From Bacillaceae bacterium OF18-1A (GTDB taxonomy: Bacteria; Bacillota; Bacilli; Bacillales; Bacillaceae_G): DNA of 64,000 nucleotides. The stretch lies in the NCBI GenBank assembly GCA_027694045.1, contig JAQEWB010000001.1, positions 186,001 to 250,000 on the forward strand. The letters are read 5' to 3'. Shown piece after piece: positions 1-64,000 of the stretch. The first letter of the stretch is position 1, and each line of letters begins with the position of its first letter. The position numbers and the translations under genes are program-made. Under the pieces are notes generated by a model, which did not search any database, was not told where the DNA came from, and worked only from the letters and a program-made list of their open reading frames with translations.

Positions 1-546
1 CTTAAAGTCACCTTTTAATGCTCCCGTTTTTTTCGCCCAAGGAAGCCTTGGTCTAGTGCCTTCGGAAACTAATCTCCTAATGTGGCTGTTTTCATCGTGA
101 ATCCACTGTTGTAATATATGTAGCGTCTCTTCATGGTATGTTTCAAGGAAAGGCCGAATGGCATATTCAGCAGTATTTCTTTTCGTTATTTCATACATTG
201 CATGGAATGAGGATTCAAAATCGTTAAGCCCATATTTTTCAACGTATTTTGCAAGAGGCATGTACATATATCCGTTTGTAAATGTGCCTACTTCTGTTGT
301 ATTTTCTGGCCCCAATGTTTTTAGTAATATATGTATTGCTTCCTTAAAATTTTTTTGTAATGCAGTGTGTAATTCATCTGCTATTACTTCAATACGTTGC
401 TTTAATTCTAAACCTTCAACTTTACATGTTACAGAAGATACAAAGTTTTTTTTAGAGAAATTAGGGGCGTATTTACAAATGGAATCAGCCATTTTTTCTG
501 CTAATTCTTCATTAAATAAAAATTTTAACGGAACGTATTTACCCAT
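1..546 (-). CDS. DNA alkylation repair protein (AlkC/AlkD-like HEAT-repeat glycosylase), 3' end missing
   Basis: The first 182 codons are present and the frame is still open at base 1, so the C-terminus lies outside the window. The start is an ATG (CAT at 544-546) behind TGAGGTGAAAAG. The protein begins MGKYVPLKFLFNEEL and is helical throughout. It contains a segment around residues 145-170 (WIHDENSHIRRLVSEGTRPR) of the kind seen in HEAT-like repeats of bacterial alkylation-repair glycosylases. Known members excise N3- or N7-alkylated purines from DNA without base flipping. I favour the AlkC branch over AlkD from the N-terminus, but this is recognition by eye. Confidence 0.75.
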   Translation of the reverse strand, partial: MGKYVPLKFLFNEELAEKMADSICKYAPNFSKKNFVSSVTCKVEGLELKQRIEVIADELHTALQKNFKEAIHILLKTLGPENTTEVGTFTNGYMYMPLAKYVEKYGLNDFESSFHAMYEITKRNTAEYAIRPFLETYHEETLHILQQWIHDENSHIRRLVSEGTRPRLPWAKKTGALKGDFK

Positions 547-579
547 CTTTTCACCTCAGTGGTTACATAAAAACAATTT

Positions 580-885
580 TTATTTTTTAATTGATAATCC
601 ATAAACTAAAGTCTCACTTGGAGTCGTAATACTAAAACCAGTCGTCTTATAATCAAGTTTCACCGTATTACCAGTGTAGTCTTTCGTAAATGAGTCCATT
701 TGTACGATAAAATCTGCGTCTTCATATACAACATCATCTGCATGATATGTATCCCAAACTAAATCTACATCAACGAAAATACTACAAGAGTTCGTCATTG
801 TTCCTCTAATGCGAATGATCTTTTTATCTTCACGTTCTAGTCTATGTATAGCTGTTTTTGCTTCATCAGTAATACGAATGTTCAT
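580..885 (-). CDS. HesB/IscA-like iron-sulfur biogenesis family protein
   Basis: The gene encodes 101 residues starting MNIRITDEAKTAIHRL. The ATG at 883-885 is preceded by AAAGGTTGGGATTTC. An upstream in-frame start near 975 would add a Cys-rich extension and has no ribosome site. The pattern of an N-terminal helix followed by a beta-rich domain resembles the HesB-like proteins common in Bacillus. The paired C-terminal cysteines of true A-type iron-sulfur carriers are absent: the only cysteine is in the NSCSIF segment. A scaffold role is therefore doubtful and the biochemical function is unknown. It follows the alkylation-repair gene's start by only 34 bases on the same strand, so the two could be cotranscribed. 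Confidence 0.65.
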   Translation of the reverse strand: MNIRITDEAKTAIHRLEREDKKIIRIRGTMTNSCSIFVDVDLVWDTYHADDVVYEDADFIVQMDSFTKDYTGNTVKLDYKTTGFSITTPSETLVYGLSIKK

Positions 886-961
886 GAAATCCCAACCTTT
901 ATTTATATTTCCTTTATTATTGCAAAAACAAGAGCAATAGGGAAGTAAAGAGATTTGTAAC

Positions 962-996
962 AAAAAAACGAGCAAACCATTTTGTTTGCTCGTTTC
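962..996 (-). terminator. Rho-independent terminator of the lysine permease gene
   Basis: An 11-bp perfect stem (967-977 with 984-994) is followed on the minus strand by seven U residues. It sits just beyond the permease stop codon. Confidence 0.85.
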
Positions 997-1004
997 ATTT
1001 TATT

Positions 1005-2471
1005 TTATTTTAGTTCACATTTATCAAGTGGAATCACTTTCGTTTTCTTCGTAAATTTATATCCTAACCATAGTACTAAGAAGAGTGGTAAACCGATATA
1101 AGAAACGAGTACACCGTTCCAATCGATTGATTCGCCCATAAATGCACCGTAGTTTTGTCCTAAAATTACGATGATACAAAGTGTAAATGCGAAGATTGGA
1201 CCGAATGGGAACCATTTAGCTCTATATGGTAAGTCTTTTAAATCTTTTCCTTGTGCGATATATGCTTTGCGGAAACGGTAATGACTAATTGCAATGCCGA
1301 CCCATGCGATAAAGCCAGACATACCAGATGCGTTTAATAACCAAATATATACAACACCGTCACCGAATAAAGAAGCAATGAAGGCGATACTTCCAACAAT
1401 TGAAGTTACGATTAATGCGTTAACAGGTACGCCACGGCTATCCAATTTACCTAAGAATTTTGGTGCTTTTCCTTGGCGAGCTAAATCCCAAAGCATACGA
1501 GTTGATGCGTACATACCAGAGTTACCAGCGGATAGTACGGCAGTTAAAATAACAGCGTTCATAACAGAAGCAGCAAAGGCAACGCCCGCTTTTTCAAAAA
1601 TAAGTGTAAATGGACTTACGGTTACATCACTTGCGGCAAGGCTTTCAGTTGTATAAGGAATTAATAAACCGATAACGAGAATCGCAAGGATATAGAATAA
1701 AAGAATACGCCAGAAGATGGAACGAATCGCTTTCGGAATATTACGCTCTGGATCAGATGTTTCACCAGCAGCTACCCCTAATAATTCAGTTCCTTGGAAT
1801 GAGAAACCAGCTGCCATAAATACACCGATAATTGCCATAATACCGCCGTTAAATGGTGCATCTGCAACAGTAAAGTTTTTAAAACCGACAGGTTCTCCGC
1901 CCATAATGCCAAAAATCATCATAAAACCGACAACTAAAAAGATAATAATAGTAACTACTTTAATAAGTGCGAACCAATATTCAGATTCACCAAACCCTTT
2001 AACAGACAAATAGTTTAAAAGGAAAATAATAGCTAAACATAATCCACTCCAAATGAGGGAAGGGGTATCTGGGAACCAAAATTTCATAATTAATGTTACG
2101 GCTGCGAGTTCAGCAGCAATTGTAATCGCCCAGTTATACCAATAGTTCCATCCGAGTGCAAAACCGAGTGATGGATCAACAAATTTTGTTGCATACGTAC
2201 TAAAAGATCCAGTAACAGGCATGTAAGCTGCGAGTTCAGCTAAGCTTGTCATTAAGAAATAAACCATAATACCAATTGCGGCGTATGCGACTAATGCACC
2301 ACCAGGTCCAGCTGTATGGATCACACCACCGCTGGCAAGAAATAATCCGGTACCAATTGTACCGCCGAGAGAAATCATCGTAAGGTGTCTTGATTTTAAA
2401 CCGCGTTTTAATTCACCTTTTCCTTTTGTAGTTTGCGTTTCAGAGGTAGTTTGATTCGTTGCGCCATTCAT
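1005..2471 (-). CDS. lysP: Lysine-specific amino acid permease (LysP-like, APC superfamily)
   Basis: This 488-residue membrane protein has about 12 hydrophobic segments and starts LKRGLKSRHLTMISLGGTIG, the classic first segment of the amino acid/polyamine/cation permeases. Later signatures include FQGTELLGVAAGE and the conserved loop ending in STRMLW. It should import a cationic amino acid with protons across the cytoplasmic membrane. Lysine is assigned because a lysine riboswitch lies in its leader (2524-2788), which directly links expression to lysine shortage. The ATG at 2469-2471 follows AAAAGGAGTGTTGAAC. A longer frame reaches 2525 but lacks a ribosome site and would run into the riboswitch terminator. 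Confidence 0.88.
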   Translation of the reverse strand: MNGATNQTTSETQTTKGKGELKRGLKSRHLTMISLGGTIGTGLFLASGGVIHTAGPGGALVAYAAIGIMVYFLMTSLAELAAYMPVTGSFSTYATKFVDPSLGFALGWNYWYNWAITIAAELAAVTLIMKFWFPDTPSLIWSGLCLAIIFLLNYLSVKGFGESEYWFALIKVVTIIIFLVVGFMMIFGIMGGEPVGFKNFTVADAPFNGGIMAIIGVFMAAGFSFQGTELLGVAAGETSDPERNIPKAIRSIFWRILLFYILAILVIGLLIPYTTESLAASDVTVSPFTLIFEKAGVAFAASVMNAVILTAVLSAGNSGMYASTRMLWDLARQGKAPKFLGKLDSRGVPVNALIVTSIVGSIAFIASLFGDGVVYIWLLNASGMSGFIAWVGIAISHYRFRKAYIAQGKDLKDLPYRAKWFPFGPIFAFTLCIIVILGQNYGAFMGESIDWNGVLVSYIGLPLFLVLWLGYKFTKKTKVIPLDKCELK

Positions 2472-2523
2472 GTTCAACACTCCTTTTCTTGTAAGATAGG
2501 AAGGAACGGGGGGAGAAAAATAC

Positions 2524-2549
2524 AAAAAACCGCCAAAGGACTTTGGCGG
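2524..2549 (-). terminator. Expression-platform terminator of the lysine riboswitch
   Basis: The perfect stem CCGCCAAAG/CTTTGGCGG (2530-2538 with 2541-2549) is followed on the minus strand by six U residues. It lies between the aptamer and the permease start, so lysine binding is expected to stop transcription here. Confidence 0.88.
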
Positions 2550-2584
2550 AACGTTTCACAAATAACCACCCCATCATACCCTTC

Positions 2585-2788
2585 CGTTAAGATAGCACAC
2601 CACGTTTACACGGTAATTTTGTAAACGTGACAGTTCTGTTCCTTTCGGAGACAGCCCCAGCTTATAGTTCCAGAGAAGAAATATAAACTTCGGCAACTTT
2701 TCCTTTCAAACGGAGTCGGTGACATTCTCTGTGTCTCGTCCGTTTTACTTTTAAAAGTCGCAACCTCTACCTCATCGGATTGATGAGG
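2585..2788 (-). promoter_or_regulatory. Lysine riboswitch (L box)
   Basis: Read on the minus strand, the region carries the L-box landmarks in order: GGTAGAGGTTGCGAC near 2779-2765, then GAAAGGAAAAGTTGCCGAAG, then GGGGCTGTCTCCGAAAGG, and last CGTGGTGTGCTATC. The P1 helix closes by GGTAG with CTATC (2591-2595). A terminator hairpin follows at 2524-2549. This layout matches the lysine-sensing OFF switch known from Bacillus lysC leaders. The lysine-permease call downstream depends largely on it. Confidence 0.93.
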
Positions 2789-2822
2789 ATTTATATATTG
2801 CTAAGATTTTTAATATATGGCA

Positions 2823-2851
2823 ATTGTAATGACTTTCTGAAAATATTGCAA
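2823..2851 (-). promoter_or_regulatory. Promoter of the riboswitch-lysP transcript
   Basis: On the minus strand a -35 box TTGCAA (2846-2851) and a -10 box TACAAT (2823-2828) are separated by 17 bases. Transcription would begin near 2816, shortly before the aptamer. Confidence 0.7.
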
Positions 2852-3087
2852 GGATTTTTGTTGGGAAAAGTCAAAAAATATCGGTTATTGTATAGGAAAC
2901 GCTTGCAAAACTCCACTCGAACCTACTGTTATGTAACAATAAATGAAGAAAGAAATTGTTATACAAATGTTTCGCAAAAAATACCGAGAAATCCTCTAAA
3001 GAAAAAAGAAAATTCAGAAAATATATTTCGACATTCACATTTTTTGTTATAATTAGATAAATGTTTAATGGGAAAGGGGAAACCATC

Positions 3088-3549
3088 GTGAAATTAGAAA
3101 CGGACAGACTATACATAGTACCGTGTACAGAAGAGAAGTTTCACATTGCTGAAAAACAAGGATACAATAGCGGTCCACACATTGTAGGGCATATAGAAAA
3201 TGTAAAACAAGATGCTACTGTATTACCTTGGGGCGCATGGTATGTGATTCGAAAAGAAGATGATGTCGTTTTAGGTGATATTGGGTTTAAAGGGAAACCG
3301 AACGCGGAGAAAACAGTGGAAATTGGCTACGGTTTTGTTGAGAAATATTGGAATAAAGGATATGCTACAGAATCTGTAGATGAATTAATAAAATGGGCTT
3401 TTCAGACAGGTGAGATAGAAGCGATTATTGCAGAAACACTTCCTCATAATGATAGTTCAATTCGTGTATTAGAGAAATTACAGATGAAGAGAGTACATAC
3501 TACAGAAACGATGATCAATTGGAAAATAGAAAAATACCGCTCGAAGTAA
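3088..3549 (+). CDS. GNAT-family N-acetyltransferase (RimJ/RimL type)
   Basis: The 153-residue product opens with KLETDRLYIVPCTEEKF, the usual first strand of RimJ/RimL-like acetyltransferases. Residues around 95-105 (GFVEKYWNKGYATE) form the acetyl-CoA binding loop. It should transfer an acetyl group from acetyl-CoA to an amine, but the substrate cannot be read from sequence. The start is the GTG at 3088, placed 8 bases after AAAGGGG. An ATG at 3061 is in frame but has no ribosome site. It is a single-gene unit ending in a strong terminator shared with the convergent exporter gene. Confidence 0.82.
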   Translation: MKLETDRLYIVPCTEEKFHIAEKQGYNSGPHIVGHIENVKQDATVLPWGAWYVIRKEDDVVLGDIGFKGKPNAEKTVEIGYGFVEKYWNKGYATESVDELIKWAFQTGEIEAIIAETLPHNDSSIRVLEKLQMKRVHTTETMINWKIEKYRSK

Positions 3550-3565
3550 ATCGAGCGGTATTTTT
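3531..3565. terminator. Bidirectional terminator
   Basis: A 14-bp stem (AAAATACCGCTCGA with its complement) has a 7-base loop, U-rich on both strands. It closes the GNAT gene and the convergent TauE-type gene. Confidence 0.85.
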
Positions 3566-3569
3566 GTAA

Positions 3570-4472
3570 TTACGGTAGCATTTGTTTCTGATCATTCGGA
3601 TATTGGGCTGTTGATGCGTTAGAACGATTGGAATGATTACGAACAGCGATGAAAATAGAGATAATAACGACAAGGCCAACTGCCACGTAAGAAAGTGAAA
3701 TGATAGTTGGATCTACTTTAAATGTTGTAAGTAGTGTACGTATATTCGTAAAGATAATAAGACCACCAACTAATACACCAAGTAAATGTGCTGGAACGAT
3801 ACGTACTAACCATGCGGCAATTGGAGCAGCGACAATACCGCCAAGCATTAACGCAAATACCCAAACCCAGCTTACTTGTTCCCAGCCAAGTGAGATGAAG
3901 AAGCCGATTGTTGCCGCAAGTGAAACAGGAAATTCACTCGTATCTACAGAACCAATGACTTTTCTAGCTTCATTTCCTCTTGCAAGAAGTACGGGGGTCG
4001 TAATTGGGCCCCAGCCACCGCCACCAGTTGAGTCAACGAATCCAGCAAATAACCCAAGTGGTACAAGTTGCTTTGCAGACATACGTTTTTTGGAAGTGAC
4101 AATTTGTTTTTGAATAATGAATCGTAATAAAATATAAACTCCTAAAGTGAATAAGAATACGGAAATGTACGGTTTAATGACATCACCAGGTAAATTACTT
4201 AAAAAACATGCTCCAACAAATGCGCCAATTGCTCCAGGTAATGTAAGTCTAGAAACGGTGTACTTATCAACGTTTCCAAATTTAATGTGAGATGCGCCAG
4301 AAGCCGCGGTTGTAACGACTTCAGCTAAGTGAACAGATGCGGAAGCAACAGCTGGTGCGATACCAAACATTAATAATAAAGAGGAAGACGTTATACCATA
4401 CGCCATTCCAAGTGCTCCATCAATCAATTGAGCGAAAAATCCGATAATAGCAAAGACAATTAATTTCTGCAT
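3570..4472 (-). CDS. TauE/SafE-family membrane exporter
   Basis: The 300-residue protein has about eight membrane segments in two similar halves. Each half carries the glycine-rich signature of TauE/SafE permeases (FAQLIDGALGMAYG near the start; GFVDSTGGGGWGP in the middle). Family members move sulfite, sulfoacetate or other organosulfur anions across the cytoplasmic membrane; the substrate here is not determined. The ATG at 4470-4472 follows ACAGGGGGATTATT. The short leader contains a terminator-like hairpin (4499-4540) downstream of a good promoter, so expression may be attenuated. No sulfur-metabolism gene lies beside it. Confidence 0.85.
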   Translation of the reverse strand: MQKLIVFAIIGFFAQLIDGALGMAYGITSSSLLLMFGIAPAVASASVHLAEVVTTAASGASHIKFGNVDKYTVSRLTLPGAIGAFVGACFLSNLPGDVIKPYISVFLFTLGVYILLRFIIQKQIVTSKKRMSAKQLVPLGLFAGFVDSTGGGGWGPITTPVLLARGNEARKVIGSVDTSEFPVSLAATIGFFISLGWEQVSWVWVFALMLGGIVAAPIAAWLVRIVPAHLLGVLVGGLIIFTNIRTLLTTFKVDPTIISLSYVAVGLVVIISIFIAVRNHSNRSNASTAQYPNDQKQMLP

Positions 4473-4498
4473 AATAATCCCCCTGTAATAATAAATGA

Positions 4499-4540
4499 AA
4501 AAAGCACTTTTCCCGTATGAGAAAAGTGCCTTTGGTTTTT
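4499..4540 (-). terminator. Terminator-like hairpin in the leader of the TauE-type gene
   Basis: On the minus strand GGCACTTTTC and GAAAAGTGC pair and are followed by a run of U. It lies about 27 bases before the start codon and just after the promoter, so it may attenuate transcription. Confidence 0.7.
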
Positions 4541-4567
4541 CCAATCAGCAATAATTAAATTTGTTTT

Positions 4568-4597
4568 ATTATAATACACATTAATCGTATAAATCAA
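4568..4597 (-). promoter_or_regulatory. Promoter of the TauE-type gene
   Basis: On the minus strand TTGATT (4592-4597) and TATAAT (4568-4573) are spaced by 18 bases. The transcript would carry a leader of roughly 90 bases containing the hairpin at 4499-4540. Confidence 0.7.
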
Positions 4598-4677
4598 CTA
4601 GGTTTTAAAGTTTTTTGAATTGAATGAAAGAAAAATAAAATATACAATAAAAGGATGGAGAGAAAGGGGAGAAAGAC

Positions 4678-5475
4678 ATGTTAGCATTCGATCATCTCGT
4701 TCACGCAGTACATTGTACACCGGAGGAAGCGGCAAAACAAATGCAGGGACTAGGATTTCATACTGTATTAGGCGGAGAGCATACGAATTGGGGTACTTGG
4801 AATAGTTTATGTTACTTTGATTTATCATATATAGAATTTCTGTCAGTTCAGCATGAAGAAAAAGCGAAAAAAGCAGAAAATCCATTAGTACAGGAAACGG
4901 TCGTGAAGTTACAAAATGGAGAAGGGATGCTACAAATCGCAATTCGAACAAATGAAATTGAGGAATTAGCTGATCGATTCAATAAGCACGGCTTACATAC
5001 GATCGGACCATTTGAAGGGAAACGTATGAGAAATGATGGACGTCTTTTAGAATGGAAAATGTTATTTGTAAAACAGGAAGAAACCGGACCGAAATTACCT
5101 TTCTTTATACAGTGGAATGAAACAGATGAAGAAAGAAGAAACGATTTACGGAACATTGGAACGATTACAGAACACAAAAACGAAGTACAGCAAATTGAAA
5201 CGATTCATTACGCAGTGAAAAATGTTCGAGAAACGGTGCAAAAGTGGAAAGAAGTAATGGGGCTAACTGTAAGTTCACTCACAAAAAATGAAGAGTGGAA
5301 TGCTGAATGTCAAAGTGTAGTGTTTGGTGATATTCATGTACAGTTCTGTGAACCAATTGGAGAAGGGTTAGTACAAGAACACCTGAAAAAACAGGGCGAA
5401 TACCCTTTTGCAGTCGAGTTTAAAGGGAAAAATAAACGAAAGCATGAAGTGTTAGATAGTTTGTACATATATTGA
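4678..5475 (+). CDS. VOC-family (glyoxalase-like) protein
   Basis: The 265-residue product starts MLAFDHLVHAVHCTPEEA, the typical first strand of a vicinal-oxygen-chelate domain of the Glyoxalase_3-like kind. A second half-domain begins near residue 178 (IETIHYAVKNVRETVQKW). Such proteins bind a metal and act on small molecules, but the reaction here is unknown. The ATG follows GGGGAGAAAGAC. The stop at 5475 overlaps or abuts the ribosome site of the next gene, so this gene, the phosphotransferase and the phosphoesterase look like one operon. Confidence 0.8.
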   Translation: MLAFDHLVHAVHCTPEEAAKQMQGLGFHTVLGGEHTNWGTWNSLCYFDLSYIEFLSVQHEEKAKKAENPLVQETVVKLQNGEGMLQIAIRTNEIEELADRFNKHGLHTIGPFEGKRMRNDGRLLEWKMLFVKQEETGPKLPFFIQWNETDEERRNDLRNIGTITEHKNEVQQIETIHYAVKNVRETVQKWKEVMGLTVSSLTKNEEWNAECQSVVFGDIHVQFCEPIGEGLVQEHLKKQGEYPFAVEFKGKNKRKHEVLDSLYIY

Positions 5476-5489
5476 TAGAGGTGGATGTT

Positions 5490-6419
5490 TTGGAAGAGAT
5501 ATTAAGAGAGATAGAAAGAAAACTAGAATGGCCTATCATTGTAAAAGCGACTGTTATTTCAAAAGGTTTTTCATTCGATGAAAAATATAAAATTGAATTA
5601 GAGAGCGAGGAATCGTATTTTATTAAAATATGCGATTTTTCATATTTTGAACGGAAGCAGGAAGAATATGAATATATGCAACAGTTAGAATCCTTACATA
5701 TTCCTATGCCAAAATTAATTCATTTTATCAGTCTTGCTGAATTTAATAAATGTATACAAGTTTTTGAGTGGATTGATGGGTTAGATGGTGAAGATATATT
5801 AAGAACTTTATCTATGGAAGAGCAGTATAGGGCTGGCAAAAAAGCTGGGGAAGTATTAAAAAAAATTCATATAGTCGAAAAACAAGATAAAAATAACTCA
5901 TGGGAAATGTCTATATGGGGTAAATATGAGAGATACTTAGAAGCGTTGAAAGCATATAAGGTAGACTTTTTAAATTTAAATACAGTGTTAGATTTTGTAG
6001 CGAATCATAAAGATTTATTAACAAATCGTCCCACTGTATTTTTGCATGACGATTTTCATCCAGCTAATATAATGATTGACCAAAATGAGTTTCGGGCTGT
6101 CATTGATTTTGCTAGATTCGATATCGGCGATCCTATTCATGATTTTCATAAAGTAGCACTATTTACAACGGCTATTAGTAAACCATTTGCGGTTGGGCAA
6201 GTCCACGGTTATTGCGGCGGCGAACCTTCTCTCCATTTTTGGAAACTGTATACATTGTATGTAGCAATGATATTCCCAGCGGACATCGTATGGACATACC
6301 GAACGACACCTTATTTAATAAATGATATGAAAGAGAGATTAAACGGAATTTTAGAAGATCACAATCATTTTGCATCCTATATTCCAAAATGGTATCAATC
6401 AAGTGAATTTAACAAATAA
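5490..6419 (+). CDS. Aminoglycoside phosphotransferase-family (APH) kinase
   Basis: About 309 residues with a protein-kinase-like fold. The catalytic loop reads FLHDDFHPANIMID near residue 185 (H-x-D then N), and the metal-binding aspartate follows in AVIDFARFDIGDP. APH-family enzymes phosphorylate antibiotics, choline, amino sugars or other small alcohols; nothing here identifies a resistance function. The TTG at 5490 is preferred because AGAGGTGG ends 5 bases before it. An in-frame TTG at 5472 would overlap the previous stop and has no ribosome site. It is cotranscribed with the VOC gene upstream and the phosphoesterase downstream. Confidence 0.75.
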   Translation: MEEILREIERKLEWPIIVKATVISKGFSFDEKYKIELESEESYFIKICDFSYFERKQEEYEYMQQLESLHIPMPKLIHFISLAEFNKCIQVFEWIDGLDGEDILRTLSMEEQYRAGKKAGEVLKKIHIVEKQDKNNSWEMSIWGKYERYLEALKAYKVDFLNLNTVLDFVANHKDLLTNRPTVFLHDDFHPANIMIDQNEFRAVIDFARFDIGDPIHDFHKVALFTTAISKPFAVGQVHGYCGGEPSLHFWKLYTLYVAMIFPADIVWTYRTTPYLINDMKERLNGILEDHNHFASYIPKWYQSSEFNK

Positions 6420-6432
6420 CGGAGGAATTCAT

Positions 6433-7176
6433 ATGGATAAAATAGCAGTCATTTCAGACATTCATGGCAATATTCCAGCATTAGAATCAGTACTGAAAGA
6501 TATTAAATTAAGAGGAATCGAGCGCATTATTTGTCTTGGAGATTTAGTAGGAAAAGGTCCTCATTCTAGCGAAGTGATTGAAATCATTCGTAAAGAATGT
6601 GAAGTAGTCGTAATGGGGAACTGGGATGATTTCATTACAAAACCAACTGAATTTGAAACGTTAAAATGGCATCAAAAACAACTGTCAGAAGAGCAAAATG
6701 AGTATTTAAGAAGCTTACCATTTTCAATTGAATTTTATATGAGCGGGAAACTCATTCGTATGTTCCACGCTTCACCGAGAAGTTTATATGAAAGAATTCA
6801 GCCACACGCCGCAAGAGAAGCACGTGTTAGTATGTTCGAAAACAGTGATCTCACGGAGAATATAGAAGGAGAAAGAAAACCAGATGTCGTTTGCTACGGT
6901 GACGTTCACCAAGCATTCGTTCAAAATTTCAGAGGGAAAACGCTATGCAATACTGGTAGCGTAGGAAATCCGCTTGAAATTACACAAGCTTCTTATTTAA
7001 TATTCGAAGGGATTTACAATGAAAAAGAAGCAGCGAGCTTTTCCATCCAACTTGTAAGAGTACCGTATGATATTGAATTAGCCATCAGGCTAGCGGAAGA
7101 GCTTGATATGCCAGAACTTGAGGAATATAAACAGGAATTACGGACTGCTTTGTATCGAGGTTTTAAAGGGAAGTAA
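6433..7176 (+). CDS. Calcineurin-like metallophosphoesterase (YfcE/MJ0936 type)
   Basis: The 247-residue protein shows the metallophosphoesterase motifs in order: SDIHGN at residues 7-12, GDLVGKGP near 36, GNWDD near 61, and GDVHQAF near 157. These residues bind two divalent metals and cleave phosphoesters. The compact form lacking extra domains resembles YfcE-type phosphodiesterases. The substrate is unknown. The ATG at 6433 follows GGAGGAATTCAT, only 13 bases after the kinase stop, indicating cotranscription. Confidence 0.82.
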   Translation: MDKIAVISDIHGNIPALESVLKDIKLRGIERIICLGDLVGKGPHSSEVIEIIRKECEVVVMGNWDDFITKPTEFETLKWHQKQLSEEQNEYLRSLPFSIEFYMSGKLIRMFHASPRSLYERIQPHAAREARVSMFENSDLTENIEGERKPDVVCYGDVHQAFVQNFRGKTLCNTGSVGNPLEITQASYLIFEGIYNEKEAASFSIQLVRVPYDIELAIRLAEELDMPELEEYKQELRTALYRGFKGK

Positions 7177-7184
7177 GCCAATCA

Positions 7185-7275
7185 TAATATATCAACGATT
7201 TTTCAAATATATCTATCGTAACTTAAAATATATCAACGATTTTTTTAATATATCGACGATTCGACAAAGGATATC
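7185..7275. repeat. Cluster of short ATATATCaACGATTTTT repeats
   Basis: Within 90 bases, ATATATCAACGATTTTT occurs twice (about 7187 and 7228) and related copies ATATATCTATCG, ATATATCGACGATT and ATATCGATT lie between and after them. Nothing in the neighbouring genes explains the repetition. It may be regulatory or simply degenerate AT-rich sequence. Confidence 0.5.
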
Positions 7276-7349
7276 GATTTACCGACAAATAGTGACATAT
7301 AAAGTTAATTGTAATTTTGTTATGTAAACTAAATACAAGGGAAAATATC

Positions 7350-8021
7350 ATGAACCGAAAACAATGTATAAAAGAAATTGCTAATCATATTTTAATGTTA
7401 AATGTAACGCATCCAACAAGAGTTGGAGTAAGTGGTATTACAGCATCAGGAAAAACAACATTTGCAAACGAATTAGCGGAAGAAATAAAAAAACGAGGGT
7501 TACCAGTAACGCACGCTAGTATTGACGACTTTCATAATCCAAGAGTGATTCGTTATACACAAGGTAAAGAATCTGCAAGAGGGTATTATGAAGATGCACA
7601 CGATTATACAGCTTTCAAAGAAAGATTATTAAAGCCTTTAGGACTTGACGGGAATTTACAGTATGAAACGATTTCTCATAATTTAAAAACGGATATTCCT
7701 GTACATAATGAGCCGTTAATGGCTCAACCCAATATGGTGCTAATAGTAGATGGAACGTTTGTATTGAAAAAAGACGTTGCGCATTTATTTGATTACAAAA
7801 TCTTTGTAGATACAGATTTTGAGATTGCGAGAAAACGTGGTGCGAAGCGGGAGACAGAAGTTTTTGGAAGTTATGAAGAAGCAGAGAAGATGTTTTTAAA
7901 CAGGTATCATGCGGCTTGTAAGATGTATATAGATGAGCATAATCCGAAAGATTGTGCGGATGTTGTATTTCGGAATAGTGATTTAGCAAATCCAGAAGTT
8001 ATATTTCAAGAGCGAATGTAA
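7350..8021 (+). CDS. Uridine kinase-like P-loop nucleoside kinase
   Basis: The 223-residue product has a Walker A motif GVSGITASGKTT near residues 30-41, followed by SIDDFHNPR, the acceptor-binding region typical of the uridine kinase/phosphoribulokinase family. LIVDGTFVL is the Walker B strand. It should transfer phosphate from ATP to a nucleoside or small sugar, though many Bacillus paralogues have no known substrate. The ATG at 7350 follows AAGGGAAAATATC. An ATG at 7317 is in frame but lacks a ribosome site. It stands alone after the repeat cluster. A second, diverged P-loop kinase of the same family lies at 39951. Confidence 0.78.
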   Translation: MNRKQCIKEIANHILMLNVTHPTRVGVSGITASGKTTFANELAEEIKKRGLPVTHASIDDFHNPRVIRYTQGKESARGYYEDAHDYTAFKERLLKPLGLDGNLQYETISHNLKTDIPVHNEPLMAQPNMVLIVDGTFVLKKDVAHLFDYKIFVDTDFEIARKRGAKRETEVFGSYEEAEKMFLNRYHAACKMYIDEHNPKDCADVVFRNSDLANPEVIFQERM

Positions 8022-8150
8022 TACACAATCAAAAGTATATGTATAGCCTTTTATTAATAGTTATAATTCTCGTATAATTATATTAGCTTTAGAAAGTGAA
8101 AAACGGGGGATAAGGCAATAAAAAAACGCAAAAAGGGGACAAGAAATATA

Positions 8151-8975
8151 ATGAATGAAGTACTAGAATTAAAAGAAGAACTACAACAAATTAAAAATAA
8201 TAATTATGCTGTACCAGAAGACGTAGATGCATATCCATATGCACAGTGGATGCTAGATTATATCGGATCACCAGATGCAGAACTGCGTGATGATTTAATT
8301 TATAGTACGCTTCACAAATGGATTACAAATGATGTGTTTAGACAAAAAGAGTTACGAGGATTAATGCTGCAAGCAATTAGCCCTGATTATTTATTTTATA
8401 AAATTGGTGAAAAGGGAACAGATTCTGTTTTTAAACGTGCATTCTCTGTATTAATTCCACCACTTATTTTATCTGTTCATGAAAGAGAGCCATTGTTATC
8501 TGAAGAACAATTGTACAGCGTGGCAGAGCAAGTTCTTGAATATGTATATTTAGAAGAAGACGTAAGAGGTTATATTGAGGGAAAAGGCTGGGCACACTCT
8601 ACCGCACATGCTGCAGATGCGCTAGATGCTTTAGCACGTACAATTCGAAATCGTGAATTTTCATATGCAATACTAGCTGCTGTTCGTCAGAAAGTTCGCT
8701 TGAATGACTATGTATACATCCACTTTGAGGATGAGAGATTAGTAACGCCGATTATGTCGTTACGTAATCAAAATATTTTAACTGAAGAAGAGTGGAGCAA
8801 CTGGTTACATAGTATAGCAATTGTTGAAGATATTCCAAATCCTCAGCACGATATTTTAGTACAAAATATTAGATCTTTCTTAAGAAGTTTATATTTCAGA
8901 GTTTTAGAGACAGAGGGTAGTACAGCCTTTACAGATGATATGTTGGAGACTTTGAAGAAGTTGAGTAGGTATTAA
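8151..8975 (+). CDS. DUF2785 domain protein
   Basis: The 274-residue cytoplasmic protein is predicted almost entirely helical. It contains GKGWAHSTAHAADALDALA near residue 144, a segment I recognise from the DUF2785 family. No catalytic function is established for that family. The ATG follows AAAAAGGGGACAAGAAATATA. It ends 60 bases before the DUF3892 gene, separated by an inverted repeat that involves the latter's ribosome site. Confidence 0.75.
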   Translation: MNEVLELKEELQQIKNNNYAVPEDVDAYPYAQWMLDYIGSPDAELRDDLIYSTLHKWITNDVFRQKELRGLMLQAISPDYLFYKIGEKGTDSVFKRAFSVLIPPLILSVHEREPLLSEEQLYSVAEQVLEYVYLEEDVRGYIEGKGWAHSTAHAADALDALARTIRNREFSYAILAAVRQKVRLNDYVYIHFEDERLVTPIMSLRNQNILTEEEWSNWLHSIAIVEDIPNPQHDILVQNIRSFLRSLYFRVLETEGSTAFTDDMLETLKKLSRY

Positions 8976-8987
8976 AAATACATAAAA

Positions 8988-9028
8988 CCAACACCTCCCA
9001 ACCATACTAATAAAATGTGTTGGAGGTG
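8988..9028 (+). promoter_or_regulatory. Alternative hairpins covering the DUF3892 ribosome-binding site
   Basis: CCAACAC (8988-8994) can pair with GTGTTGG (9017-9023), or CACCTCC (8992-8998) can pair with GGAGGTG (9022-9028). The second pairing hides the Shine-Dalgarno sequence, and the two overlap so only one can form. Confidence 0.5.
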
Positions 9029-9034
9029 AGTTTA

Positions 9035-9349
9035 ATGGACAAAAAAGACTTTGAAAAAGTGTATAATGATTACTTACATCAAGGGGAAGAGCAAGTTCAA
9101 TTTGAAGTAGCTCAGAATGTCGTCTCAGGGGCAGAACAAATCGTTGCCGTTCGTAAAAATGATGACGGGGATTTGATTGGTTTTAAAACAAGCGGCGGAA
9201 GAGAGTTAGATTATATGACTGCTCTTAACGAAGCAAAATCTGGGAAGTTAGCTCATGTGGACGTATTTCATAAGTATGGTAGGGACATCATACGTAGCGA
9301 ACCGGATGGTATAAAGGAAAACAACTTAGATAATTTACCGTCTTTTTAA
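9035..9349 (+). CDS. DUF3892 domain protein
   Basis: The 104-residue product starts MDKKDFEKVYNDYLHQGEEQ. The DUF3892-like core (IVAVRKNDDGDLIGFKTSGG, then MTALNEAKSGKLAHVDVF) spans residues 40-85. Proteins of this kind are short and often occur in Firmicutes, with unknown function. The ATG at 9035 follows TTGGAGGTGAG; a GTG at 9017 in the same frame would lie inside the ribosome site. The inverted repeat at 8988-9028 may control its translation. Confidence 0.78.
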   Translation: MDKKDFEKVYNDYLHQGEEQVQFEVAQNVVSGAEQIVAVRKNDDGDLIGFKTSGGRELDYMTALNEAKSGKLAHVDVFHKYGRDIIRSEPDGIKENNLDNLPSF

Positions 9350-9429
9350 ACGGGTAAACTGGAGGAAGAGAATGTTCATTTGGATATTCTCTTCTTTTCT
9401 TTGTTCAGCTTTCCCTACAGATAGAAGTT

Positions 9430-9870
9430 TTAAAGTGAGAGTACACTTTTAAAGAGCTCTCTAAATTTCTCTTTATCTTCTGCTGTAAATGGTTTTGGAC
9501 CCTTTGTGCGTTTGCCACTTTTTCGAACCATTGCGCTTAAATAACGTGTTTGTAATAGTTGGTCAATGTTTTCATTCGTATACTTATAGCCTTTATGGTG
9601 TAGCACAATACAGCCTTTTGCTAAAGCGAGCGAAGCAAGACCGTAATCTTGCGTTACGATTAAATCTTCTTTTTTTGCTAACTGCATAATACGGTAATCC
9701 GCAGCATCTGCTCCAGAATCAACATAAATTGTTTCCACACCTTTTGGTTGCTCTGCATTAGAATAATGAGAAAAACTAGTAACGAGTGTAACCGGAATTT
9801 CAACATTCGTAGCTTCAAAAATAATCACATCTTTTACAGGGCAAGCATCTGCATCAACGTAAATTTTCAT
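9430..9870 (-). CDS. YaiI/YqxD-family protein (DUF188, PIN-like NYN nuclease fold)
   Basis: The 146-residue protein starts [16 protein letters not shown], with the conserved DADACP motif at residues 5-10. It continues with [12 protein letters not shown] and [12 protein letters not shown], all hallmarks of the UPF0178 (YaiI/YqxD) family. The acidic residues are arranged as in PIN/NYN nucleases, but no substrate has been proven for the family. The ATG follows ATAGGAGTGATAAAA; the frame extends to 9951 without another plausible start. It lies downstream of, and in the same direction as, the MocR regulator. Confidence 0.85.
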
Positions 9871-9938
9871 TTTTATCACTCCTATAAATAGGTTCGTGTT
9901 GATAATAATGGTAGATTTAGGTTTTGTCAAACGAGATC

Positions 9939-11381
9939 TTATTTCCCGCAAACCAAAATAGCCTCACGCAAACGAGAAATACCTTCCTCAATTTGATCAA
10001 TATTTACTTTCCCATAAGATAAACGAATATAACCATCTTTCGCGCCGAAAATACTGCCTGGCATAAAAGCAATTTCTTGTTTTAAGCTTTGCATAATGAG
10101 TTGTTTTTCGTTTATCGGTTCGTTTAATTTTCCCCATATGTATATACCGCCAGTTGGTTTTGAGAAAGAGATTTTATCGTGAAGTTGCTCGTTTAGGGCA
10201 CGGACGATAATGTCTCTTTTTTCTGCTAGTTGTTTTCGTAACGGTACGATATGAGACTGGAATGGTACGGTTTCAAAAAATTGCTGCATAAGCCACTGCG
10301 GAAATATACTCATTCCTAATTCCATTTGGTGCCTAGCATCTGATAAGCGCTCGACCACAGACTGCGGAGCGACAAGCCAGCCGACACGTAACCCTGGTGC
10401 AATCATTTTGGATAAAGAATGTACATAAATGACTGTTCCATTTTCATCAATTGATTTCAAAGTAGGGCAAGGTTGCTTATTTTCTAACGTAAGCAAACTG
10501 GACGGATCATCTTCAACGATTGCAATTCGTAAGTCTGCGCAAAGTGATAACAATTTTTTTCTACGGTTTGGATGAAGCATCGTTCCCGTAGGATTTTGGA
10601 AATTTGGATTTAAAAAGATCATTTTAATACGGTGCTTTCTATATAACTCTTGCACATCATCCGGATTAATACCGTGCTCATCAACAGGTAAAGGGAAAAT
10701 ACGAATACCTGCTGATTGGAATAACGGTAGTGAATAACAGTGAGATGGACTTTCGAAAGCGACTGCATCACCTGGATTTAATAAACATTGTACGATAAGG
10801 TGAAGTGCTTGTTGTGCTCCAGATGTAATCATAATCGATTGTTCGGTCGCTTCAACTTTTAAATATTCCTTCATATATTTTACTACCGCTTTTCTGAGCG
10901 GGAGGTAGCCTTGCGGATGATCGTAACTTAATGAATGCGTTAATGGTTGTTCGCGTAAAATCGTTTGTAGTTGATCGTGAGGATAAAGATTACAACCGAG
11001 CTCTCCGTTTGCGAAATCTATCATGTTTTCATTTTGTTGTACTTCAGCTCGAATATGGCGAAGTAACGGTAAGTTTGGTAAGAAAGTACCACCTTCTACG
11101 AAATTTCTCCAGTTCGGCGTTAATGTCGGAGAAACGCCCCACATATGTGTACTTACACGTGTTCCTTTACCAGTCGTACTTTCTACAATTCCCATAGCAC
11201 GTAGCTCATTATAAGCAGTCGTTACTGTACTTCGGTTTACATTTAACTGCGTAGCTAATTTCCGTTCAGAAGGGAGGAAGCTACCTGGAGGAAGTTCTCC
11301 ATATGTAATACGTTTTTCAATAAAGTCAACAACTTGCTGATAAATAGGGATTTTACTATCATTATCTAGCTTCCATTCCAT
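9939..11381 (-). CDS. MocR-type regulator (GntR helix-turn-helix fused to PLP aminotransferase fold; YcxD-like)
   Basis: The 480-residue protein has an N-terminal GntR winged helix (residues 1-75, with [20 protein letters not shown]). From about residue 110 it has an aminotransferase class I/II fold. The PLP-binding lysine is in [15 protein letters not shown] near residue 315. MocR proteins sense a ligand through PLP and regulate a divergent target gene. The divergent EamA transporter and the AATTGGCTG repeats between them fit that pattern and match the ycxD-ycxC arrangement known in B. subtilis. The ATG follows ATACGGAGGCG. Confidence 0.9.
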
Positions 11382-11422
11382 AAAAAACGCCTCCGTATCT
11401 TTTCGCTACATCAAGTATAACA

Positions 11423-11474
11423 AATTGGCTGGGTAAAAAAACAGCCAATTGGACGGTGTTATATCCAGCCAATT
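11423..11474. promoter_or_regulatory. Three AATTGGCTG operator half-sites between the MocR and EamA genes
   Basis: AATTGGCTG at 11423-11431 is followed by inverted copies CAGCCAATT at 11442-11450 and 11466-11474. All three 9-mers are identical. The direct pair is 24 bases apart, close to two helical turns, as is usual for MocR operators. Confidence 0.75.
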
Positions 11475-11506
11475 TTACTATGCTAAATAGGGAAGGGGAG
11501 ATTCGG

Positions 11507-12418
11507 ATGAAACGATGGCAAATGGAATGGCTCCTAGTATCAGTTGCATTAGTATGGGGAGCAAATTATACAATTGGAAAGTATGGCGTGGCATTTATGT
11601 CATCCATTCAATTTAATAGTTTACGATTTTTAGTAGCATCACCGGTATTATTACTTATTACTTTTATTATGGAACGCTCATTACGTATTGAAAGAAAAGA
11701 TTGGCTACGATTAGTAGCAGTTGGCATCGTTGGAACGACAATGTATCAAACGATGTTTATGTTATCTGTAAAATATACTTCAGCAACGAACGCCTCATTA
11801 TTAATTGCGATGTCACCTATATTTACAGGGATATTAGCAGTATTACACAAACAAGAACGTTTTTCGATGAAAGTACAAATTGGTTCAATCATAGCGTTTA
11901 TTGGTGCAGCATTCGTTTTATTAACAGGACATACAGGAGGAGCTACTTACGAGTATGCGTGGCTTGGAAATGTAATTGGATTAGTCGCAGCAATTGCGTG
12001 GGGATGGTATCCAATTTTAGCGCAACCTCTCATTACAAAGTACTCTGCAATGAGAGTTACATCATGGTCTACATTAATTGGAATTGTACCTCTTGTTATA
12101 TACTGTTTATTCAACGTAAATACATTAACTTGGCCAGTAGACATGCCAAGCTGGGGTTCACTTGCATATTCAATCATCTTTGCGACGATTTTCGGACTAT
12201 CAATGTGGTATGTCGGTATTAGCAAAATCGGTTCAACGAAAGTAATGGTTTATATGTATCTTGTACCATTGTTTGCGGTTATCTTTGCGGCAGTAACAAT
12301 TGGAGAGCAAATAAACATGATGCAACTCGTTGGCGGATTTATAATCTTTATCGGCTTATATGTTGTAAAAAAAGGCGGAATCAAAAAGCCAGCTCTCAAT
12401 TTGAAAAAGGTAAGTTAA
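11507..12418 (+). CDS. EamA-family drug/metabolite transporter (YcxC-like)
   Basis: The 303-residue protein has about ten membrane segments in two EamA repeats. The first repeat starts WLLVSVALVWGANYTIGKYG, the second near residue 160 (YAWLGNVIGLVAAIAWGWYP). It most likely exports a small metabolite or amino acid from the cytoplasm. The ATG at 11507 follows GGAAGGGGAGATTCGG; an in-frame ATG at 11456 lies within the operator region. Control by the divergent MocR regulator is inferred from the operators between them. Confidence 0.87.
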   Translation: MKRWQMEWLLVSVALVWGANYTIGKYGVAFMSSIQFNSLRFLVASPVLLLITFIMERSLRIERKDWLRLVAVGIVGTTMYQTMFMLSVKYTSATNASLLIAMSPIFTGILAVLHKQERFSMKVQIGSIIAFIGAAFVLLTGHTGGATYEYAWLGNVIGLVAAIAWGWYPILAQPLITKYSAMRVTSWSTLIGIVPLVIYCLFNVNTLTWPVDMPSWGSLAYSIIFATIFGLSMWYVGISKIGSTKVMVYMYLVPLFAVIFAAVTIGEQINMMQLVGGFIIFIGLYVVKKGGIKKPALNLKKVS

Positions 12419-12421
12419 CAG

Positions 12422-12467
12422 TGAAAAGGATCTCTTTCATATAGAAGGAGATCCTTTTTGTTTTTGT
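12422..12467. terminator. Bidirectional terminator
   Basis: AAAAGGATCTC pairs with GAGATCCTTTTT around a 13-base loop, followed by a T-rich run on the plus strand. It separates the convergent transporter and Nudix genes and overlaps the 3' end of the latter. Confidence 0.75.
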
Positions 12468-12901
12468 AATAAAATAGCTTGTTCCACAGCCCATTTTTGA
12501 TGATCATGAAGGAGAAGCTCTACAGCAAGTAACGGAGACATCCATTGTAAAATATGGTCTTCTTCATGTTTTTTAACGGAATGTATCTTTTGTGCGATAT
12601 AAAAGAACCCGTCATTCAAATAGTATGTATCTTCATTTTTTGAATAAAAATATCGTGCTGCATTACCGATATATTGTTCAATCTCAATTGTCCAGCCTAA
12701 TTCCTCTAGTAATTCACGATGTAAACAACATTCTTTTGTTTCCGTACCTTCCATACCGCCACCAGGTAAAAAGAAACGCTCTCGATTTTGAATGACAGCT
12801 ATGTTTGAAGTAATTGGATGGAAAATAACGGCATAGCAGCTTGGCCGTAATACATAATGAATGCTAGGTTCTTTATAACCAAAAGTAAGTTTACACATCA
12901 T
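12437..12901 (-). CDS. Nudix hydrolase
   Basis: The 154-residue protein has a complete Nudix box (GGMEGTETKECCLHRELLEE, then LGW) near residues 48-70. The box binds magnesium and hydrolyses nucleoside diphosphates linked to another group. The substrate is unknown. The ATG at 12899-12901 is preferred because TGAGGTG ends four bases upstream; an upstream in-frame ATG at 12913 would overlap the ribosome site. Its 3' end overlaps the terminator of the convergent transporter. Confidence 0.82.
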   Translation of the reverse strand: MMCKLTFGYKEPSIHYVLRPSCYAVIFHPITSNIAVIQNRERFFLPGGGMEGTETKECCLHRELLEELGWTIEIEQYIGNAARYFYSKNEDTYYLNDGFFYIAQKIHSVKKHEEDHILQWMSPLLAVELLLHDHQKWAVEQAILLQKQKGSPSI

Positions 12902-12997
12902 AAAACACCTCATTTTTCTATAAAATAGATAAAAGGAATATTAAGGAAAATATAGAATTATATAAGTATAATCTTATGGGATTGGAGTGGTAACAAC

Positions 12998-13399
12998 ATG
13001 ATAAATCAAAAGTGTTCAAGGTGTAAAGAAATAACAGGTACATTACATGGTGGTAAAAAAATAAACGAAGAATTTTTATGTGAAGATTGCTTACAAAAAG
13101 GAATTGCGAATGGGGAAATCGAATTATCACAGGTGGAAGAAAAACAAACTTCGTATCTTTCTATAAAAATATTAAAAATAATGAGTGTTATTTATTTAAT
13201 AGTCTCTATCATAACGGTTTTTTCTGCTGGAGCACTTATACAAGATCCAGGGTTTGGTGGAGTATCATTTTCAATAACAGGTGCAGTTAGTGTTATGATA
13301 ATTAGCTCGATATTCCAATCTGTTCTTATATTTTCAGGTATATGGGTGTTCATTCTTTTGGTAGAAACGGTCATTAAAATTTATGAAAAAATGAAGTGA
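12998..13399 (+). CDS. Small membrane protein with N-terminal zinc ribbon
   Basis: The 133-residue product begins with two cysteine pairs, CSRCKEITG (residues 6-9) and CEDC near 28-31, spaced like a small zinc ribbon. Two hydrophobic segments follow, at about residues 58-80 and 85-120. Both the metal site and the topology are predictions and I do not recognise the family. The ATG follows TTGGAGTGGTAACAAC. The stop at 13399 precedes the next gene by 17 bases, so the two are probably cotranscribed. Confidence 0.65.
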   Translation: MINQKCSRCKEITGTLHGGKKINEEFLCEDCLQKGIANGEIELSQVEEKQTSYLSIKILKIMSVIYLIVSIITVFSAGALIQDPGFGGVSFSITGAVSVMIISSIFQSVLIFSGIWVFILLVETVIKIYEKMK

Positions 13400-13416
13400 G
13401 TGAGAGGGAGAAATAC

Positions 13417-13887
13417 ATGCAAGTAAGAAACATACAAGGGGAAGATTATGTAAAGATTCATTCGGTTTTAAATGATTGGTGGGGTGGGAGAGATATGGCT
13501 GCCATGTTGCCAAAATTGTTTTTCGTTCACTTTCAAGCAACAAGTTTTATCATTGAAGAAGATGGCGAAACGCTAGGTTTCTTATGCGGATTCTTTTCGC
13601 AAACATATAAAGATGAAGCTTACGTTCACTTTATCGGTGTCAATCCGAAGTATAGAAGAAAAGGAATCGCATCGACATTATATTCTTATTTCTTCGATGT
13701 CGCTCGTGCAAACAATTGTAAAGTTGTAAAAGCAATCACATCACCCATTAATAAAAAATCGATATTATTTCATCAAGAAATCGGTTTTCGAATTGAGGCT
13801 GGGGATGATGAGGTAGAGGGTGTATCGGTACATACAAATTATGATGGAAACGGCGGGAGTAGAGTTTTATTTTTAAAACATGTGTAA
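13417..13887 (+). CDS. GNAT-family N-acetyltransferase
   Basis: The 156-residue protein has acetyl-CoA binding motif A around residue 80 (HFIGVNPKYRRKGIASTLY) and a downstream HQEIGFR strand typical of GNAT enzymes. The acceptor is unknown. The ATG at 13417 follows GAGAGGGAGAAATAC; a GTG at 13396 is in frame but overlaps the previous stop and lacks a ribosome site. A weak hairpin (GGCTAGCGCTAAGTTAGCC, then T run, about 13892-13917) follows. Confidence 0.8.
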   Translation: MQVRNIQGEDYVKIHSVLNDWWGGRDMAAMLPKLFFVHFQATSFIIEEDGETLGFLCGFFSQTYKDEAYVHFIGVNPKYRRKGIASTLYSYFFDVARANNCKVVKAITSPINKKSILFHQEIGFRIEAGDDEVEGVSVHTNYDGNGGSRVLFLKHV

Positions 13888-13935
13888 AAGTAGGCTAGCG
13901 CTAAGTTAGCCTTTTTATTGTGAGGAGATAAAAGT

Positions 13936-14826
13936 ATGGAGAATAAACAAAGTAGAAATGAGTATGTAAGACGCATACATACAGTTCAAGATTATATAGA
14001 ATCAAACATAGATAGTTCACTATCCATTGAAGAACTAGCCGATGTAGCAGGATTTTCAAAGTTTCATTTTCATAGAATTTTTAAAGGAATAGTAGACGAG
14101 CCGTTATCTCGGTATGTGAATCGATTGAAACTAGAGAGAGCAACACATCTACTTACATATCGCACAGACATGACGATTACAGATATAGCCTATCACTTTG
14201 GTTTCACAGATTCAGCAGTTTTCTCCCGAACATTTAAAAGTCATTACGGTGTAAGTCCGTCTCAATATCGAAACGACAATAGCAAGAATTGCAAAGACGT
14301 AAGAAGAACTTCTCAATACAATGAATGTAAGAAGGTTCGAGGTAATGTTGAAATTGTAACAGCGGACAATATAAACGTCGCTTATATAAGACATATTGGT
14401 ACATATGAGGAGTTAACTATAGCTTTTCCGGAAATGATAGAGAAATTATTTCATTACGCAGCGAAGGAAAACCATCAAGTATTTGAGGATACGAAAGTAT
14501 TAACCATTTACCATGATCATCATGAGTTTACAGAAGACCATCATTTAAGAACAAGTTTATGTATAACAATTCCAGATAAATTCGCAGTAGAAACGAACGA
14601 CATAGGAATAATGGTAATACCTTCAGGAAAGTATGCGGTAGGTCATTTTGAAATATTCCAAGATGAATATAAAGGAGCATGGGATTTCTTATACGGTGAG
14701 TGGCTGCCAAATAGCGGATATAAACCGAGAGATTCGTATCCTTTTGAAGTATATAGAAATGACCCAAAGCAGCATCCAAAGCATAAACATATAGTTGACA
14801 TATATGTACCTATCGAACCTTTTTAA
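13936..14826 (+). CDS. AraC-family regulator with C-terminal GyrI-like effector domain
   Basis: The 296-residue protein has two AraC-type helix-turn-helix motifs in residues 10-110 (SIEELADVAGFSKFHFHRIF and ITDIAYHFGFTDSAVFSRTF). The C-terminal domain, from about residue 128 (VEIVTADNINVAYIRHIGTY), is of the GyrI/SoxS-associated ligand-binding kind found in Rob-like and BmrR-like regulators. It is probably a transcription activator responding to a small hydrophobic molecule. Target genes are unknown; the serine hydrolase 24 bases downstream could be cotranscribed. The ATG follows GTGAGGAGATAAAAGT. Confidence 0.87.
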   Translation: MENKQSRNEYVRRIHTVQDYIESNIDSSLSIEELADVAGFSKFHFHRIFKGIVDEPLSRYVNRLKLERATHLLTYRTDMTITDIAYHFGFTDSAVFSRTFKSHYGVSPSQYRNDNSKNCKDVRRTSQYNECKKVRGNVEIVTADNINVAYIRHIGTYEELTIAFPEMIEKLFHYAAKENHQVFEDTKVLTIYHDHHEFTEDHHLRTSLCITIPDKFAVETNDIGIMVIPSGKYAVGHFEIFQDEYKGAWDFLYGEWLPNSGYKPRDSYPFEVYRNDPKQHPKHKHIVDIYVPIEPF

Positions 14827-14850
14827 TTATAGGTTAAAGGGGAAAGAATA

Positions 14851-15798
14851 ATGAAAACTGCTGAAAAGTTAGATCAGATTATAAAAGAAGAATATAAAAA
14901 TATGAATGGTATGTTAGTAGTGCAGAAAGGTAATGTTATTTTTGAAAAATATTATAACGGTTACGGTCCAGATGATGCATTTCACATAGCGTCAGTTACA
15001 AAAACGATAATCTCTGCGCTAATTGGGATATGTATAGATAAGGGTTATATAAAAAGCGTTGATCAAAAAGTAATAGAGTTTTTCCCGGAATATAACGTTC
15101 ATTCATCTGAAGTAACAGTACGCCATCTTCTAACGATGACAGCTCCACATCCATTCGTAGACTGGCAGGAACCGTTAGAAGAACTATGTACACAACAAGA
15201 TTGGATACAATATACGTTAAATAGGATAGGAAACGGCGGAGAAATTGGATCTTTTAAATATTCATCTGCAGGAGCTCATGTATTATCAGCAATTATTACG
15301 AGCGCAACAGGAAAAAGTGCGCGTGAATTTGCGAATGAACAGCTATTTCAGCCACTCGGCATGAGAGAAATTCCAAACTATAATATGAAAGCATTTGGAT
15401 TCGATGACTTATTCGGAAAAGATGTAAAGGGATGGGTTCATGATCCGAATGGTGTTTCGACGGGCGGCTGGGGACTTACGTTAACAGTTAAAGATATGGC
15501 TAAGTTTGGACAGATGTATTTGAATGAAGGTATTCATAATGGAAAACAAATTCTATCAAAATCATGGATAAAAGAATCGACAACAATGAACCAAAATCAA
15601 TATGGTTACTTATGGTGGTTACGAGAAGAGGATGGAATCTTTTCATACTGTGCAATGGGTGATGGTGGGAATGTGATTTGTTGTATTCCGGAGAAGGAAT
15701 TGGTGGTCGTGATTGCTTCTGAAATTATACCGGAAGTGCGGGATAGATGGGGATTGATTTCGAAATATATTCTTACTTATATACAATCGAATAAATAA
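14851..15798 (+). CDS. Serine hydrolase of the beta-lactamase/penicillin-binding (class C) family
   Basis: The 315-residue protein has the active-site SVTK tetrad at residues 48-51 (HIASVTKTIISALIG), the second motif YSS near residue 131 and a late glycine-rich strand (CAMGDGGNV) in the place of the KTG motif. There is no signal peptide, so it probably acts inside the cell as an esterase or peptidase rather than as a secreted beta-lactamase. The ATG follows AAAGGGGAAAGAATA. It lies 24 bases after the AraC-family gene. Confidence 0.82.
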   Translation: MKTAEKLDQIIKEEYKNMNGMLVVQKGNVIFEKYYNGYGPDDAFHIASVTKTIISALIGICIDKGYIKSVDQKVIEFFPEYNVHSSEVTVRHLLTMTAPHPFVDWQEPLEELCTQQDWIQYTLNRIGNGGEIGSFKYSSAGAHVLSAIITSATGKSAREFANEQLFQPLGMREIPNYNMKAFGFDDLFGKDVKGWVHDPNGVSTGGWGLTLTVKDMAKFGQMYLNEGIHNGKQILSKSWIKESTTMNQNQYGYLWWLREEDGIFSYCAMGDGGNVICCIPEKELVVVIASEIIPEVRDRWGLISKYILTYIQSNK

Positions 15799-15919
15799 AT
15801 TCAGTAAAAAGATGGTGTGAATTGGAATGTCATACCGTTTTTTTTGCCTTTATGTAAAAGTAAGAGATAGAAAGAGATTTCTCTAGATGGATGAAAGACG
15901 TTGTTTGAAAGGTGAGAGT

Positions 15920-16042
15920 ATGATGACAAAATCTAATATTGTAGAAATTATTTCAGCTTTAGTATCTATTATAGGTGTGTATGTACTAATAAATGCACCA
16001 GAAATGGGGAGTAAGGTAGCAAGTAGATCTGTTGCAGAGTAG
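15920..16042 (+). CDS. Small 40-residue membrane-peptide ORF
   Basis: An ATGATG start follows GAAAGGTGAGAGT, a good ribosome site. The 40-residue product is MMTKSNIVEIISALVSIIGV then a hydrophobic run ending in polar residues (SKVASRSVAE). One membrane segment of about 18 residues is predicted. No family is recognised. It lies in the 760-base gap before the secreted-peptide gene and might belong to that locus. A second short frame at 16052-16147 has no convincing ribosome site. Confidence 0.45.
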   Translation: MMTKSNIVEIISALVSIIGVYVLINAPEMGSKVASRSVAE

Positions 16043-16178
16043 GATGATCATATGGATACGTGTACAAGTTTAGCTATATTACAAGGATATGGAAATTCAT
16101 ACACAATTCTAAGTATTATTTGTTTAAATATGTATGGTTTAGATTAGATGACCTTAAATTATAGATTAATGATTGGAC

Positions 16179-16322
16179 ATGAGCAACTAAAATTTAATAT
16201 TAATCAGGTGTAAATTTACGGGGTGTTGAAAAACGAATTTTCAGGTAACTACAAAATGTTTTTTTATTACAAAATAATCCAGGGTATATTATCCGAGGAT
16301 TAATGACCTGGAAGTTGCTCAT
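16179..16322. repeat. 144-bp element with 10-bp terminal inverted repeats (possible MITE)
   Basis: ATGAGCAACT at 16179-16188 is matched by its exact complement AGTTGCTCAT at 16313-16322. Inside, TTCAGGT near 16240 and ACCTGGAA near 16306 form a second, imperfect inverted pair. No coding frame is present. Size and structure fit a small non-autonomous mobile element, but no target duplication was identified. Confidence 0.45.
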
Positions 16323-16484
16323 TTGAAGATACAGAGAGAAATAAAGCAGGATTAGGAAAAATCTAAGTGTATGAAAATCAAGTCTCGATTTAGATTTTAT
16401 ATCATTTTGTTAGAAGAAATGTAAATATTATGTAAAAAATGTTAATTTAAAGAATATTCCAACTTTCTTTTTTGTTTTTTCTTA

Positions 16485-16525
16485 TATAATGAGGGCACGG
16501 CCTGAAAATACTTAAATATTTAAGT
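16485..16525 (+). promoter_or_regulatory. Promoter and palindromic operator of the secreted-peptide gene
   Basis: A -10 box TATAAT lies at 16485-16490, with a T-rich -35 region. About 20 bases downstream is the perfect 16-base palindrome ACTTAAATATTTAAGT (16510-16525), at or just after the expected start of transcription. A repressor-binding role is inferred. Confidence 0.55.
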
Positions 16526-16556
16526 GAATATTTTAAACAAGGGGGATTAGGTATAT

Positions 16557-16925
16557 ATGAAAAGCCTAATGAAAAAGACATTAGCTACTTTGGGTATAAC
16601 AGCTTGTGCAGTAGGTATGGTTTCTTCAGTCTCATTTGCCTCAATTAGCTGGGATTCAAGTGCAGCATGGGTAGGTTCCGGAGCTAAAGCTTCTGCATCT
16701 GCTTATACGGCGAAAACAAATGAATCTCATTATTATAAGATGACTGTAAGTGCTCGTTTTAATGATGGATCCTCAGGTTTTAGGCAATTGCCTAATGCTT
16801 CAAGTTCTGATCGTGTAAATGTTAATTTTACATCAAACGGACCGGTAAGCAGTGGTAACTCATCCCATGAATGGATAATGGTTGGTGATAGTGCGTACAC
16901 ATCGAAGGTCATGACAATAAAGTAA
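16557..16925 (+). CDS. Secreted serine-rich peptide, candidate bacteriocin-like precursor
   Basis: The 122-residue precursor has a basic N-terminus and hydrophobic core (residues 7-27) ending SVSFA before SISWDSS, a good signal-peptidase I site after residue 28. The predicted 94-residue mature part is rich in Ser, Asn and Gly and has no cysteine. ITAC at residues 14-17 could instead be read as a lipobox, but the hydrophobic core runs well past it. The ATG follows CAAGGGGGATTAGGTATAT. It precedes two FtsX-like permeases and an ABC ATPase, an order found in lactococcin 972-type bacteriocin loci. Sequence similarity to lactococcin 972 is weak at best, so the function is inferred from context. 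Confidence 0.6.
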   Translation: MKSLMKKTLATLGITACAVGMVSSVSFASISWDSSAAWVGSGAKASASAYTAKTNESHYYKMTVSARFNDGSSGFRQLPNASSSDRVNVNFTSNGPVSSGNSSHEWIMVGDSAYTSKVMTIK

Positions 16926-16944
16926 GGACTATACAAACAATAAT

Positions 16945-16989
16945 AAAAACCGTGAAAAAAAGGACCTATACCTCTTTCACGGTTTTTAA
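16945..16989 (+). terminator. Terminator between the peptide gene and its ABC transporter
   Basis: AAAACCGTGAAA pairs with TTTCACGGTTTTT around a 20-base loop. Partial read-through would give high peptide and low transporter expression from one promoter. Confidence 0.75.
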
Positions 16990-17003
16990 AATTCGGAGGA
17001 TAT

Positions 17004-18098
17004 ATGAATTTAGTATTAAAAGAAATAGCGGTGAACAAAAAAATATTCATTATGTTATTTATTGGGTTTGTATTAACGATATTGCCAATACTTATAGCTA
17101 TATCTACTCGAGATTATTATGATGAGAACTATTATGATAGTAAAAATGGTTATTTCAATTATTACTACTCCATTCAGCTTACTAATATGGGGGAATTAAA
17201 TTTCAAAGAATTTCAAATGTTAGCAGAAGCTGATTTCATAAACTCTAGCGTTATTACAAATGATATTAGTACAAATATTCCAGATATCGGTCGTGTGACT
17301 ATCATTGGTCTTATTAATCAGAATTGGTTCCCACCTTTATTAAAAGGTTCTCACATAAAGCAAGGGGAAGAAAATAATGTAATTATAGGAAAGAAAATTT
17401 ATAAAGATTCTGTAACAATAAAATTATTTAATAAGGAATATACAGTTAAAGGTGTGGGTGGAGCAAATACAGGAGATGAATATAATTATAAAATTTACGT
17501 CTCGCTAAATGATATGCCAGATGAGGTGAAACGAAGTATACAGAATGAAAATACATTTCAAATGATAGTTAGGTCTAACGGGGATCCTAAAAAGGAGATA
17601 GACAATTTCATTCAGCATGTTAAGCAGAAGAAAAAAGATACAAATGTCAAAGTGATAAATGAAAAAGAGAATTATGATAAAGAAAAAAACTCAAGTCACG
17701 CAGTGGAAGAATTGCTAAGTTTTCCATATAGACTCCTTTTCATAGCTTTAATTAATTGCATAATTGTAAGTTATTTTTGGATTTACACGAAGAAAAAAAG
17801 TCTATCACTCAGGAAAGCCTTGGGAGCAAGTAGCTTGAATCTTTTTATATTTATATTTAGTCAACTATTCATATGTGCAATCACAGCAGCAGCCTGTGCA
17901 ATAGGTATACAATGGATTTTAAGCATTTTGAGTACAACGATTTTAGAATATACAAGTTATAGCATTAGTTTCGGTTTTTTCCATATTGTAATGAGTATAT
18001 TTAGCGCTTTTTCTATATCTTTCATTACCGCTTTCATACCATTCATCTATGTGTTAAAAAGTGAACCTGCTAAAACTTTGAAGGAGTCAAAAATATGA
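17004..18098 (+). CDS. FtsX-like ABC transporter permease, first subunit
   Basis: The 364-residue protein has one membrane segment at residues 12-30, a large extracytoplasmic domain (about 35-240) and three C-terminal segments (about 248, 290 and 335), the MacB/FtsX layout. These mechanotransmission permeases do not usually transport through the membrane; they handle peptides or lipoproteins at its outer face. The segment KKSLSLRKALGAS before the third segment is the typical FtsX coupling region. The ATG follows TTCGGAGGATAT. The stop overlaps the next start in an ATGATGA arrangement, showing translational coupling. Confidence 0.8.
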   Translation: MNLVLKEIAVNKKIFIMLFIGFVLTILPILIAISTRDYYDENYYDSKNGYFNYYYSIQLTNMGELNFKEFQMLAEADFINSSVITNDISTNIPDIGRVTIIGLINQNWFPPLLKGSHIKQGEENNVIIGKKIYKDSVTIKLFNKEYTVKGVGGANTGDEYNYKIYVSLNDMPDEVKRSIQNENTFQMIVRSNGDPKKEIDNFIQHVKQKKKDTNVKVINEKENYDKEKNSSHAVEELLSFPYRLLFIALINCIIVSYFWIYTKKKSLSLRKALGASSLNLFIFIFSQLFICAITAAACAIGIQWILSILSTTILEYTSYSISFGFFHIVMSIFSAFSISFITAFIPFIYVLKSEPAKTLKESKI

Positions 18099-19360
18099 TG
18101 AGAATAAAAAGCGCTGTAATAGCTTTAAAAAAGAGATTTTTATTTTCACTGCTGCTCCTCATACAATTTACATTTGGATTATCAACTATAACGAGTTCTA
18201 TTAATGTATTTTCGAATTTATACTATCTCAATGACAATTCCAGTTCGGTATTAGATTTGAACAACACATACTTAATTTCTTTCGATATGACTACAGATAG
18301 GTTAAGAAGTGATCAATTCAATAAAGAGCAAATTCAACAGATTTATAATAAAATTCAACAAAATAAAGATGTGATTTCATTTGGAACATACGAAGAGAGA
18401 ATAATAGAATTAGAATCGAGTAATAGATTACTTAAAAATAGTATGCTTGCTGATTTGAAAAATAAAACTTTTCATGATGAAAGACCTACTATTAATTCGA
18501 TCCTAGTAGATGAAAACTATTATAGATTACTTGATTTTTCTTTCAAAAATGGTAAAGGGTTTTCACGCCAAGATTTTCAAAAAAAAGGTGAAGAGAAAAT
18601 GAATGTGTTAGCTGGTTCTTACTTTAAAGAATATTTTCAAGTAGGGGATACAATTAATAATCGATATACAATTATCGGTTTTTTACCAGAAAATAAATTC
18701 ATTGTAAATAATAATTCAACAAATACATATTTAAAGCTGGATAAAGCGATGATACTGCCTATGTCATCTGAAATGTATGGAGAATATGAATCAATGTTTT
18801 TAAGGTTGCATCAAAGTACCGTATTAACTTTACGAAAAGGTGCAGATGTAAAGGAATTACAAGAAACAATTCAACTTAAAGGAAATAGTGTTACGTTGCA
18901 TTTAAAAAAATTGGAAGAAGAAATAAGTAAAGATATTACGGTTAATAGCTACTCTGAAATCCCGCAGCTTATAGTAGGAATACTATTTATTCTATTTTCA
19001 ATAGCAGGAATTGTTGTAACCACTATCGTCTCTATTATGATGAGGAAAAGGGAATTCGGAATAAAAATGGTTCTTGGAGAAAGTAAGATTGGAGTTTTTA
19101 TTCAAATTGTTTTAGAAAATACTATAGTAGGAATAGCTGGTTTCGGAATGGCATTAGCGTACTTTTCATTGAGATATGGGGCTCTTCTACAAACAGCAAA
19201 AGACCTAAATGTGGCATCTGTATTAGACTTTAAATTAAATTTACCAATATTATTTTTAGTATTCCTATTCTTACTGTTTATCATCATAGTTTCAAACTTT
19301 ATAGTTTTCTTATTTATTAGAAAACTCGAACCGAAAACATTAATAGGTGGGATGGAATAA
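18095..19360 (+). CDS. FtsX-like ABC transporter permease, second subunit
   Basis: The 421-residue protein repeats the layout of its neighbour: one N-terminal segment (residues 15-37), an extracytoplasmic domain to about residue 285, and three C-terminal segments (about 290-315, 340-360 and 385-410). MMRKREFGIKMVLGESKIG is the conserved FtsX cytoplasmic loop. With the first permease it probably forms a heterodimer served by the downstream ATPase. It may export the adjacent secreted peptide or protect the cell from it. Its start overlaps the previous gene by four bases and its stop overlaps the ATPase start by one. Confidence 0.8.
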   Translation: MMRIKSAVIALKKRFLFSLLLLIQFTFGLSTITSSINVFSNLYYLNDNSSSVLDLNNTYLISFDMTTDRLRSDQFNKEQIQQIYNKIQQNKDVISFGTYEERIIELESSNRLLKNSMLADLKNKTFHDERPTINSILVDENYYRLLDFSFKNGKGFSRQDFQKKGEEKMNVLAGSYFKEYFQVGDTINNRYTIIGFLPENKFIVNNNSTNTYLKLDKAMILPMSSEMYGEYESMFLRLHQSTVLTLRKGADVKELQETIQLKGNSVTLHLKKLEEEISKDITVNSYSEIPQLIVGILFILFSIAGIVVTTIVSIMMRKREFGIKMVLGESKIGVFIQIVLENTIVGIAGFGMALAYFSLRYGALLQTAKDLNVASVLDFKLNLPILFLVFLFLLFIIIVSNFIVFLFIRKLEPKTLIGGME

Positions 19361-20031
19361 TGAGTTTAATTGTATTGAAAGACATTAAGAAGGTGTATAG
19401 TAACAAGAATTACAATACGTTCGCGTTAAACGGTATAAACTTAACGATAAATAAGGGCGAAATGATAGCGATAATGGGTCGATCAGGTTCAGGGAAAAGT
19501 ACCCTATTAAATGTTATAGGGCTAATTGATATGCCAAATGAGGGTGAATATACGTTAAATGAAAAAACATTAACTGAAATAAGAGCAAATAAAGTTCATA
19601 AAACAAGAAATGAAATGATCGGATTTATTTTTCAATATTTTGCGTTGTTAAAAGAACATACTGTACTGGATAATGTGGCACTACCACTCACATATAGAAA
19701 GCTAAAGCAACGGGAAAGAGAAAATAAGGCGAAGTTCTATTTAGAAAAAGTAGGATTAAAAGAACATATGCATAAAACACCCGACGAGCTATCAGGTGGA
19801 CAACAGCAGCGCGTCGCAATTGCAAGAGCGTTAGTAGGTGAACCAGAATTAATATTGGCAGATGAACCGACCGGAAATTTAGATAAAAAAACAGGAGAAG
19901 AAATTATGAATTTGCTATTACAACTGAATGAGGAAGGACGAACAATTATTATTGTAACGCATGATATGGAAGTAGCGAATCAGTGTAATAGAATCATTGA
20001 GTTAGTTGATGGGGAAGTTGTGCGGAGTTAA
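19360..20031 (+). CDS. ABC transporter ATP-binding protein (MacB/LolD type, bacteriocin-transporter-like)
   Basis: The 223-residue ATPase has Walker A GRSGSGKST at residues 40-48, the signature LSGGQQQR near 142, and Walker B LILADEPTG near 163, followed by the H-loop VTHD. It is a single-domain ATPase of the LolD/MacB subgroup that pairs with FtsX-type permeases. In lactococcin 972-type loci an ATPase of this size is the last gene, as here. The ATG overlaps the stop of the second permease and follows GGTGGGATGGAATA. A terminator follows at 20092. Confidence 0.88.
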   Translation: MSLIVLKDIKKVYSNKNYNTFALNGINLTINKGEMIAIMGRSGSGKSTLLNVIGLIDMPNEGEYTLNEKTLTEIRANKVHKTRNEMIGFIFQYFALLKEHTVLDNVALPLTYRKLKQRERENKAKFYLEKVGLKEHMHKTPDELSGGQQQRVAIARALVGEPELILADEPTGNLDKKTGEEIMNLLLQLNEEGRTIIIVTHDMEVANQCNRIIELVDGEVVRS

Positions 20032-20091
20032 AGAATTAATGAACAGAATGAGAATCAGCAATTCGGTTAAAATACAATTATTTTTAAATTT

Positions 20092-20133
20092 AGAAGCCAT
20101 CTTGATTAATTTTTCAAAATGGTTTCTTTTTTG
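20092..20133 (+). terminator. Terminator of the peptide/ABC transporter operon
   Basis: AGAAGCCAT (20092-20100) pairs with ATGGTTTCT (20119-20127), with one G-U pair, followed by six T residues. Confidence 0.65.
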
Positions 20134-20238
20134 CTTATAGAATTAAAATTGTAGTAAAAAGCAAATTCCCCGTAACTTTTCACAACAAAAAATCGTTAAA
20201 CAAAAGAATAGATTTTTTATCACGAATGGGGGAGAACC

Positions 20239-21276
20239 ATGAAAATTCTAATTCTAGGTGGTACACGTTTTTTAGGAAGAGCTTTTGTAGAAGAGGCTTT
20301 GAACAGAGGGCATGAAGTTACATTATTTAACCGCGGAACAAACAAAGAAGTTTTTCCTAAGGTGGAGCAGCTTATCGGTGACAGAAATGGTGATGTATCA
20401 AGTTTAGAGAATCGAAAGTGGGATGTTGTCGTAGATACGTGTGGGTTTTCTCCGCATCACATTAGAAATGTTGGAGAAGTACTGAAAGATAATATTGAAC
20501 ACTATATATTCATCTCAAGCCTTTCCGTATATAAAGATTGGATCCCGCATGACATAAAAGAAGACTATATATTACAACCCGAACCAACGGAAGAGCAAAT
20601 AAAGGCTGTAGAGAATGGTGAAGCTTCTCCTTATGAGTATTACGGTGCTCTAAAAGTATTATGCGAAAAAGAAGCTGAGAAGTATTGGCCAGGGCGTGTT
20701 GTACATGTAAGAGCAGGACTTCTATCAGGAATGTTTGATTATACAGATCGACTTCCATACTGGATTCAGCGTGTAGCAAAAGGAGGTAAAGTGTTAGTTC
20801 CAGGAAGAAAAGACCGTCCAGTGCAGATAGTTGATATAAAAGATGTTGCATACTTTGGACTCAACATGGCAGAAAACAATAAAGCAGGTATATTCAATGT
20901 TACAGGTCCGAATGATGAATTAACGATGGAAGAACTATTAAATACGTGTAAAAAGGTTACGAATAGCGATGCTGAATTTGTTTGGGTAGATGAAGCATTT
21001 ATGAAGGAGCACAAAGTGCAGCCTTGGACAGAAATGCCTTTATGGCTTCCCGAAACTTTTTCATTAGAAGGGGAAACGAAGCCGTGGAAAGGTGGATTTT
21101 CAATTAGTGTCGAGAATGCTGTGAAAGAAGGGCTTACTTTTAGAAGAATAGAAGAGACAGTTACAGATGTGTATGAGTGGATGGAGAGTACGGAAGAATG
21201 GGAATTAAAAGCAGGTATTTCAAGGGAAAGAGAAAAGATGTTATTGGATAAATGGTATGAAATAAAGAGAGTTTAA
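20239..21276 (+). CDS. NAD-dependent epimerase/dehydratase (extended SDR family)
   Basis: The 345-residue protein starts MKILILGGTRFLGRAFVEEA with the glycine-rich Rossmann motif GGTRFLGRA. The catalytic tyrosine is in the segment PYEYYGALKVLCE near residue 135 (YxxxK). It resembles atypical extended SDRs of the isoflavone reductase or CSP41-like type. The substrate is unknown. The ATG follows TGGGGGAGAACC. Its 3' end is overlapped by the convergent WGR frame, probably because of a frameshift in the latter. Confidence 0.83.
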   Translation: MKILILGGTRFLGRAFVEEALNRGHEVTLFNRGTNKEVFPKVEQLIGDRNGDVSSLENRKWDVVVDTCGFSPHHIRNVGEVLKDNIEHYIFISSLSVYKDWIPHDIKEDYILQPEPTEEQIKAVENGEASPYEYYGALKVLCEKEAEKYWPGRVVHVRAGLLSGMFDYTDRLPYWIQRVAKGGKVLVPGRKDRPVQIVDIKDVAYFGLNMAENNKAGIFNVTGPNDELTMEELLNTCKKVTNSDAEFVWVDEAFMKEHKVQPWTEMPLWLPETFSLEGETKPWKGGFSISVENAVKEGLTFRRIEETVTDVYEWMESTEEWELKAGISREREKMLLDKWYEIKRV

Positions 21277-21517
21277 TTATCGTTTTTTCTTTTATGTAAT
21301 CTTCCCCAGGGCACGGGTCTGTATATCCTTTTTTACGTTTGGAAGCAACTAGTTTGTTAGCTTCTTTTATACATTCTTCTTCTGTTTCAAATTCTTTCGC
21401 TTTTACACTACCAGCTGTGCCAATTTTTCCGTAAAACACAACGTAGTCTTTTTCTTTCACAACGATTTTCCAAAACTTATTTGATTTCTCAGTTTGCTGG
21501 ATTAATAACGTTTCCAT
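21161..21517 (-). CDS. WGR-domain protein, probably extended by a frameshift
   Basis: The ATG at 21515-21517 follows ATGGGGGTACGA. Residues 1-78 form a complete small WGR domain (TEKSNKFWKIVVKEKDYVVF, then YGKIGTAGS and later PGEDYIKEK). WGR domains bind nucleic acid in PARPs and occur alone in many bacteria. The open frame then runs on for about 40 unrelated hydrophobic residues and overlaps the convergent SDR gene. An A6 run at 21283-21288 marks the junction: with five A residues the protein would end EKR-stop at about 21278 and not overlap. I infer a natural or sequencing indel. Confidence 0.65.
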   Translation of the reverse strand: METLLIQQTEKSNKFWKIVVKEKDYVVFYGKIGTAGSVKAKEFETEEECIKEANKLVASKRKKGYTDPCPGEDYIKEKTIIKLSLFHTIYPITSFLFPLKYLLLIPILPYSPSTHTHL

Positions 21518-21713
21518 TCGTACCCCCATTATATGTTTCTAGTGTGCAATGTGATTGTAACATATGTATATGCACTTGTAATGATGAGAAATAAAAATTT
21601 AGAAAATTCGAAAACGATTGAATGAAGCGAGTGAATTTAGTAACCTTATTTGTACAGCACATACATAATCGTTTTGTGATAATTCGATATTTAATATATA
21701 AGGGGGATTACAG

Positions 21714-22181
21714 GTGGATCTGACATTCAAAGTAGAGGAAACATGTTTTAATTATCGCGTCGGAGCAATTTGTAAACATAATAATAAAATTCTTATTTTG
21801 CAAGGTGACGGTGAAGATTATTGGTACGTACCGGGCGGTCGAGTGAAAATGTTAGAAAATAGTGAAGACGCGTTACAACGAGAGCTTGCAGAAGAACTAG
21901 GCGTTCCTATTAAAGGGAAGAGATTAATATGGTCAGTAGAAAATTTCTTTACACTTTCTGAGCGAAAGTTTCATGAAATTAGTTTTTATTATGAAGTAGA
22001 GCTACATGAGTTACCTGCGAATGGAGCAGATCAATATATTTTGGAAGAAGAGGATAGAACATATCAGTTTAAGTGGGTGCAGATAGAAGAGTTACATGCA
22101 TATAACTTACAGCCAGCGTTTATAAAAGAGAAAGTAAAGGATATAGCGGTTTATACAGAGCATATTGTTTTACAAAAGTAA
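21714..22181 (+). CDS. Nudix hydrolase
   Basis: The 155-residue protein carries a canonical Nudix box near residues 40-62 (GGRVKMLENSEDALQRELAE, then ELGV). VGAICKHNNKILILQ is the first beta strand. It should hydrolyse a nucleotide-linked diphosphate. The GTG start at 21714 follows AAGGGGGATTACAG. The hydrolase gene 21 bases downstream has its own ribosome site and is likely cotranscribed. Confidence 0.83.
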   Translation: MDLTFKVEETCFNYRVGAICKHNNKILILQGDGEDYWYVPGGRVKMLENSEDALQRELAEELGVPIKGKRLIWSVENFFTLSERKFHEISFYYEVELHELPANGADQYILEEEDRTYQFKWVQIEELHAYNLQPAFIKEKVKDIAVYTEHIVLQK

Positions 22182-22202
22182 TGGTATTCGGAGGGGAAAA
22201 TA

Positions 22203-22847
22203 GTGAAGGGGACGAAAAAAGAGGTACATATAGAAGATAAAGTAATTCGTTACACACATATCGAAAAAGGTTCTAGTACGGTTTGCTTTATGTTCTCAGG
22301 TTCAGGATATAATTACGATAAGCCGTTATTTTATTATGCAACGATGCTTATGCTTGAACATAAAATTGATGTTGTACATATTCATTACTCTTACGATGAA
22401 CAGGTAATGAATAAACCAATAGAAGAACTAACGAAAGTAATGATGGATGATATTAATCCCGTAATAAATGAAGTGTTGAAAAATGAACAATACAACGAGA
22501 CTTTGTTTTTAGGGAAATCACTCGGAACAATTCCAATTGCAAATGATGTAATGAAGAGAGAAGAATACTTACAATCGAAGATGATATTACTCACACCGTT
22601 ACTAACTTTTGATTCAATTTTTGACTCTATTTTACACAGTCATCACAAGGGGCTTTTAGTAATTGGAGATAAAGATCACCAATACAATGCAGATCAAATT
22701 AATCAGTTTCATAAAACAAATTTAACGATCGATGTCATCGAAAATGCAAATCATTCTGTAAATGTTGGGGAATTTGAAACAGTGAACTCCATTGACGCTA
22801 TAACAAAAATAATAGAAAAACTTAAAGAAGTTGTTAGGGCAACCTAA
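22203..22847 (+). CDS. Alpha/beta hydrolase
   Basis: The 214-residue protein has a nucleophile elbow GKSLG near residue 103, a candidate acid in IGDKDHQYN near 158 and the histidine in NANHSVN near 182, completing a Ser-Asp-His triad. The substrate is unknown. The GTG start follows GGAGGGGAAAATA. It ends just before a terminator shared with the convergent TetM-like gene. Confidence 0.78.
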   Translation: MKGTKKEVHIEDKVIRYTHIEKGSSTVCFMFSGSGYNYDKPLFYYATMLMLEHKIDVVHIHYSYDEQVMNKPIEELTKVMMDDINPVINEVLKNEQYNETLFLGKSLGTIPIANDVMKREEYLQSKMILLTPLLTFDSIFDSILHSHHKGLLVIGDKDHQYNADQINQFHKTNLTIDVIENANHSVNVGEFETVNSIDAITKIIEKLKEVVRAT

Positions 22848-22861
22848 CCTATCAATACATG

Positions 22862-22890
22862 CAAAAGAGGTGCGAATTGCACCTCTTTTA
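22862..22890. terminator. Bidirectional terminator
   Basis: AAAAGAGGTGC pairs with GCACCTCTTTT around a 5-base loop, closing the hydrolase gene and the convergent GTPase gene. Confidence 0.85.
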
Positions 22891-22892
22891 CT

Positions 22893-24836
22893 TTAATAAG
22901 CCTTCAACACATGAAGCAAATAATCTTTCCGGTTCAGCGGATTATAATCAACACGTTTTCGAGTAGGGAAGGGAGTCGTTAGCTTAGTGAAACCAGCTGG
23001 CTTCGTTGTAAATATACCTTCTCCTTCTGTAAAGGAATGAAGCATGCGTTTAAAATTCTCTGTTTTCGCAACAGGTAATGAACCTGTTAATTGATAAGAA
23101 TCATTATTGAATATAGGCTCTGCAAAAGTTGCTGGAATGGCAGCGAGCTTATACATCGCGGTACGAATTGCGTGCTCCGGTACAGTTAATTCAAACTCAT
23201 TTACTGGTTCATATACATATGTTTCAGCTTGCTTTAAAGCATCCATTAAAACGAGCGGTGTTAAGTTTCTAAAGTCACTCGCTGTTGTGACAGGACTAGC
23301 ATAACCTGTATGTGTTAGAGTGACGATAATATCCGTAACTTCCCAACCGTATAAACCTTGTTTTAACGTTTGGAATACAGTATCTTCAATCGCTTTATGA
23401 AATGCTAAAGGTAGTGAGCCAAGTTCAACGCCTAATTTATATGTTATGCCAGAATTAAGTTCACCAAGCTCCACATTGAACCCGATTGTGGCGTAAAAAG
23501 GATTCGCTTTTTCACCCATTACTTCAATGCTATTACCTACGCCAATTGGTTTCTCAATACACACAACTCGTGTATTTGAAAAAGTAACCTGCAAATTATA
23601 TTTCTCATAAAGTGTAGTTTCAATTACTTCTTTTTGTACTTCACCGAAAAGGCGAATATATAGTTCATTATGAACATCGTCTTTCCACACTTGAATGAGT
23701 GGATCTTCTTCACATAGTTCCATAAGTGCAGCGTATAAATCATGAATTCGTTCTTTAGGTACTGCATCAATGGCTGCTTCCATTTGTGGTTCGGCAAAGT
23801 GAATGTCTTTTATATAATCAGTTCGTTCACCGATAATATCACCAATTTTAATATCATTCAGTCCCCACACTTTGCAAAATTCTCCACTAGGAACGGTAGA
23901 AATTTGAATGGCATCTCCATTATGAAATATGCACATTTTTTTAATCTTTTCCTTATGTGGTAGAGACTCATTTCGCTGAATATCCACATATTTTCTAATG
24001 TGTAAACTACCTGAAAAAAGTCTTACATAAGCAATCTTTTCTCCAGAAGGTTCACGTTCAATTTTAAAAACAACACCAGCTAATTCTTCATCTGGAGACG
24101 AATTATTAGCTGGAAGTAAGGCTGGAGTATTTTCAAGTAGTTCAGTTACTCCTATACCCGTCAGTGCTGAACCGAAGAAGATCGGATACAGATTTGCTTG
24201 TTGTATTTGTTTTTCAAGTTCTTCTCTTAATAATGTGTCCGTTACGATTTCGTTATTTACATATGACTCAAGTAATGATTCATTATAAGGTGCTAATCGT
24301 TCTATACAATCGTCATATGATTTATATTCAATAATACGAGCTTCCTTTGTTCCTTCGTTTTGGACAGAATAGAAGGGGAATGCTTCATTTGAAAGAATCG
24401 TTTTTATATGCTTTACAACTTTTTCAGTATTTGCGCCACTACGATCAATTTTATTAACAAATAAAATAGTCGGTATGTTGAGTTTCTGTAATGTCCGCAT
24501 TAAAATCTTCGTTTGTGCTTGCACACCCTCAACGGCAGAAATAACTAAAATCGCACCGTCCAAAACGCGGAATGATCGCTCCACTTCAGCGATAAAATCA
24601 GCGTGTCCAGGTGTATCAATGACATTTACTTTTATATCATCAATAAAGAAAGAAACGACAGATGCTTTAATCGTAATGCCGCGTTGTCTTTCTAATTCCA
24701 TTGAGTCAGTTTGTGTGCTTCCACTATCAACTCGGCCAACTTCTTTAATCACATTCGTTTCATAAAGAATACGCTCAGTCAAACTCGTCTTGCCAGCGTC
24801 TACGTGCGCGACAATCCCTATATTTATTGTTGTCAT
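22893..24836 (-). CDS. TetM/TetO-like ribosomal protection GTPase
   Basis: The 647-residue protein is close to the usual 640 residues of this family. GTPase motifs are AHVDAGKT (residues 10-17), DTPGH near 74 and NKID near 128. The domain IV region (YASPVTTASDFRNLTPLVL) corresponds to the ribosome-contacting loops of Tet(M)-type proteins. These EF-G paralogues remove tetracycline from the ribosome using GTP. Whether this chromosomal copy gives resistance is unknown. The start follows ATGAGGATATTGATAT. A palindrome in its promoter and an overlapping upstream ORF suggest controlled expression. Confidence 0.87.
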   Translation of the reverse strand: MTTINIGIVAHVDAGKTSLTERILYETNVIKEVGRVDSGSTQTDSMELERQRGITIKASVVSFFIDDIKVNVIDTPGHADFIAEVERSFRVLDGAILVISAVEGVQAQTKILMRTLQKLNIPTILFVNKIDRSGANTEKVVKHIKTILSNEAFPFYSVQNEGTKEARIIEYKSYDDCIERLAPYNESLLESYVNNEIVTDTLLREELEKQIQQANLYPIFFGSALTGIGVTELLENTPALLPANNSSPDEELAGVVFKIEREPSGEKIAYVRLFSGSLHIRKYVDIQRNESLPHKEKIKKMCIFHNGDAIQISTVPSGEFCKVWGLNDIKIGDIIGERTDYIKDIHFAEPQMEAAIDAVPKERIHDLYAALMELCEEDPLIQVWKDDVHNELYIRLFGEVQKEVIETTLYEKYNLQVTFSNTRVVCIEKPIGVGNSIEVMGEKANPFYATIGFNVELGELNSGITYKLGVELGSLPLAFHKAIEDTVFQTLKQGLYGWEVTDIIVTLTHTGYASPVTTASDFRNLTPLVLMDALKQAETYVYEPVNEFELTVPEHAIRTAMYKLAAIPATFAEPIFNNDSYQLTGSLPVAKTENFKRMLHSFTEGEGIFTTKPAGFTKLTTPFPTRKRVDYNPLNRKDYLLHVLKAY

Positions 24837-24900
24837 ATATCAATATCCTCATTTCATTTTCCATTTTCATTTCCTCATTTCTATTTGTGTATTGCCGCAT
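24775..24900 (-). CDS. Upstream ORF overlapping the start of the TetM-like gene
   Basis: A 41-codon frame starts at an ATG (24898-24900) preceded by GGAGAGTGATTGTA, a better ribosome site than that of the main gene. It reads MRQYTNRNEEMKMENEMRIL and onward in a different frame through the start codon of the GTPase, stopping at 24775-24777. Translation of this peptide would compete with initiation of the main gene. Tet(M)-type genes are known to use leader peptides, but this one is an inference. Confidence 0.4.
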   Translation of the reverse strand: MRQYTNRNEEMKMENEMRILIYDNNKYRDCRARRRWQDEFD

Positions 24901-24933
24901 TACAATCACTCTCCAGTCATTTAAATTATTACT

Positions 24934-24961
24934 ATTATAATGTAATTTACATTTTTTGTAA
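24934..24961 (-). promoter_or_regulatory. Promoter of the TetM-like gene with palindrome in the spacer
   Basis: On the minus strand TTACAA (24956-24961) and TATAAT (24934-24939) are 16 bases apart. The 15-base perfect palindrome AATGTAATTTACATT (24939-24953) fills the spacer, a typical repressor position. Confidence 0.6.
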
Positions 24962-25009
24962 CGCTACAAAGCGCCTTAATTTGGAAAAATAAAAATGAAA
25001 ACAAAAAGC

Positions 25010-25078
25010 TTGCAATCTAAATCGATATAGATTATATTAATTGACATATCAACTATTGATACATCAAACATTTTTGAT
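25010..25078 (+). promoter_or_regulatory. Promoter and twin palindromic operators of the MarR operon
   Basis: TTGCAA (25010-25015) and TATATT (25033-25038) are 17 bases apart. Just downstream are two perfect palindromes, TATCAACTATTGATA (25047-25061) and ATCAAACATTTTTGAT (25063-25078). They cover the expected start of transcription and suit a self-repressing MarR dimer. Confidence 0.65.
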
Positions 25079-25100
25079 TTGTATGTAAAGGAGGGATAGT

Positions 25101-25529
25101 TTGACAAGTTCATGCTCAAAAGAAGCGATTATTTTATATAAATTACACTTTCTAAATAAAGAAGTAAGTTCGAAATTTGAAGGGTGTACGGGTATGAGCC
25201 AGTCTCGATTAGAGCTTATACTTCAGTTATATGAAGTAGGTGAAATTAGTCAAAAAGCACTTCAACAAGAAGTGAATATTGATAATGCGGCGATTACGAG
25301 GCATTTAAAGCAGCTTGAGGCTAATGAGATGATTGTAAGACGTAAAAATCCAGATGATAACAGAATTACGTTAGTTTCTCTAACTGAAGAGGGACGAAAT
25401 AAAATTCAAGCGTTTCAAGAGGAAAAAGAACGTTTTGCAGCATCTGCATTTAAAGGATTAAGTGAGGAAGAACGCGATAATCTTTTAAATATGTTAAATC
25501 ACATTCAAGAAAATATAAAAGAATTATAA
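25101..25529 (+). CDS. MarR-family transcriptional regulator
   Basis: The 142-residue protein has the MarR winged helix-turn-helix at residues 45-100 (EISQKALQQEVNIDNAAITR, then HLKQLEANEMIVRRKNPDDN). It is probably a repressor of itself and of the two genes that follow, acting at the palindromes at 25047-25078. The ligand is unknown; two cysteines (residues 5 and 29) could be redox-sensitive. The TTG start follows AAAGGAGGGATAG. The nitroreductase start is 19 bases after the stop, so they are one operon. Confidence 0.85.
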   Translation: MTSSCSKEAIILYKLHFLNKEVSSKFEGCTGMSQSRLELILQLYEVGEISQKALQQEVNIDNAAITRHLKQLEANEMIVRRKNPDDNRITLVSLTEEGRNKIQAFQEEKERFAASAFKGLSEEERDNLLNMLNHIQENIKEL

Positions 25530-25547
25530 AAAAGGGAGAATACAACT

Positions 25548-26186
25548 ATGACTAACTCAGTAAAAACAAATGATTTTAACGAAATTTTAACAGGACGTCG
25601 TTCAATTCGTAAGTACGACCCGTCAGTGAAAATTAGCAAAGAAGAAATGACAGAAATTCTTACAGAAGCAACACTTGCACCATCTTCAGTAAACATGCAA
25701 CCATGGAGATTCCTTGTGATTGAAAGTGACGAAGCGAAAGCAACACTTGCGCCACTTGCGAAATTCAACCAATCTCAAGTAGAAACATCTTCAGCAATGA
25801 TCGCTTTATTTGGTGATTTAAACAACTTTGATAACGCAGAAGAAATTTACGGTACAGCAGTAGAGCGCGGACTTATGCCAGCAGAAGTAAAAGAAGACCA
25901 AATGAAAAAACTTTCAGCGTATTTCTCAATGGTTACACCAGAAGTTATGAAAGATACAGTATTAATCGACGGCGGTCTTGTAGCAATGCAATTTATGCTA
26001 GCAGCTCGTGCTCACGGTTATGACACTTGTCCAATTGGTGGATTTGAAAAAGACCAAATTGCAGAAGCATTCGGATTAGATAAAGAGCGTTACGTACCAG
26101 TAATGTTAATTTCAGTCGGAAAAGCTGCTGACACTGGATACCAATCAGTACGTCTTCCAGTTGAAAAAGTTGCTGAGTGGAAGTAA
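25548..26186 (+). CDS. Nitroreductase-family flavoprotein
   Basis: The 212-residue protein has the FMN-binding start GRRSIRKYDPSVKISKEEM (residues 14-32) and LAPSSVNMQPWRFLVI near 45, both conserved in NfsA/YdgI-like nitroreductases. It should reduce nitro compounds, quinones or similar electrophiles with NAD(P)H. Its place after a MarR regulator and before a monooxygenase-like gene suggests a response to toxic aromatic compounds. The ATG follows AAAAGGGAGAATACAACT. Confidence 0.88.
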   Translation: MTNSVKTNDFNEILTGRRSIRKYDPSVKISKEEMTEILTEATLAPSSVNMQPWRFLVIESDEAKATLAPLAKFNQSQVETSSAMIALFGDLNNFDNAEEIYGTAVERGLMPAEVKEDQMKKLSAYFSMVTPEVMKDTVLIDGGLVAMQFMLAARAHGYDTCPIGGFEKDQIAEAFGLDKERYVPVMLISVGKAADTGYQSVRLPVEKVAEWK

Positions 26187-26232
26187 TTTTATAACAAGAT
26201 AGAAATAAGTGAGATATGAGAGGGGAAACACC

Positions 26233-26526
26233 ATGATTATTATTCACGCAATATTTCAAGTAGACCCAGCGAAACAACAATCATTTTTAGAAGAAATTCA
26301 GCCACTACTTCATGGTTCAAGAGAAGAAAGTGGAAATGTATCGTATGACTTATATAAAGATACAGAAAAAGAAAATGTGTATACGATGGTAGAAGTATGG
26401 AAAGATGAAGCAGCAGTTGCGAGTCATAATACGAGTGAACACTACACTTCTTTCGTTAGCAAAGCATCACAATTTTTAACTGCTCCGCTTAATATAAAAG
26501 TTTATCGTGGAGAGTTAGTAAAATAA
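26233..26526 (+). CDS. Antibiotic biosynthesis monooxygenase (ABM) domain protein
   Basis: The 97-residue protein spans a single ABM dimeric alpha-beta barrel (MIIIHAIFQVDPAKQQSFLE, later YTMVEVWKDEAAVASHN). Such proteins oxidise or protect against quinones and other aromatics without a cofactor. The ATG at 26233 follows GAGAGGGGAAACACC; an in-frame start at 26209 has none. It is the third gene of the MarR operon. A weak hairpin (GATGGCC with GGGGTCATC) and T run follow at about 26540-26577. Confidence 0.8.
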   Translation: MIIIHAIFQVDPAKQQSFLEEIQPLLHGSREESGNVSYDLYKDTEKENVYTMVEVWKDEAAVASHNTSEHYTSFVSKASQFLTAPLNIKVYRGELVK

Positions 26527-26845
26527 TATAGTTCGAATAGATGGCCTTGGCATATTGCTGGGGTCATCTTTTTTATTTTGATTTGGCTTAACATACGAAA
26601 GTATACACGCTCTCTCTAAATAACACACATAATAATTAAGTGTAAATTAACTTTATTTACTTACATTTAATAATATGGTACTCTTATATTTGTTTTTTTC
26701 TACTAATGTAAAAAAGAAAATACAGAGTATATGCAACATTTCGTAGAGTAACGCTGCGTACATTTTCATTAATATAGAGTGAAGTAGAAATAAATGATAA
26801 ATAGGTAGCATGCAAAAAAATTATTTGTAAAGGTGTGAAAACATA

Positions 26846-27352
26846 ATGAACTCGGTATTAAAAAGTATACTTATTTCTTTTTCTTGTTCTGCAATAGGTA
26901 TGTGTTGGTTACTGTTCATATTATTTAGAGGAGATGGAGACTGGTTATTGTCTTGGATAGGTGTATTCATGGCATATGTTTCTTTATATACTTTAATAGA
27001 TTTATATTGTAAAAATACATATGATAAAAAAATAAATAAATGGCTTATAAAAACAGCAGTTACTAGCTTTAGTTTTGCGGTATTAGGAATCTCATTTTGT
27101 GTCATACACGAGCTATTAACACCGTGGAGTATGAGCATCATGGTTTGGTATTGGTTGGTAATGCTATTATTATTTTTAACGACTATCCTATCATTAGTCA
27201 TTTTAGTTTTTGTTAATCGTAAAAATCATAATTTCACCGGAGGACATAGAATACTTATACTTCTAAATATACTTCTTACGTTAGGACCGGTATTATGGCC
27301 GCTATTACTTACTATTCTCGGAAATAGTATGAATGCTAGTGCAGGATGGTAA
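26846..27352 (+). CDS. Uncharacterised four-segment membrane protein
   Basis: The 168-residue product has about four hydrophobic segments (residues 5-25, 30-50, 68-88 and 93-120) with a final one near 135-158. I do not recognise the family. The ATG follows AAAGGTGTGAAAACATA. The 319 bases before it are AT-rich with no clear gene. A terminator follows at 27377, so it is a single-gene unit. Confidence 0.6.
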   Translation: MNSVLKSILISFSCSAIGMCWLLFILFRGDGDWLLSWIGVFMAYVSLYTLIDLYCKNTYDKKINKWLIKTAVTSFSFAVLGISFCVIHELLTPWSMSIMVWYWLVMLLLFLTTILSLVILVFVNRKNHNFTGGHRILILLNILLTLGPVLWPLLLTILGNSMNASAGW

Positions 27353-27376
27353 AAGTGAATATATGGTTCGAAATAG

Positions 27377-27422
27377 TGAGAAAAACGTGTTTATCAATAA
27401 ATGAAAAACACGTTCTTTCTTA
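27377..27422 (+). terminator. Terminator of the membrane-protein gene
   Basis: GAAAAACGTGTTT pairs with AAACACGTTCTTTC around a 12-base loop, followed by a T-rich stretch. Confidence 0.7.
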
Positions 27423-27776
27423 TGATCTCATCCATACGTTTTCACTAAGTGTAACACTTTCTAATGCAGTATTTTACATGTGATTTTGAAAAAGAATTTC
27501 TAATACAGCTAATGCATTTTTAAACCAGCTTCGGAAAAATATGAGTAAGTCAAATGTACAATCTAATGAAGATAAAGGGGGCATCAGCTTTGTTGCCTTC
27601 ATTAGATGATTATTATATTTCGAAGCAAGGTATGAGTTTAATATTTGTAAAATTGTTATTATTCTTATCTTTTTATATAATGAAGATTATAGGGATACAG
27701 GGGAGTCATGAATAGAAAATACTTTAGTTAATTAATTATTTTAATTTTAACTATTATAACAATGGAGTTGAATACA
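27423..27776 (+). other. Long leader region of the deaminase gene with an 11-bp inverted repeat and a 7-codon ORF
   Basis: ATCTAATGAAG (27561-27571) is perfectly complemented by CTTCATTAGAT (27597-27607) around a 25-base loop without a T run. Further on, CAGGGGAGTC precedes a 7-codon frame, ATG at 27709, encoding MNRKYFS. No known riboswitch consensus was found. Confidence 0.4.
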
Positions 27777-29531
27777 TTGGGAGAGAATCAATTTAGATGG
27801 AGTAATAAACAATTACGAGAACAAGTTGAAGTGTTAGACGACAAGAGAAGCCCGCACATTGTATTAAGGAATGCAACATATTTAAATTCCTACATGCGTG
27901 AATGGATGAAAACGAATATTTGGATCTATGATGACCGAATTGTATATGTAGGAGAAAAATTGCCAGAGCAACTACGTGATTGTGAAGTTGTTGATTGCGA
28001 AGGGAAGTATGTCGTACCTGGCTATATAGAACCGCATGCACATCCATATCAGTTGTATAATCCCGAGACGTTAACGAATCATGTGATGCAGTTTGGTACA
28101 ACGACATTAATTAATGATAATTTAACTTTATTTTTCACATTACAACGTGAAGTAGCGTTTCAGTTATTAGATGAATTTAAAAAGGTTCCGGCAAGTATGT
28201 ATTGGTGGTGCCGTTTTGATGGACAAACTGAGCTGCAAAATGGTGAATCTTTATTTAATAGTGAAGAAATCATAGAGTGGCTGAAACATGAAGCCGTTCT
28301 TCAAGGCGGCGAGTTAACAGCATGGCCGAAATTATTACATGGCGATGATGAAATGTTAACTTGGGTACAAGAAACGAAGCGATTACAGAAAAAAATAGAA
28401 GGCCATTTTCCAGGGGCATCTGAAACGACGTTAGCAAAGTTAAAGTTGTTAGGAACAGATTGTGATCATGAGGCGATGACAGGAGAGGAAGCTTTAACTC
28501 GTCTTATGCAAGGTTACACCGTTTCTCTTAGAAATTCTTCTATTCGCCCTGATCTAGAAGTTTTAGTAAAAGAATTACTAGAATTAGGTGTGAAACAGTT
28601 TGATAGATTCATTTTTACAACAGATGGTTCACATCCGTCATTTTATGAAAACGGAATGACGAGTAAGATGATAGAAATAGCGATTAAGCAAGGGATACCA
28701 GTAATAGATGCGTATCATATGGCAAGTTATAATGTTGCTCGCTATTATAATATGGAGCATGTACATGGCTCAATTGCGACAGGTAGAATTGCAAATATTA
28801 ATATTTTGGAAAGTAAAGAAAATCCGGTTCCCATTCATGTTATTGCAAAAGGACAATGGATGAAACGTGATGGATTCAATAAAAATGAATTATTACGTGT
28901 TGAGTGGGATGAATTTCAAGTAACACCGTTGCGGTTAGATTGGTCTTTAAAGAAAGAGGATATGATTGTTTCTGAAACAACAGGTATAAAGCTATTAAAT
29001 GATGTTATTTCAAAACCATATGTAAGTGAAATCGACTTACAAAGCGATGAACTTTCTGGTGATCATGATGAATGTTTCCTTATGATGATTGCCCGTGATG
29101 GTACATGGCGAGTGAATACAGTTGTAAAAGGATTTGCAAATGAATTAGGTGGCCTTGCTAGCTCTTATTCCGGCACAGGTGACATCATTCTTATTGGAAA
29201 GAGTAAAGAAGACATGCTTACAGCTTTTCATAGAGTAAAAGAGATTGGTGGGGGGATGGTAATAGCGGAAAAAAATGAAGTGTTACATGAAATTGCCTTG
29301 CCATTGCTTGGGATTATGTCGGATTTGAAAATGAGCGAATTAATACAGGAAGAGAAAAAGATGGTGAAATTACTGAAAGAGCGGGGATACGCTTATAACG
29401 ATCCCGCATTTACAATTTTATTCTTTTCTGCAACGCACTTGCCTTTCATACGGGTAACACCTATTGGATTATATGATGTGAAAAGTAGTAAAGTACTTGC
29501 CCTGCCAGTGAATGTAATCAATCAATATTAA
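27777..29531 (+). CDS. Adenine deaminase-like amidohydrolase (YerA type)
   Basis: About 584 residues. The metal-binding motif of amidohydrolases appears as VPGYIEPHAHPYQL near residue 80, and a C-terminal adenine deaminase domain follows (GELGG-like ANELGGLASSYSGTGDIILI near 450). The family converts adenine to hypoxanthine and ammonia, but YerA-like members are diverged and their substrate is unproven. The TTG at 27777 is preferred because GGAG lies 9 bases upstream; the ATG at 27762 has no ribosome site. The gene stands alone with a long leader and a strong terminator. Confidence 0.82.
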   Translation: MGENQFRWSNKQLREQVEVLDDKRSPHIVLRNATYLNSYMREWMKTNIWIYDDRIVYVGEKLPEQLRDCEVVDCEGKYVVPGYIEPHAHPYQLYNPETLTNHVMQFGTTTLINDNLTLFFTLQREVAFQLLDEFKKVPASMYWWCRFDGQTELQNGESLFNSEEIIEWLKHEAVLQGGELTAWPKLLHGDDEMLTWVQETKRLQKKIEGHFPGASETTLAKLKLLGTDCDHEAMTGEEALTRLMQGYTVSLRNSSIRPDLEVLVKELLELGVKQFDRFIFTTDGSHPSFYENGMTSKMIEIAIKQGIPVIDAYHMASYNVARYYNMEHVHGSIATGRIANINILESKENPVPIHVIAKGQWMKRDGFNKNELLRVEWDEFQVTPLRLDWSLKKEDMIVSETTGIKLLNDVISKPYVSEIDLQSDELSGDHDECFLMMIARDGTWRVNTVVKGFANELGGLASSYSGTGDIILIGKSKEDMLTAFHRVKEIGGGMVIAEKNEVLHEIALPLLGIMSDLKMSELIQEEKKMVKLLKERGYAYNDPAFTILFFSATHLPFIRVTPIGLYDVKSSKVLALPVNVINQY

Positions 29532-29577
29532 AAGAAAGATCCTGTAAAAGGTTATTTTACAGGATCTTTCTCATTTC
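29531..29577 (+). terminator. Terminator of the deaminase-like gene
   Basis: A stem of about 16 bp (AGAAAGATCCTGTAAAA with its complement) and a 4-base loop is followed by a T-rich run. Confidence 0.9.
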
Positions 29578-29597
29578 TAGCATAAGAATATACTAAG

Positions 29598-29630
29598 CCT
29601 CAAATAATATAGTATCTAAATTATTTGAGG
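29598..29630 (+). promoter_or_regulatory. Inverted repeat overlapping the ribosome site of the secreted-protein gene
   Basis: CCTCAAATAAT (29598-29608) and ATTATTTGAGG (29620-29630) are perfect 11-bp complements. The right arm contains the GAGG of the Shine-Dalgarno site, so folding would block translation. It could alternatively be a DNA operator. Confidence 0.5.
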
Positions 29631-29642
29631 TGATACGTAAAT

Positions 29643-30164
29643 ATGAAAAAACTATTGTATGTACTAAGTATTTTTATTTTATGTGTATCGATACAACACG
29701 TTGTACATTCTCAATCAGGTGCACCAGAGCTATCTTCAAATTGTCTTGAAGAAAGTAAAATACGTGATGAAAAGTATGTGAAAAATATAATGAAGGACAT
29801 TAAATCTACGTTTCATTTAAATGTTGATGAAAAGGGTTTTAGGGAAATGAGTAAAAAAGATTTAGAGGCTGCACATTTAATGTATGGTGGCCGAGGTGAG
29901 GATACATATTATAATTCATTAACGAAAGCTTTTGAAAGTGGTGGATATAGAGGGGAAGCTAGGTTATTTGTAAAGGCGCAAGAAGCATTTTTACTATATA
30001 AAGAAATAGACGATACAAATGTAATGAAGCATCTTGAACTTAAAAAAGGAGAATGGGTTGTTACTGAAACGAAAAAGAAACAAGGGAAAATAGTAGAATA
30101 CAAACCGTTACAATGTGAAAAAGATTATTTGAAAAAGAGAAATGAGTACCATAATGGGAAATGA
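29643..30164 (+). CDS. Secreted protein of unknown function
   Basis: The 173-residue precursor has a signal peptide (MKKLLYVLSIFILCVSIQHV, cleavage near residue 24 after VHS). The charged mature part of about 150 residues is mostly helical and has two cysteines, at about residues 34 and 158, which could form a disulfide. I do not recognise a domain. The ATG follows TTGAGGTGATACGTAAAT, a site that lies in an 11-bp inverted repeat. A terminator follows at 30243. Confidence 0.65.
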   Translation: MKKLLYVLSIFILCVSIQHVVHSQSGAPELSSNCLEESKIRDEKYVKNIMKDIKSTFHLNVDEKGFREMSKKDLEAAHLMYGGRGEDTYYNSLTKAFESGGYRGEARLFVKAQEAFLLYKEIDDTNVMKHLELKKGEWVVTETKKKQGKIVEYKPLQCEKDYLKKRNEYHNGK

Positions 30165-30242
30165 GGTAACAATAATCTTGAAGGGGAAAGCTTTCATTAA
30201 TAAATGTGAATGGGTCAAGAGAAATCACTAGCAAGTGCAATA

Positions 30243-30287
30243 TAAAAACGTCATTTTAATCATTAAAAATGACGTTTTTATATTTTT
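30243..30287 (+). terminator. Terminator of the secreted-protein gene
   Basis: AAAAACGTCATTTT and AAAATGACGTTTTT pair around a short loop, followed by ATATTTTT. Confidence 0.85.
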
Positions 30288-30564
30288 AAAGCCTTTGCAT
30301 CGCACTCCCAATTCTCTTTGCTAAATCAGTTGATACCTTATTGAAATATCCCATAACAACCTTTCTAATATCATCGGATATAACCTCCAAATCTTTTTCG
30401 TCCATTGTTACTAAATATGATTTTATAACGTTGATTATGTATGACATGAAAAGTTCAAAATAGTAACAGACCGCTAGATGAAAAAAACGCATATGTAGTG
30501 GACCTGTTGTAATAGAGGAAATTATGGAAAAATAAATATCGTGAAGAGAATTACTATTAAAATT
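30286..30564 (-). pseudogene. C-terminal remnant of a TetR-like regulator
   Basis: The minus-strand frame is open from a TGA at 30565-30567 down to the stop at 30286, 92 codons, without a start at its head. The only ATG (30490-30492) has no convincing ribosome site. The frame upstream of that ATG already reads like protein (SIISSITTGPLHMRFFHLAV), continuing into a helical segment and MDEKDLEVISDDIRKVVMGY. This looks like the last helices of a TetR/AcrR regulator. No N-terminal helix-turn-helix is present in any frame nearby. The assignment to TetR is by helical pattern only. Confidence 0.45.
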
Positions 30565-30646
30565 TCAATCTTAAAAATGAATTTATACATGACTTTATAG
30601 AGAATGCACATACATAAATAGGGAAAATAACTAGGAGGAATGTAAC

Positions 30647-31864
30647 ATGTCGGATTGGTTACAATTAGATAAAGAATATATGATGTCTACGTATTGTCGC
30701 ATGAATGTTGCGATAGAAAGAGGAGAAGGCTGCACACTATATGATGTAGATGGAAAAGAGTATTTAGATTTATTTTCTGGTGTAGGGGTAAATGTATTAG
30801 GATACAATCATCCTAAAATTGTGCAAAAGACAATGGAGCAAGTTACGAAATCAATGCATCTTCCATTTCATTTTTTAAACCCAGTTGCGATTGAGTATGC
30901 AAAGAAATTAGTTGAGTATTCTTTAAAAAAAGGAAAAGTCTTTTTTACAAACTCTGGTACGGAAGCGACAGAAACGACGTTAAAATTAATTGATAAATAT
31001 AGATCGATTACGAATGAAGAACGTGATGGAATTATTGTGTTAAAAGATAGTTTCCACGGGCGTACGTTAGGAGCACTACATTTTACGAGACAAGAAAATG
31101 TATATCAAAATTTCCCTAAAACATCTATTCCTGTATATGAAGTGGAACGTGAAAATATAGAGCAATTAGAAGAGACAATCATAAATGAAAAGCCTATTGC
31201 AATTATGATTGAGCCTGTATTAGGAAGTGGCGGCATCTATCCTTTATCAATTGAATATTTGCATAGTGTTCAACATCTTTGTGATACATATAATGTGATT
31301 CTTATCGTTGATGAAGTACAGAGTGGTATGGGGAGAACTGGAAAACTATTTGCTTATCAAAATTTCAATATTACACCCGATATTATTCAAATCGGTAAAG
31401 GAGCAGGAGGCGGGATACCGCTAGGTGGAATTATTGTAGGTGAAAAATTATGTGATGTATTTTCACCAGGAGATCATGGAACAACATTTGCACATTCATC
31501 AATGGGAACAGCTTTAGGTTTAACTGTATTAAATACATTACTTGATGATGGGTTAATGCAAGAAGCTTATGAAACGTCACTATATTTAAATGAAAAACTG
31601 CAAGAATTTCAGAAAGAAAACTCTTATTATATTAAAGAAGTACGTCACGCGGGGATGATGTTTGGTATTAGTATGAACGATACGAATGAAAATGTGAAAA
31701 AACTACAAGTAGCATTAATGGATAAAGGTATGTTAGTGGATGTTACACAAGGAAATATTATTCGATTACTTCCGCCGTATATTATTACGAAAGAGGAAAT
31801 TGATGCATTTGTTACAGAATTTATTTCTTGTATTCATAGTTCAGCAGCGATAGTAAATGTTTAA
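30647..31864 (+). CDS. Class III PLP-dependent aminotransferase (acetylornithine/4-aminobutyrate type)
   Basis: The 405-residue protein has the fold-type I class III pattern: LYDVDGKEYLDLFSGVGVN near residue 30, FFTNSGTEATETTLKL near 103, the cofactor aspartate in LIVDEVQSGMGRTG near 222, and the PLP lysine in IQIGKGAGGGIPLGG near 250. It transfers an amino group between an omega-amino compound and a keto acid. No arginine-synthesis neighbours are present, so the substrate is open. The ATG follows CTAGGAGGAATGTAAC. It is transcribed alone and ends in a terminator. Confidence 0.85.
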   Translation: MSDWLQLDKEYMMSTYCRMNVAIERGEGCTLYDVDGKEYLDLFSGVGVNVLGYNHPKIVQKTMEQVTKSMHLPFHFLNPVAIEYAKKLVEYSLKKGKVFFTNSGTEATETTLKLIDKYRSITNEERDGIIVLKDSFHGRTLGALHFTRQENVYQNFPKTSIPVYEVERENIEQLEETIINEKPIAIMIEPVLGSGGIYPLSIEYLHSVQHLCDTYNVILIVDEVQSGMGRTGKLFAYQNFNITPDIIQIGKGAGGGIPLGGIIVGEKLCDVFSPGDHGTTFAHSSMGTALGLTVLNTLLDDGLMQEAYETSLYLNEKLQEFQKENSYYIKEVRHAGMMFGISMNDTNENVKKLQVALMDKGMLVDVTQGNIIRLLPPYIITKEEIDAFVTEFISCIHSSAAIVNV

Positions 31865-31948
31865 AATACAAATATAAAAAGTACCTCATTTTTAATTCAA
31901 ACAGGAAGAAAATAGGGGTGAAATGAATAAAATTTCAAATTAAAATAA

Positions 31949-31993
31949 AAAGCTGAAAAAGGTACTCGTATAGCGCCTTCTTCAGCTTTTTTA
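31949..31993 (+). terminator. Terminator of the aminotransferase gene
   Basis: AAAAAGCTGAA pairs with TTCAGCTTTTTT, with inner GG/CC pairing, around a longer loop. Confidence 0.75.
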
Positions 31994-32167
31994 AAATAGT
32001 AAATTACTTAACATAGAGAGAATCTCACTGGACAAATAATTAATTATGTGAAACAATAATAACAGATAAGGAGACAGTGCTTTTCCTTAAGTGCTTCGAA
32101 TTAATTTTATTCAATAAGAGAAGGTGTGCTTAAAGAAGTTAAATTAAATAAGGAGCTGTTTTATTGT

Positions 32168-33619
32168 ATGCAACAAAATAATGATTTAAATTTTGAACCT
32201 CAAGACGTTAATATTGTCAATCCTAAACAAGCCAGGAAAGCAGTAGTTGCTACTGGTATCGGGAATGCAATGGAGTGGTTTGACTTCGGATTATACGCGT
32301 ATTTAGCGGTTATCTTAAGTCAATTATTCTTCTCAGGTGTTGATAATAGTGGTTTGCAACTTGTACTTACATTCGGTACATTTGCAGCAGCCTTTCTCGT
32401 TCGACCAATCGGAGGTGTATTCTTTGGTAGAATAGGAGATAAGTACGGCCGAAAAATCGTGTTAAGTACTACTATTATTTTAATGGCACTTTCTACATTA
32501 TTCATCGCATTACTACCAACCTATGAACAAATTGGTGTATGGGCACCAATACTACTTTTAGTTGCCCGAATGATTCAAGGCTTCTCTACAGGCGGCGAAT
32601 ATTCAGGTGCAATGGTTTATATCGCAGAATCTTCTCCAGATAAAAAGCGTGGTATACTCGGTAGTGGTCTTGAAATTGGAACACTCTCAGGTTACATTGC
32701 TGCTTCGGTAATTGTTACCATTTTGACGTTATTGTTAACAGATGAGCAAATGCTCAGCTGGGGCTGGCGTATTCCTTTCTTAATAGCTGCACCAATTGGT
32801 TTGGTCGGTTTATATTTACGACGTCATTTAGATGAATCTCCCATCTTTGAAGAGATGGAAAAAGCACAAGAGGAATCTGAAGACAACGAACAATTTTCAT
32901 TTATGGACATATTAAAATATCACAAAAAAGACTTCTTATTAAGCACAGTAATTGTTGCCTTCTTTAATATTACGAACTATATGATTCTTTCGTATATTCC
33001 TTCTTATCTAACTCAAGTACTTAAAGTCAAAGAAACAACTGGCTTATTAATTATTTCCATTACGATGGCACTTATGATTCCATTGGCACTTTATTTCGGT
33101 AAATTAAGTGATAAAATTGGTAATAAACGCGTCGTGCAAATTGGTTTACTAGGTTTAACCGTATTTGCAATTCCGGCATTTTTACTAATAGGTAACGGGC
33201 ATATTGCAGCTATATTTGCAGGTGTCTTCATATTAGGTTTCTTCCTAAGTGTATATGAAGGAACATTACCTTCGTTATTACCATCACTCTTTTTCACCGA
33301 TGTACGTTATCGAGCACTATCGATCTCCTTTAACATTTCCGTATCAATATTCGGTGGAACAACACCGCTCGTATGTTCATACTTAGTTCATGCAACAGGT
33401 AACCCGCTTGCACCGGCATTTTATTTAACAGGTGTAAGTATGATTGGATTAGTCGTATTTAGTGTATTATTTGTCACAACATCAGGACGTGCGCTAAAAG
33501 GTTCATATCCTACAGTAGAATCGAAAAAAGAAGCACACCTAATCGCTAAAGAAGATCCTGAAGAAACACTTTGGTGGCATGAAGAATCTTTAGAAATTGA
33601 AGCAGGGAAGAATGCTTAA
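32168..33619 (+). CDS. MFS transporter of the metabolite:proton symporter family (ProP-like)
   Basis: The 483-residue protein has 12 predicted membrane segments. It begins its first segment with ATGIGNAMEWFDFGLYAYLA and has FFGRIGDKYGRKI after the second, both hallmarks of ProP/KgtP-type symporters. STGGEYSGAMVYIAE and FLIAAPIGLVGLYLRRHLDE also fit. It probably imports proline, betaine or a related compound with protons. The ATG at 32168 is used although AAGGAG lies 12 bases upstream; a GTG at 32126 is the alternative. The stop is followed by a bidirectional terminator. Confidence 0.85.
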   Translation: MQQNNDLNFEPQDVNIVNPKQARKAVVATGIGNAMEWFDFGLYAYLAVILSQLFFSGVDNSGLQLVLTFGTFAAAFLVRPIGGVFFGRIGDKYGRKIVLSTTIILMALSTLFIALLPTYEQIGVWAPILLLVARMIQGFSTGGEYSGAMVYIAESSPDKKRGILGSGLEIGTLSGYIAASVIVTILTLLLTDEQMLSWGWRIPFLIAAPIGLVGLYLRRHLDESPIFEEMEKAQEESEDNEQFSFMDILKYHKKDFLLSTVIVAFFNITNYMILSYIPSYLTQVLKVKETTGLLIISITMALMIPLALYFGKLSDKIGNKRVVQIGLLGLTVFAIPAFLLIGNGHIAAIFAGVFILGFFLSVYEGTLPSLLPSLFFTDVRYRALSISFNISVSIFGGTTPLVCSYLVHATGNPLAPAFYLTGVSMIGLVVFSVLFVTTSGRALKGSYPTVESKKEAHLIAKEDPEETLWWHEESLEIEAGKNA

Positions 33620-33645
33620 GTTATAAAAGTGACGTAGAAGTATAT

Positions 33646-33681
33646 AAAAAAGACTCCTATTAAAAAATAGGAGTCTTTTTT
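33646..33681. terminator. Bidirectional terminator
   Basis: AAAAAAGACTCCTAT pairs with ATAGGAGTCTTTTTT around a short A-rich loop between the convergent transporter and DUF4129 genes. Confidence 0.9.
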
Positions 33682-33684
33682 ACA

Positions 33685-34794
33685 TCATTTCTTTCGTTTC
33701 TTCAAATTCTTCTGATACTCATAAAGTGTATGAACTTCTTCCTTAAATTCGTGCAGAAGTACAGTGTTTTCACCATTTGAATAACGAACTGTATTATAAG
33801 CGTCTATAATAATGTTACTCTGAATATTTACATCCTCTTCACTATTTATTCTCTCTAGCCAAGCCTCAACAGTTTCTCCTCGCTTTCTATTTAAGGGAGG
33901 GGATAGCTTACTCTCCAATTTGAAAATTTCTTTCCGAATTTCGTTATGTGGTGGTTTGTATCGCTTCATTCGTTTTTGGCTCATACCTTCTTTATCGGTA
34001 ATGATAGTAGATTCGAAGATGGGCATATTTGGTAAACTTAAATGTTTTCGTTTTTTTACTATTTTCCAAACGATGTAAATAGCGATGACTGTACAGACTA
34101 TGACTGTAATGCTATTTATGAGAGTTGGATCGAAAGAAGGCTGCCCTATTTCATCTTTAATTCGAGTTTGGTTTAAATTTCCTTTATTTGACCAAAAGTC
34201 TTCTGTATCTTTTGAAGCAGCCGCCGAGAACAATGGGTTGATAGCGTATCCGAATCCTAAAGCAACTACTTGAACAATATAAGAAAAAATAAGCCGAATA
34301 TAAGGGAATACCGGAATAAGTAAAGCACTAATTGTTCCAATAGCGATAATAGAAGAAAATCGTAATAACTGTTGATTACGATTTGAACTTGTTTGCCAAA
34401 ATGTAATCATAATGTGTAAAACTAATACTAACAACTTCCATAACGGTGGAAAAGGGGCATGAAATATAGCTGAAAAAGCAAACCATATAATACCACCTAA
34501 CGATTTTTGTACCGGATATCCAGGTCCGATTGCGTGTACGATAAAGAAGAAAAGGGGTAACATAATTGTACCGAAAAGAGAAAAAGGTAGAATGAAAGAA
34601 CAACCAATGATTTGAATAATGAGTAGTATTACAAACCCTGTTGTTTTTTTCTTAATAAATGTATGGATAAGAAATACTCCTACATAGCCTGTTGCTAAAA
34701 ATATAGCAACAGCAACAAGTTCATCTCTTTCTGTTAATAAAGAAAGGAGGAGGAGCAGAATAAAGTCATTAACGTGATAGAGCAAAGTTTTCAA
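33685..34794 (-). CDS. Membrane protein with C-terminal DUF4129-like domain
   Basis: About 369 residues. Eight or so hydrophobic segments fill residues 8-190 and one more lies near 235. The cytoplasmic tail (RKEIFKLESKLSPPLNRKRG and IIDAYNTVRYSNGE) resembles DUF4129, found at the C-terminus of TgpA/YebA-type membrane transglutaminases. The transglutaminase core is absent here. A TTG at 34792-34794 after GGTGGAAACGG is the likely start, inside the end of the DUF58 gene; the frame itself reaches 34872. It is the last gene of the MoxR-DUF58 operon. Confidence 0.65.
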   Translation of the reverse strand: MKTLLYHVNDFILLLLLSLLTERDELVAVAIFLATGYVGVFLIHTFIKKKTTGFVILLIIQIIGCSFILPFSLFGTIMLPLFFFIVHAIGPGYPVQKSLGGIIWFAFSAIFHAPFPPLWKLLVLVLHIMITFWQTSSNRNQQLLRFSSIIAIGTISALLIPVFPYIRLIFSYIVQVVALGFGYAINPLFSAAASKDTEDFWSNKGNLNQTRIKDEIGQPSFDPTLINSITVIVCTVIAIYIVWKIVKKRKHLSLPNMPIFESTIITDKEGMSQKRMKRYKPPHNEIRKEIFKLESKLSPPLNRKRGETVEAWLERINSEEDVNIQSNIIIDAYNTVRYSNGENTVLLHEFKEEVHTLYEYQKNLKKRKK

Positions 34795-35932
34795 CCGTTT
34801 CCACCATCCCTTCGTTATTAATGAGAAACGTAGGTTGCGATAGAACAGGAAGTGAATCCTTTTGCAAACCAATGTATATCATTGTAGACGAGCGTTCTCC
34901 TTTTCTTGTTGTATAATGAAGAAATCCTTGTTTCGGAAGTAACGTACTATCATCTGAAATACGCGCTAATTCTTCTAAAGATTTTGCGTATTGCGTTTGT
35001 CCTTCATTTAACGGTACATGTAATGCACCGCCTTCTGCTAATACACTAATAAACAATTCGAACGGAATTTGATGCTTCGTTGCATACTGGCAAATGTATG
35101 TTGCATATGAAATAAGTTCTTCTATATTCTCTTTCCAACCAAACCCGCGATCAGCAGCTAAGGAAAGACAAATCGTCCAACTATAATTTTTTACAGGCTC
35201 ATATTGCTTCGCTTGTAATTCCTGCATTTTAGCAGATGCTTTCCAATGAATAGAGCGGAATGATTCACGTTCATATCGTTTCACACCGATAATAGATGTT
35301 TCATCATTGTAAAAAGAAAAATTTGTTCGATAAGAACCATGTAATAGTTGCTGAAGTTCTTGCAAACCTGCTACTTCTTTAGGAGAAGGGTACACAATAA
35401 TTTCAGTCCTTAATTTATCAAAAACAGGTAAATGTACAGTTAATAGATGAAATGGATCTTTTAATACACATTCGAACTGTTCAATTTGAAACACACCACG
35501 CTTCGTTGCGGTTAATGTTAAATCCCATTTTTGTGCCGAATGGGCAGGTTGTGAAAATGGGAAAGAGAATAACGTTTTTGATATTTGTTCAATCCCTTGA
35601 TCTTTGTGCGGTAGTAGGGACGAATTTAAATGAAAGTAACAAATACCGTTAACGAGTGGTATGCTTGCACCATTTTTTAAATGAATAAAAAACTGTCCAG
35701 ATTCGTCAGGGAAAAGCCGTGTAGTTTGTTTCTCATTTATTATTTGAAACTTTTTCTCTATGAAAGCGACATATTTATAAATGAAAATCGCAAATAAATA
35801 GTAAAAGAAAAAGAGAAACATAATTATTCGTTGTGGTAGAAAAAATGTAAATAGTATAGCGACGGGCACAGTTAATTGAATAATATGAAGTTGAAAAAAT
35901 AAAGGTACAGTTACAACGCGCTGTCCATTCAT
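34769..35932 (-). CDS. DUF58 protein (YeaD-like)
   Basis: The 387-residue protein has two N-terminal membrane segments (residues 8-28 and 30-50). A beta-rich region follows, then the DUF58 signature near residue 225 (GVKRYERESFRSIHWKASAK). DUF58 proteins accompany MoxR ATPases and may form a von Willebrand A-like partner domain; their role is unresolved. Its ATG overlaps the MoxR stop by four bases (ATGA), so translation is coupled. Confidence 0.85.
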   Translation of the reverse strand: MNGQRVVTVPLFFQLHIIQLTVPVAILFTFFLPQRIIMFLFFFYYLFAIFIYKYVAFIEKKFQIINEKQTTRLFPDESGQFFIHLKNGASIPLVNGICYFHLNSSLLPHKDQGIEQISKTLFSFPFSQPAHSAQKWDLTLTATKRGVFQIEQFECVLKDPFHLLTVHLPVFDKLRTEIIVYPSPKEVAGLQELQQLLHGSYRTNFSFYNDETSIIGVKRYERESFRSIHWKASAKMQELQAKQYEPVKNYSWTICLSLAADRGFGWKENIEELISYATYICQYATKHQIPFELFISVLAEGGALHVPLNEGQTQYAKSLEELARISDDSTLLPKQGFLHYTTRKGERSSTMIYIGLQKDSLPVLSQPTFLINNEGMVETVENFALSR

Positions 35933-36858
35933 GCTTGCTCAATCTCCACTGGTACGTCAACTTCTTTTAAAATCCTTTGCATGATTTCATTTTTTGTCGT
36001 GCGTAAGGCACCTTCCATTGATAAGACGATACGGTGATTCCAAACGGAAGGAACTAAAAATTGTATATCTTCAGGCGTGCAATATTCTTTGCCGCGTAAA
36101 AAGGCTAATGCTTGAACTGCGCGCACTAAAGCTAAAGTGGCACGTGGACTTACACCGTTAGCGATATAATCGTGATTTCTTGTAGCGTGGGCAAGTTTAA
36201 TTATGTAATGTTCTAACGGTTCGGATACGAATATTTCCTTTACTCGTTTCTGAGCTTCTAAAATATCTTCTAATGAAATGACAGATGTGACACTTTCTAA
36301 CGGTGTATTATTACGAAAACGTCGCATCATTTGTAACTCATCTTCTGGGGCGGGATAACCAATTGAAATCGTCATTAAAAAGCGATCAAGCTGTGCATCT
36401 GGAAGAGGGAATGTTCCTTGTGATTCAATTGGGTTTTGCGTCGCAATAACAAAGAACGGTTTTGGAAGAGGAGTTGACTGTTTCTCAAGCGTCACTTGTC
36501 GTTCTTCCATCGCTTCTAACAAACTAGACTGCGTTCTCGGCATTGCACGGTTAATTTCATCTGCAAGTAAAATATTTGTTACGACCGGCCCAAGTCTCAA
36601 CTCAAACTCACTCGTTTTTGGATTGAAATATTCAATACCTGTCACGTCACTTGGGAGTACATCAGGGGTAAATTGCACACGAGAAAAACTACCACCAATA
36701 CTTTTTGAAATTGTTTTCGCGAGTAATGTTTTTCCAGTACCAGGCACATCTTCAAGCAGTACATGTCCATCGGCAAGTAATGAAACGAGCAATAAATCAA
36801 TAACATGCTCCTTACCAACAAACACAGATCCTATATTTTCTTTTAACTTATGAATCAT
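35929..36858 (-). CDS. MoxR-family AAA+ ATPase (YeaC-like)
   Basis: The 309-residue ATPase has Walker A EDVPGTGKT near residues 35-43, Walker B LLADEINRAMPRTQSSLLEA near 100-120, and sensor 1 VIATQNPIESQGTFPLPDAQ near 140-160. All are diagnostic of the MoxR group of AAA+ chaperone-like ATPases. The ATG at 36856-36858 follows AAAGGAATGATACAT; the longer frame to 36939 lacks a ribosome site. It heads a three-gene operon with DUF58 and DUF4129 proteins, equivalent to yeaC-yeaD-yebA of B. subtilis. Confidence 0.9.
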   Translation of the reverse strand: MIHKLKENIGSVFVGKEHVIDLLLVSLLADGHVLLEDVPGTGKTLLAKTISKSIGGSFSRVQFTPDVLPSDVTGIEYFNPKTSEFELRLGPVVTNILLADEINRAMPRTQSSLLEAMEERQVTLEKQSTPLPKPFFVIATQNPIESQGTFPLPDAQLDRFLMTISIGYPAPEDELQMMRRFRNNTPLESVTSVISLEDILEAQKRVKEIFVSEPLEHYIIKLAHATRNHDYIANGVSPRATLALVRAVQALAFLRGKEYCTPEDIQFLVPSVWNHRIVLSMEGALRTTKNEIMQRILKEVDVPVEIEQA

Positions 36859-37012
36859 ATGTATCATTCCTTTCATTATAAAAGAGTTCATATTTCTATA
36901 TTTTAACAAATTATTCTGAAAATTGGAATGATTTTTCAATTTAAAGAGATAGATATTTAACTATTGAAATGTACTTGCATATTTTGGAATATAATTATAA
37001 AATATCGGTATG

Positions 37013-37052
37013 CGATATATCGTATGTCGATATATCATAAGGCGATGTATCG
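37013..37052 (+). promoter_or_regulatory. Three CGATATATCG repeats at 15-base period before the PadR gene
   Basis: CGATATATCG (37013), CGATATATCA (37028) and CGATGTATCG (37043) are spaced exactly 15 bases apart and end at the ribosome site. A fourth partial copy, ATATCGG, precedes them. They are probable PadR operators. Confidence 0.6.
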
Positions 37053-37064
37053 GAGGTAGTTATA

Positions 37065-37382
37065 ATGAATGCGAAAGCACAAAAATATATTCCGTTAACA
37101 GAGGCGACATATTACATACTGTTGTCACTCGTAAAGCCAATGCATGGTTACGGAATTATGCAAATGGTAGAAGAGATGACAAATGGGGAAGTAAAGCTCG
37201 GCCCTGGTACTTTATATGGGAATACGACGAAGTTACTAAAAGAGAAGTTAATTGTTGAAGTTGCCTCTACAGACAGAAAGAAGTGCTATGAGTTAACGCC
37301 GTTTGGGAGAGAAGTACTGGAACTGGAGTACAACAGATTACAGCGGTCTGTAAAGAATGGAAATAGTATATTAGGGGAGTGA
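37065..37382 (+). CDS. PadR-family transcriptional regulator
   Basis: The 105-residue protein consists of the PadR winged helix: LTEATYYILLSLVKPMHGYG (residues 11-30) and VKLGPGTLYGNTTKLLKEKL (near 47-66). It is a short, PadR-s2-like form. Such proteins repress the adjacent gene and themselves. The ATG follows ATCGGAGGTAGTTATA. It is four bases from the DUF2812 gene, a common pairing. Confidence 0.88.
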   Translation: MNAKAQKYIPLTEATYYILLSLVKPMHGYGIMQMVEEMTNGEVKLGPGTLYGNTTKLLKEKLIVEVASTDRKKCYELTPFGREVLELEYNRLQRSVKNGNSILGE

Positions 37383-37386
37383 ATGG

Positions 37387-37926
37387 ATGATGGAGATAAA
37401 GAAGATATTCAAACCTTTCGCAGTATGGAGCTTAGAAAAAGAAGAAGCGTATCTACGTAAAATGCATCAACAAGGCTGGGCGTTACAAAAGTATAACGTA
37501 ATGTATACGTTTAAGAAAACTGAGCCAAAAGATGTAGTATATAAAGCAGACTTTAGATTAGAGTATAAAGATTCGAAAGAAAAACAAAAAGAATATATCG
37601 AAATATATGAAATGTGTGGCTGGAAACATGTAACGAGTTTTGCGAAATGGAATTATTTTTGTAAAGAAGTAGAAGAGGAAAATGAGTTACCAGATATATA
37701 TTCAGAAAAGGAAACGAGGATACAAAAACTTACTGAGTTGTTACAGTTTTTTGTAATTATGTTTGTAACGATAATGCCAGCGCTTTACTTATGTTTTCTT
37801 GGACCATCAGAATCTAGAATTCCTTATATATTTAAAGGTATGATAGGATTTGTAGGTTGTATGTATTTATATATATTTATTAATGTATCTTGGAAGATTA
37901 AAAAGTTAAAAAATGAAATATTGTAA
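37387..37926 (+). CDS. DUF2812 membrane protein
   Basis: The 179-residue product has a soluble N-terminal domain (EEAYLRKMHQQGWALQKYNV near residue 17, then PKDVVYKADFRLEYKD) typical of DUF2812. Two C-terminal membrane segments follow (about 118-140 and 148-168). Function is unknown; it is usually under a PadR regulator and may respond to membrane stress. The ATGATG start follows GGGGAGTGAATGG. A terminator lies at 37943. Confidence 0.83.
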   Translation: MMEIKKIFKPFAVWSLEKEEAYLRKMHQQGWALQKYNVMYTFKKTEPKDVVYKADFRLEYKDSKEKQKEYIEIYEMCGWKHVTSFAKWNYFCKEVEEENELPDIYSEKETRIQKLTELLQFFVIMFVTIMPALYLCFLGPSESRIPYIFKGMIGFVGCMYLYIFINVSWKIKKLKNEIL

Positions 37927-37942
37927 CAAAGAGTGGATTTAT

Positions 37943-37990
37943 TAAAGAAGATGGTTGTATATATTGAATGGAAATCATCTTCTTTAATTT
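37943..37990 (+). terminator. Terminator of the PadR-DUF2812 operon
   Basis: AAAGAAGATGG and TCATCTTCTTT pair around a longer loop, followed by a short T-rich run. Confidence 0.7.
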
Positions 37991-38042
37991 CTATATATCC
38001 TCATTTTGTTCATTCTTTTTTACATAATAAAAGACTACCTTT

Positions 38043-38336
38043 TTAATCCATAGAACTAACAGTTACAAAGATGATACCAGTAACAACACCTAAAAAAATC
38101 ATAAATGAAGAAGTAATTAATAATAACGAACTAGTAATTAATATCAATTTATTAGATTTTTGTTTTTTATAAAGGAAATAAAGTAAAAGACCACAAACAG
38201 TAGAAAGTATCCATATAGCTAAACCGTAAGAAGTCGAGATTTTCTTCCAATCGAAAATCCAAAAGTAAAAGATGGCTATGTGACAAGTTAATAGTAGAAA
38301 TGCAGATGGAAGCACAAACTTTTTATGTAAATTCAT
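38043..38336 (-). CDS. Small membrane protein of unknown function
   Basis: The 97-residue product has three predicted membrane segments (residues 8-28, 38-55 and 65-92) and begins MNLHKKFVLPSAFLLLTCHI. No family is recognised. The ATG follows AGAGAGGTGAAACAA; a GTG three codons earlier overlaps the ribosome site. It is transcribed alone. Confidence 0.6.
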   Translation of the reverse strand: MNLHKKFVLPSAFLLLTCHIAIFYFWIFDWKKISTSYGLAIWILSTVCGLLLYFLYKKQKSNKLILITSSLLLITSSFMIFLGVVTGIIFVTVSSMD

Positions 38337-38432
38337 TTGTTTCACCTCTCTTATGTAAATCTTACCAGAATAGTGTGAAGTTTAACATATAATAAGGAAT
38401 AAATACGTTTGATATTACTGAATTAAAAGGAA

Positions 38433-38470
38433 AAACCCCTTATAGAAAAATCTATTTCTATAAGGGGTAG
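38433..38470 (-). terminator. Terminator of the zinc-ribbon gene
   Basis: CCCCTTATAGAAA pairs with TTTCTATAAGGGG around a short loop, with a U tract on the minus strand. Confidence 0.85.
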
Positions 38471-38478
38471 TAATAATT

Positions 38479-38727
38479 TTAAGAGAAAGACTGATTTTGA
38501 GCAGGTTTAATAAATTGTTCTGGATTTTCAACGAGCCCGCATACAGCACATTGGACGCGGTATGTAGGTCCTTGATAAGACATATGAAAAGCGTTCATCG
38601 TTTCATTTGTGTATTCTTCTTCCACTTGACCGGTTTGTGGATTTAGTTTGACTGGTTTTACTTGTTGCTCAAGAATATTAAAGCGAGTACGGTTCGTTTT
38701 ACAACTTGGACAAAGCATTGGCTCCAT
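38479..38727 (-). CDS. Small zinc-ribbon protein
   Basis: The 82-residue protein starts MEPMLCPSCKTNRTRFNILE and has a second cysteine pair (QCAVCG) near residue 60, so one zinc ion is likely bound by CPSC and CAVC. The middle (NPQTGQVEEEYTNETMNAF) is acidic. I do not recognise a specific family. The ATG at 38725-38727 follows AAATGGAGGTGTATACAT. The gene has its own terminator. Confidence 0.65.
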   Translation of the reverse strand: MEPMLCPSCKTNRTRFNILEQQVKPVKLNPQTGQVEEEYTNETMNAFHMSYQGPTYRVQCAVCGLVENPEQFIKPAQNQSFS

Positions 38728-38840
38728 ATGTATACACCTCCATTTGTAGCATTTCTTAAAAGTTATAATTTTATGCGGGTAAAAAAACTTTCTCAATATA
38801 AATAGGCGTTTGGTGTATTTAAAATTCTGAAAAAATAAAA

Positions 38841-38931
38841 TATAATAAAAGTACGAACTGGTTATGTCCAAACCAAATCTCCTGTTTTATGCCAATGTGC
38901 TGGGGGCCGAGAAATCGGCCTCATTTTTTTG
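38841..38931 (+). ncRNA. Candidate small RNA or leader RNA with intrinsic terminator
   Basis: A TATAAT box (38841-38846) is followed by about 55 non-coding bases containing a TGGTT/AACCA hairpin. After these comes a stable terminator, GGCCGA (38905-38910), GAAA loop, TCGGCC (38915-38920), then seven T residues. The transcript would be about 80 bases and would stop 79 bases before the VOC gene. It matches no riboswitch consensus I know. Confidence 0.45.
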
Positions 38932-39009
38932 TGCTCGCTACTATAGGAAACAAGGTTTTTATGAGACTTTTGTCGAAATTTTAGGAATGGATATAAAGGG
39001 GGAAGTAAA

Positions 39010-39393
39010 ATGAATTTAAAAATGAAGTACATCATTTTATATGTAGAAAAGTTTGAGGAATGTTTAAAATTCTATAAAGATATTTTACAGTTACCTATAA
39101 AAGCAGAGCACGGTACATATATTGAATTTAATACGGGATCTACAATATTAGCGATGAATACGCGGCAAGACGTGAAAAAATTAACAGGATTACCACTTAC
39201 AGAAGGGGAGTTACAGTCTTCTCATTTTGAATTAGGGTTCGTTGTTGAGAATGTAGAAGAAACGATTGAGCAATTTAGAGGACAAGATATTAAAGTTTTA
39301 GTGGAACCAATTGTAAAGCCATGGGGACAAACAATTGCATACATTGCTGATCCGGATGGCAATTATATTGAAATTTGTAGTTCATTAGAATAG
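39010..39393 (+). CDS. VOC-family (glyoxalase/bleomycin resistance-like) protein
   Basis: The 127-residue protein has the paired beta-alpha-beta-beta-beta units of a single VOC domain: KYIILYVEKFEECLKFYKDI at the start and IAYIADPDGNYIEICSS at the end. The late glutamate is a usual metal ligand. The reaction is unknown. The ATG follows AAAGGGGGAAGTAAA. A GNAT gene follows after 15 bases and a P-loop kinase after that, one probable operon. Confidence 0.82.
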   Translation: MNLKMKYIILYVEKFEECLKFYKDILQLPIKAEHGTYIEFNTGSTILAMNTRQDVKKLTGLPLTEGELQSSHFELGFVVENVEETIEQFRGQDIKVLVEPIVKPWGQTIAYIADPDGNYIEICSSLE

Positions 39394-39408
39394 AAGGAGA
39401 AAAAAAAG

Positions 39409-39951
39409 ATGGGGTTTCCGAAATTAGAAACAGAACGTTTACTATTGAGAGAACTTACACTGTTAGACGCAGAAACGATGTTTCATTATTTTTCGAAAGA
39501 ATCTGTTATACGTTATTTCGGAATGGAGTCTTTCGAAAATATTGAGCAAGCGAAAACAACGATTCGAACGTTTAAAAGTCGGTATGAAGAGGGCAGTGTG
39601 TTTCGATGGGGAATTGAGAAAAAGGGGACTAATCAATTAATCGGAACATGCGGATTTCATTTAATTAACAATCATCATAACCGAGCTGAAATCGGTTATG
39701 AATTAGATGATACATATTGGGGACAGGGATATGCAACAGAAGCGTTACATGCGATTTTAATGTATGGATTTGAAACGTTACAGCTTATAAGAATCGCTGC
39801 TGTCGTATATGTGGAAAATGAAGCTTCTCAAAAATTATTAAAAAAAGCAGGATTTCAAGAAGAAGGACTTCTGCGAAAATATATGATTCAAAACGGAAGT
39901 GCTCATGATACATTTTTATACTCTTTATTAAAAGAAGAGTGGCAGAAGTGA
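39409..39951 (+). CDS. GNAT-family N-acetyltransferase (RimJ/RimL type)
   Basis: The 180-residue protein starts FPKLETERLLLRELTLLDAE and has the acetyl-CoA loop YELDDTYWGQGYATEALHAI near residues 95-115. NEASQKLLKKAGFQEEGLL completes the RimJ-like pattern. It may acetylate a protein N-terminus or a small amine. The ATG follows GAAGGAGAAAAAAAAG. Its stop overlaps the next start by one base (TGATG). Confidence 0.85.
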   Translation: MGFPKLETERLLLRELTLLDAETMFHYFSKESVIRYFGMESFENIEQAKTTIRTFKSRYEEGSVFRWGIEKKGTNQLIGTCGFHLINNHHNRAEIGYELDDTYWGQGYATEALHAILMYGFETLQLIRIAAVVYVENEASQKLLKKAGFQEEGLLRKYMIQNGSAHDTFLYSLLKEEWQK

Positions 39952-40532
39952 TGAGTATGAGTGAACTTATAAATAGGATGAAGAGACATAAAGAAAACAG
40001 ATTTATTTTAGGGATAGATGGATTAAGTCGTTCGGGAAAAACAACATTTGTAAAGAATTTAAAGGAAAATATGAAACAAGAAGGTATTCCGTTTCATGTT
40101 TTTCATATTGATGATCATATAGTGGAGCGTAATAAACGTTATCATACTGGATATGAAGAATGGTATGAGTACTATTATTTACAATGGGATATTGAATGGC
40201 TTCGGCAGAAGTTTTTTCAAAAGTTGCAAAATGAAACAAAACTGAAATTACCGTTCTATAATAATCAGACAGACTCATGCGAAATGAAAAAAGTACAGAT
40301 CCCCATAGTAGGTGTAATAGTAATTGAAGGTGTTTTTCTACAGCGAAAAGAATGGAGAGATTTCTTTCATTATATGGTGTACTTGGATTGTTCAAGAGAG
40401 ACTAGGTTTCTACGCGAGAGTGAGGAAACGCAGAAAAACCTTTCAAAGTTTGAAAATAGGTATTGGAAAGCCGAGGATTATTATTTGGAAGTTGAATTGC
40501 CGAGGGATTGGGCAGATTTAGTCATACAATGA
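39951..40532 (+). CDS. Uridine kinase-like P-loop kinase
   Basis: About 193 residues. Walker A is GIDGLSRSGKTT near residues 21-32, followed by HIDDHIVERNKRYHTG, the phosphoacceptor region of the uridine kinase family, and VIVIEGVFLQRKEW as Walker B. The substrate is unknown. The start is the ATG overlapping the GNAT stop; an ATG two codons later is also possible. It is the last gene of a VOC-GNAT-kinase operon and distantly resembles the kinase at 7350. Confidence 0.75.
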   Translation: MSMSELINRMKRHKENRFILGIDGLSRSGKTTFVKNLKENMKQEGIPFHVFHIDDHIVERNKRYHTGYEEWYEYYYLQWDIEWLRQKFFQKLQNETKLKLPFYNNQTDSCEMKKVQIPIVGVIVIEGVFLQRKEWRDFFHYMVYLDCSRETRFLRESEETQKNLSKFENRYWKAEDYYLEVELPRDWADLVIQ

Positions 40533-40621
40533 TTAGAAAATAGAAAGAAGAATACAGCATTACTCACAATTTTTTTAGTAGTGATTGACAGAGGATTTTC
40601 TTTATAAAATAAATTATTATT

Positions 40622-40668
40622 AAAGACTGTATCTTTCAGTTTAAAGGTACAGTCTTTATTTTTTGAGC
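40622..40668 (+). terminator. Terminator of the VOC-GNAT-kinase operon
   Basis: AAAGACTGTATCTTT pairs with AAAGGTACAGTCTTT around a 6-base loop, followed by ATTTTTTG. Confidence 0.85.
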
Positions 40669-40678
40669 TATCGAATCT

Positions 40679-40837
40679 TTATTTTCTGTATACTTGAATA
40701 CATTCTTTCCCCCATGTATTCAACAGATTATCCATATGAACCAATTGCCATGGATTAAAGAATGATTGTTCATCTTTATTAAAGAAATAGCCATCACCTA
40801 TATGAAAAGAAATTAGTTTTGCGCCGTAATATTGAAT
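40679..40837 (-). pseudogene. Orphan C-terminal gene fragment
   Basis: The minus strand keeps an open frame of 52 codons ending at TAA (40679-40681). It reads IQYYGAKLISFHIGDGYFFN, then KDEQSFFNPWQLVHMDNLLN, ending WGKECIQVYRK. The composition is that of a folded protein end. There is no start codon with a ribosome site, and upstream the frame runs into the terminator of the XRE gene. It is probably the tail of a gene whose front was lost. The parent family is not recognised. Confidence 0.45.
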
Positions 40838-40838
40838 A

Positions 40839-40872
40839 AAAAGAGTCCTTCTCGTATGAAGGACTCTTTTTA
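40839..40872 (-). terminator. Terminator of the XRE-DUF2975 operon
   Basis: AAAAAGAGTCCTTC pairs with GAAGGACTCTTTTT around a 6-base loop, with U residues on the minus strand. It starts within the XRE stop codon. Confidence 0.88.
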
Positions 40873-41085
40873 TTCAGTATCTTCAGGTCGATATTCTAAA
40901 ATATCCCCAGGTTGGCATTCTAATGCCTTACATATTGCCTCTAAGGTTGAAAACCGGACCGCTTTTGCCTTTCCATTTTTCAAGATAGAAAGATTGGCCA
41001 TCGTAATTCCGACCTTCTCTGAAAGTTCAGTTACACTCATTTTTCGTTTAGCAAGCATCACATCAATATTAATTATTATTGCCAT
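40870..41085 (-). CDS. XRE-family helix-turn-helix regulator (Cro/YozG-like)
   Basis: The 71-residue protein is a single helix-turn-helix domain (DVMLAKRKMSVTELSEKVGI, then TMANLSILKNGKAKAVRFST) followed by the typical ending LECQPGDILEYRPED. The ATG follows TGAGGTGATACAT, which overlaps the stop of the DUF2975 gene. Small regulators of this type commonly accompany DUF2975 proteins and are likely to control their operon. Confidence 0.87.
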   Translation of the reverse strand: MAIIINIDVMLAKRKMSVTELSEKVGITMANLSILKNGKAKAVRFSTLEAICKALECQPGDILEYRPEDTE

Positions 41086-41095
41086 ATGTATCACC

Positions 41096-41578
41096 TCAGA
41101 CCGTTAAATCATTTTCTGATTTTATATCTATAGCATCTTTTAATAGTCTTTGGAGAACGGCAGCAAAGACCGCGATTACCATGGAAGCAAAAATCATAAT
41201 CATTCCAATAATTATTATACCAGGTGCATCATCTCTCTCGGCTAAAAGATAGAAGAGAGGCATTCCTAATACATATAATACACTAATTGTTATTGCACAG
41301 TATTTAATATTTTTTAAAGCTGTAACAGACAACTCTGAGAATGCATTGTTGTTATCAATATAGTTCAAAAGTTTAAATGTTTGATACAGTGCGAAGTAAT
41401 AAGGTATGGCTGTTGCATACAAAATGATAAATACAAGATATTTAATATATGCCATTTCAGGGTATAATTCTGCAGCGAAATTCCCTATTTTGGGCACTAA
41501 AAATATACACATAGCAAGTACAGGAATTCCAATTAGAATCACAACTGTCTTTAAAAAGAGTGTGGATCCTTGTTTCAT
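41096..41578 (-). CDS. DUF2975 membrane protein
   Basis: The 160-residue protein has four predicted membrane segments (residues 8-30, 42-65, 95-115 and 122-145), with KLLNYIDNNNAFSELSVTAL between the second and third, the DUF2975 signature. Function is unknown. The ATG at 41576-41578 follows ATGAGGTGCTTTTT. It is the first gene of a two-gene operon with the XRE regulator. Confidence 0.83.
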   Translation of the reverse strand: MKQGSTLFLKTVVILIGIPVLAMCIFLVPKIGNFAAELYPEMAYIKYLVFIILYATAIPYYFALYQTFKLLNYIDNNNAFSELSVTALKNIKYCAITISVLYVLGMPLFYLLAERDDAPGIIIIGMIMIFASMVIAVFAAVLQRLLKDAIDIKSENDLTV

Positions 41579-41811
41579 AAAAAGCACCTCATTTATTTAA
41601 TATCTATTTAATTTAACACAATATTTATCGTTTAACAATAAAAGTTTATTTGTTTTAGGTGTGTTTTTATTGTTATATACATTTTGATATAAAAATAATC
41701 GTTCCCTCTGTTTGTAAATGATGTTATGTTAAAAGTAAGGAACAGGAATTTTTTATAATAATTGTGTTTTGAAAATCAATATTTTGCGTAATTAGACGAG
41801 GTGTTAATGAA

Positions 41812-42600
41812 ATGAAATCGTACACACAATTTGAACGAAGAAAACACATACTAGACGAATTAGAAAAGTATAATCGAGTTATGGTAAATGATTTAGCAAA
41901 GGCATTAAATGTTACGACAGAGACGATCCGAAGAGATTTAGATATGTTGCACAAAGAAGGGACGCTTACGAAAATACATGGTGGTGCAATTAAGAAAAAG
42001 GATCAAACACTAGAATTTCATTTTGATAAACGTCGAACTGAGAATATTGAAGAAAAGCGAAAAATTGCAATGGAAGCAAGTAAACTTGTAGAAGATAATG
42101 ATATTATCGCAATTGAAATTGGGACAACCACAATGCAAATTTTAGATTACATACACGATAAAAAGAATTTGACGATTTTAACAAATTCAATACCAGCTGT
42201 AAATAAAATAATTGAACTGAAAGAACAATATGATTCCTTTGATTGTAGGCTAATAGTGATTGGTGGAATATTGAATACGAATTCTTTAGCATTATCTGGA
42301 GAGATGACGTTAAACTATTTGGATCATTTTACTGTTAATAAGTTATTTGCTTCGTGTGATGGAATTTCACTAGAAAAAGAACTGACATGTTCGTATATTG
42401 AAGATGCACAAATATATAAGCAGTTAAAGAATAATGCAAAGCAAGTTGTAATGATGGTAGATGAGTCAAAGTTTAATTTAACAAAGTTTTATAAAAGCGG
42501 TAATTTTAGTGATATAGATGCATTATATACAAACGCTAAGCTTGATGAGTCATGGCAAAACACGTTAACAAGTAATGGGATAGAAGTAATAACAGTATAA
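41812..42600 (+). CDS. DeoR-family transcriptional regulator
   Basis: The 262-residue protein has the DeoR helix-turn-helix (RRKHILDELEKYNRVMVNDL and TTETIRRDLDMLHKEGTLTK, residues 9-55). The sugar-phosphate-sensing DeoRC domain follows from about residue 75, with the effector site VMMVDESKF near 220. DeoR proteins usually bind phosphorylated sugars, here fitting a downstream importer that comes with two phosphoesterases. The ATG follows GACGAGGTGTTAATGAA. Its probable operator is the 13-bp inverted repeat at 42673-42714. Confidence 0.88.
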   Translation: MKSYTQFERRKHILDELEKYNRVMVNDLAKALNVTTETIRRDLDMLHKEGTLTKIHGGAIKKKDQTLEFHFDKRRTENIEEKRKIAMEASKLVEDNDIIAIEIGTTTMQILDYIHDKKNLTILTNSIPAVNKIIELKEQYDSFDCRLIVIGGILNTNSLALSGEMTLNYLDHFTVNKLFASCDGISLEKELTCSYIEDAQIYKQLKNNAKQVVMMVDESKFNLTKFYKSGNFSDIDALYTNAKLDESWQNTLTSNGIEVITV

Positions 42601-42607
42601 AATAATT

Positions 42608-42656
42608 GAAAGAAGACTATTTCTTAATGAGTTGAGAAATAGTCTTCTTTTTTGTT
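42608..42656 (+). terminator. Terminator of the DeoR gene
   Basis: AAGAAGACTATTTCT and AGAAATAGTCTTCTT pair around a 10-base loop, followed by TTTTGTTT. Confidence 0.88.
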
Positions 42657-42672
42657 TATATGTTGTTTTATT

Positions 42673-42714
42673 TTGTTAATTTGTTGTTTTTACATTTAGT
42701 TAACAAATTAACAA
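42673..42714 (+). promoter_or_regulatory. DeoR operator candidate before the ABC importer
   Basis: TTGTTAATTTGTT (42673-42685) and AACAAATTAACAA (42702-42714) are perfect 13-bp complements with a 16-base spacer. A further TGTTAATAATATACT with a probable -10 TATACT follows near 42720-42735. Confidence 0.7.
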
Positions 42715-42763
42715 CATTCTGTTAATAATATACTCGTACAATATGAATTAGGAGGTGGCAAGA

Positions 42764-43630
42764 ATGCAAATAAAACTATCAAAAGCTGTGTTCTTTTTAA
42801 TACCAGTTGGAATACCTCTAATCTTGTTTTGGATTATTCCGAATTTCATTAGTTTAGGTATTAGTTTTACTGATTGGGATTTTATGACGAATGATTTTAA
42901 CTTTGTTGGATTAGAAAACTATTTTAATTTATTTACACAAGATTCTTTTATGCAAGCATTGCTCAATACGTTTTATTTCGGAATAGGAACAGTCATTCCA
43001 ACAATCGCACTAGGATTAGGGTTCGCATTATTCTTCCGAAAAAAATTTAAAGGTTCCGCATTGTACCAATTAATGATCTTTTCACCTTGGGTAACACCAA
43101 CGATAGCTGTATCCATCGTATGGTCACTCTTATATGAACCCCAATTTGGAGTTATTAATAAAGTTCTAAACTTTTTTGGGATACCGGGTTTGGACTGGCT
43201 TCAAAGTAGTAAAACAGCGATGTTAGCAGTTATTATTGTGACAGTTTGGAAATTAGTGGGTTGGACAATGATCTTTTATATCGGTGCATTAGAAAAAGTT
43301 CCAGATAGTTTGTATGAAGCAGCTAGTATTGACGGAGCAAATTCATGGCAAAAATTTCGATATGTAACATTGCCAATGGTTTCATCAACAACTTTCTTCT
43401 TAGTTGTTGTCAATACAATTTCTTCCGTGCAGGCTTACGATCAAATAAAAATTTTAACACAAGGTGGACCTAGTGGTTCGACGCGTACGTTACTTTATTT
43501 ATTCTTCCAACAAGGATTTGAACAGTTTGATATGGGATCCGCAACAGCGATCGCATTTATTATACTAATCATTACAATTCTACTATCTGTTATTAACAAA
43601 ATAATAGGTGATAAGTGGGTGAACTATTAA
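42764..43630 (+). CDS. ABC importer permease, MalF/UgpA type
   Basis: The 288-residue protein has six membrane segments and the EAA loop YEAASIDGANSWQKFRYVTL near residue 188, which docks the ATPase. It belongs to the carbohydrate-uptake (CUT1) permeases. With the next gene it forms the channel of an importer. The ATG at 42764 follows GGAGGTGGCAAGA; a GTG three codons earlier overlaps the ribosome site. First gene of the operon after the DeoR operator. Confidence 0.9.
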   Translation: MQIKLSKAVFFLIPVGIPLILFWIIPNFISLGISFTDWDFMTNDFNFVGLENYFNLFTQDSFMQALLNTFYFGIGTVIPTIALGLGFALFFRKKFKGSALYQLMIFSPWVTPTIAVSIVWSLLYEPQFGVINKVLNFFGIPGLDWLQSSKTAMLAVIIVTVWKLVGWTMIFYIGALEKVPDSLYEAASIDGANSWQKFRYVTLPMVSSTTFFLVVVNTISSVQAYDQIKILTQGGPSGSTRTLLYLFFQQGFEQFDMGSATAIAFIILIITILLSVINKIIGDKWVNY

Positions 43631-43631
43631 G

Positions 43632-44459
43632 ATGAATAATTTGAAAAAGGGTCCATTAATTGTAAAACATCTCTTTTTAGCATTATCCAGTTTACTATTT
43701 ATTTTTCCCTTCATATGGATGGTACTTGGTTCGTTTAAAACATCTAATGAAGTGTTACAAGGTGGTTTTTGGCCTAAAGAATTTCACTGGGAAAATTATC
43801 GACAAGTATTAGACATACTACCATTTAACACATATTTATTTAATAGTTTCTATACATCTTTCATCATTACAATATATGTGCTTGTTTCATCTGCACTGTT
43901 TGCTTATATGTTGGCATTTTACAAGTTTAAAGGTAAAAATATTACGTTTAGTATTGTAATGGCAACTTATATGATTCCTGGAGCCGTATCGTATGTTCCG
44001 GTATATGTAATGTTAGGGAAATTTGGGTTACTTGATTCACATTTGGGATACATGATTTCTATGGCGGTTAGCGTATTTGGTATTTTCTATTTAAAACAAT
44101 CGTTCCACAAAGTTGGTTTTGAAATAGTAGAAGCAGCCAAAATTGATGGAGCAAGTGATTGGCGTATTCTTTGGAAAATCATTTTCCCGATGACACGATC
44201 ATCATTTGTAACGCTAGGACTGGTCACATTTATTGGTAACTACAATAATTACATTTGGCCAGCGCTCATATTGAAAGATAATACACAAAAGTTAATTACG
44301 AATGGAATTGCTGATTATTTCATTAATAGTTCCTTAGGAAGAGATTGGTCACACATTATGGTTGCAAGTACAATCGCAACAGTGCCGCTCTTAATCGTAT
44401 TTTTGATTCTACAAAAATGGTTCTTATCTGGTGTTACTGATTCAGGGATAAAGGGGTAA
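43632..44459 (+). CDS. ABC importer permease, MalG/UgpE type
   Basis: The 275-residue protein has six membrane segments. Its EAA loop (EAAKIDGASDWRILWKIIFP) is near residue 178. It pairs with the preceding permease, from which it is separated by one base. KGPLIVKHLFLALSSLLFIF is the first segment and the C-terminus ends GVTDSGIKG, as in UgpE-like proteins. The substrate is set by the binding protein. Confidence 0.9.
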   Translation: MNNLKKGPLIVKHLFLALSSLLFIFPFIWMVLGSFKTSNEVLQGGFWPKEFHWENYRQVLDILPFNTYLFNSFYTSFIITIYVLVSSALFAYMLAFYKFKGKNITFSIVMATYMIPGAVSYVPVYVMLGKFGLLDSHLGYMISMAVSVFGIFYLKQSFHKVGFEIVEAAKIDGASDWRILWKIIFPMTRSSFVTLGLVTFIGNYNNYIWPALILKDNTQKLITNGIADYFINSSLGRDWSHIMVASTIATVPLLIVFLILQKWFLSGVTDSGIKG

Positions 44460-44486
44460 ATAAAAATATTAAAGGGGATTTGTGAG

Positions 44487-45848
44487 ATGAAAAAACTATT
44501 CATGCTTCTAACAGTCATTACATTGTTTGTTAGTGCACTTGCGGGTTGTTCAAGTGGAAAAGGAAGTACGGTTAAAGCGAGTAAAGAGGGAGAGAAGGTT
44601 GTTGTTCCATTCATTAATGGAGTAGGGGGCTCTCTTGCAGATCGTGTAGACAAGATAGTGGAAGAATACAATAAGAGTCAGGACAAATATGTAGTGAAAA
44701 CGACAAAAGCAGGTAGCTACGATGAGTCTTATCAAAAGCTACAAAGTGGATTTGCAGCGAATAACCAAGAAGCAATTGCATTACTTGGTTCAGATGTTAT
44801 TCAAGAATATGTTAAAAAACAGTTAATCGTACCGTTAGATGAATATGTTAAAAATGATACTAATTTCAAAAAAGAAGATTATGGAAAAGGGTTTATGGAG
44901 CAAGCAACAATTGACGAGAAGTTGTATGGTATTCCGTTTTACGGTACAACGCAAATTTTTTACTACAATAAAAAAGCATTAGCGGAAAATGGCTTTACAA
45001 AAGAGGATTTAAAGACGTGGGAAGGTGTAGAAAAGGTAGCAAAAACAGTCGCAAAGCGTGATGGAAATGGAAATGTGACATATGCGGGCTGGATGCCAAT
45101 GTGGGGAACTTCCAATTTAATTGATGCGGTTCGCAGTGCTGGCGGAAATGTATTAAGTGAAGATGGTACAAAAGTATTAATTAACGATGACACTTGGGTT
45201 ACGGTATGGGAGAAATTCCGTACATGGATTCATGAAGATAAAATTATGAAAATACATTCAGGTGGTACTGGATGGGAATATTGGGATAAAACAGTAATCG
45301 ATTTAGTTGAAGGTAGAACGCTAGGATTTACAGGGTCATCTGGAGACCAAGGATTTGTTTTTAAATCATTAGGAAAAGGAATGACAGAAGAAGAACGTCT
45401 TAACACATTTGAAGCATTACCTCAACCTGCTTGGGGTAGTAATAAACCAGCGCCAAAACTAGAAACATATTTATTCACGTTAACGAGAAATATTGATCCA
45501 GAAGTAGCAAAAGGTGCATATGAATTTATGAAATTTGCGACAAGTACAGAGAAGACAGCTGAATGGTCTATGGCAACAGGTTATATCCCAGTTCGTAACA
45601 ATGTAACAGAGTATGGCCCATATGCTGAATTTGTCAAAAAACAACCACAAGCGTTAGTTCCATTAGAACAAGCTAACAATAATGGGGTGGGACCATTTGT
45701 TGATCCAACGGGCGGAAAAATAAATGACGCCTTACATGTAGCGAAAGATAAAGTAGAAATCGAAGGAATTTCAGCGAAAAAAGCATTAGATGAAGCAGCT
45801 AAAGTTGCGCAAGAAGAGTTAGATAAAGTTCTGAAAAAGAAGAAGTAA
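44487..45848 (+). CDS. ABC importer substrate-binding lipoprotein
   Basis: The 453-residue precursor has a lipoprotein signal peptide with lipobox LAGC at residues 18-21, so the mature protein is anchored outside the membrane. The rest is an extracellular solute-binding protein family 1 fold (YGIPFYGTTQIFYYNKKALA near 150). The closest kinds bind sugars or glycerol phosphates; the ligand is unknown. A lysine-rich tail ends the protein. The ATG follows AAAGGGGATTTGTGAG. Confidence 0.9.
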   Translation: MKKLFMLLTVITLFVSALAGCSSGKGSTVKASKEGEKVVVPFINGVGGSLADRVDKIVEEYNKSQDKYVVKTTKAGSYDESYQKLQSGFAANNQEAIALLGSDVIQEYVKKQLIVPLDEYVKNDTNFKKEDYGKGFMEQATIDEKLYGIPFYGTTQIFYYNKKALAENGFTKEDLKTWEGVEKVAKTVAKRDGNGNVTYAGWMPMWGTSNLIDAVRSAGGNVLSEDGTKVLINDDTWVTVWEKFRTWIHEDKIMKIHSGGTGWEYWDKTVIDLVEGRTLGFTGSSGDQGFVFKSLGKGMTEEERLNTFEALPQPAWGSNKPAPKLETYLFTLTRNIDPEVAKGAYEFMKFATSTEKTAEWSMATGYIPVRNNVTEYGPYAEFVKKQPQALVPLEQANNNGVGPFVDPTGGKINDALHVAKDKVEIEGISAKKALDEAAKVAQEELDKVLKKKK

Positions 45849-45924
45849 TAGTACTAATATGAGGTGCTTTTTAAAGAAGGAAGTGCCTCTAAAATTTCTT
45901 TATTAAAACGTAAAAGGTGTGAGA

Positions 45925-47355
45925 ATGATGATTGAAATAACAAGTACGATAATGCTTTCTCCATTCGTAAAAAATAAACACTGCTTTCAAATAGATGAAA
46001 TGAATATTACGAATTTCACAGTAACGATTGACCAAGGGGACAACCGAAAAATTCCACTTTTATTCATTTTAAGAGACCCTGAAGGTTATGTACGTATACA
46101 ATATCAAACTCCAATTGTAAATGAAAAACTAGTCGTTTCGAAGGATGTAAAGTTTTGTTCAGCTGGTTGTATTGGAGGAGATATACGGTCAGGTAATTGG
46201 GAATTAGAAGTCGTATATATACCACATTGTGCAAAGAAAGTAGTAAAGTTTACCGGAGAAAAAGTTGACTACACAGTAAATATAGAAGTGAATGATCAGT
46301 TGGAAAGAGAGTATAATAGAGAGCATTTTTGTAAGGGGAATGTTTTTATCGATGAAGACCGTTTTAATAAGGTAGTAAATGAAGAACAACGATGGTACAA
46401 AGGAGATTTTCATGAACATACGGATTTAACAGATGGCGAGATAGATGATGAACTTGGAATGCAAGTATGTGAGAAACAAGAATTAGATTTTTTATATGCG
46501 ACGGAACACAATATCATTATGCCATCGTATGAAAAAGGAAATACATTAATTATACCATCTATGGAACTTACAACTCCTTACGGTCATTACAACATATTTG
46601 GTATAAGAGAATACATTGATTTTACAGAGTATATAGATGAAACATTTAGTGCCGAAAAAATGAATGCACTATTTTCACTCATGAAAGAAAAAGGTTATGT
46701 ATTGAGTGTGAATCACCCATTTATGAAGCCTTGGGCGAACCAAGTGAATATTAACTTAGATAATGTTCATACGATGGAAATTATGTGTGATCCAACTTAT
46801 AAGAAAAGTAAATCGTCTACTTTAGAAGCTTTACGTTGTTTCGATCAAATGTGGTCAAATGGTCTTAAAATTTGGGGAATAGGAGGAAGTGATTCTCATC
46901 TACATCCATCTAAAACATTCCCAGGATCAAAAGATCCATCCATTTACGGTGATCCAGGAACATATGTATTATGTAACGGTTTATCTATTAAGAATTTGAA
47001 TGTTGCAATCAAAAAGGGAAGAATTTATTTCTCTCGATTTAGAAAATTAGCGATAAATATTCAAAACGAAGGTGAAACGATTTATGTAGGCGATGAGGCT
47101 AAAGGGGACATTATTTATAACGTTCAAACAGATAAACCGTGTGAGTGGAGGCTACTTATAAATGGACGAACGGTTGAAAAAGAATATGGCAGAGATGTAA
47201 CCTTTACATTCTCTTTAAATGAAGGAGCGTACGCTAGAGTTGAGGGATGGGAAGAGGATGAATTAGTAGCGTTTATTAATCCGATTCATAATAAAATTCA
47301 GTATAAAAATATGAAAACATGGAATGAAGTTATAGGGGGAATACAAGGTGAATAA
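45925..47355 (+). CDS. PHP-domain metallohydrolase (CehA/McbA type)
   Basis: About 476 residues. A beta-rich N-terminal domain precedes the PHP core, with metal ligands in WYKGDFHEHTDLTDG near residue 155, ATEHN near 192, MELTTPYGHYNIFGI near 215, NHPF near 260 and GGSDSHLHPS near 320. PHP enzymes hydrolyse phosphoesters, and CehA-like members hydrolyse phosphodiesters and similar esters. Being inside an importer operon it probably acts on the imported compound. The ATGATG at 45925 follows AAAAGGTGTGAGA. Confidence 0.82.
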   Translation: MMIEITSTIMLSPFVKNKHCFQIDEMNITNFTVTIDQGDNRKIPLLFILRDPEGYVRIQYQTPIVNEKLVVSKDVKFCSAGCIGGDIRSGNWELEVVYIPHCAKKVVKFTGEKVDYTVNIEVNDQLEREYNREHFCKGNVFIDEDRFNKVVNEEQRWYKGDFHEHTDLTDGEIDDELGMQVCEKQELDFLYATEHNIIMPSYEKGNTLIIPSMELTTPYGHYNIFGIREYIDFTEYIDETFSAEKMNALFSLMKEKGYVLSVNHPFMKPWANQVNINLDNVHTMEIMCDPTYKKSKSSTLEALRCFDQMWSNGLKIWGIGGSDSHLHPSKTFPGSKDPSIYGDPGTYVLCNGLSIKNLNVAIKKGRIYFSRFRKLAINIQNEGETIYVGDEAKGDIIYNVQTDKPCEWRLLINGRTVEKEYGRDVTFTFSLNEGAYARVEGWEEDELVAFINPIHNKIQYKNMKTWNEVIGGIQGE

Positions 47356-48055
47356 AGCGATTATTTTTGATAAAGATGGAACATTAATACAGTTAGATTC
47401 AGTTTGGTACAAAATTGTGCATCGTGTGTTAGATGATATCTTTCAAACGTATCCAAATGAAAAAAGTAAAAGAGAGGATTACTTATCGATTATTGGGATG
47501 AATGATAACGATTTTGAGAGTACGAGTTTACTAGCATGTCGCACAAATTATTTTATTGCAGCTGCATGGTATTCGTTGTTAGAAAATCAACATGTGGATA
47601 AAGAGAATTTCATTCATGATGTATGTCTTTTGTTCAAAAAGTACTCTACAGCAGATGATCTTGTATTTACGGAGGTGGAAGGTGCAAAGGAAACGTTACG
47701 ATATTTAAAAGACAATGAATATATTATTGGGGTTGTTACGGCAGACGACGTTGATGCAGCTATTCATTCTCTGAAAATGACTGAGTTATATGATTACGTA
47801 GATTTCTTAGGTGCGGATGATGGTGTGAATAGAACAAAACCTGAAAGTGATTTTTATCATATGTTTAAAGAAAAATTTTCTCTAATTGAAGAAGATGTCC
47901 TTATGGTAGGTGATACATTAACAGATGTTACCTTTGCGAGAAATAGTAACATTAAAGTAGTGGGCGTTTTATCGGGGGCAAGCAGGAAGGAAGATTTAGA
48001 AGGGAAAGCGGATTATATTTTAGACAGTATGAAGGACATTTCGAAGATTTTATAA
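47348..48055 (+). CDS. HAD-family phosphatase (phosphoglycolate phosphatase-like)
   Basis: The 235-residue protein has HAD motif I IIFDKDGTLIQ (residues 5-15), motif II VVTADD near 137, the lysine in NRTKPESD near 160, and motif IV MVGDTLTDVTFARN near 184. It should remove phosphate from a small molecule. The GTG start follows GGGGGAATACAAG and overlaps the end of the metallohydrolase gene by eight bases, so the two enzymes are made together and may act in sequence. Confidence 0.85.
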   Translation: MNKAIIFDKDGTLIQLDSVWYKIVHRVLDDIFQTYPNEKSKREDYLSIIGMNDNDFESTSLLACRTNYFIAAAWYSLLENQHVDKENFIHDVCLLFKKYSTADDLVFTEVEGAKETLRYLKDNEYIIGVVTADDVDAAIHSLKMTELYDYVDFLGADDGVNRTKPESDFYHMFKEKFSLIEEDVLMVGDTLTDVTFARNSNIKVVGVLSGASRKEDLEGKADYILDSMKDISKIL

Positions 48056-48116
48056 TTCATGTCATCATAATTTTTAACAATATCTATAAACATAGCTCAA
48101 ATTCTAGGAGGATATT

Positions 48117-49217
48117 ATGGCTCAACTATCATTCAAAAACATTTACAAAAAATATGATCATGATGTGACAATTGTAAAAGATTTTAACCTAGAAGTAAAT
48201 GATGGAGAATTTATCGTTTTGGTTGGCCCTTCAGGGTGTGGTAAATCTACAACATTACGTATGATTGCAGGACTTGAAGAGATTTCAGGTGGCGACTTTT
48301 ATATTGATGGAAAGCGTGTAAATGATATTTCGCCGAAAGATAGAGACATCGCAATGGTATTTCAAAACTATGCGCTTTATCCGCATATGAGTGTTTATGA
48401 AAACATGGCATTTGGGTTAAAACTACGAAAATATAGTAAAGAAGAAATTGACCAGCGTGTGCAGCATGCAGCAAAAATTCTTGGGCTTGAGCAGTATTTA
48501 AGCCGAAAACCAAAGGCACTTTCAGGTGGGCAGCGTCAGCGCGTTGCCTTGGGCCGTGCGATTGTTCGAAATGCAAAAGTATTTTTAATGGACGAGCCTT
48601 TATCCAACTTGGATGCGAAGTTGCGTGTTCAAATGCGTGCTGAGATTACAAAATTACACAAGCAGCTACAAACAACAACTGTGTATGTTACGCACGATCA
48701 AATAGAAGCTATGACGATGGCAACTCGCCTTGTTGTGCTAAAAGATGGGATTGTGCAACAAGTAGGTACACCGAAAGAAGTATATGAAAATCCTGAGAAT
48801 GTATTTGTTGGAGGTTTCATTGGTTCTCCTGGAATGAATTTCTTCAAAGGAGTATTAACAGAGCATGTAGTTTTAATTGATAAATGGAAAATTGAAATGC
48901 CGGAAGAGAAGATGAAAGGCTTGCGAAATAATGGATATGTGAATAAAGAAATCATAATAGGAATACGTCCAGAAGACTTTTATTATGGAAAAGCAATCGA
49001 GAATTTACCATATAACACAAAAGTATCCGTACCTATTGATGTAGCAGAATTAATGGGGGCAGAAACATATCTATATTCTAACCTAAATGGACAATCTTTT
49101 GTTGCACGTGTAGATACTTCTTTAGATGTGCAAAGTCAATCAAATATAGATTTAGTTTTGAACATGGGCAAAGTTCATTATTTCGATTCAGAAACTGAAA
49201 AACGAATTGTTTTATAG
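48117..49217 (+). CDS. ABC importer ATPase, MalK/UgpC type
   Basis: The 366-residue ATPase has Walker A GPSGCGKST at residues 37-45, the signature LSGGQRQR near 135 and Walker B VFLMDEPLSNLDAK near 155. A C-terminal TOBE/regulatory domain follows from about residue 240. It energises the two permeases at the start of the operon. The ATG follows CTAGGAGGATATT. Position at the operon end after the two hydrolases is unusual but not unique. Confidence 0.92.
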   Translation: MAQLSFKNIYKKYDHDVTIVKDFNLEVNDGEFIVLVGPSGCGKSTTLRMIAGLEEISGGDFYIDGKRVNDISPKDRDIAMVFQNYALYPHMSVYENMAFGLKLRKYSKEEIDQRVQHAAKILGLEQYLSRKPKALSGGQRQRVALGRAIVRNAKVFLMDEPLSNLDAKLRVQMRAEITKLHKQLQTTTVYVTHDQIEAMTMATRLVVLKDGIVQQVGTPKEVYENPENVFVGGFIGSPGMNFFKGVLTEHVVLIDKWKIEMPEEKMKGLRNNGYVNKEIIIGIRPEDFYYGKAIENLPYNTKVSVPIDVAELMGAETYLYSNLNGQSFVARVDTSLDVQSQSNIDLVLNMGKVHYFDSETEKRIVL

Positions 49218-49267
49218 ATAATAATTCAGGTGATTATGTCTTTAATTATTACAATTAAATGAATAGT

Positions 49268-49314
49268 AACATGGCCGCTTATCTTTTAAATTACAGGATA
49301 GCGGCTTTTTTACT
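49268..49314 (+). terminator. Terminator of the ABC importer operon
   Basis: GCCGCTTATC pairs with GGATAGCGGC around a longer loop and is followed by TTTTTT. Confidence 0.85.
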
Positions 49315-49440
49315 GTTTTAAGAAACTAGTTGTTGTTAGCTTCATAAAAATGGGGATTACTAATATAAAATGTAACGAAACATGAATGTCTTGTATACAT
49401 ACGAATTGTAGATGTCGAAACAACCTATGGAGGGACAGTA

Positions 49441-51096
49441 ATGATGAATCTTAGTAAGAAGGTGATGGGATTAACGATAACCTTAAGTTTATTAGGAACA
49501 GGCATAATAATGAAAGATAGTACGGTAAGAGCGAATGTAAAAAAAGAAGAACACCAACCGAAAAATGTAATTATGATGGTTATGGACGGAACGAGTTCTT
49601 CAGTTACAACATTAGCGCGATGGTATAAAGGGGCACCGCTTGCATTAGATGAAATTGTAACAGGAGGTGTTCGTACGTATTCGGCGGAGTCAGCTATTAC
49701 AGATTCGGCGCCGGCAGCTACTGCATTAGCAACGGGAAATAAATCCAATTCAAACTATGTTGGTGTACTTCCTTCTATTGTAAATTCACCTAGTGTAAAG
49801 CCAATAAAAGAAGAGGACAAGTTACGGCCAGTTGCCAACGTTTTAGAAGGTGCAAAGCGTTCGGGTCGTTCAACTGGAATTGTTGCTACATCTGAAATTC
49901 AGCATGCTACGCCAGCTGGTTTTTCGGCTCATCATGCAAATCGTAAACATTTTGAGTTGCTTGCGAAGCAGCAAGTGTATCAAAATATAGACGTCGTATT
50001 AGGCGGAGGAAAAGCAGCACTTTTGCCTGTAAAGAGCAATGGAATTCGAAAAGATGATGAAGATTTAGTGAAAGTGATTCAAGATAAAGGATATGACTTC
50101 GTTGAAACAAAGGATGCGTTATTGAACTCCAAATCTCATAAAATTTGGGGCGCTTTCTCGCAGACGTCGCTTGCGTTTGATATGGACCGTGAGGCAACTC
50201 ATCCAGAGCAACCGACACTTTCTCAAATGACAGAAAAAGCAATTCAAACATTATCAAAAGATAAAGATGGATTCTTTTTATTTGTAGAAGGTAGTAAGCC
50301 AGACTGGGCAGCACATGTGAATGATCCAATTGGGATGATTAGTGATGTGTTGGCATTTGATAATGCAGTTGCAAAAGCTCTGCAATTTGCAAAAAAAGAT
50401 GGGAATACGTTACTCATCGCTGTAGCTGATCATGGTAATAGTGGAATTTCTATTGGGAATAAAAATACGACGAAAAAATATAAGACGACACCGGTAGAAG
50501 CTTATATTAATCCACTGAAAAAGGCAGAAACGACACTTGAAGGTGCTATAAATAAACTAAAAGGTGATTTATCTAATATAGAAGATGTAGCCACACTATA
50601 CGGTTTAGAACATTTAACGTACGAGGAAAAAGAAAAATTAAAAGCAGCTCAAAAGAAAAGTGATGTAGGTCCAATTCTTACTACATTATTGGCTAATCGT
50701 GCAAACATTGGTTTTACGACAGGCGGTCACACAGGTGAGGATGTATTTTTATATTCTTATGGACCTCAAAAGCTAAAAGGATTCGTCCAAAATACGGACA
50801 TTGCGAACACAATGGCGAAAGCAATGGGCTTTCATTTAGACGAGTTAACAAACAGAATATTTATAGAAAGTAAATCAGCTTTTGAAAGAATTGGTGCAAC
50901 TGTAACGATTAATAGAACGGATGTTACAAATCCAGTGGTTGTAGTGAAGCATAATAAAGTAAGTGCCCAATTATTTGTTAATAAAAATATAGTTCGTATT
51001 GATGGTAAAGATCATGAATTAGGAAGCATCATCGTTGAAAGTAATGGAAAGTTCTATGTACCAGAAGAAGCAATACATTTGTTGATAAAGTATTAA
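49441..51096 (+). CDS. Secreted alkaline phosphatase (PhoA family)
   Basis: The 551-residue precursor has a signal peptide (residues 1-32, cleavage near VRA). Catalytic motifs are MMVMDGTSSS near 42, the nucleophile segment ITDSAPAATALATGN near 84, and the metal ligands in VADHGNSG near 325 and TTGGHTGEDV near 425. The last 70 residues (VNKNIVRIDGKDHELGSIIV) look like a copper amine oxidase N-terminal-type stalk domain used for cell-surface attachment. It releases phosphate from organic esters outside the cell, which fits the phosphoesterase importer operon just upstream. The ATGATG start follows GGAGGGACAGTA. Confidence 0.9.
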   Translation: MMNLSKKVMGLTITLSLLGTGIIMKDSTVRANVKKEEHQPKNVIMMVMDGTSSSVTTLARWYKGAPLALDEIVTGGVRTYSAESAITDSAPAATALATGNKSNSNYVGVLPSIVNSPSVKPIKEEDKLRPVANVLEGAKRSGRSTGIVATSEIQHATPAGFSAHHANRKHFELLAKQQVYQNIDVVLGGGKAALLPVKSNGIRKDDEDLVKVIQDKGYDFVETKDALLNSKSHKIWGAFSQTSLAFDMDREATHPEQPTLSQMTEKAIQTLSKDKDGFFLFVEGSKPDWAAHVNDPIGMISDVLAFDNAVAKALQFAKKDGNTLLIAVADHGNSGISIGNKNTTKKYKTTPVEAYINPLKKAETTLEGAINKLKGDLSNIEDVATLYGLEHLTYEEKEKLKAAQKKSDVGPILTTLLANRANIGFTTGGHTGEDVFLYSYGPQKLKGFVQNTDIANTMAKAMGFHLDELTNRIFIESKSAFERIGATVTINRTDVTNPVVVVKHNKVSAQLFVNKNIVRIDGKDHELGSIIVESNGKFYVPEEAIHLLIKY

Positions 51097-51103
51097 AGTT
51101 AAA

Positions 51104-51155
51104 AAAGCGCCAACTACTTATTCTATTTAGGTTAAGTAGTTGGCGCTTTTTTTAT
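51104..51155 (+). terminator. Terminator of the alkaline phosphatase gene
   Basis: AAAAAGCGCCAACTACTTA is complemented by TAAGTAGTTGGCGCTTTTTT around a short loop, followed by further T residues. Confidence 0.92.
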
Positions 51156-51263
51156 TTCTATCATAAATGTTTCTATATTGCAACTTAATAGGTTTACTAT
51201 TTTCTTATGTATTTCATCTTGTATAAAAATATTTCTCAACAATTGTACGTTAATAAAATATTG

Positions 51264-51287
51264 AATATTCGCATTATAACGAATATT
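51264..51287 (+). promoter_or_regulatory. Inverted repeat upstream of the InhA gene
   Basis: AATATTCG (51264-51271) and CGAATATT (51280-51287) are perfect complements with an 8-base spacer that contains a possible -10 (CATTATAA). A repressor role is inferred. Confidence 0.45.
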
Positions 51288-51340
51288 ATATTCTTAATCG
51301 ATAAAAAACGATAATTCTCAACAATCGGGGAGGAAATGCA

Positions 51341-53728
51341 TTGAAAAAGAATAAGAAGTTAAAACCTTTATCAGTATTAGCAACAGCGGCAGTGCTAAGC
51401 AGTACTTTTGCTTTTGGAAGTCATGCAGCGTATGCTGAAACACCAACACCATCTATACCAATAGATGAACATGTAATACCGGAGGAACGTTTAGCGGAAG
51501 CGCTAAAAGAACGAGGAGTAATTGCCCCATCTGCATCACAATCTGAGACATCAAAGGCTGTCGAAAAATATGTTGAGAAAAAGAAGGGGGAAAACCCTGG
51601 GAAAGACATCATAAAAGAAGATAATCTTACACAAGAAGCTTCTGATTTTATGAAAAAAGTTAAAGATGCAAAAATGAAGGAAAATGAACAGGCGCAGCAG
51701 CCAGCAGTAGGACCTGTAGCTGGGCAAGGCGCAGGATTGAATCCTGGAAAATTAAATGGAAAAGTACCTACTACACCAGCGAAGCAAGAAGATTACAATG
51801 GGGCTGTTCGAACAGATAAAGTACTTGTTTTACTCGTAGAATTTAGCGATTTTAAGCATAATGATATTGAGCAAAGACCAGGATACATGTACTCTAATGA
51901 TTTTAATCGTGAACATTATCAAAAAATGTTATTTGGAGATGAACCATTTACGTTATTTGATGGATCGAAGGTTAATACGTTTAAACAATATTATGAAGAA
52001 CAATCTGGTGGCAGCTACACAGTTGATGGAACTGTAACGGAATGGCTGACTGTTCCAGGAAAAGCTTCAGATTATGGTGCTGATGCGGGGACTGGCCATG
52101 ACAATAAAGGTCCTTTAGGGCCACGTGATTTTGTGAAAGAAGCATTAAAAGCAGCGGTAGCAAAAGGAATCAATTTAGCAGACTTTGATCAATTTGATCA
52201 ATACGATCAAGATGGTGATGGCAATAAGAATGAGCCAGATGGCATAATCGATCATTTAATGGTTGTACATGCTGGTGTAGGTCAAGAAGCTGGCGGCGGT
52301 AAATTGAAAGATGATGCGATTTGGTCTCACCGTTCAAAACTTGGATCAAAGCCATATGCGATTGATGGCACAAAATCTTCTGTTTCAAATTGGGGCGGAA
52401 AAATGGCGGCATACGACTATACAATCGAGCCTGAAGATGGAGCGGTTGGCGTATTTGCACATGAGTATGGTCACGATTTAGGCTTACCAGATGAGTACGA
52501 TACGAAGTATTCAGGAGACGGTGAACCTGTTCAGGCGTGGTCGCTTATGAGTGGTGGTAGCTGGGCTGGAAAAGTTGCAGGAACAGAACCAACAAGCTTC
52601 TCCCCACAAAATAAAGAGTTTTTACAAAAGAATATTAAGGGGAACTGGGCGAACATCGTTGAAGTAGACTATGATAAACTTCGTAATGGCGTCGGCTTTG
52701 CAACATATATAGATCAAAGTGTGACAAAATCAAAACGACCAGGAATCGTTCGTGTTAATTTGCCAGATAAAGATATTAAAAATATCGAATCGGCATTTGG
52801 CAAGAAGTTTTATTACAGCACAAAAGGAAATGAAATTCATACAACACTTGAGACACCAGTATTTGATTTAACAAATGCAACGAATGCTAAGTTTGACTAT
52901 AAAGCGTTCTATGAGCTTGAAGCGAAGTATGATTTCCTTGATGTAAATGCAATTGCAGAAGATGGAACGAAGACACGCATTGAGAGAATTGGCGAAAAAG
53001 ATGTAAAAGGCGGCGCGGATACAACTGATGGTAAATGGGTTGATAAATCATACGATTTAAGCCAATTTAAAGGAAAAAAAGTAAAACTGCAGTTTGAGTA
53101 TTTAACAGACATCGCAGTGGCCTATAAAGGATTTGCATTAGATAATGCAGCTTTAACTGTAGATGGAAAAGTTGTTTTCTCTGATGATGCAGAGGGTCAA
53201 CCAGCAATGACGTTAAAAGGATTTACGGTGTCTAACGGGTTGGAGCAGAAAAAAAATAACTACTATGTAGAGTGGAGAAACTATGCTGGTTCTGACATGG
53301 CGTTACAACAAGCACGTGGCCCAGTATTTAATACAGGTATGGTTGTATGGTATGCAGATCAAAGCTTTACAGATAACTGGGTAGGTATTCACCCAGGTGA
53401 AGGATTCCTAGGAGTAGTAGATTCTCATCCAGAGGCAATCGTAGGGACATTAGATGGACAACCAACTGTGAAGGAAAGTACACGTTATCAAATTGCTGAT
53501 GCGGCATTCTCATTTGATCAAACACCAGCATGGAGAGTAGATTCACCAACTCGCGGTATTTTTGACTATAAAGGATTACCAGGAGTTGCAAAATTTGATG
53601 ATTCTAAACAGTACATTAACAGCACGATTCCAGATGCAGGACGTAAGTTACCGAAACTAGGATTGAAGTTTGAAGTAGTCGGTCAAGCTGAAGACAAATC
53701 TGCAGGGGCAGTTTGGATTCATCGATAA
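51341..53728 (+). CDS. inhA: Immune inhibitor A metalloprotease (M6 family, InhA)
   Basis: The 795-residue precursor has a Sec signal peptide (cleavage near residue 31, HAAYA). A propeptide follows, then the zinc protease domain with [14 protein letters not shown] at residues 374-387 (ligands H374 and H378, catalytic E375). A C-terminal beta-rich region with the VEG-like module is present. InhA proteases are secreted virulence factors of the B. cereus group that degrade host antibacterial proteins. Several paralogues exist and the one here cannot be fixed by eye. The TTG start follows GGGGAGGAAATGCA. Confidence 0.93.
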
Positions 53729-53742
53729 AATAAGTTGAAACG

Positions 53743-53792
53743 AAAAAGAGCTGTCATAAGTTAGTGAAACTGACTTGTGGCAGCTCTTTTCT
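53743..53792 (+). terminator. Terminator of the InhA gene
   Basis: AAAAGAGCTGTC pairs with GGCAGCTCTTTT, with inner AAGT pairing, followed by a T-rich stretch. Confidence 0.85.
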
Positions 53793-53849
53793 CCTTGTGG
53801 AAAAGTTATTGAAAAAATGGTTCTTCTGTTCGAGTATAGAAGCCATTTT

Positions 53850-54270
53850 GGACGTAATTGACACTCCCACCCCTAAAGGGGCAAGCTGACTAACGTCAGT
53901 GGGATTCTTGCTACCAAAGGCGAAGTCCATTTCTGGTATCGCTGACGTGCAAGATTGCGGTGTGCCATCACCACTCCTACAACAGACCATATAGGTTCGT
54001 GGGCTACGGTACTGTGACCATACCGTACAGATTGTTGGTTCTCAAATGTTTTAACGTCTTGTTCTTGACGACTTAATACATTTTACGGAGTAGAAGAATT
54101 TGCTACTCCAACCTGATATGTATTCTATTTTCAGAGAACAGTTGTTTTAGAGTCTTTTGCATGACTATGAATGAAGTATACCATGTTTTGCTACGCAAAA
54201 GCGATACTTTCATCCCATGCCTAAAGGCGGACTAAAGTCCTACATGGGCTTTCCCATATCGCAAAGTCTG
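53850..54270 (-). mobile_element. IS200/IS605-family (IS1341-like) remnant without transposase
   Basis: Read on the minus strand, the block opens with a hairpin-rich end (CCCATG...CATGGG enclosing GGACTTTAGTCC, about 54205-54260). It closes with GAATCCCACTGACGTTAGTCAG and GGGGTGGGAGTGTCAATT near 53870-53910. The latter resembles the right end, including the terminal hairpin, of TnpB-carrying IS200/IS605 elements and their guide RNA. No tnpA or tnpB reading frame remains in the 420 bases. It may be a decayed copy or a small non-autonomous derivative. Confidence 0.6.
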
Positions 54271-54401
54271 TAATTTGTATAGAATGACTAAAAAAGAAAT
54301 TTTCATAAGGTATAACATTTTATTATATCTACTTTTAACACCTGATACTAATAGTGTGCTATAATGTGAATTAGCAACATAAAGGAAAGGAATTAGGGAA
54401 A

Positions 54402-55433
54402 ATGACCTTACAAAATACTAAAAATTTAAAAAAACAAGTTGCTCCTTTTGAAAAATCAACGATTAAAAAAAGTGTTTGGCAACTTATCAACACAATTGTG
54501 CCGTTTCTGATTTTATGGTTCCTTGCTTATAAAAGTTTGTCTGTTTCTTATTGGTTATCATTAGTTCCATCTCTGTTAGCGGCTGGATTTATGACGCGGA
54601 TTTTCATTATTTTTCATGATTGCACCCATTATTCATTTTTTAAAAGTCGTCGTGCAAATAGAATAGTAGGGACATGTACGGGTGTTTTAACTTTATTCCC
54701 ATTTGATCAATGGGGACATGAGCATGCCATTCATCACGCTACGAGTGGGAATTTGGATAAGCGAGGCACAGGAGATATTTGGACGCTTACAGTAAATGAA
54801 TATGTAGCAGCGCCATTTAGACTTCGATTAGCATATCGTTTATATCGTAATCCATTTGTTATGTTTGGATTAGGTCCGATTTACGTTTTTCTGCTTAAAA
54901 ATAGATTTAACCGAAAAGGCGCTAGACAGAAAGAGCGTATGAATACTTATTTGACGAATATTTTAATCGTCGCTGTAATAGGGTTACTATGCTGGGCAAT
55001 TGGATGGCAATCGTTTCTTCTTGTGCACGGTTCAATATTCTTAATAGCAGGTTCAATAGGTATTTGGCTGTTTTACGTACAACACACATTCGAAGATTCT
55101 TATTTTGAAGAAGATAAAGAGTGGGAGTATGTGAAAGCGGCAGTGGAAGGAAGTTCGTTTTATAAACTTCCAAAAATTTTGCAATTTCTAACTGGTAATA
55201 TTGGATTTCATCATGTTCATCATTTAAGTCCAAGAGTACCTAATTATAAATTAGAAGAGGCACATAATAATACGCTTCCTTTAAAAAATGTACCAACGAT
55301 TACTCTGGCTACAAGCTTGAAATCACTCCGTTTCCGTCTTTGGGATGAGCACAGCAGCAATTTTGTTAGCTTTAAAGAGGTTAAAAAATTAATTAAAAAC
55401 AATGTGTCTGTTCAGGTAAAATCTGAATTATAG
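54402..55433 (+). CDS. des: Acyl-lipid desaturase (Des, delta-5 type)
   Basis: The 343-residue membrane enzyme carries the three histidine boxes: HDCTHYSFF near residue 72, HEHAIHHATSGNLDKRGTGD near 109, and HHVHHLSPRVPNYKLEEAH near 275. The overall sequence is close to B. subtilis Des, which desaturates phospholipid acyl chains to restore fluidity in the cold. Des is controlled by DesK-DesR in B. subtilis; no such pair lies next to it here. The ATG follows AAAGGAATTAGGGAAA. A strong terminator follows. Confidence 0.9.
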   Translation: MTLQNTKNLKKQVAPFEKSTIKKSVWQLINTIVPFLILWFLAYKSLSVSYWLSLVPSLLAAGFMTRIFIIFHDCTHYSFFKSRRANRIVGTCTGVLTLFPFDQWGHEHAIHHATSGNLDKRGTGDIWTLTVNEYVAAPFRLRLAYRLYRNPFVMFGLGPIYVFLLKNRFNRKGARQKERMNTYLTNILIVAVIGLLCWAIGWQSFLLVHGSIFLIAGSIGIWLFYVQHTFEDSYFEEDKEWEYVKAAVEGSSFYKLPKILQFLTGNIGFHHVHHLSPRVPNYKLEEAHNNTLPLKNVPTITLATSLKSLRFRLWDEHSSNFVSFKEVKKLIKNNVSVQVKSEL

Positions 55434-55446
55434 TTTCATCATATAT

Positions 55447-55490
55447 GAAAAACGCCCCGTAATCATTTTTGATTTAAGGGGCGTTTTTGT
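55447..55490 (+). terminator. Terminator of the des gene
   Basis: AAAAACGCCCC pairs with GGGGCGTTTTT around a longer AT-rich loop. Confidence 0.85.
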
Positions 55491-55514
55491 TTAAATTCAA
55501 ATGATTAAAACCCT

Positions 55515-55862
55515 CTATTTCTCCCAAAGCTCGATAAGTCGCCCTTCAGGATCTTTAATCCAAATAAACTTTCCAAATTCACTAATCTCTTCTTTCTTTT
55601 CAAGAGGTACACCAATAGCCTCAAGATGTTGAATAGTCTCATTTATATTATGTACTTCGAAATTTAACATCACTTGCTGTTCTATTGGGAAATAATTATC
55701 ATTTTCGGCAAAGAAAGAAAAAATAGTCTCATTTCCTAATTGGGGTTTAATTATAGTTCCATTCCAATCTGCTATTTCAATTTTCAATACGTCGCTGTAC
55801 CATTTTTTTATAACATCAATATTTTTAGTTCTCCAAAATATTCCTCCGAAGCCTTTTATCAT
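55515..55862 (-). CDS. VOC-family (glyoxalase-like) protein
   Basis: The 115-residue protein starts MIKGFGGIFWRTKNIDVIKK and ends FIWIKDPEGRLIELWEK, the two beta strands that carry metal ligands in VOC enzymes. It spans one full domain. The reaction is unknown. The ATG follows GACAGGAGTTATCTACG. Confidence 0.8.
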   Translation of the reverse strand: MIKGFGGIFWRTKNIDVIKKWYSDVLKIEIADWNGTIIKPQLGNETIFSFFAENDNYFPIEQQVMLNFEVHNINETIQHLEAIGVPLEKKEEISEFGKFIWIKDPEGRLIELWEK

Positions 55863-55977
55863 CGTAGATAACTCCTGTCTATTTTTTTATTGTTAATATG
55901 ACGTAGTATGTATTTAATATATCAAAACAAAAGAGTAAAAGTAATGCGAAAATAAGAGGATAGGAAAATAAAGCAAT

Positions 55978-56022
55978 GATAAAAGCCCGCACATGAAGTA
56001 AGACAATGTGCGGGCTTTTAAG
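55978..56022 (-). terminator. Terminator of the RocE-like permease gene
   Basis: AAAAGCCCGCACAT pairs with ATGTGCGGGCTTTT around a short loop between the permease stop and the VOC gene. Confidence 0.88.
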
Positions 56023-56034
56023 GATTGTACAGTA

Positions 56035-57459
56035 TTACGAAGTTTTGTTAATTTTCGTTGCACTATGAGTGGTAGTAGCAATTCTTTTCTTAACCTTAAA
56101 GTGGTAGTAGCTATAACAAAAGATGATAAACGGTACAGTGCAATAGATTCCTAGTCTTTGATCTGGGATAAAGATAAGACTTATTAATATAATGCCATAC
56201 AATCCAAAACCGAGAATTGGTACGAGAGGATAAAGTGGAGTTTTGAATTTTAAGTCTTCTAATTTTCCACCTTCAGCTAAATAACGTTTACGGAAAAAGA
56301 ACTGAGATACACAAATTGACATCCAAACAATGATTGTAATGACCCCGGATATTGAAATAAGCCATAAGTAAACTGTTTCAGCAGCTACAACGCTTGTTAA
56401 AAGAGAAAAAGCAGAAATAGCGATCGTCATAATTAAAGCGTTTAAAGGAATCCCTCGTGATGATAACTTCTTTAAAAAGGCTGGAGCCATCTCGTTTTTT
56501 GATAATGACCAAAGCATGCGAGTTGCGGCGTACAGTCCTGAATTTGCGACAGAAAGTACAGCAGTAAGAATAACAAAGTTCATAATATCAGCTGCGTATG
56601 GAATACCGATATTATCAAAAACAGCAACGAATGGGCTCTTTGTTAATCCTGCTTCTTCCCATGGAATTAAAGCAACAAGAACAAAGATTGCTAAAACGAA
56701 GAAAAACATCGTACGCCATATTATATTTCTAATAGAACGAGGTAAAGTCTTTGCTGGATCTTCACTTTCGCCGGCAGCAATCCCAACAAGTTCTGTACCT
56801 TGAAAGGAATAGTTAACTGTAACCATTGTTAACAAGATAGCAGCAAGTCCATTTGGGAATAAACCGCCATGATTTACGAAATTTGAAAATAGTGGAGCTG
56901 GTTCGTCACCTTTTAAGTCAATAAAACCGAACATAGCGGCACCACCAAGGATAATAAAAGCAATAATGGCAGATACTTTAATACTTGAAAACCAAAATTC
57001 TGTTTCTGCATAACTACGAGCAGATAATGCGTTAATCGTGAAGATTGTAACGCCAAATATTAAACACCAAACCCAAACGGGAATATCAGGAAACCAACGT
57101 TGCATTGTAATGCCGGCAGTTGTAAATTCAAGGCCGGTTGTATTCGCCCAGCTTAACCAATACAACCATCCGATTGTAAAGCCAGTTGCAGGGTTAATGA
57201 ACTTTGTAGCATATTCTTGGAAAGAGCCTGAAACAGGCATCGCTACAGCAAGCTCACCAAGACATAGCATAACGAGATACATTAATAATCCACCAGCCAT
57301 GAAGGCAAGTACAGATCCACCAGGTCCGGCTTTGCTTATAATAAAACCAGATCCGTTAAATAACCCCGTTCCAATTACACCACCGAGTGCAATCATAAAT
57401 AAATGTCTACTTTTCATCGTACGTTTTAATTCATTGTTCGTATTACTTACTTGCGCCAT
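56035..57459 (-). CDS. Arginine/ornithine-type amino acid permease (RocE-like, APC superfamily)
   Basis: The 474-residue permease has 12 predicted segments. It starts LKRTMKSRHLFMIALGGVIG and carries MPVSGSFQEYATKFINPATG, FIILGGAAMFGFIDLKG and SFQGTELVGIAAGESEDPAK, all close to B. subtilis RocE. It should import arginine, ornithine or a related amino acid. The ATG at 57457-57459 follows GTGAGGAAAAC. Two tandem operator-like repeats in its promoter region (57503-57537), shared with the RocB-like gene, suggest control by the divergent IclR regulator. Confidence 0.88.
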   Translation of the reverse strand: MAQVSNTNNELKRTMKSRHLFMIALGGVIGTGLFNGSGFIISKAGPGGSVLAFMAGGLLMYLVMLCLGELAVAMPVSGSFQEYATKFINPATGFTIGWLYWLSWANTTGLEFTTAGITMQRWFPDIPVWVWCLIFGVTIFTINALSARSYAETEFWFSSIKVSAIIAFIILGGAAMFGFIDLKGDEPAPLFSNFVNHGGLFPNGLAAILLTMVTVNYSFQGTELVGIAAGESEDPAKTLPRSIRNIIWRTMFFFVLAIFVLVALIPWEEAGLTKSPFVAVFDNIGIPYAADIMNFVILTAVLSVANSGLYAATRMLWSLSKNEMAPAFLKKLSSRGIPLNALIMTIAISAFSLLTSVVAAETVYLWLISISGVITIIVWMSICVSQFFFRKRYLAEGGKLEDLKFKTPLYPLVPILGFGLYGIILISLIFIPDQRLGIYCTVPFIIFCYSYYHFKVKKRIATTTHSATKINKTS

Positions 57460-57502
57460 TGTTTTCCTCACTTTCATAGTTGATAGAATAAAAATTGATA
57501 TT

Positions 57503-57537
57503 TTCCGTATTGTGGAATGTATTCCGTGATGTGAAAT
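57503..57537. promoter_or_regulatory. Tandem IclR-type operators between the permease and regulator genes
   Basis: TTCCGTATTGTGGAAT (57503-57518) and TTCCGTGATGTGAAAT (57522-57537) match at 13 of 16 positions and are 19 bases apart. Both are imperfect palindromes. A third copy lies at 58519-58534. Confidence 0.65.
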
Positions 57538-57725
57538 CTTGTTATAATTTTCAGATAATTAAAAAGAAAAGTCAATATTTTTTTGTTTGCGCTTTCAAAT
57601 TATTGTTCGTGTTATATTTTTGTTTTTAGAAAATTGAATAAATAGATTGATTTCATTTTAGATTTTTGTTAAATTGATAGTTAATTGAGCGTACTAACAT
57701 ATTACAAGTCAAGTTGAGGTGAGTT

Positions 57726-58475
57726 ATGGTACAGTCTATTGATCGAGCGATAAGTATTATAAAGTTGTTAAATTCCACGAATGAAAAAGAGTATTGGGCT
57801 ATTTCTGATATAGCGGACAGAACCCAGCTTCCAGTTAGTACAGTACATAGGTTGCTTAACTCTCTAATGGAGCATGGTTTAGTTACGCAAATTTCAGAAA
57901 CAAAACAGTACAAAATTGGACCAATGTGGATGGAAATAGGATTACGTCAGTTGGAGAAGGTAGACTACAGATCTGTTGCGAGAGAAGTGATGAAGCGATT
58001 GGCCTCTGAAGTGGAAGAAAGCGTTTATTTGAACATTCCAAATGGAACACATTCTATTATCATTGAAAGAATTGATAGCCCGTTAAAAATTCGAGTAATC
58101 GATAACTTAGGGGAACAGATTCCACTGTCAATTGGCGCTGCAAATAAAACGATGCTTGCCAATATGAGTACGGGTGAAATGGAACATATTGTAGAGCATT
58201 TACTTTCGTCTTTACCAGAACAAAAGCAAATTCTTTTTGATCAAATAAAGCAAATTAGAAATGAAGGATATGCTGTGAGTTATGGTGAAAAAACAGAAGG
58301 GACAGCTTCAGTAGCGGCACCTATTATAGGATTCAATCATAAAGTAGTAGGAGCATTAAGTATTGGATTAATTAGTCATCGTATTAATGATGATCGATTA
58401 TCTTTTCTTATTAGTAAGGTAAAACAAGCAGCTCATGAAATATCAATAAAAATCGGCAGTACATCAGAACTATAA
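57726..58475 (+). CDS. IclR-family transcriptional regulator
   Basis: The 249-residue protein has an N-terminal winged helix (residues 5-65, ISDIADRTQLPVSTVHRLLN). The IclR ligand domain runs from about residue 80, with YGEKTEGTASVAAPIIGFNH near 197 as the effector pocket. It probably regulates the divergent RocE-like permease and the downstream RocB-like peptidase through the TTCCGY...TGrAAT sites. The ligand may be an amino acid or keto acid. The ATG follows TTGAGGTGAGTT. Confidence 0.9.
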   Translation: MVQSIDRAISIIKLLNSTNEKEYWAISDIADRTQLPVSTVHRLLNSLMEHGLVTQISETKQYKIGPMWMEIGLRQLEKVDYRSVAREVMKRLASEVEESVYLNIPNGTHSIIIERIDSPLKIRVIDNLGEQIPLSIGAANKTMLANMSTGEMEHIVEHLLSSLPEQKQILFDQIKQIRNEGYAVSYGEKTEGTASVAAPIIGFNHKVVGALSIGLISHRINDDRLSFLISKVKQAAHEISIKIGSTSEL

Positions 58476-58518
58476 TTTTGATAGCTGTCGTCATTTTTTA
58501 TTCATATATTGGAATTTG

Positions 58519-58534
58519 ATTTCATAATGCGGAA
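58519..58534. promoter_or_regulatory. IclR-type operator before the RocB-like gene
   Basis: ATTTCATAATGCGGAA is the reverse complement of TTCCGCATTATGAAAT, a close match to the two operators at 57503 and 57522. It sits 17 bases before the RocB-like start codon. Confidence 0.6.
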
Positions 58535-58550
58535 AAATAGGGGGATTCAT

Positions 58551-60188
58551 ATGTCAAAGTGGCAATCGAAAGAACAGTTGATTCAATTATTAAGTAGTCT
58601 TGTTGAAATTCCGAGTATTACAGGGTCAGAAGCTGAAGTTATATTACCAGACTTTGTTGTAGAACAATTATCTGATTTACAATATTTCAAACAAAACCCG
58701 CACCATTTACAAAAAAATCCGACGGGGGATGGACGATATTTCGTTACAGCTCTAGTAAAGAAAAGTGATAGTACGAAAAATACAGTAATTCTTGTTAGTC
58801 ACTTTGATGTTGTAGATGTACAAGATTACGGAGTGTGGAAAGAAGATGCATTTAATCCTAAAAAGTTAACATCTATGTTTTATTCTCATAAAGATGAGTT
58901 GCCAGACCATGTACGTGAAGATATTGAACAAGGAGATTGGTTATTTGGTAGAGGAACAATGGATATGAAATGTGGCCTAGCCTTACAAATGGCGATGGTT
59001 GAGCAAGCTTGCGAAGGAAGATTTGATGGGAATGTTCTTTTATTAGCCGTTCCAGATGAAGAGGTGAACTCTGTAGGGATGAGAGCTGCTGTTCCGAGAT
59101 TATTAGATTTAGCAAAAGAACATGACTTAGACTATAAAACAGTCTTAAATTCAGAGCCTATGTTTTCACGACATCCTGGTGATCAAAATAAGTATATTTA
59201 TACAGGTTCAATTGGTAAGGTGTTACCTGGTTTCCTTTGCTACGGAAAAGAGACACATGTAGGCGAACCTTTTGCAGGTTTAAATGGGAGTTATATGGCT
59301 TCATTAATAACAGCAGAATTAGAGTTAAATACGGACCTGTGTGATATTGTAGAGGGGGAAGCGAGTCCTCCACCAACAAACTTACTTCAAAGGGACTTAA
59401 AGGAAGATTATTCTGTACAAATTCCGCATCGTGCAGTCACATTATTTAATTTGTTTTTATTAGAAAAATCAATGACAGATGTCGTTTCATTGTTACGTCA
59501 AAAAGTAACGAAAGTAGCAGAGAAAATTGAAGAGTCATATGAAGAACATGCATATCGATTTTCTAAATATAACCCGTTCATACCGCCTAATCTTAAAGTA
59601 AATGTATTAACGTATGAAGAGCTTATCTCTTATGCGATTGAACAACATGGACAAGAGAAAATAGATGAAATTCAATCTAGCATAATAAAAAATAGAGAAG
59701 ATAAAGATGATCGTGCGGTAACGATTGATTTAGTAGACAAATTAGCTATCTTATGTAAAGAAAAAGCACCGATGATTGTGCTATTCTTTGCACCACCATA
59801 CTATCCAGCTGTGAGTTCGCGCAATAATCCTTTAATAAAAGACGTAGTTGTAGAAATGGAAAAGTACGCTCACTACAATCATAGCATTACATTTGAAAAT
59901 CAAAATTATTTCGGTGGAATTTCGGATTTAAGTTATGTAGGTTTACAAAATCCACTACATTCAATGAGTTCTCTTGTAGACAATATGCCACTTTGGGATA
60001 AAGGTTATTCGATTCCACTTCAGGAACTAGAAGAGTTTGACGTTCCAGTATTAAATATGGGGCCGGTAGGAAAAGATGCGCATCAATGGACAGAACGTTT
60101 GGACGTAAATTACGCATTTGAAACGTTATTAGATATGCTGCCGATTTGTATTGAGAAATTACTTGTTTCTAATAAGGTGAAACTTTAA
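58551..60188 (+). CDS. M20-family peptidase, RocB-like
   Basis: The 545-residue protein is of the RocB type and near the B. subtilis RocB length. Metal-site motifs are LVSHFDVVD near residue 84, GRGTMDMKCGLALQM near 137 and AVPDEEVNS near 170. RocB is needed for arginine use in B. subtilis, but its reaction is unproven. The ATG follows AGGGGGATTCAT. The gene follows the IclR regulator and carries its own operator. A terminator follows at 60308. Confidence 0.87.
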   Translation: MSKWQSKEQLIQLLSSLVEIPSITGSEAEVILPDFVVEQLSDLQYFKQNPHHLQKNPTGDGRYFVTALVKKSDSTKNTVILVSHFDVVDVQDYGVWKEDAFNPKKLTSMFYSHKDELPDHVREDIEQGDWLFGRGTMDMKCGLALQMAMVEQACEGRFDGNVLLLAVPDEEVNSVGMRAAVPRLLDLAKEHDLDYKTVLNSEPMFSRHPGDQNKYIYTGSIGKVLPGFLCYGKETHVGEPFAGLNGSYMASLITAELELNTDLCDIVEGEASPPPTNLLQRDLKEDYSVQIPHRAVTLFNLFLLEKSMTDVVSLLRQKVTKVAEKIEESYEEHAYRFSKYNPFIPPNLKVNVLTYEELISYAIEQHGQEKIDEIQSSIIKNREDKDDRAVTIDLVDKLAILCKEKAPMIVLFFAPPYYPAVSSRNNPLIKDVVVEMEKYAHYNHSITFENQNYFGGISDLSYVGLQNPLHSMSSLVDNMPLWDKGYSIPLQELEEFDVPVLNMGPVGKDAHQWTERLDVNYAFETLLDMLPICIEKLLVSNKVKL

Positions 60189-60307
60189 TCAGTGAGGGTC
60201 TTATTGCCCGTTAATAGAAAATGAAGCTTTAATTTGAATTTGTTGCGATGTTACTTGACATATGTAAATACTAGAAAACATAAAGTTATTTTAAAATATT
60301 AAAACGC

Positions 60308-60355
60308 AAAACGGACAAACTCAACGATCCATGAATTTGTCCGTTTGTTTTTTGT
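60308..60355 (+). terminator. Terminator of the RocB-like gene
   Basis: AAACGGACAAA pairs with TTTGTCCGTTT around a 17-base loop, followed by GTTTTTTG. Confidence 0.88.
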
Positions 60356-60378
60356 GAAAATGAATGGTATGTAAACGA

Positions 60379-61197
60379 CTATTTTTTCGTTTGATTAGAC
60401 AGTTCAACAGACTTTTGCGTACAACGTTGCATAGCTGAAATGATGGCTGTTCGTAAACCTTTTTCCTCTAATGTTGCTACAGCTTCTATTGTTGTACCGC
60501 CTGGAGAACAAACCATATCTTTCAATGCACCTGGATGCATCCCAGTTTCCAGTACCATTTTGGCAGAGCCTAATACAGCTTGAGCTGCGAATTTGTATGC
60601 TTGATTTCTTGGCATACCATCTAGTACAGCAGCGTCTGCCATTGCTTCTATAATCATATATACGTATGCTGGCGAAGAACCGCTTACAGAAGTTACAACA
60701 TCCATTAATTTTTCGCTTACGATCTCTGTTTGACCGAAACTATTGAAAATGGTTAGTACATCTTCTAAATCTTTTTCTGTCACCATTTCATTAGGGCATA
60801 ACGCAGACATTCCTTCTCCAACAAGAGCAGGTGTATTAGGCATTACTCGTACAACTTTTAAGCTTTTACCAAAGGAATCCTCAGTACTTTTAATACTTTT
60901 CCCTGCAGCAATCGTTACGACTATAGCATCGTCTTTTATCTGTTCTTTTACTTCGTTAATTACTGATACGTATAAGTCTGGTTTAATTGATAAAATTAAA
61001 ATATCAGCATGTTTCGCTACTTCGTTATTGTCAGTAGTTGTATTTAGTCCATACTGTTCACCAGCATTATTTAAACTCGTCGTGTTCAAATCTGAGCACA
61101 TAATTTTGTTGGAAGACACTATCTTTTTGTTTAGCATCCCGCCAATGATAGCCATTCCCATATTTCCGCATCCGATAAATCCAATTTGTTTGTCCAT
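60379..61197 (-). CDS. proC: Pyrroline-5-carboxylate reductase (ProC)
   Basis: The 272-residue enzyme starts with the NAD(P)-binding motif GFIGCGNMGMAI (residues 6-17). It carries VVRVMPNTPALVGEGMSALC near 115 and the family signature VSGSSPAYVYMIIEAMADAA near 165, plus MVCSPGGTTIEAV. It reduces pyrroline-5-carboxylate to proline, the last step of proline synthesis. The ATG at 61195-61197 lies 15 bases after AAAGGAG, longer than usual. It diverges from proBA. Confidence 0.93.
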   Translation of the reverse strand: MDKQIGFIGCGNMGMAIIGGMLNKKIVSSNKIMCSDLNTTSLNNAGEQYGLNTTTDNNEVAKHADILILSIKPDLYVSVINEVKEQIKDDAIVVTIAAGKSIKSTEDSFGKSLKVVRVMPNTPALVGEGMSALCPNEMVTEKDLEDVLTIFNSFGQTEIVSEKLMDVVTSVSGSSPAYVYMIIEAMADAAVLDGMPRNQAYKFAAQAVLGSAKMVLETGMHPGALKDMVCSPGGTTIEAVATLEEKGLRTAIISAMQRCTQKSVELSNQTKK

Positions 61198-61490
61198 AAT
61201 AATTCGATTTTGCTCCTTTTATAATTAATTATATTTTTTGAAATTGATATTCTAAAATAACAATAACATCTCCATGCAATATAAAGAAACATTCTAAGAG
61301 AATATATTCCTTTTTGCAACACTAAAAAATAAAATCAATTATATTCGACGTTATGCAAATATATACACTATAATTTGAGTTTTTATATTTATGAATAGAA
61401 GTTAAATTTATATCGATTTGTATTTTCATTCAGTAGGGCAATAATTTCATACAAGTAACTTACCGCTCTATTCATTTTTCAAAATACCTC

Positions 61491-61520
61491 TTGACACCAA
61501 ATCGAACTATATCGCATAAT
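61491..61520 (+). promoter_or_regulatory. Promoter of the proBA T-box transcript
   Basis: TTGACA (61491-61496) and CATAAT (61515-61520) are 18 bases apart. Transcription would start near 61527, just before stem I of the T-box. Confidence 0.75.
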
Positions 61521-61529
61521 ATAAAAAAA

Positions 61530-61785
61530 TTAAACTAGAAATCGTTGAAGGGAAATAGTACATATGTCTTCTTACGAAAGAGAGTGGAATTCACCGGCTG
61601 AAAGATTCCTCGTATAGAACATATCGAACCTATCCCTGAGTCTTAAATGAAAGTTTAGGCGTTCGCCTGCGTTATAGGCGCCAAGTGGATATCTATGTAT
61701 ATCAATTAAGGTGGTACCGCGGAACAATGACCGTTTCGTCCTTTTTATTTTATTGAGGGCGAAGCGGTCATTTTTATTTTGCTCT
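61530..61785 (+). promoter_or_regulatory. T-box leader, probably proline-specific (CCU)
   Basis: The conserved T-box AAGGTGGTACCGCGG lies at 61709-61723. The terminator follows, GACCGTTTCGTCC with GGGCGAAGCGGTC and a T run (about 61727-61777). The base of stem I pairs GGGAAATAG (near 61551) with CTATCCC (61630-61636). The specifier loop there reads GAACCTA, giving codon CCU (61629-61631) for proline. Uncharged tRNA-Pro would prevent termination and switch on proB-proA. Confidence 0.92.
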
Positions 61786-61892
61786 TTAAATATTACAGGC
61801 GCAGCATTGGTGAAAAGAGATATGGCTGCAAACTGAATGAATAGAAGTGTAATTTATGAAAAACTTTGATTGTAGACTTGGGGGATAAAAAA

Positions 61893-62996
61893 GTGAAAAA
61901 ACAACGAATTGTTGTAAAGATTGGAAGTAGTTCCTTGGCAGCAAGTCATGGAGGCATCTCTAAAGAACAACTTTCAGATCACGTTGCCGCATTGGCAAGG
62001 TTGAAAGAAGAAGGGCATGAAGTTTTGTTAATTACATCAGGGGCCGTTGCTGCAGGTTTTTCTGCACTAGGGTATCCTAGTAGACCTGTGACAATAAAAG
62101 GGAAACAGGCTGCAGCAGCTGTCGGGCAAAGTCTATTAATGCAGGCGTACACAGAGGAATTCCGTAAATACGGTATCGTTACTGCGCAACTATTGCTGAC
62201 GAGAAGTGATTTTTCTAGAAAAGAACAATATAGTAACGCTTACGCTACTTTAGGAGAGCTACTAAACCGTTCTGCTCTTCCGATTATCAATGAAAATGAT
62301 TCCATCTCTTTAGAGGAGCTAACGTTCGGTGATAACGATATGCTATCAGCTTTAGTAAGTGGACTTGTGTCAGCAGATACGCTCATGATTTTTACGGATG
62401 TGAACGGTTTATATGATAAAAATCCTCAAAAAAATACGGATGCGAAAAAATATTATTTCCTTCCTGAAGTTACGGAAGAAATCGCTTCTCTTGCTGGAGA
62501 TGCGGGTTCAAAACTTGGGACTGGCGGTATGAAATCAAAAATCGATGCTGCAAAGATGGCATTATCTCTTGGGGTAAGTGTATTTATCGGAACAGGAAGT
62601 GGACAGGAGAAGTTTTTAGATGTGCTGAAGGGCAAAGGTGATGGAACGTATATCGGCAATGCTCCTCAAAAGGTAATTAAGATGAACAAGCAATGGATCG
62701 CCTTGCATTCACTTGTTAGCGGACAAATTGAAGTAGATGCTGGAGCAGCTACTGCGATCATACAACATGGAAAGAGTTTACTTCCAGCTGGTGTTACGAA
62801 TGTATCGGGATTTTTCCAAGTAGGTGAAGTTGTAGAGGTTATAACGCAACAAGGGCGCGTAATCGGAAAAGGACAATGCAGGTACAATGCAGAGGAACTA
62901 AGAGATTTAAAAGGTATGCAGAGCAATGATATTCAAGCAAGAGGCGAAAGGCATGATTATGAGGTCATCCATAGAGATCATTGGGTTTCATTGTGA
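61893..62996 (+). CDS. proB: Glutamate 5-kinase (ProB)
   Basis: The 367-residue protein has an amino-acid kinase domain ([16 protein letters not shown] at the start, [16 protein letters not shown] near 46, [18 protein letters not shown] near 140). A C-terminal PUA domain runs from about residue 275 ([20 protein letters not shown]). It phosphorylates glutamate for proline synthesis. The GTG at 61893 follows TTGGGGGATAAAAAA; a TTG at 61866 is in frame without a ribosome site. Expression depends on the proline T-box. Confidence 0.94.
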
Positions 62997-63036
62997 AAAT
63001 AGAGGTCACTTTAACCGTTAAAAGGAGGAAATAAAA

Positions 63037-64000
63037 ATGAATGAAGTGTTAGTAAAGGGGAAAAAAGCGAAAGAGGTTGCTAGAGAACTTGTGCTTACAT
63101 CTACAGAGCAGAAAAACGAAGCACTTGCTGCGATTGCAGATCAGTTGATAGTAGAAACAGCTTATATTTTAGAGGAAAACAAACGGGATATCGAAGAAGG
63201 TAAGCGGAAAGGATTTTCCGATTCACTCCTTGATCGTCTTATGCTGAGTGAACAGCGTATTGTTGATATGACAGAAGGTATTAAACAGCTCATTGATTTA
63301 CGTGATCCTGTAGGAGAATGTGTAAGTGCATGGGAAAGGCCAAATGGACTATCTATTCAGGAGATGCGCGTACCGCTTGGTGTTGTTGGCATGATTTATG
63401 AGGCAAGACCGAATGTAACAGTGGATGCTGCTACAATTTGTTTGAAAACAGGAAATGCAGTCATATTACGTGGTAGTTCTTCTGCTATCCATTCTAACAA
63501 AGCCATCGTTAGCGTTATTCACCGGGCGCTTAAGCAAACTAGCTTGCCTTCAGAAAGTGTACAGCTCATAGAAGATACAACGAGAGATAGTGCAAAACAG
63601 TTGTTTACATTGAACGAGTACTTGGATGTTCTTATACCAAGAGGTGGTAAACAATTAATTGATACAGTAGTGAGAGAAGCGTCTGTTCCAGTACTTGAAA
63701 CAGGTGCGGGAAATTGTCATATATTCATTGATGAAACAGCAGATAAACAAATGGCGTTTAATATTATTATAAATGCAAAAACGCAGCGTCCATCTGTATG
63801 TAATGCAATTGAAACGATTATACTTCATGAAAATTGGGTGCAGCAATTTGGTAGCGAGTTGTTTTCTTCCTTGAAGGAAAGAGGAGTGGAGCTACGTGGT
63901 GATAATAAAGCAGTGGCGATTGATTCTTCTATCTTACTTGCGACAGAAGAAGACTGGGAAACTGAGTTTTTATCTCTCACACTAGCAGTGAAAGTAGTTT
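63037..64000 (+). CDS. proA: Gamma-glutamyl phosphate reductase (ProA), 3' end missing
   Basis: The first 321 codons are present and the frame runs off the window; the family is about 415 residues. Recognisable segments are [20 protein letters not shown] near residue 110, [17 protein letters not shown] near 221 and the catalytic cysteine in [13 protein letters not shown] near 255. It reduces glutamyl phosphate to glutamate semialdehyde with NADPH. The ATG follows AAAAGGAGGAAATAAAA, 40 bases after proB, so the two share the T-box transcript. Confidence 0.95.

What the first reader, a model, noticed from the sequence alone, without database searches (positions are those of the whole stretch)
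16485..20133. Candidate bacteriocin-like cassette: secreted peptide, two FtsX permeases, one ABC ATPase
A 122-residue secreted, cysteine-free, Ser/Asn-rich peptide gene is followed by a terminator hairpin and then three translationally coupled genes for an ABC system with two FtsX-type subunits. The order matches lactococcin 972-type bacteriocin loci, but the peptide lacks clear similarity to that family and the usual long single permease is replaced by two shorter ones. A perfect palindrome overlaps the promoter, so the locus is probably repressed until induced. The peptide could be an undescribed antimicrobial or signalling protein with a self-protection transporter.
Basis: partly seen in the sequence, partly recalled or inferred. 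Interest (0 to 1): 0.7.

Follow-up and report, generated by a model that had tools for sequence, protein, structure and literature searches.

The report
Secreted beta-sandwich peptide with self-protection transporter
A Bacillus-like genome carries an undescribed four-gene unit, also found in Paenibacillus and a few relatives, that most likely makes a small secreted protein against rival bacteria together with a membrane pump that protects its maker.

Summary
The four-gene observation holds: a Sec-type 122-aa peptide gene, a strong hairpin, then three overlapping genes for two FtsX-type permeases and a MacB/LolD-type ATPase. The peptide belongs to an unnamed family (36 database proteins) in Bacillus, Paenibacillus, Neobacillus and Rummeliibacillus; no Pfam or NCBIfam model fits. 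Eight further Paenibacillaceae loci found through permease 1 alone have a peptide gene or remnant upstream (one remnant by eye only) and the same hairpin. Among 8 loci with intact transporter genes the peptide is broken in 4 (4 of 7 without the locus first found by its peptide), by different lesions: expected if the pump is immunity. AlphaFold gives a confident seven-strand beta-sandwich. It is not lactococcin 972: peptide, permeases and ATPase miss that family's models, though gene logic and fold class match. The palindrome lies beyond the promoter and is not conserved; a WalR-type box is exact in 6 of 11 upstream regions. Best reading: a separate bacteriocin/immunity cassette that works like lactococcin 972, perhaps under the cell-wall regulator WalR. 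Killing, target, immunity and WalR binding are inferred. One locus with intact peptide and broken pump argues against.

The parts
16420..16436 (+). WalR-type box TGTAAA-N5-TGTAAA upstream of the promoter
   Evidence: Exact TGTWAH-N5-TGTWAH, one of 3 in the 64-kb window on both strands; exact in 6 of 11 upstream regions, simulated chance 0.1-1.3% per region; consensus as quoted in PMC9210968 (one passage)
16485..16490 (+). -10 box TATAAT of the presumed promoter
   Evidence: direct reading; not among the consensus promoter hits, so not proven
16510..16525 (.). Perfect 16-bp palindrome ACTTAAATATTTAAGT in the presumed 5' leader
   Evidence: not found in the Paenibacillus loci
16540..16546 (+). 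Shine-Dalgarno-like AGGGGGA
   Evidence: direct reading
16557..16925 (+). Secreted peptide gene (122 aa): signal peptide about 1-28, mature 94 aa, predicted 7-strand beta-sandwich
16944..16988 (+). Terminator-like hairpin between peptide and transporter genes
   Evidence: -18.4 kcal/mol, z -5.1; present in 11 of 11 loci aligned, 5 of 13 pairs with a two-sided change kept, 5 pairs with 1-2 sequences broken; not listed by the scan
17004..18098 (+). FtsX-type permease 1 (364 aa, four hydrophobic segments, large external domain)
   Evidence: PF02687 39.3 bits
18095..19360 (+). FtsX/MacB_PCD permease 2 (421 aa)
   Evidence: PF02687 37.1 and PF12704 36.7 bits; overlaps permease 1 by ATGA
19360..20031 (+). 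MacB/LolD-type ABC ATPase (223 aa), Walker A GRSGSGKS, LSGGQ, LILADE
   Evidence: PF00005
20093..20132 (+). Hairpin with T run after the ATPase gene, likely operon terminator
   Evidence: direct reading; not listed by the scan (loop longer than it allows)

Best explanation
A bacteriocin/immunity cassette of a kind not in the libraries searched. The peptide is exported by Sec, loses its signal peptide and folds outside as a cationic 94-aa beta-sandwich that acts on the envelope of related cells. The hairpin after its gene cuts most transcripts, so the peptide is made in excess and the downstream transporter at a lower level by read-through. Two FtsX-type permeases pair with the ATPase as a heterodimeric type VII (MacB/LolCDE-like) pump that strips the peptide from the producer's own membrane. 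A WalR-type box upstream couples production to cell-wall growth. Shown here: anatomy, family, joint inheritance, conserved hairpin and box, predicted fold, recurrent loss of the peptide alone. Inferred: secretion, read-through, killing, target, immunity, WalR binding. A lipid II target is analogy with lactococcin 972 only.
For: Of the 10 genomes with permease 1 in 394 of one family, G001 and G002 were already known through the peptide; in the other 8, found by permease 1 alone, a peptide gene or remnant lies directly upstream, clear by sequence in 7 and by eye only in L008. Peptide and permease 1 distances correlate, r 0.74 over 14 pairs, 0 of 5000 shuffles as high (8 of these pairs were joined by equal longest-contig length). 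Peptide broken in 4 of 8 loci with all three transporter genes intact, by different lesions; one (L015) matches intact cluster P0060 at 100% on both sides of its break. In the pneumococcal lactococcin 972-type scb locus 157 of 571 genomes keep only scbBC (PMC11796350, passages). Mature-part pLDDT about 94, seven strands. Hairpin in all 11 loci aligned, with two-sided changes at 5 of 13 pairs.
Confidence: 0.58

Rival explanations
1. Envelope signalling or stress module: the secreted beta-sandwich protein is a ligand sensed by, or acting with, the FtsX-type complex, which transmits a mechanical signal (as FtsEX does to hydrolases); WalR sets its level. No killing.
For: FtsX/MacB-type complexes are mechanotransmitters (recalled knowledge); WalR-type box; peptide as conserved as permease 1; L035 keeps the peptide with a broken pump.
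Against: Repeated loss of the peptide with intact transporter genes (4 of 8) is odd if both are needed for one signal; patchy presence (10 of 394 genomes of one family, two of them the seeds).
Confidence: 0.18
2. Export or processing system: the ABC transporter releases or matures the peptide, which is a surface or matrix protein, inhibitor or binding protein rather than a toxin.
For: Conserved neighbourhood; the rows nearest in fold are domains of enzymes, receptors and adhesins.
Against: The peptide has its own Sec-type signal and so should need no exporter; transporter genes stay intact without an intact peptide in 4 of 8 loci.
Confidence: 0.14
3. A true but very diverged member of the lactococcin 972 family with a permease gene split in two.
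For: Same order peptide, permease, ATPase; Sec signal; beta-sandwich class (PMC11796350 passages); window ATPase scores 247.9 bits against TIGR03608, its best NCBIfam hit.
Against: hhalign probability 3.4% (E 0.013) against four lactococcin 972-type peptides, a small profile; no PF09683 hit among 34 members; ATPase below the cut-off in the 5 scanned, while a real one scores 284.2; permease 2 only 10.6 bits to TIGR01654.
Confidence: 0.07

Closest known systems
Lactococcin 972-type loci (lcn972-orf2-orf3; pneumococcal scbABC)
   Same: Sec-secreted small beta-sandwich peptide, then permease and ATPase genes; transporter genes persist where the peptide is lost (157 of 571 pneumococcal genomes, PMC11796350, passages)
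   Different: No detected sequence relation of the peptide; mature part 94 aa versus a 66-residue chain in 2lgn; two permeases of 364 and 421 aa instead of one of 663-763 aa in the five control loci; ATPase below the TIGR03608 cut-off in the 5 scanned
MacB / LolCDE (type VII ABC transporters)
   Same: FtsX domain, one N-terminal and three or more C-terminal hydrophobic segments, external domain, MacB/LolD-type ATPase; two different permeases as in LolC and LolE (recalled)
   Different: No membrane fusion protein gene in the cassette, Gram-positive setting; dedicated to a peptide gene
JUQZ-1/BLB8 secreted antibacterial protein of Brevibacillus laterosporus (NF053514)
   Same: 351-bp gene with signal peptide, reported antibacterial (PMC11747845, passages)
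   Different: One of 34 members matched the model, at E 0.068, not significant; gene neighbourhood not compared

Membership tests
Lactococcin 972 bacteriocin family | Peptide matches PF09683 | tested here: not met
   No hit for the peptide or any of 34 aligned members at E up to 10, HMMER filters on; hhalign probability 3.4%, E 0.013, against 4 of the 5 PF09683 peptides found
Lactococcin 972 bacteriocin family | Single long permease of TIGR01654 | tested here: not met
   Permease 2: 10.6 bits against a cut-off of 189.35; permease 1 not listed. Controls L025 and L026 score 307.5 and 243.5
Lactococcin 972 bacteriocin family | ATPase above the TIGR03608 cut-off (254.85) | tested here: not met
   233.4 to 247.9 bits in the 5 ATPases scanned (window, L001, L030, L032, L036, of 9 intact ones); control L026 284.2. 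The window's is only 7 bits short
Lactococcin 972 bacteriocin family | Order secreted peptide, permease, ATPase | tested here: met
   window; L001 and the other Paenibacillaceae loci, with two permeases
Lactococcin 972 bacteriocin family | Mature peptide a beta-sandwich of the 2lgn topology | tested here: inconclusive
   Beta-sandwich predicted; topology not compared with 2lgn
Lactococcin 972 bacteriocin family | Antibacterial activity through lipid II | not testable with these tools
   needs bench work
Type VII (MacB/LolCDE/FtsEX) ABC transporters | FtsX domain permeases with external domain and few membrane spans | tested here: met
   PF02687 in both, PF12704 in permease 2; 4 and 5 hydrophobic segments called
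Type VII (MacB/LolCDE/FtsEX) ABC transporters | ATPase of the MacB/LolD/FtsE class | tested here: met
   best PDB relatives 5xu1, MacB, MJ0796, LolD; NCBIfam LolD, MacB, FtsE models among the best hits, all below their cut-offs
WalR regulon | TGTWAH-N5-TGTWAH upstream of the promoter | tested here: met
   exact in window and 5 of 10 other upstream regions
WalR regulon | WalR binds and controls the promoter | not testable with these tools
   PhoP-type boxes are similar (recalled)

The most novel reading that the evidence does not exclude
The founding family of a second, unrelated class of unmodified beta-sandwich bacteriocins in Bacilli, with its own heterodimeric type VII immunity pump, and wired to WalRK so that the antagonist is released as the producer builds cell wall.
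Probability: 0.35. Interest if true: 0.68.

Novelty: new variant of a known kind. Interest (0 to 1): 0.5.

Why it matters
It names a testable, uncharacterised family of secreted proteins in Bacilli, with homologues in Paenibacillus that can be handled in laboratory strains. If active, it would add a second, unrelated beta-sandwich bacteriocin scaffold and a clean case for testing how FtsX-type pumps confer immunity. For lactococcin 972 loci PMC11796350 says the roles of the two transporter genes have not been verified, although plasmids with the whole lcn972 cluster raise the MIC from 12.5 to 800-1600 units (PMC4055356, table passage). A WalR link would connect antagonism directly to cell-wall growth.

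Tried and rejected
Lactococcin 972 membership: rejected by models and hhalign. Repressor palindrome at the promoter: wrong place, not conserved. Phage or plasmid cargo: no tblastn match to the peptide in phages or plasmids, none to permease 1 in plasmids, and no confirmed relative of peptide or permease 1 in viral contigs. Anti-phage system: PADLOC hits only the ATPase, through generic ATPase models. Fold identity: two models, Foldseek and VIA gave only generic Ig-like sandwiches; 2lgn is not among the rows shown. NF053514 (JUQZ-1), E 0.068 in one of 34 members: not pursued as homology. dN/dS: no test of positive selection was possible, as dS is saturated or not computable for most pairs; a usable close pair is L001-L031, permease 1 dN 0.03 and dS 0.15, permease 2 0.02 and 0.20, ATPase 0.01 and 0.19, which cannot separate time before and after peptide loss.

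Rows dropped: A5 has 34 rows; of the 36 proteins, 8 were left out (P0007, P0008, P0009, P0079, P0080 and P0077 as fragments, chimeras or frameshifted products; P0055 and P0058 as copies of L010 and L014). The first alignment still held P0007-P0009.

Bacillus cereus group genomes could not be reached: no whole genome is held for the window, genome contigs returned only two loci (its patterns also miss the diverged peptides later found through the permease), and three order-level searches in the same class found no permease 1 (0 of 59, 0 of 42, 0 of 397); the tool warns that such empty answers show nothing without a positive genome. So flanks, palindrome and box were not compared within Bacillus.

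Full report
What is there. The four genes stand as described. The 122-aa peptide has one hydrophobic N-terminal segment and no cysteine; after residue 28 the mature part is 94 aa, 10.0 kDa, pI 9.1. A hairpin of -18.4 kcal/mol (z -5.1) separates it from permease 1 (FtsX, 364 aa), permease 2 (FtsX plus MacB_PCD, 421 aa) and an ATPase with intact motifs; the three transporter reading frames overlap. The perfect palindrome at 16510-16525 lies downstream of the TATAAT at 16485-16490, not on it; the window has two perfect 16-mers.

Family. One sequence found 9 relatives, a 12-member profile 36, in Bacillus, Paenibacillus, Neobacillus and Rummeliibacillus where a source names the organism; at least five of the 36 are fragments or chimeras. 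No Pfam or NCBIfam family fits: among 34 aligned members the best scattered hits are E 0.00077 (LpqV, 3 members) and E 0.00025 (PplA, 2 members), which I take for chance or shared signal-peptide character. Residues invariant in the 34 include G40, G42, A49, T51, E56, V64, G71, D85, G100, S102, H104 and W106.

Cassette. Permease 1 searched in 394 genomes of the P. taichungensis family gave 10 genomes with a match. Two, G001 and G002, had been found through the peptide; eight are new. In all ten a peptide gene or its remnant sits just upstream, but in L008 the remnant is a stretch of about a dozen residues seen by eye, and tblastn finds nothing there. Peptide intact: L001, L010, L011, L013, L014 (5 of 10). 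Broken: L008 (only that scrap left), L009 (no ATG, frameshift), L012 (start of the signal region lost), L015 (frameshift in the signal region), L002 (stop at codon 6, pump decayed too). All three transporter genes are intact in 8 of 10: not in L002, and not in L013/L035, where permease 2 stops at 363 aa and the ATPase lies in two frames. So among 8 loci with an intact pump the peptide is intact in 4 and broken in 4; without L001, 3 and 4. One locus has an intact peptide with a broken pump, against the simplest immunity model. L015 equals intact cluster P0060 at 100% on both sides of its break, so loss occurs between close strains, unless it is a sequencing error.

Spread. 10 of 394 genomes of that family; 0 of 59, 0 of 42 and 0 of 397 in three orders of the same class, with the tool's warning that an empty answer without a positive genome shows nothing. 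No match in plasmids, phages or viral contigs. Some copies lie on contigs of 5-7.6 Mb, so at least those are chromosomal.

Control signals. The hairpin is present in the 11 loci aligned, with 5 of 13 pairs showing a two-sided change that keeps pairing, and 5 pairs broken or gapped in one or two sequences. The WalR consensus TGTWAH-N5-TGTWAH (as quoted in PMC9210968, one passage) occurs three times in the 64-kb window on both strands, once just here at 16420-16436, and exactly in 6 of 11 upstream regions (window, L001, L009, L010, L011, L013); order-1 simulations give 0.1 to 1.3% per region. L001 and L009 are close relatives, so the six are not all independent. L012, L014 and L015 have one-mismatch versions, whose chance rate I did not estimate; L002 and L008 have none. 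PhoP boxes look similar (recalled), so a PhoP-type regulator is not excluded. In most Paenibacillaceae loci a TGTGGCCACA-like palindrome follows the -10 region; the window lacks it.

Comparison. Lactococcin 972-type loci are described as peptide plus two genes for presumed immunity and transport, the peptide a Sec-secreted beta-sandwich that interacts with lipid II, and 157 of 571 pneumococcal genomes keep only scbBC (PMC11796350, passages; PMC4055356, passages). The logic matches. Membership does not: see the membership table, with real lactococcin 972 loci fetched as controls (5 of 200 class-level genomes have PF09683; one permease of 663-763 aa in each of the five; models met by the two permeases and one ATPase scanned).

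Print. No paper in the library holds both 'lactococcin 972' and 'FtsX'; three hold bacteriocin, Paenibacillus and FtsX, none on this by title; of 85 papers with WalR, bacteriocin and Bacillus only 12 were listed and none of these appears by title to concern such a cassette. Subscription papers are not covered, and the seven other papers searches listed many titles that I did not open.

Verdict. Most likely a bacteriocin/immunity cassette of a separate family that works like lactococcin 972 but is not one; confidence 0.58. Killing, target, immunity and WalR control remain to be shown. That the window comes from the Bacillus cereus group is inferred from its nearest named relatives.

Noticed in passing
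2585-2777: Lysine riboswitch (RF00168, 125.9 bits, - strand) ahead of an amino acid permease gene at 1005-2525.
   Followed up: no
61536-61746: T-box leader (RF00230, 117.6 bits, + strand) ahead of an ORF at 61866-62996.
   Followed up: no
22893-24836: 647-aa elongation-factor-G-like GTPase ORF on the - strand, resembling ribosomal protection proteins (by reading, not scanned against families).
   Followed up: no
51341-53728: Immune inhibitor A-type M6 metallopeptidase (PF05547), preceded by an alkaline phosphatase at 49441-51096.
   Followed up: no
16780-16795: The window's second perfect 16-bp palindrome lies inside the peptide gene; probably chance.
   Followed up: partly
L002:8001-9540: Saccharibacillus deserti carries a decayed copy: stop at peptide codon 6, permease 1 in pieces, no permease 2 or ATPase found in the 16-kb locus.
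   Followed up: yes
L035:3605-5546: One genome keeps an intact peptide and permease 1 with a truncated permease 2 and a split ATPase.
   Followed up: partly
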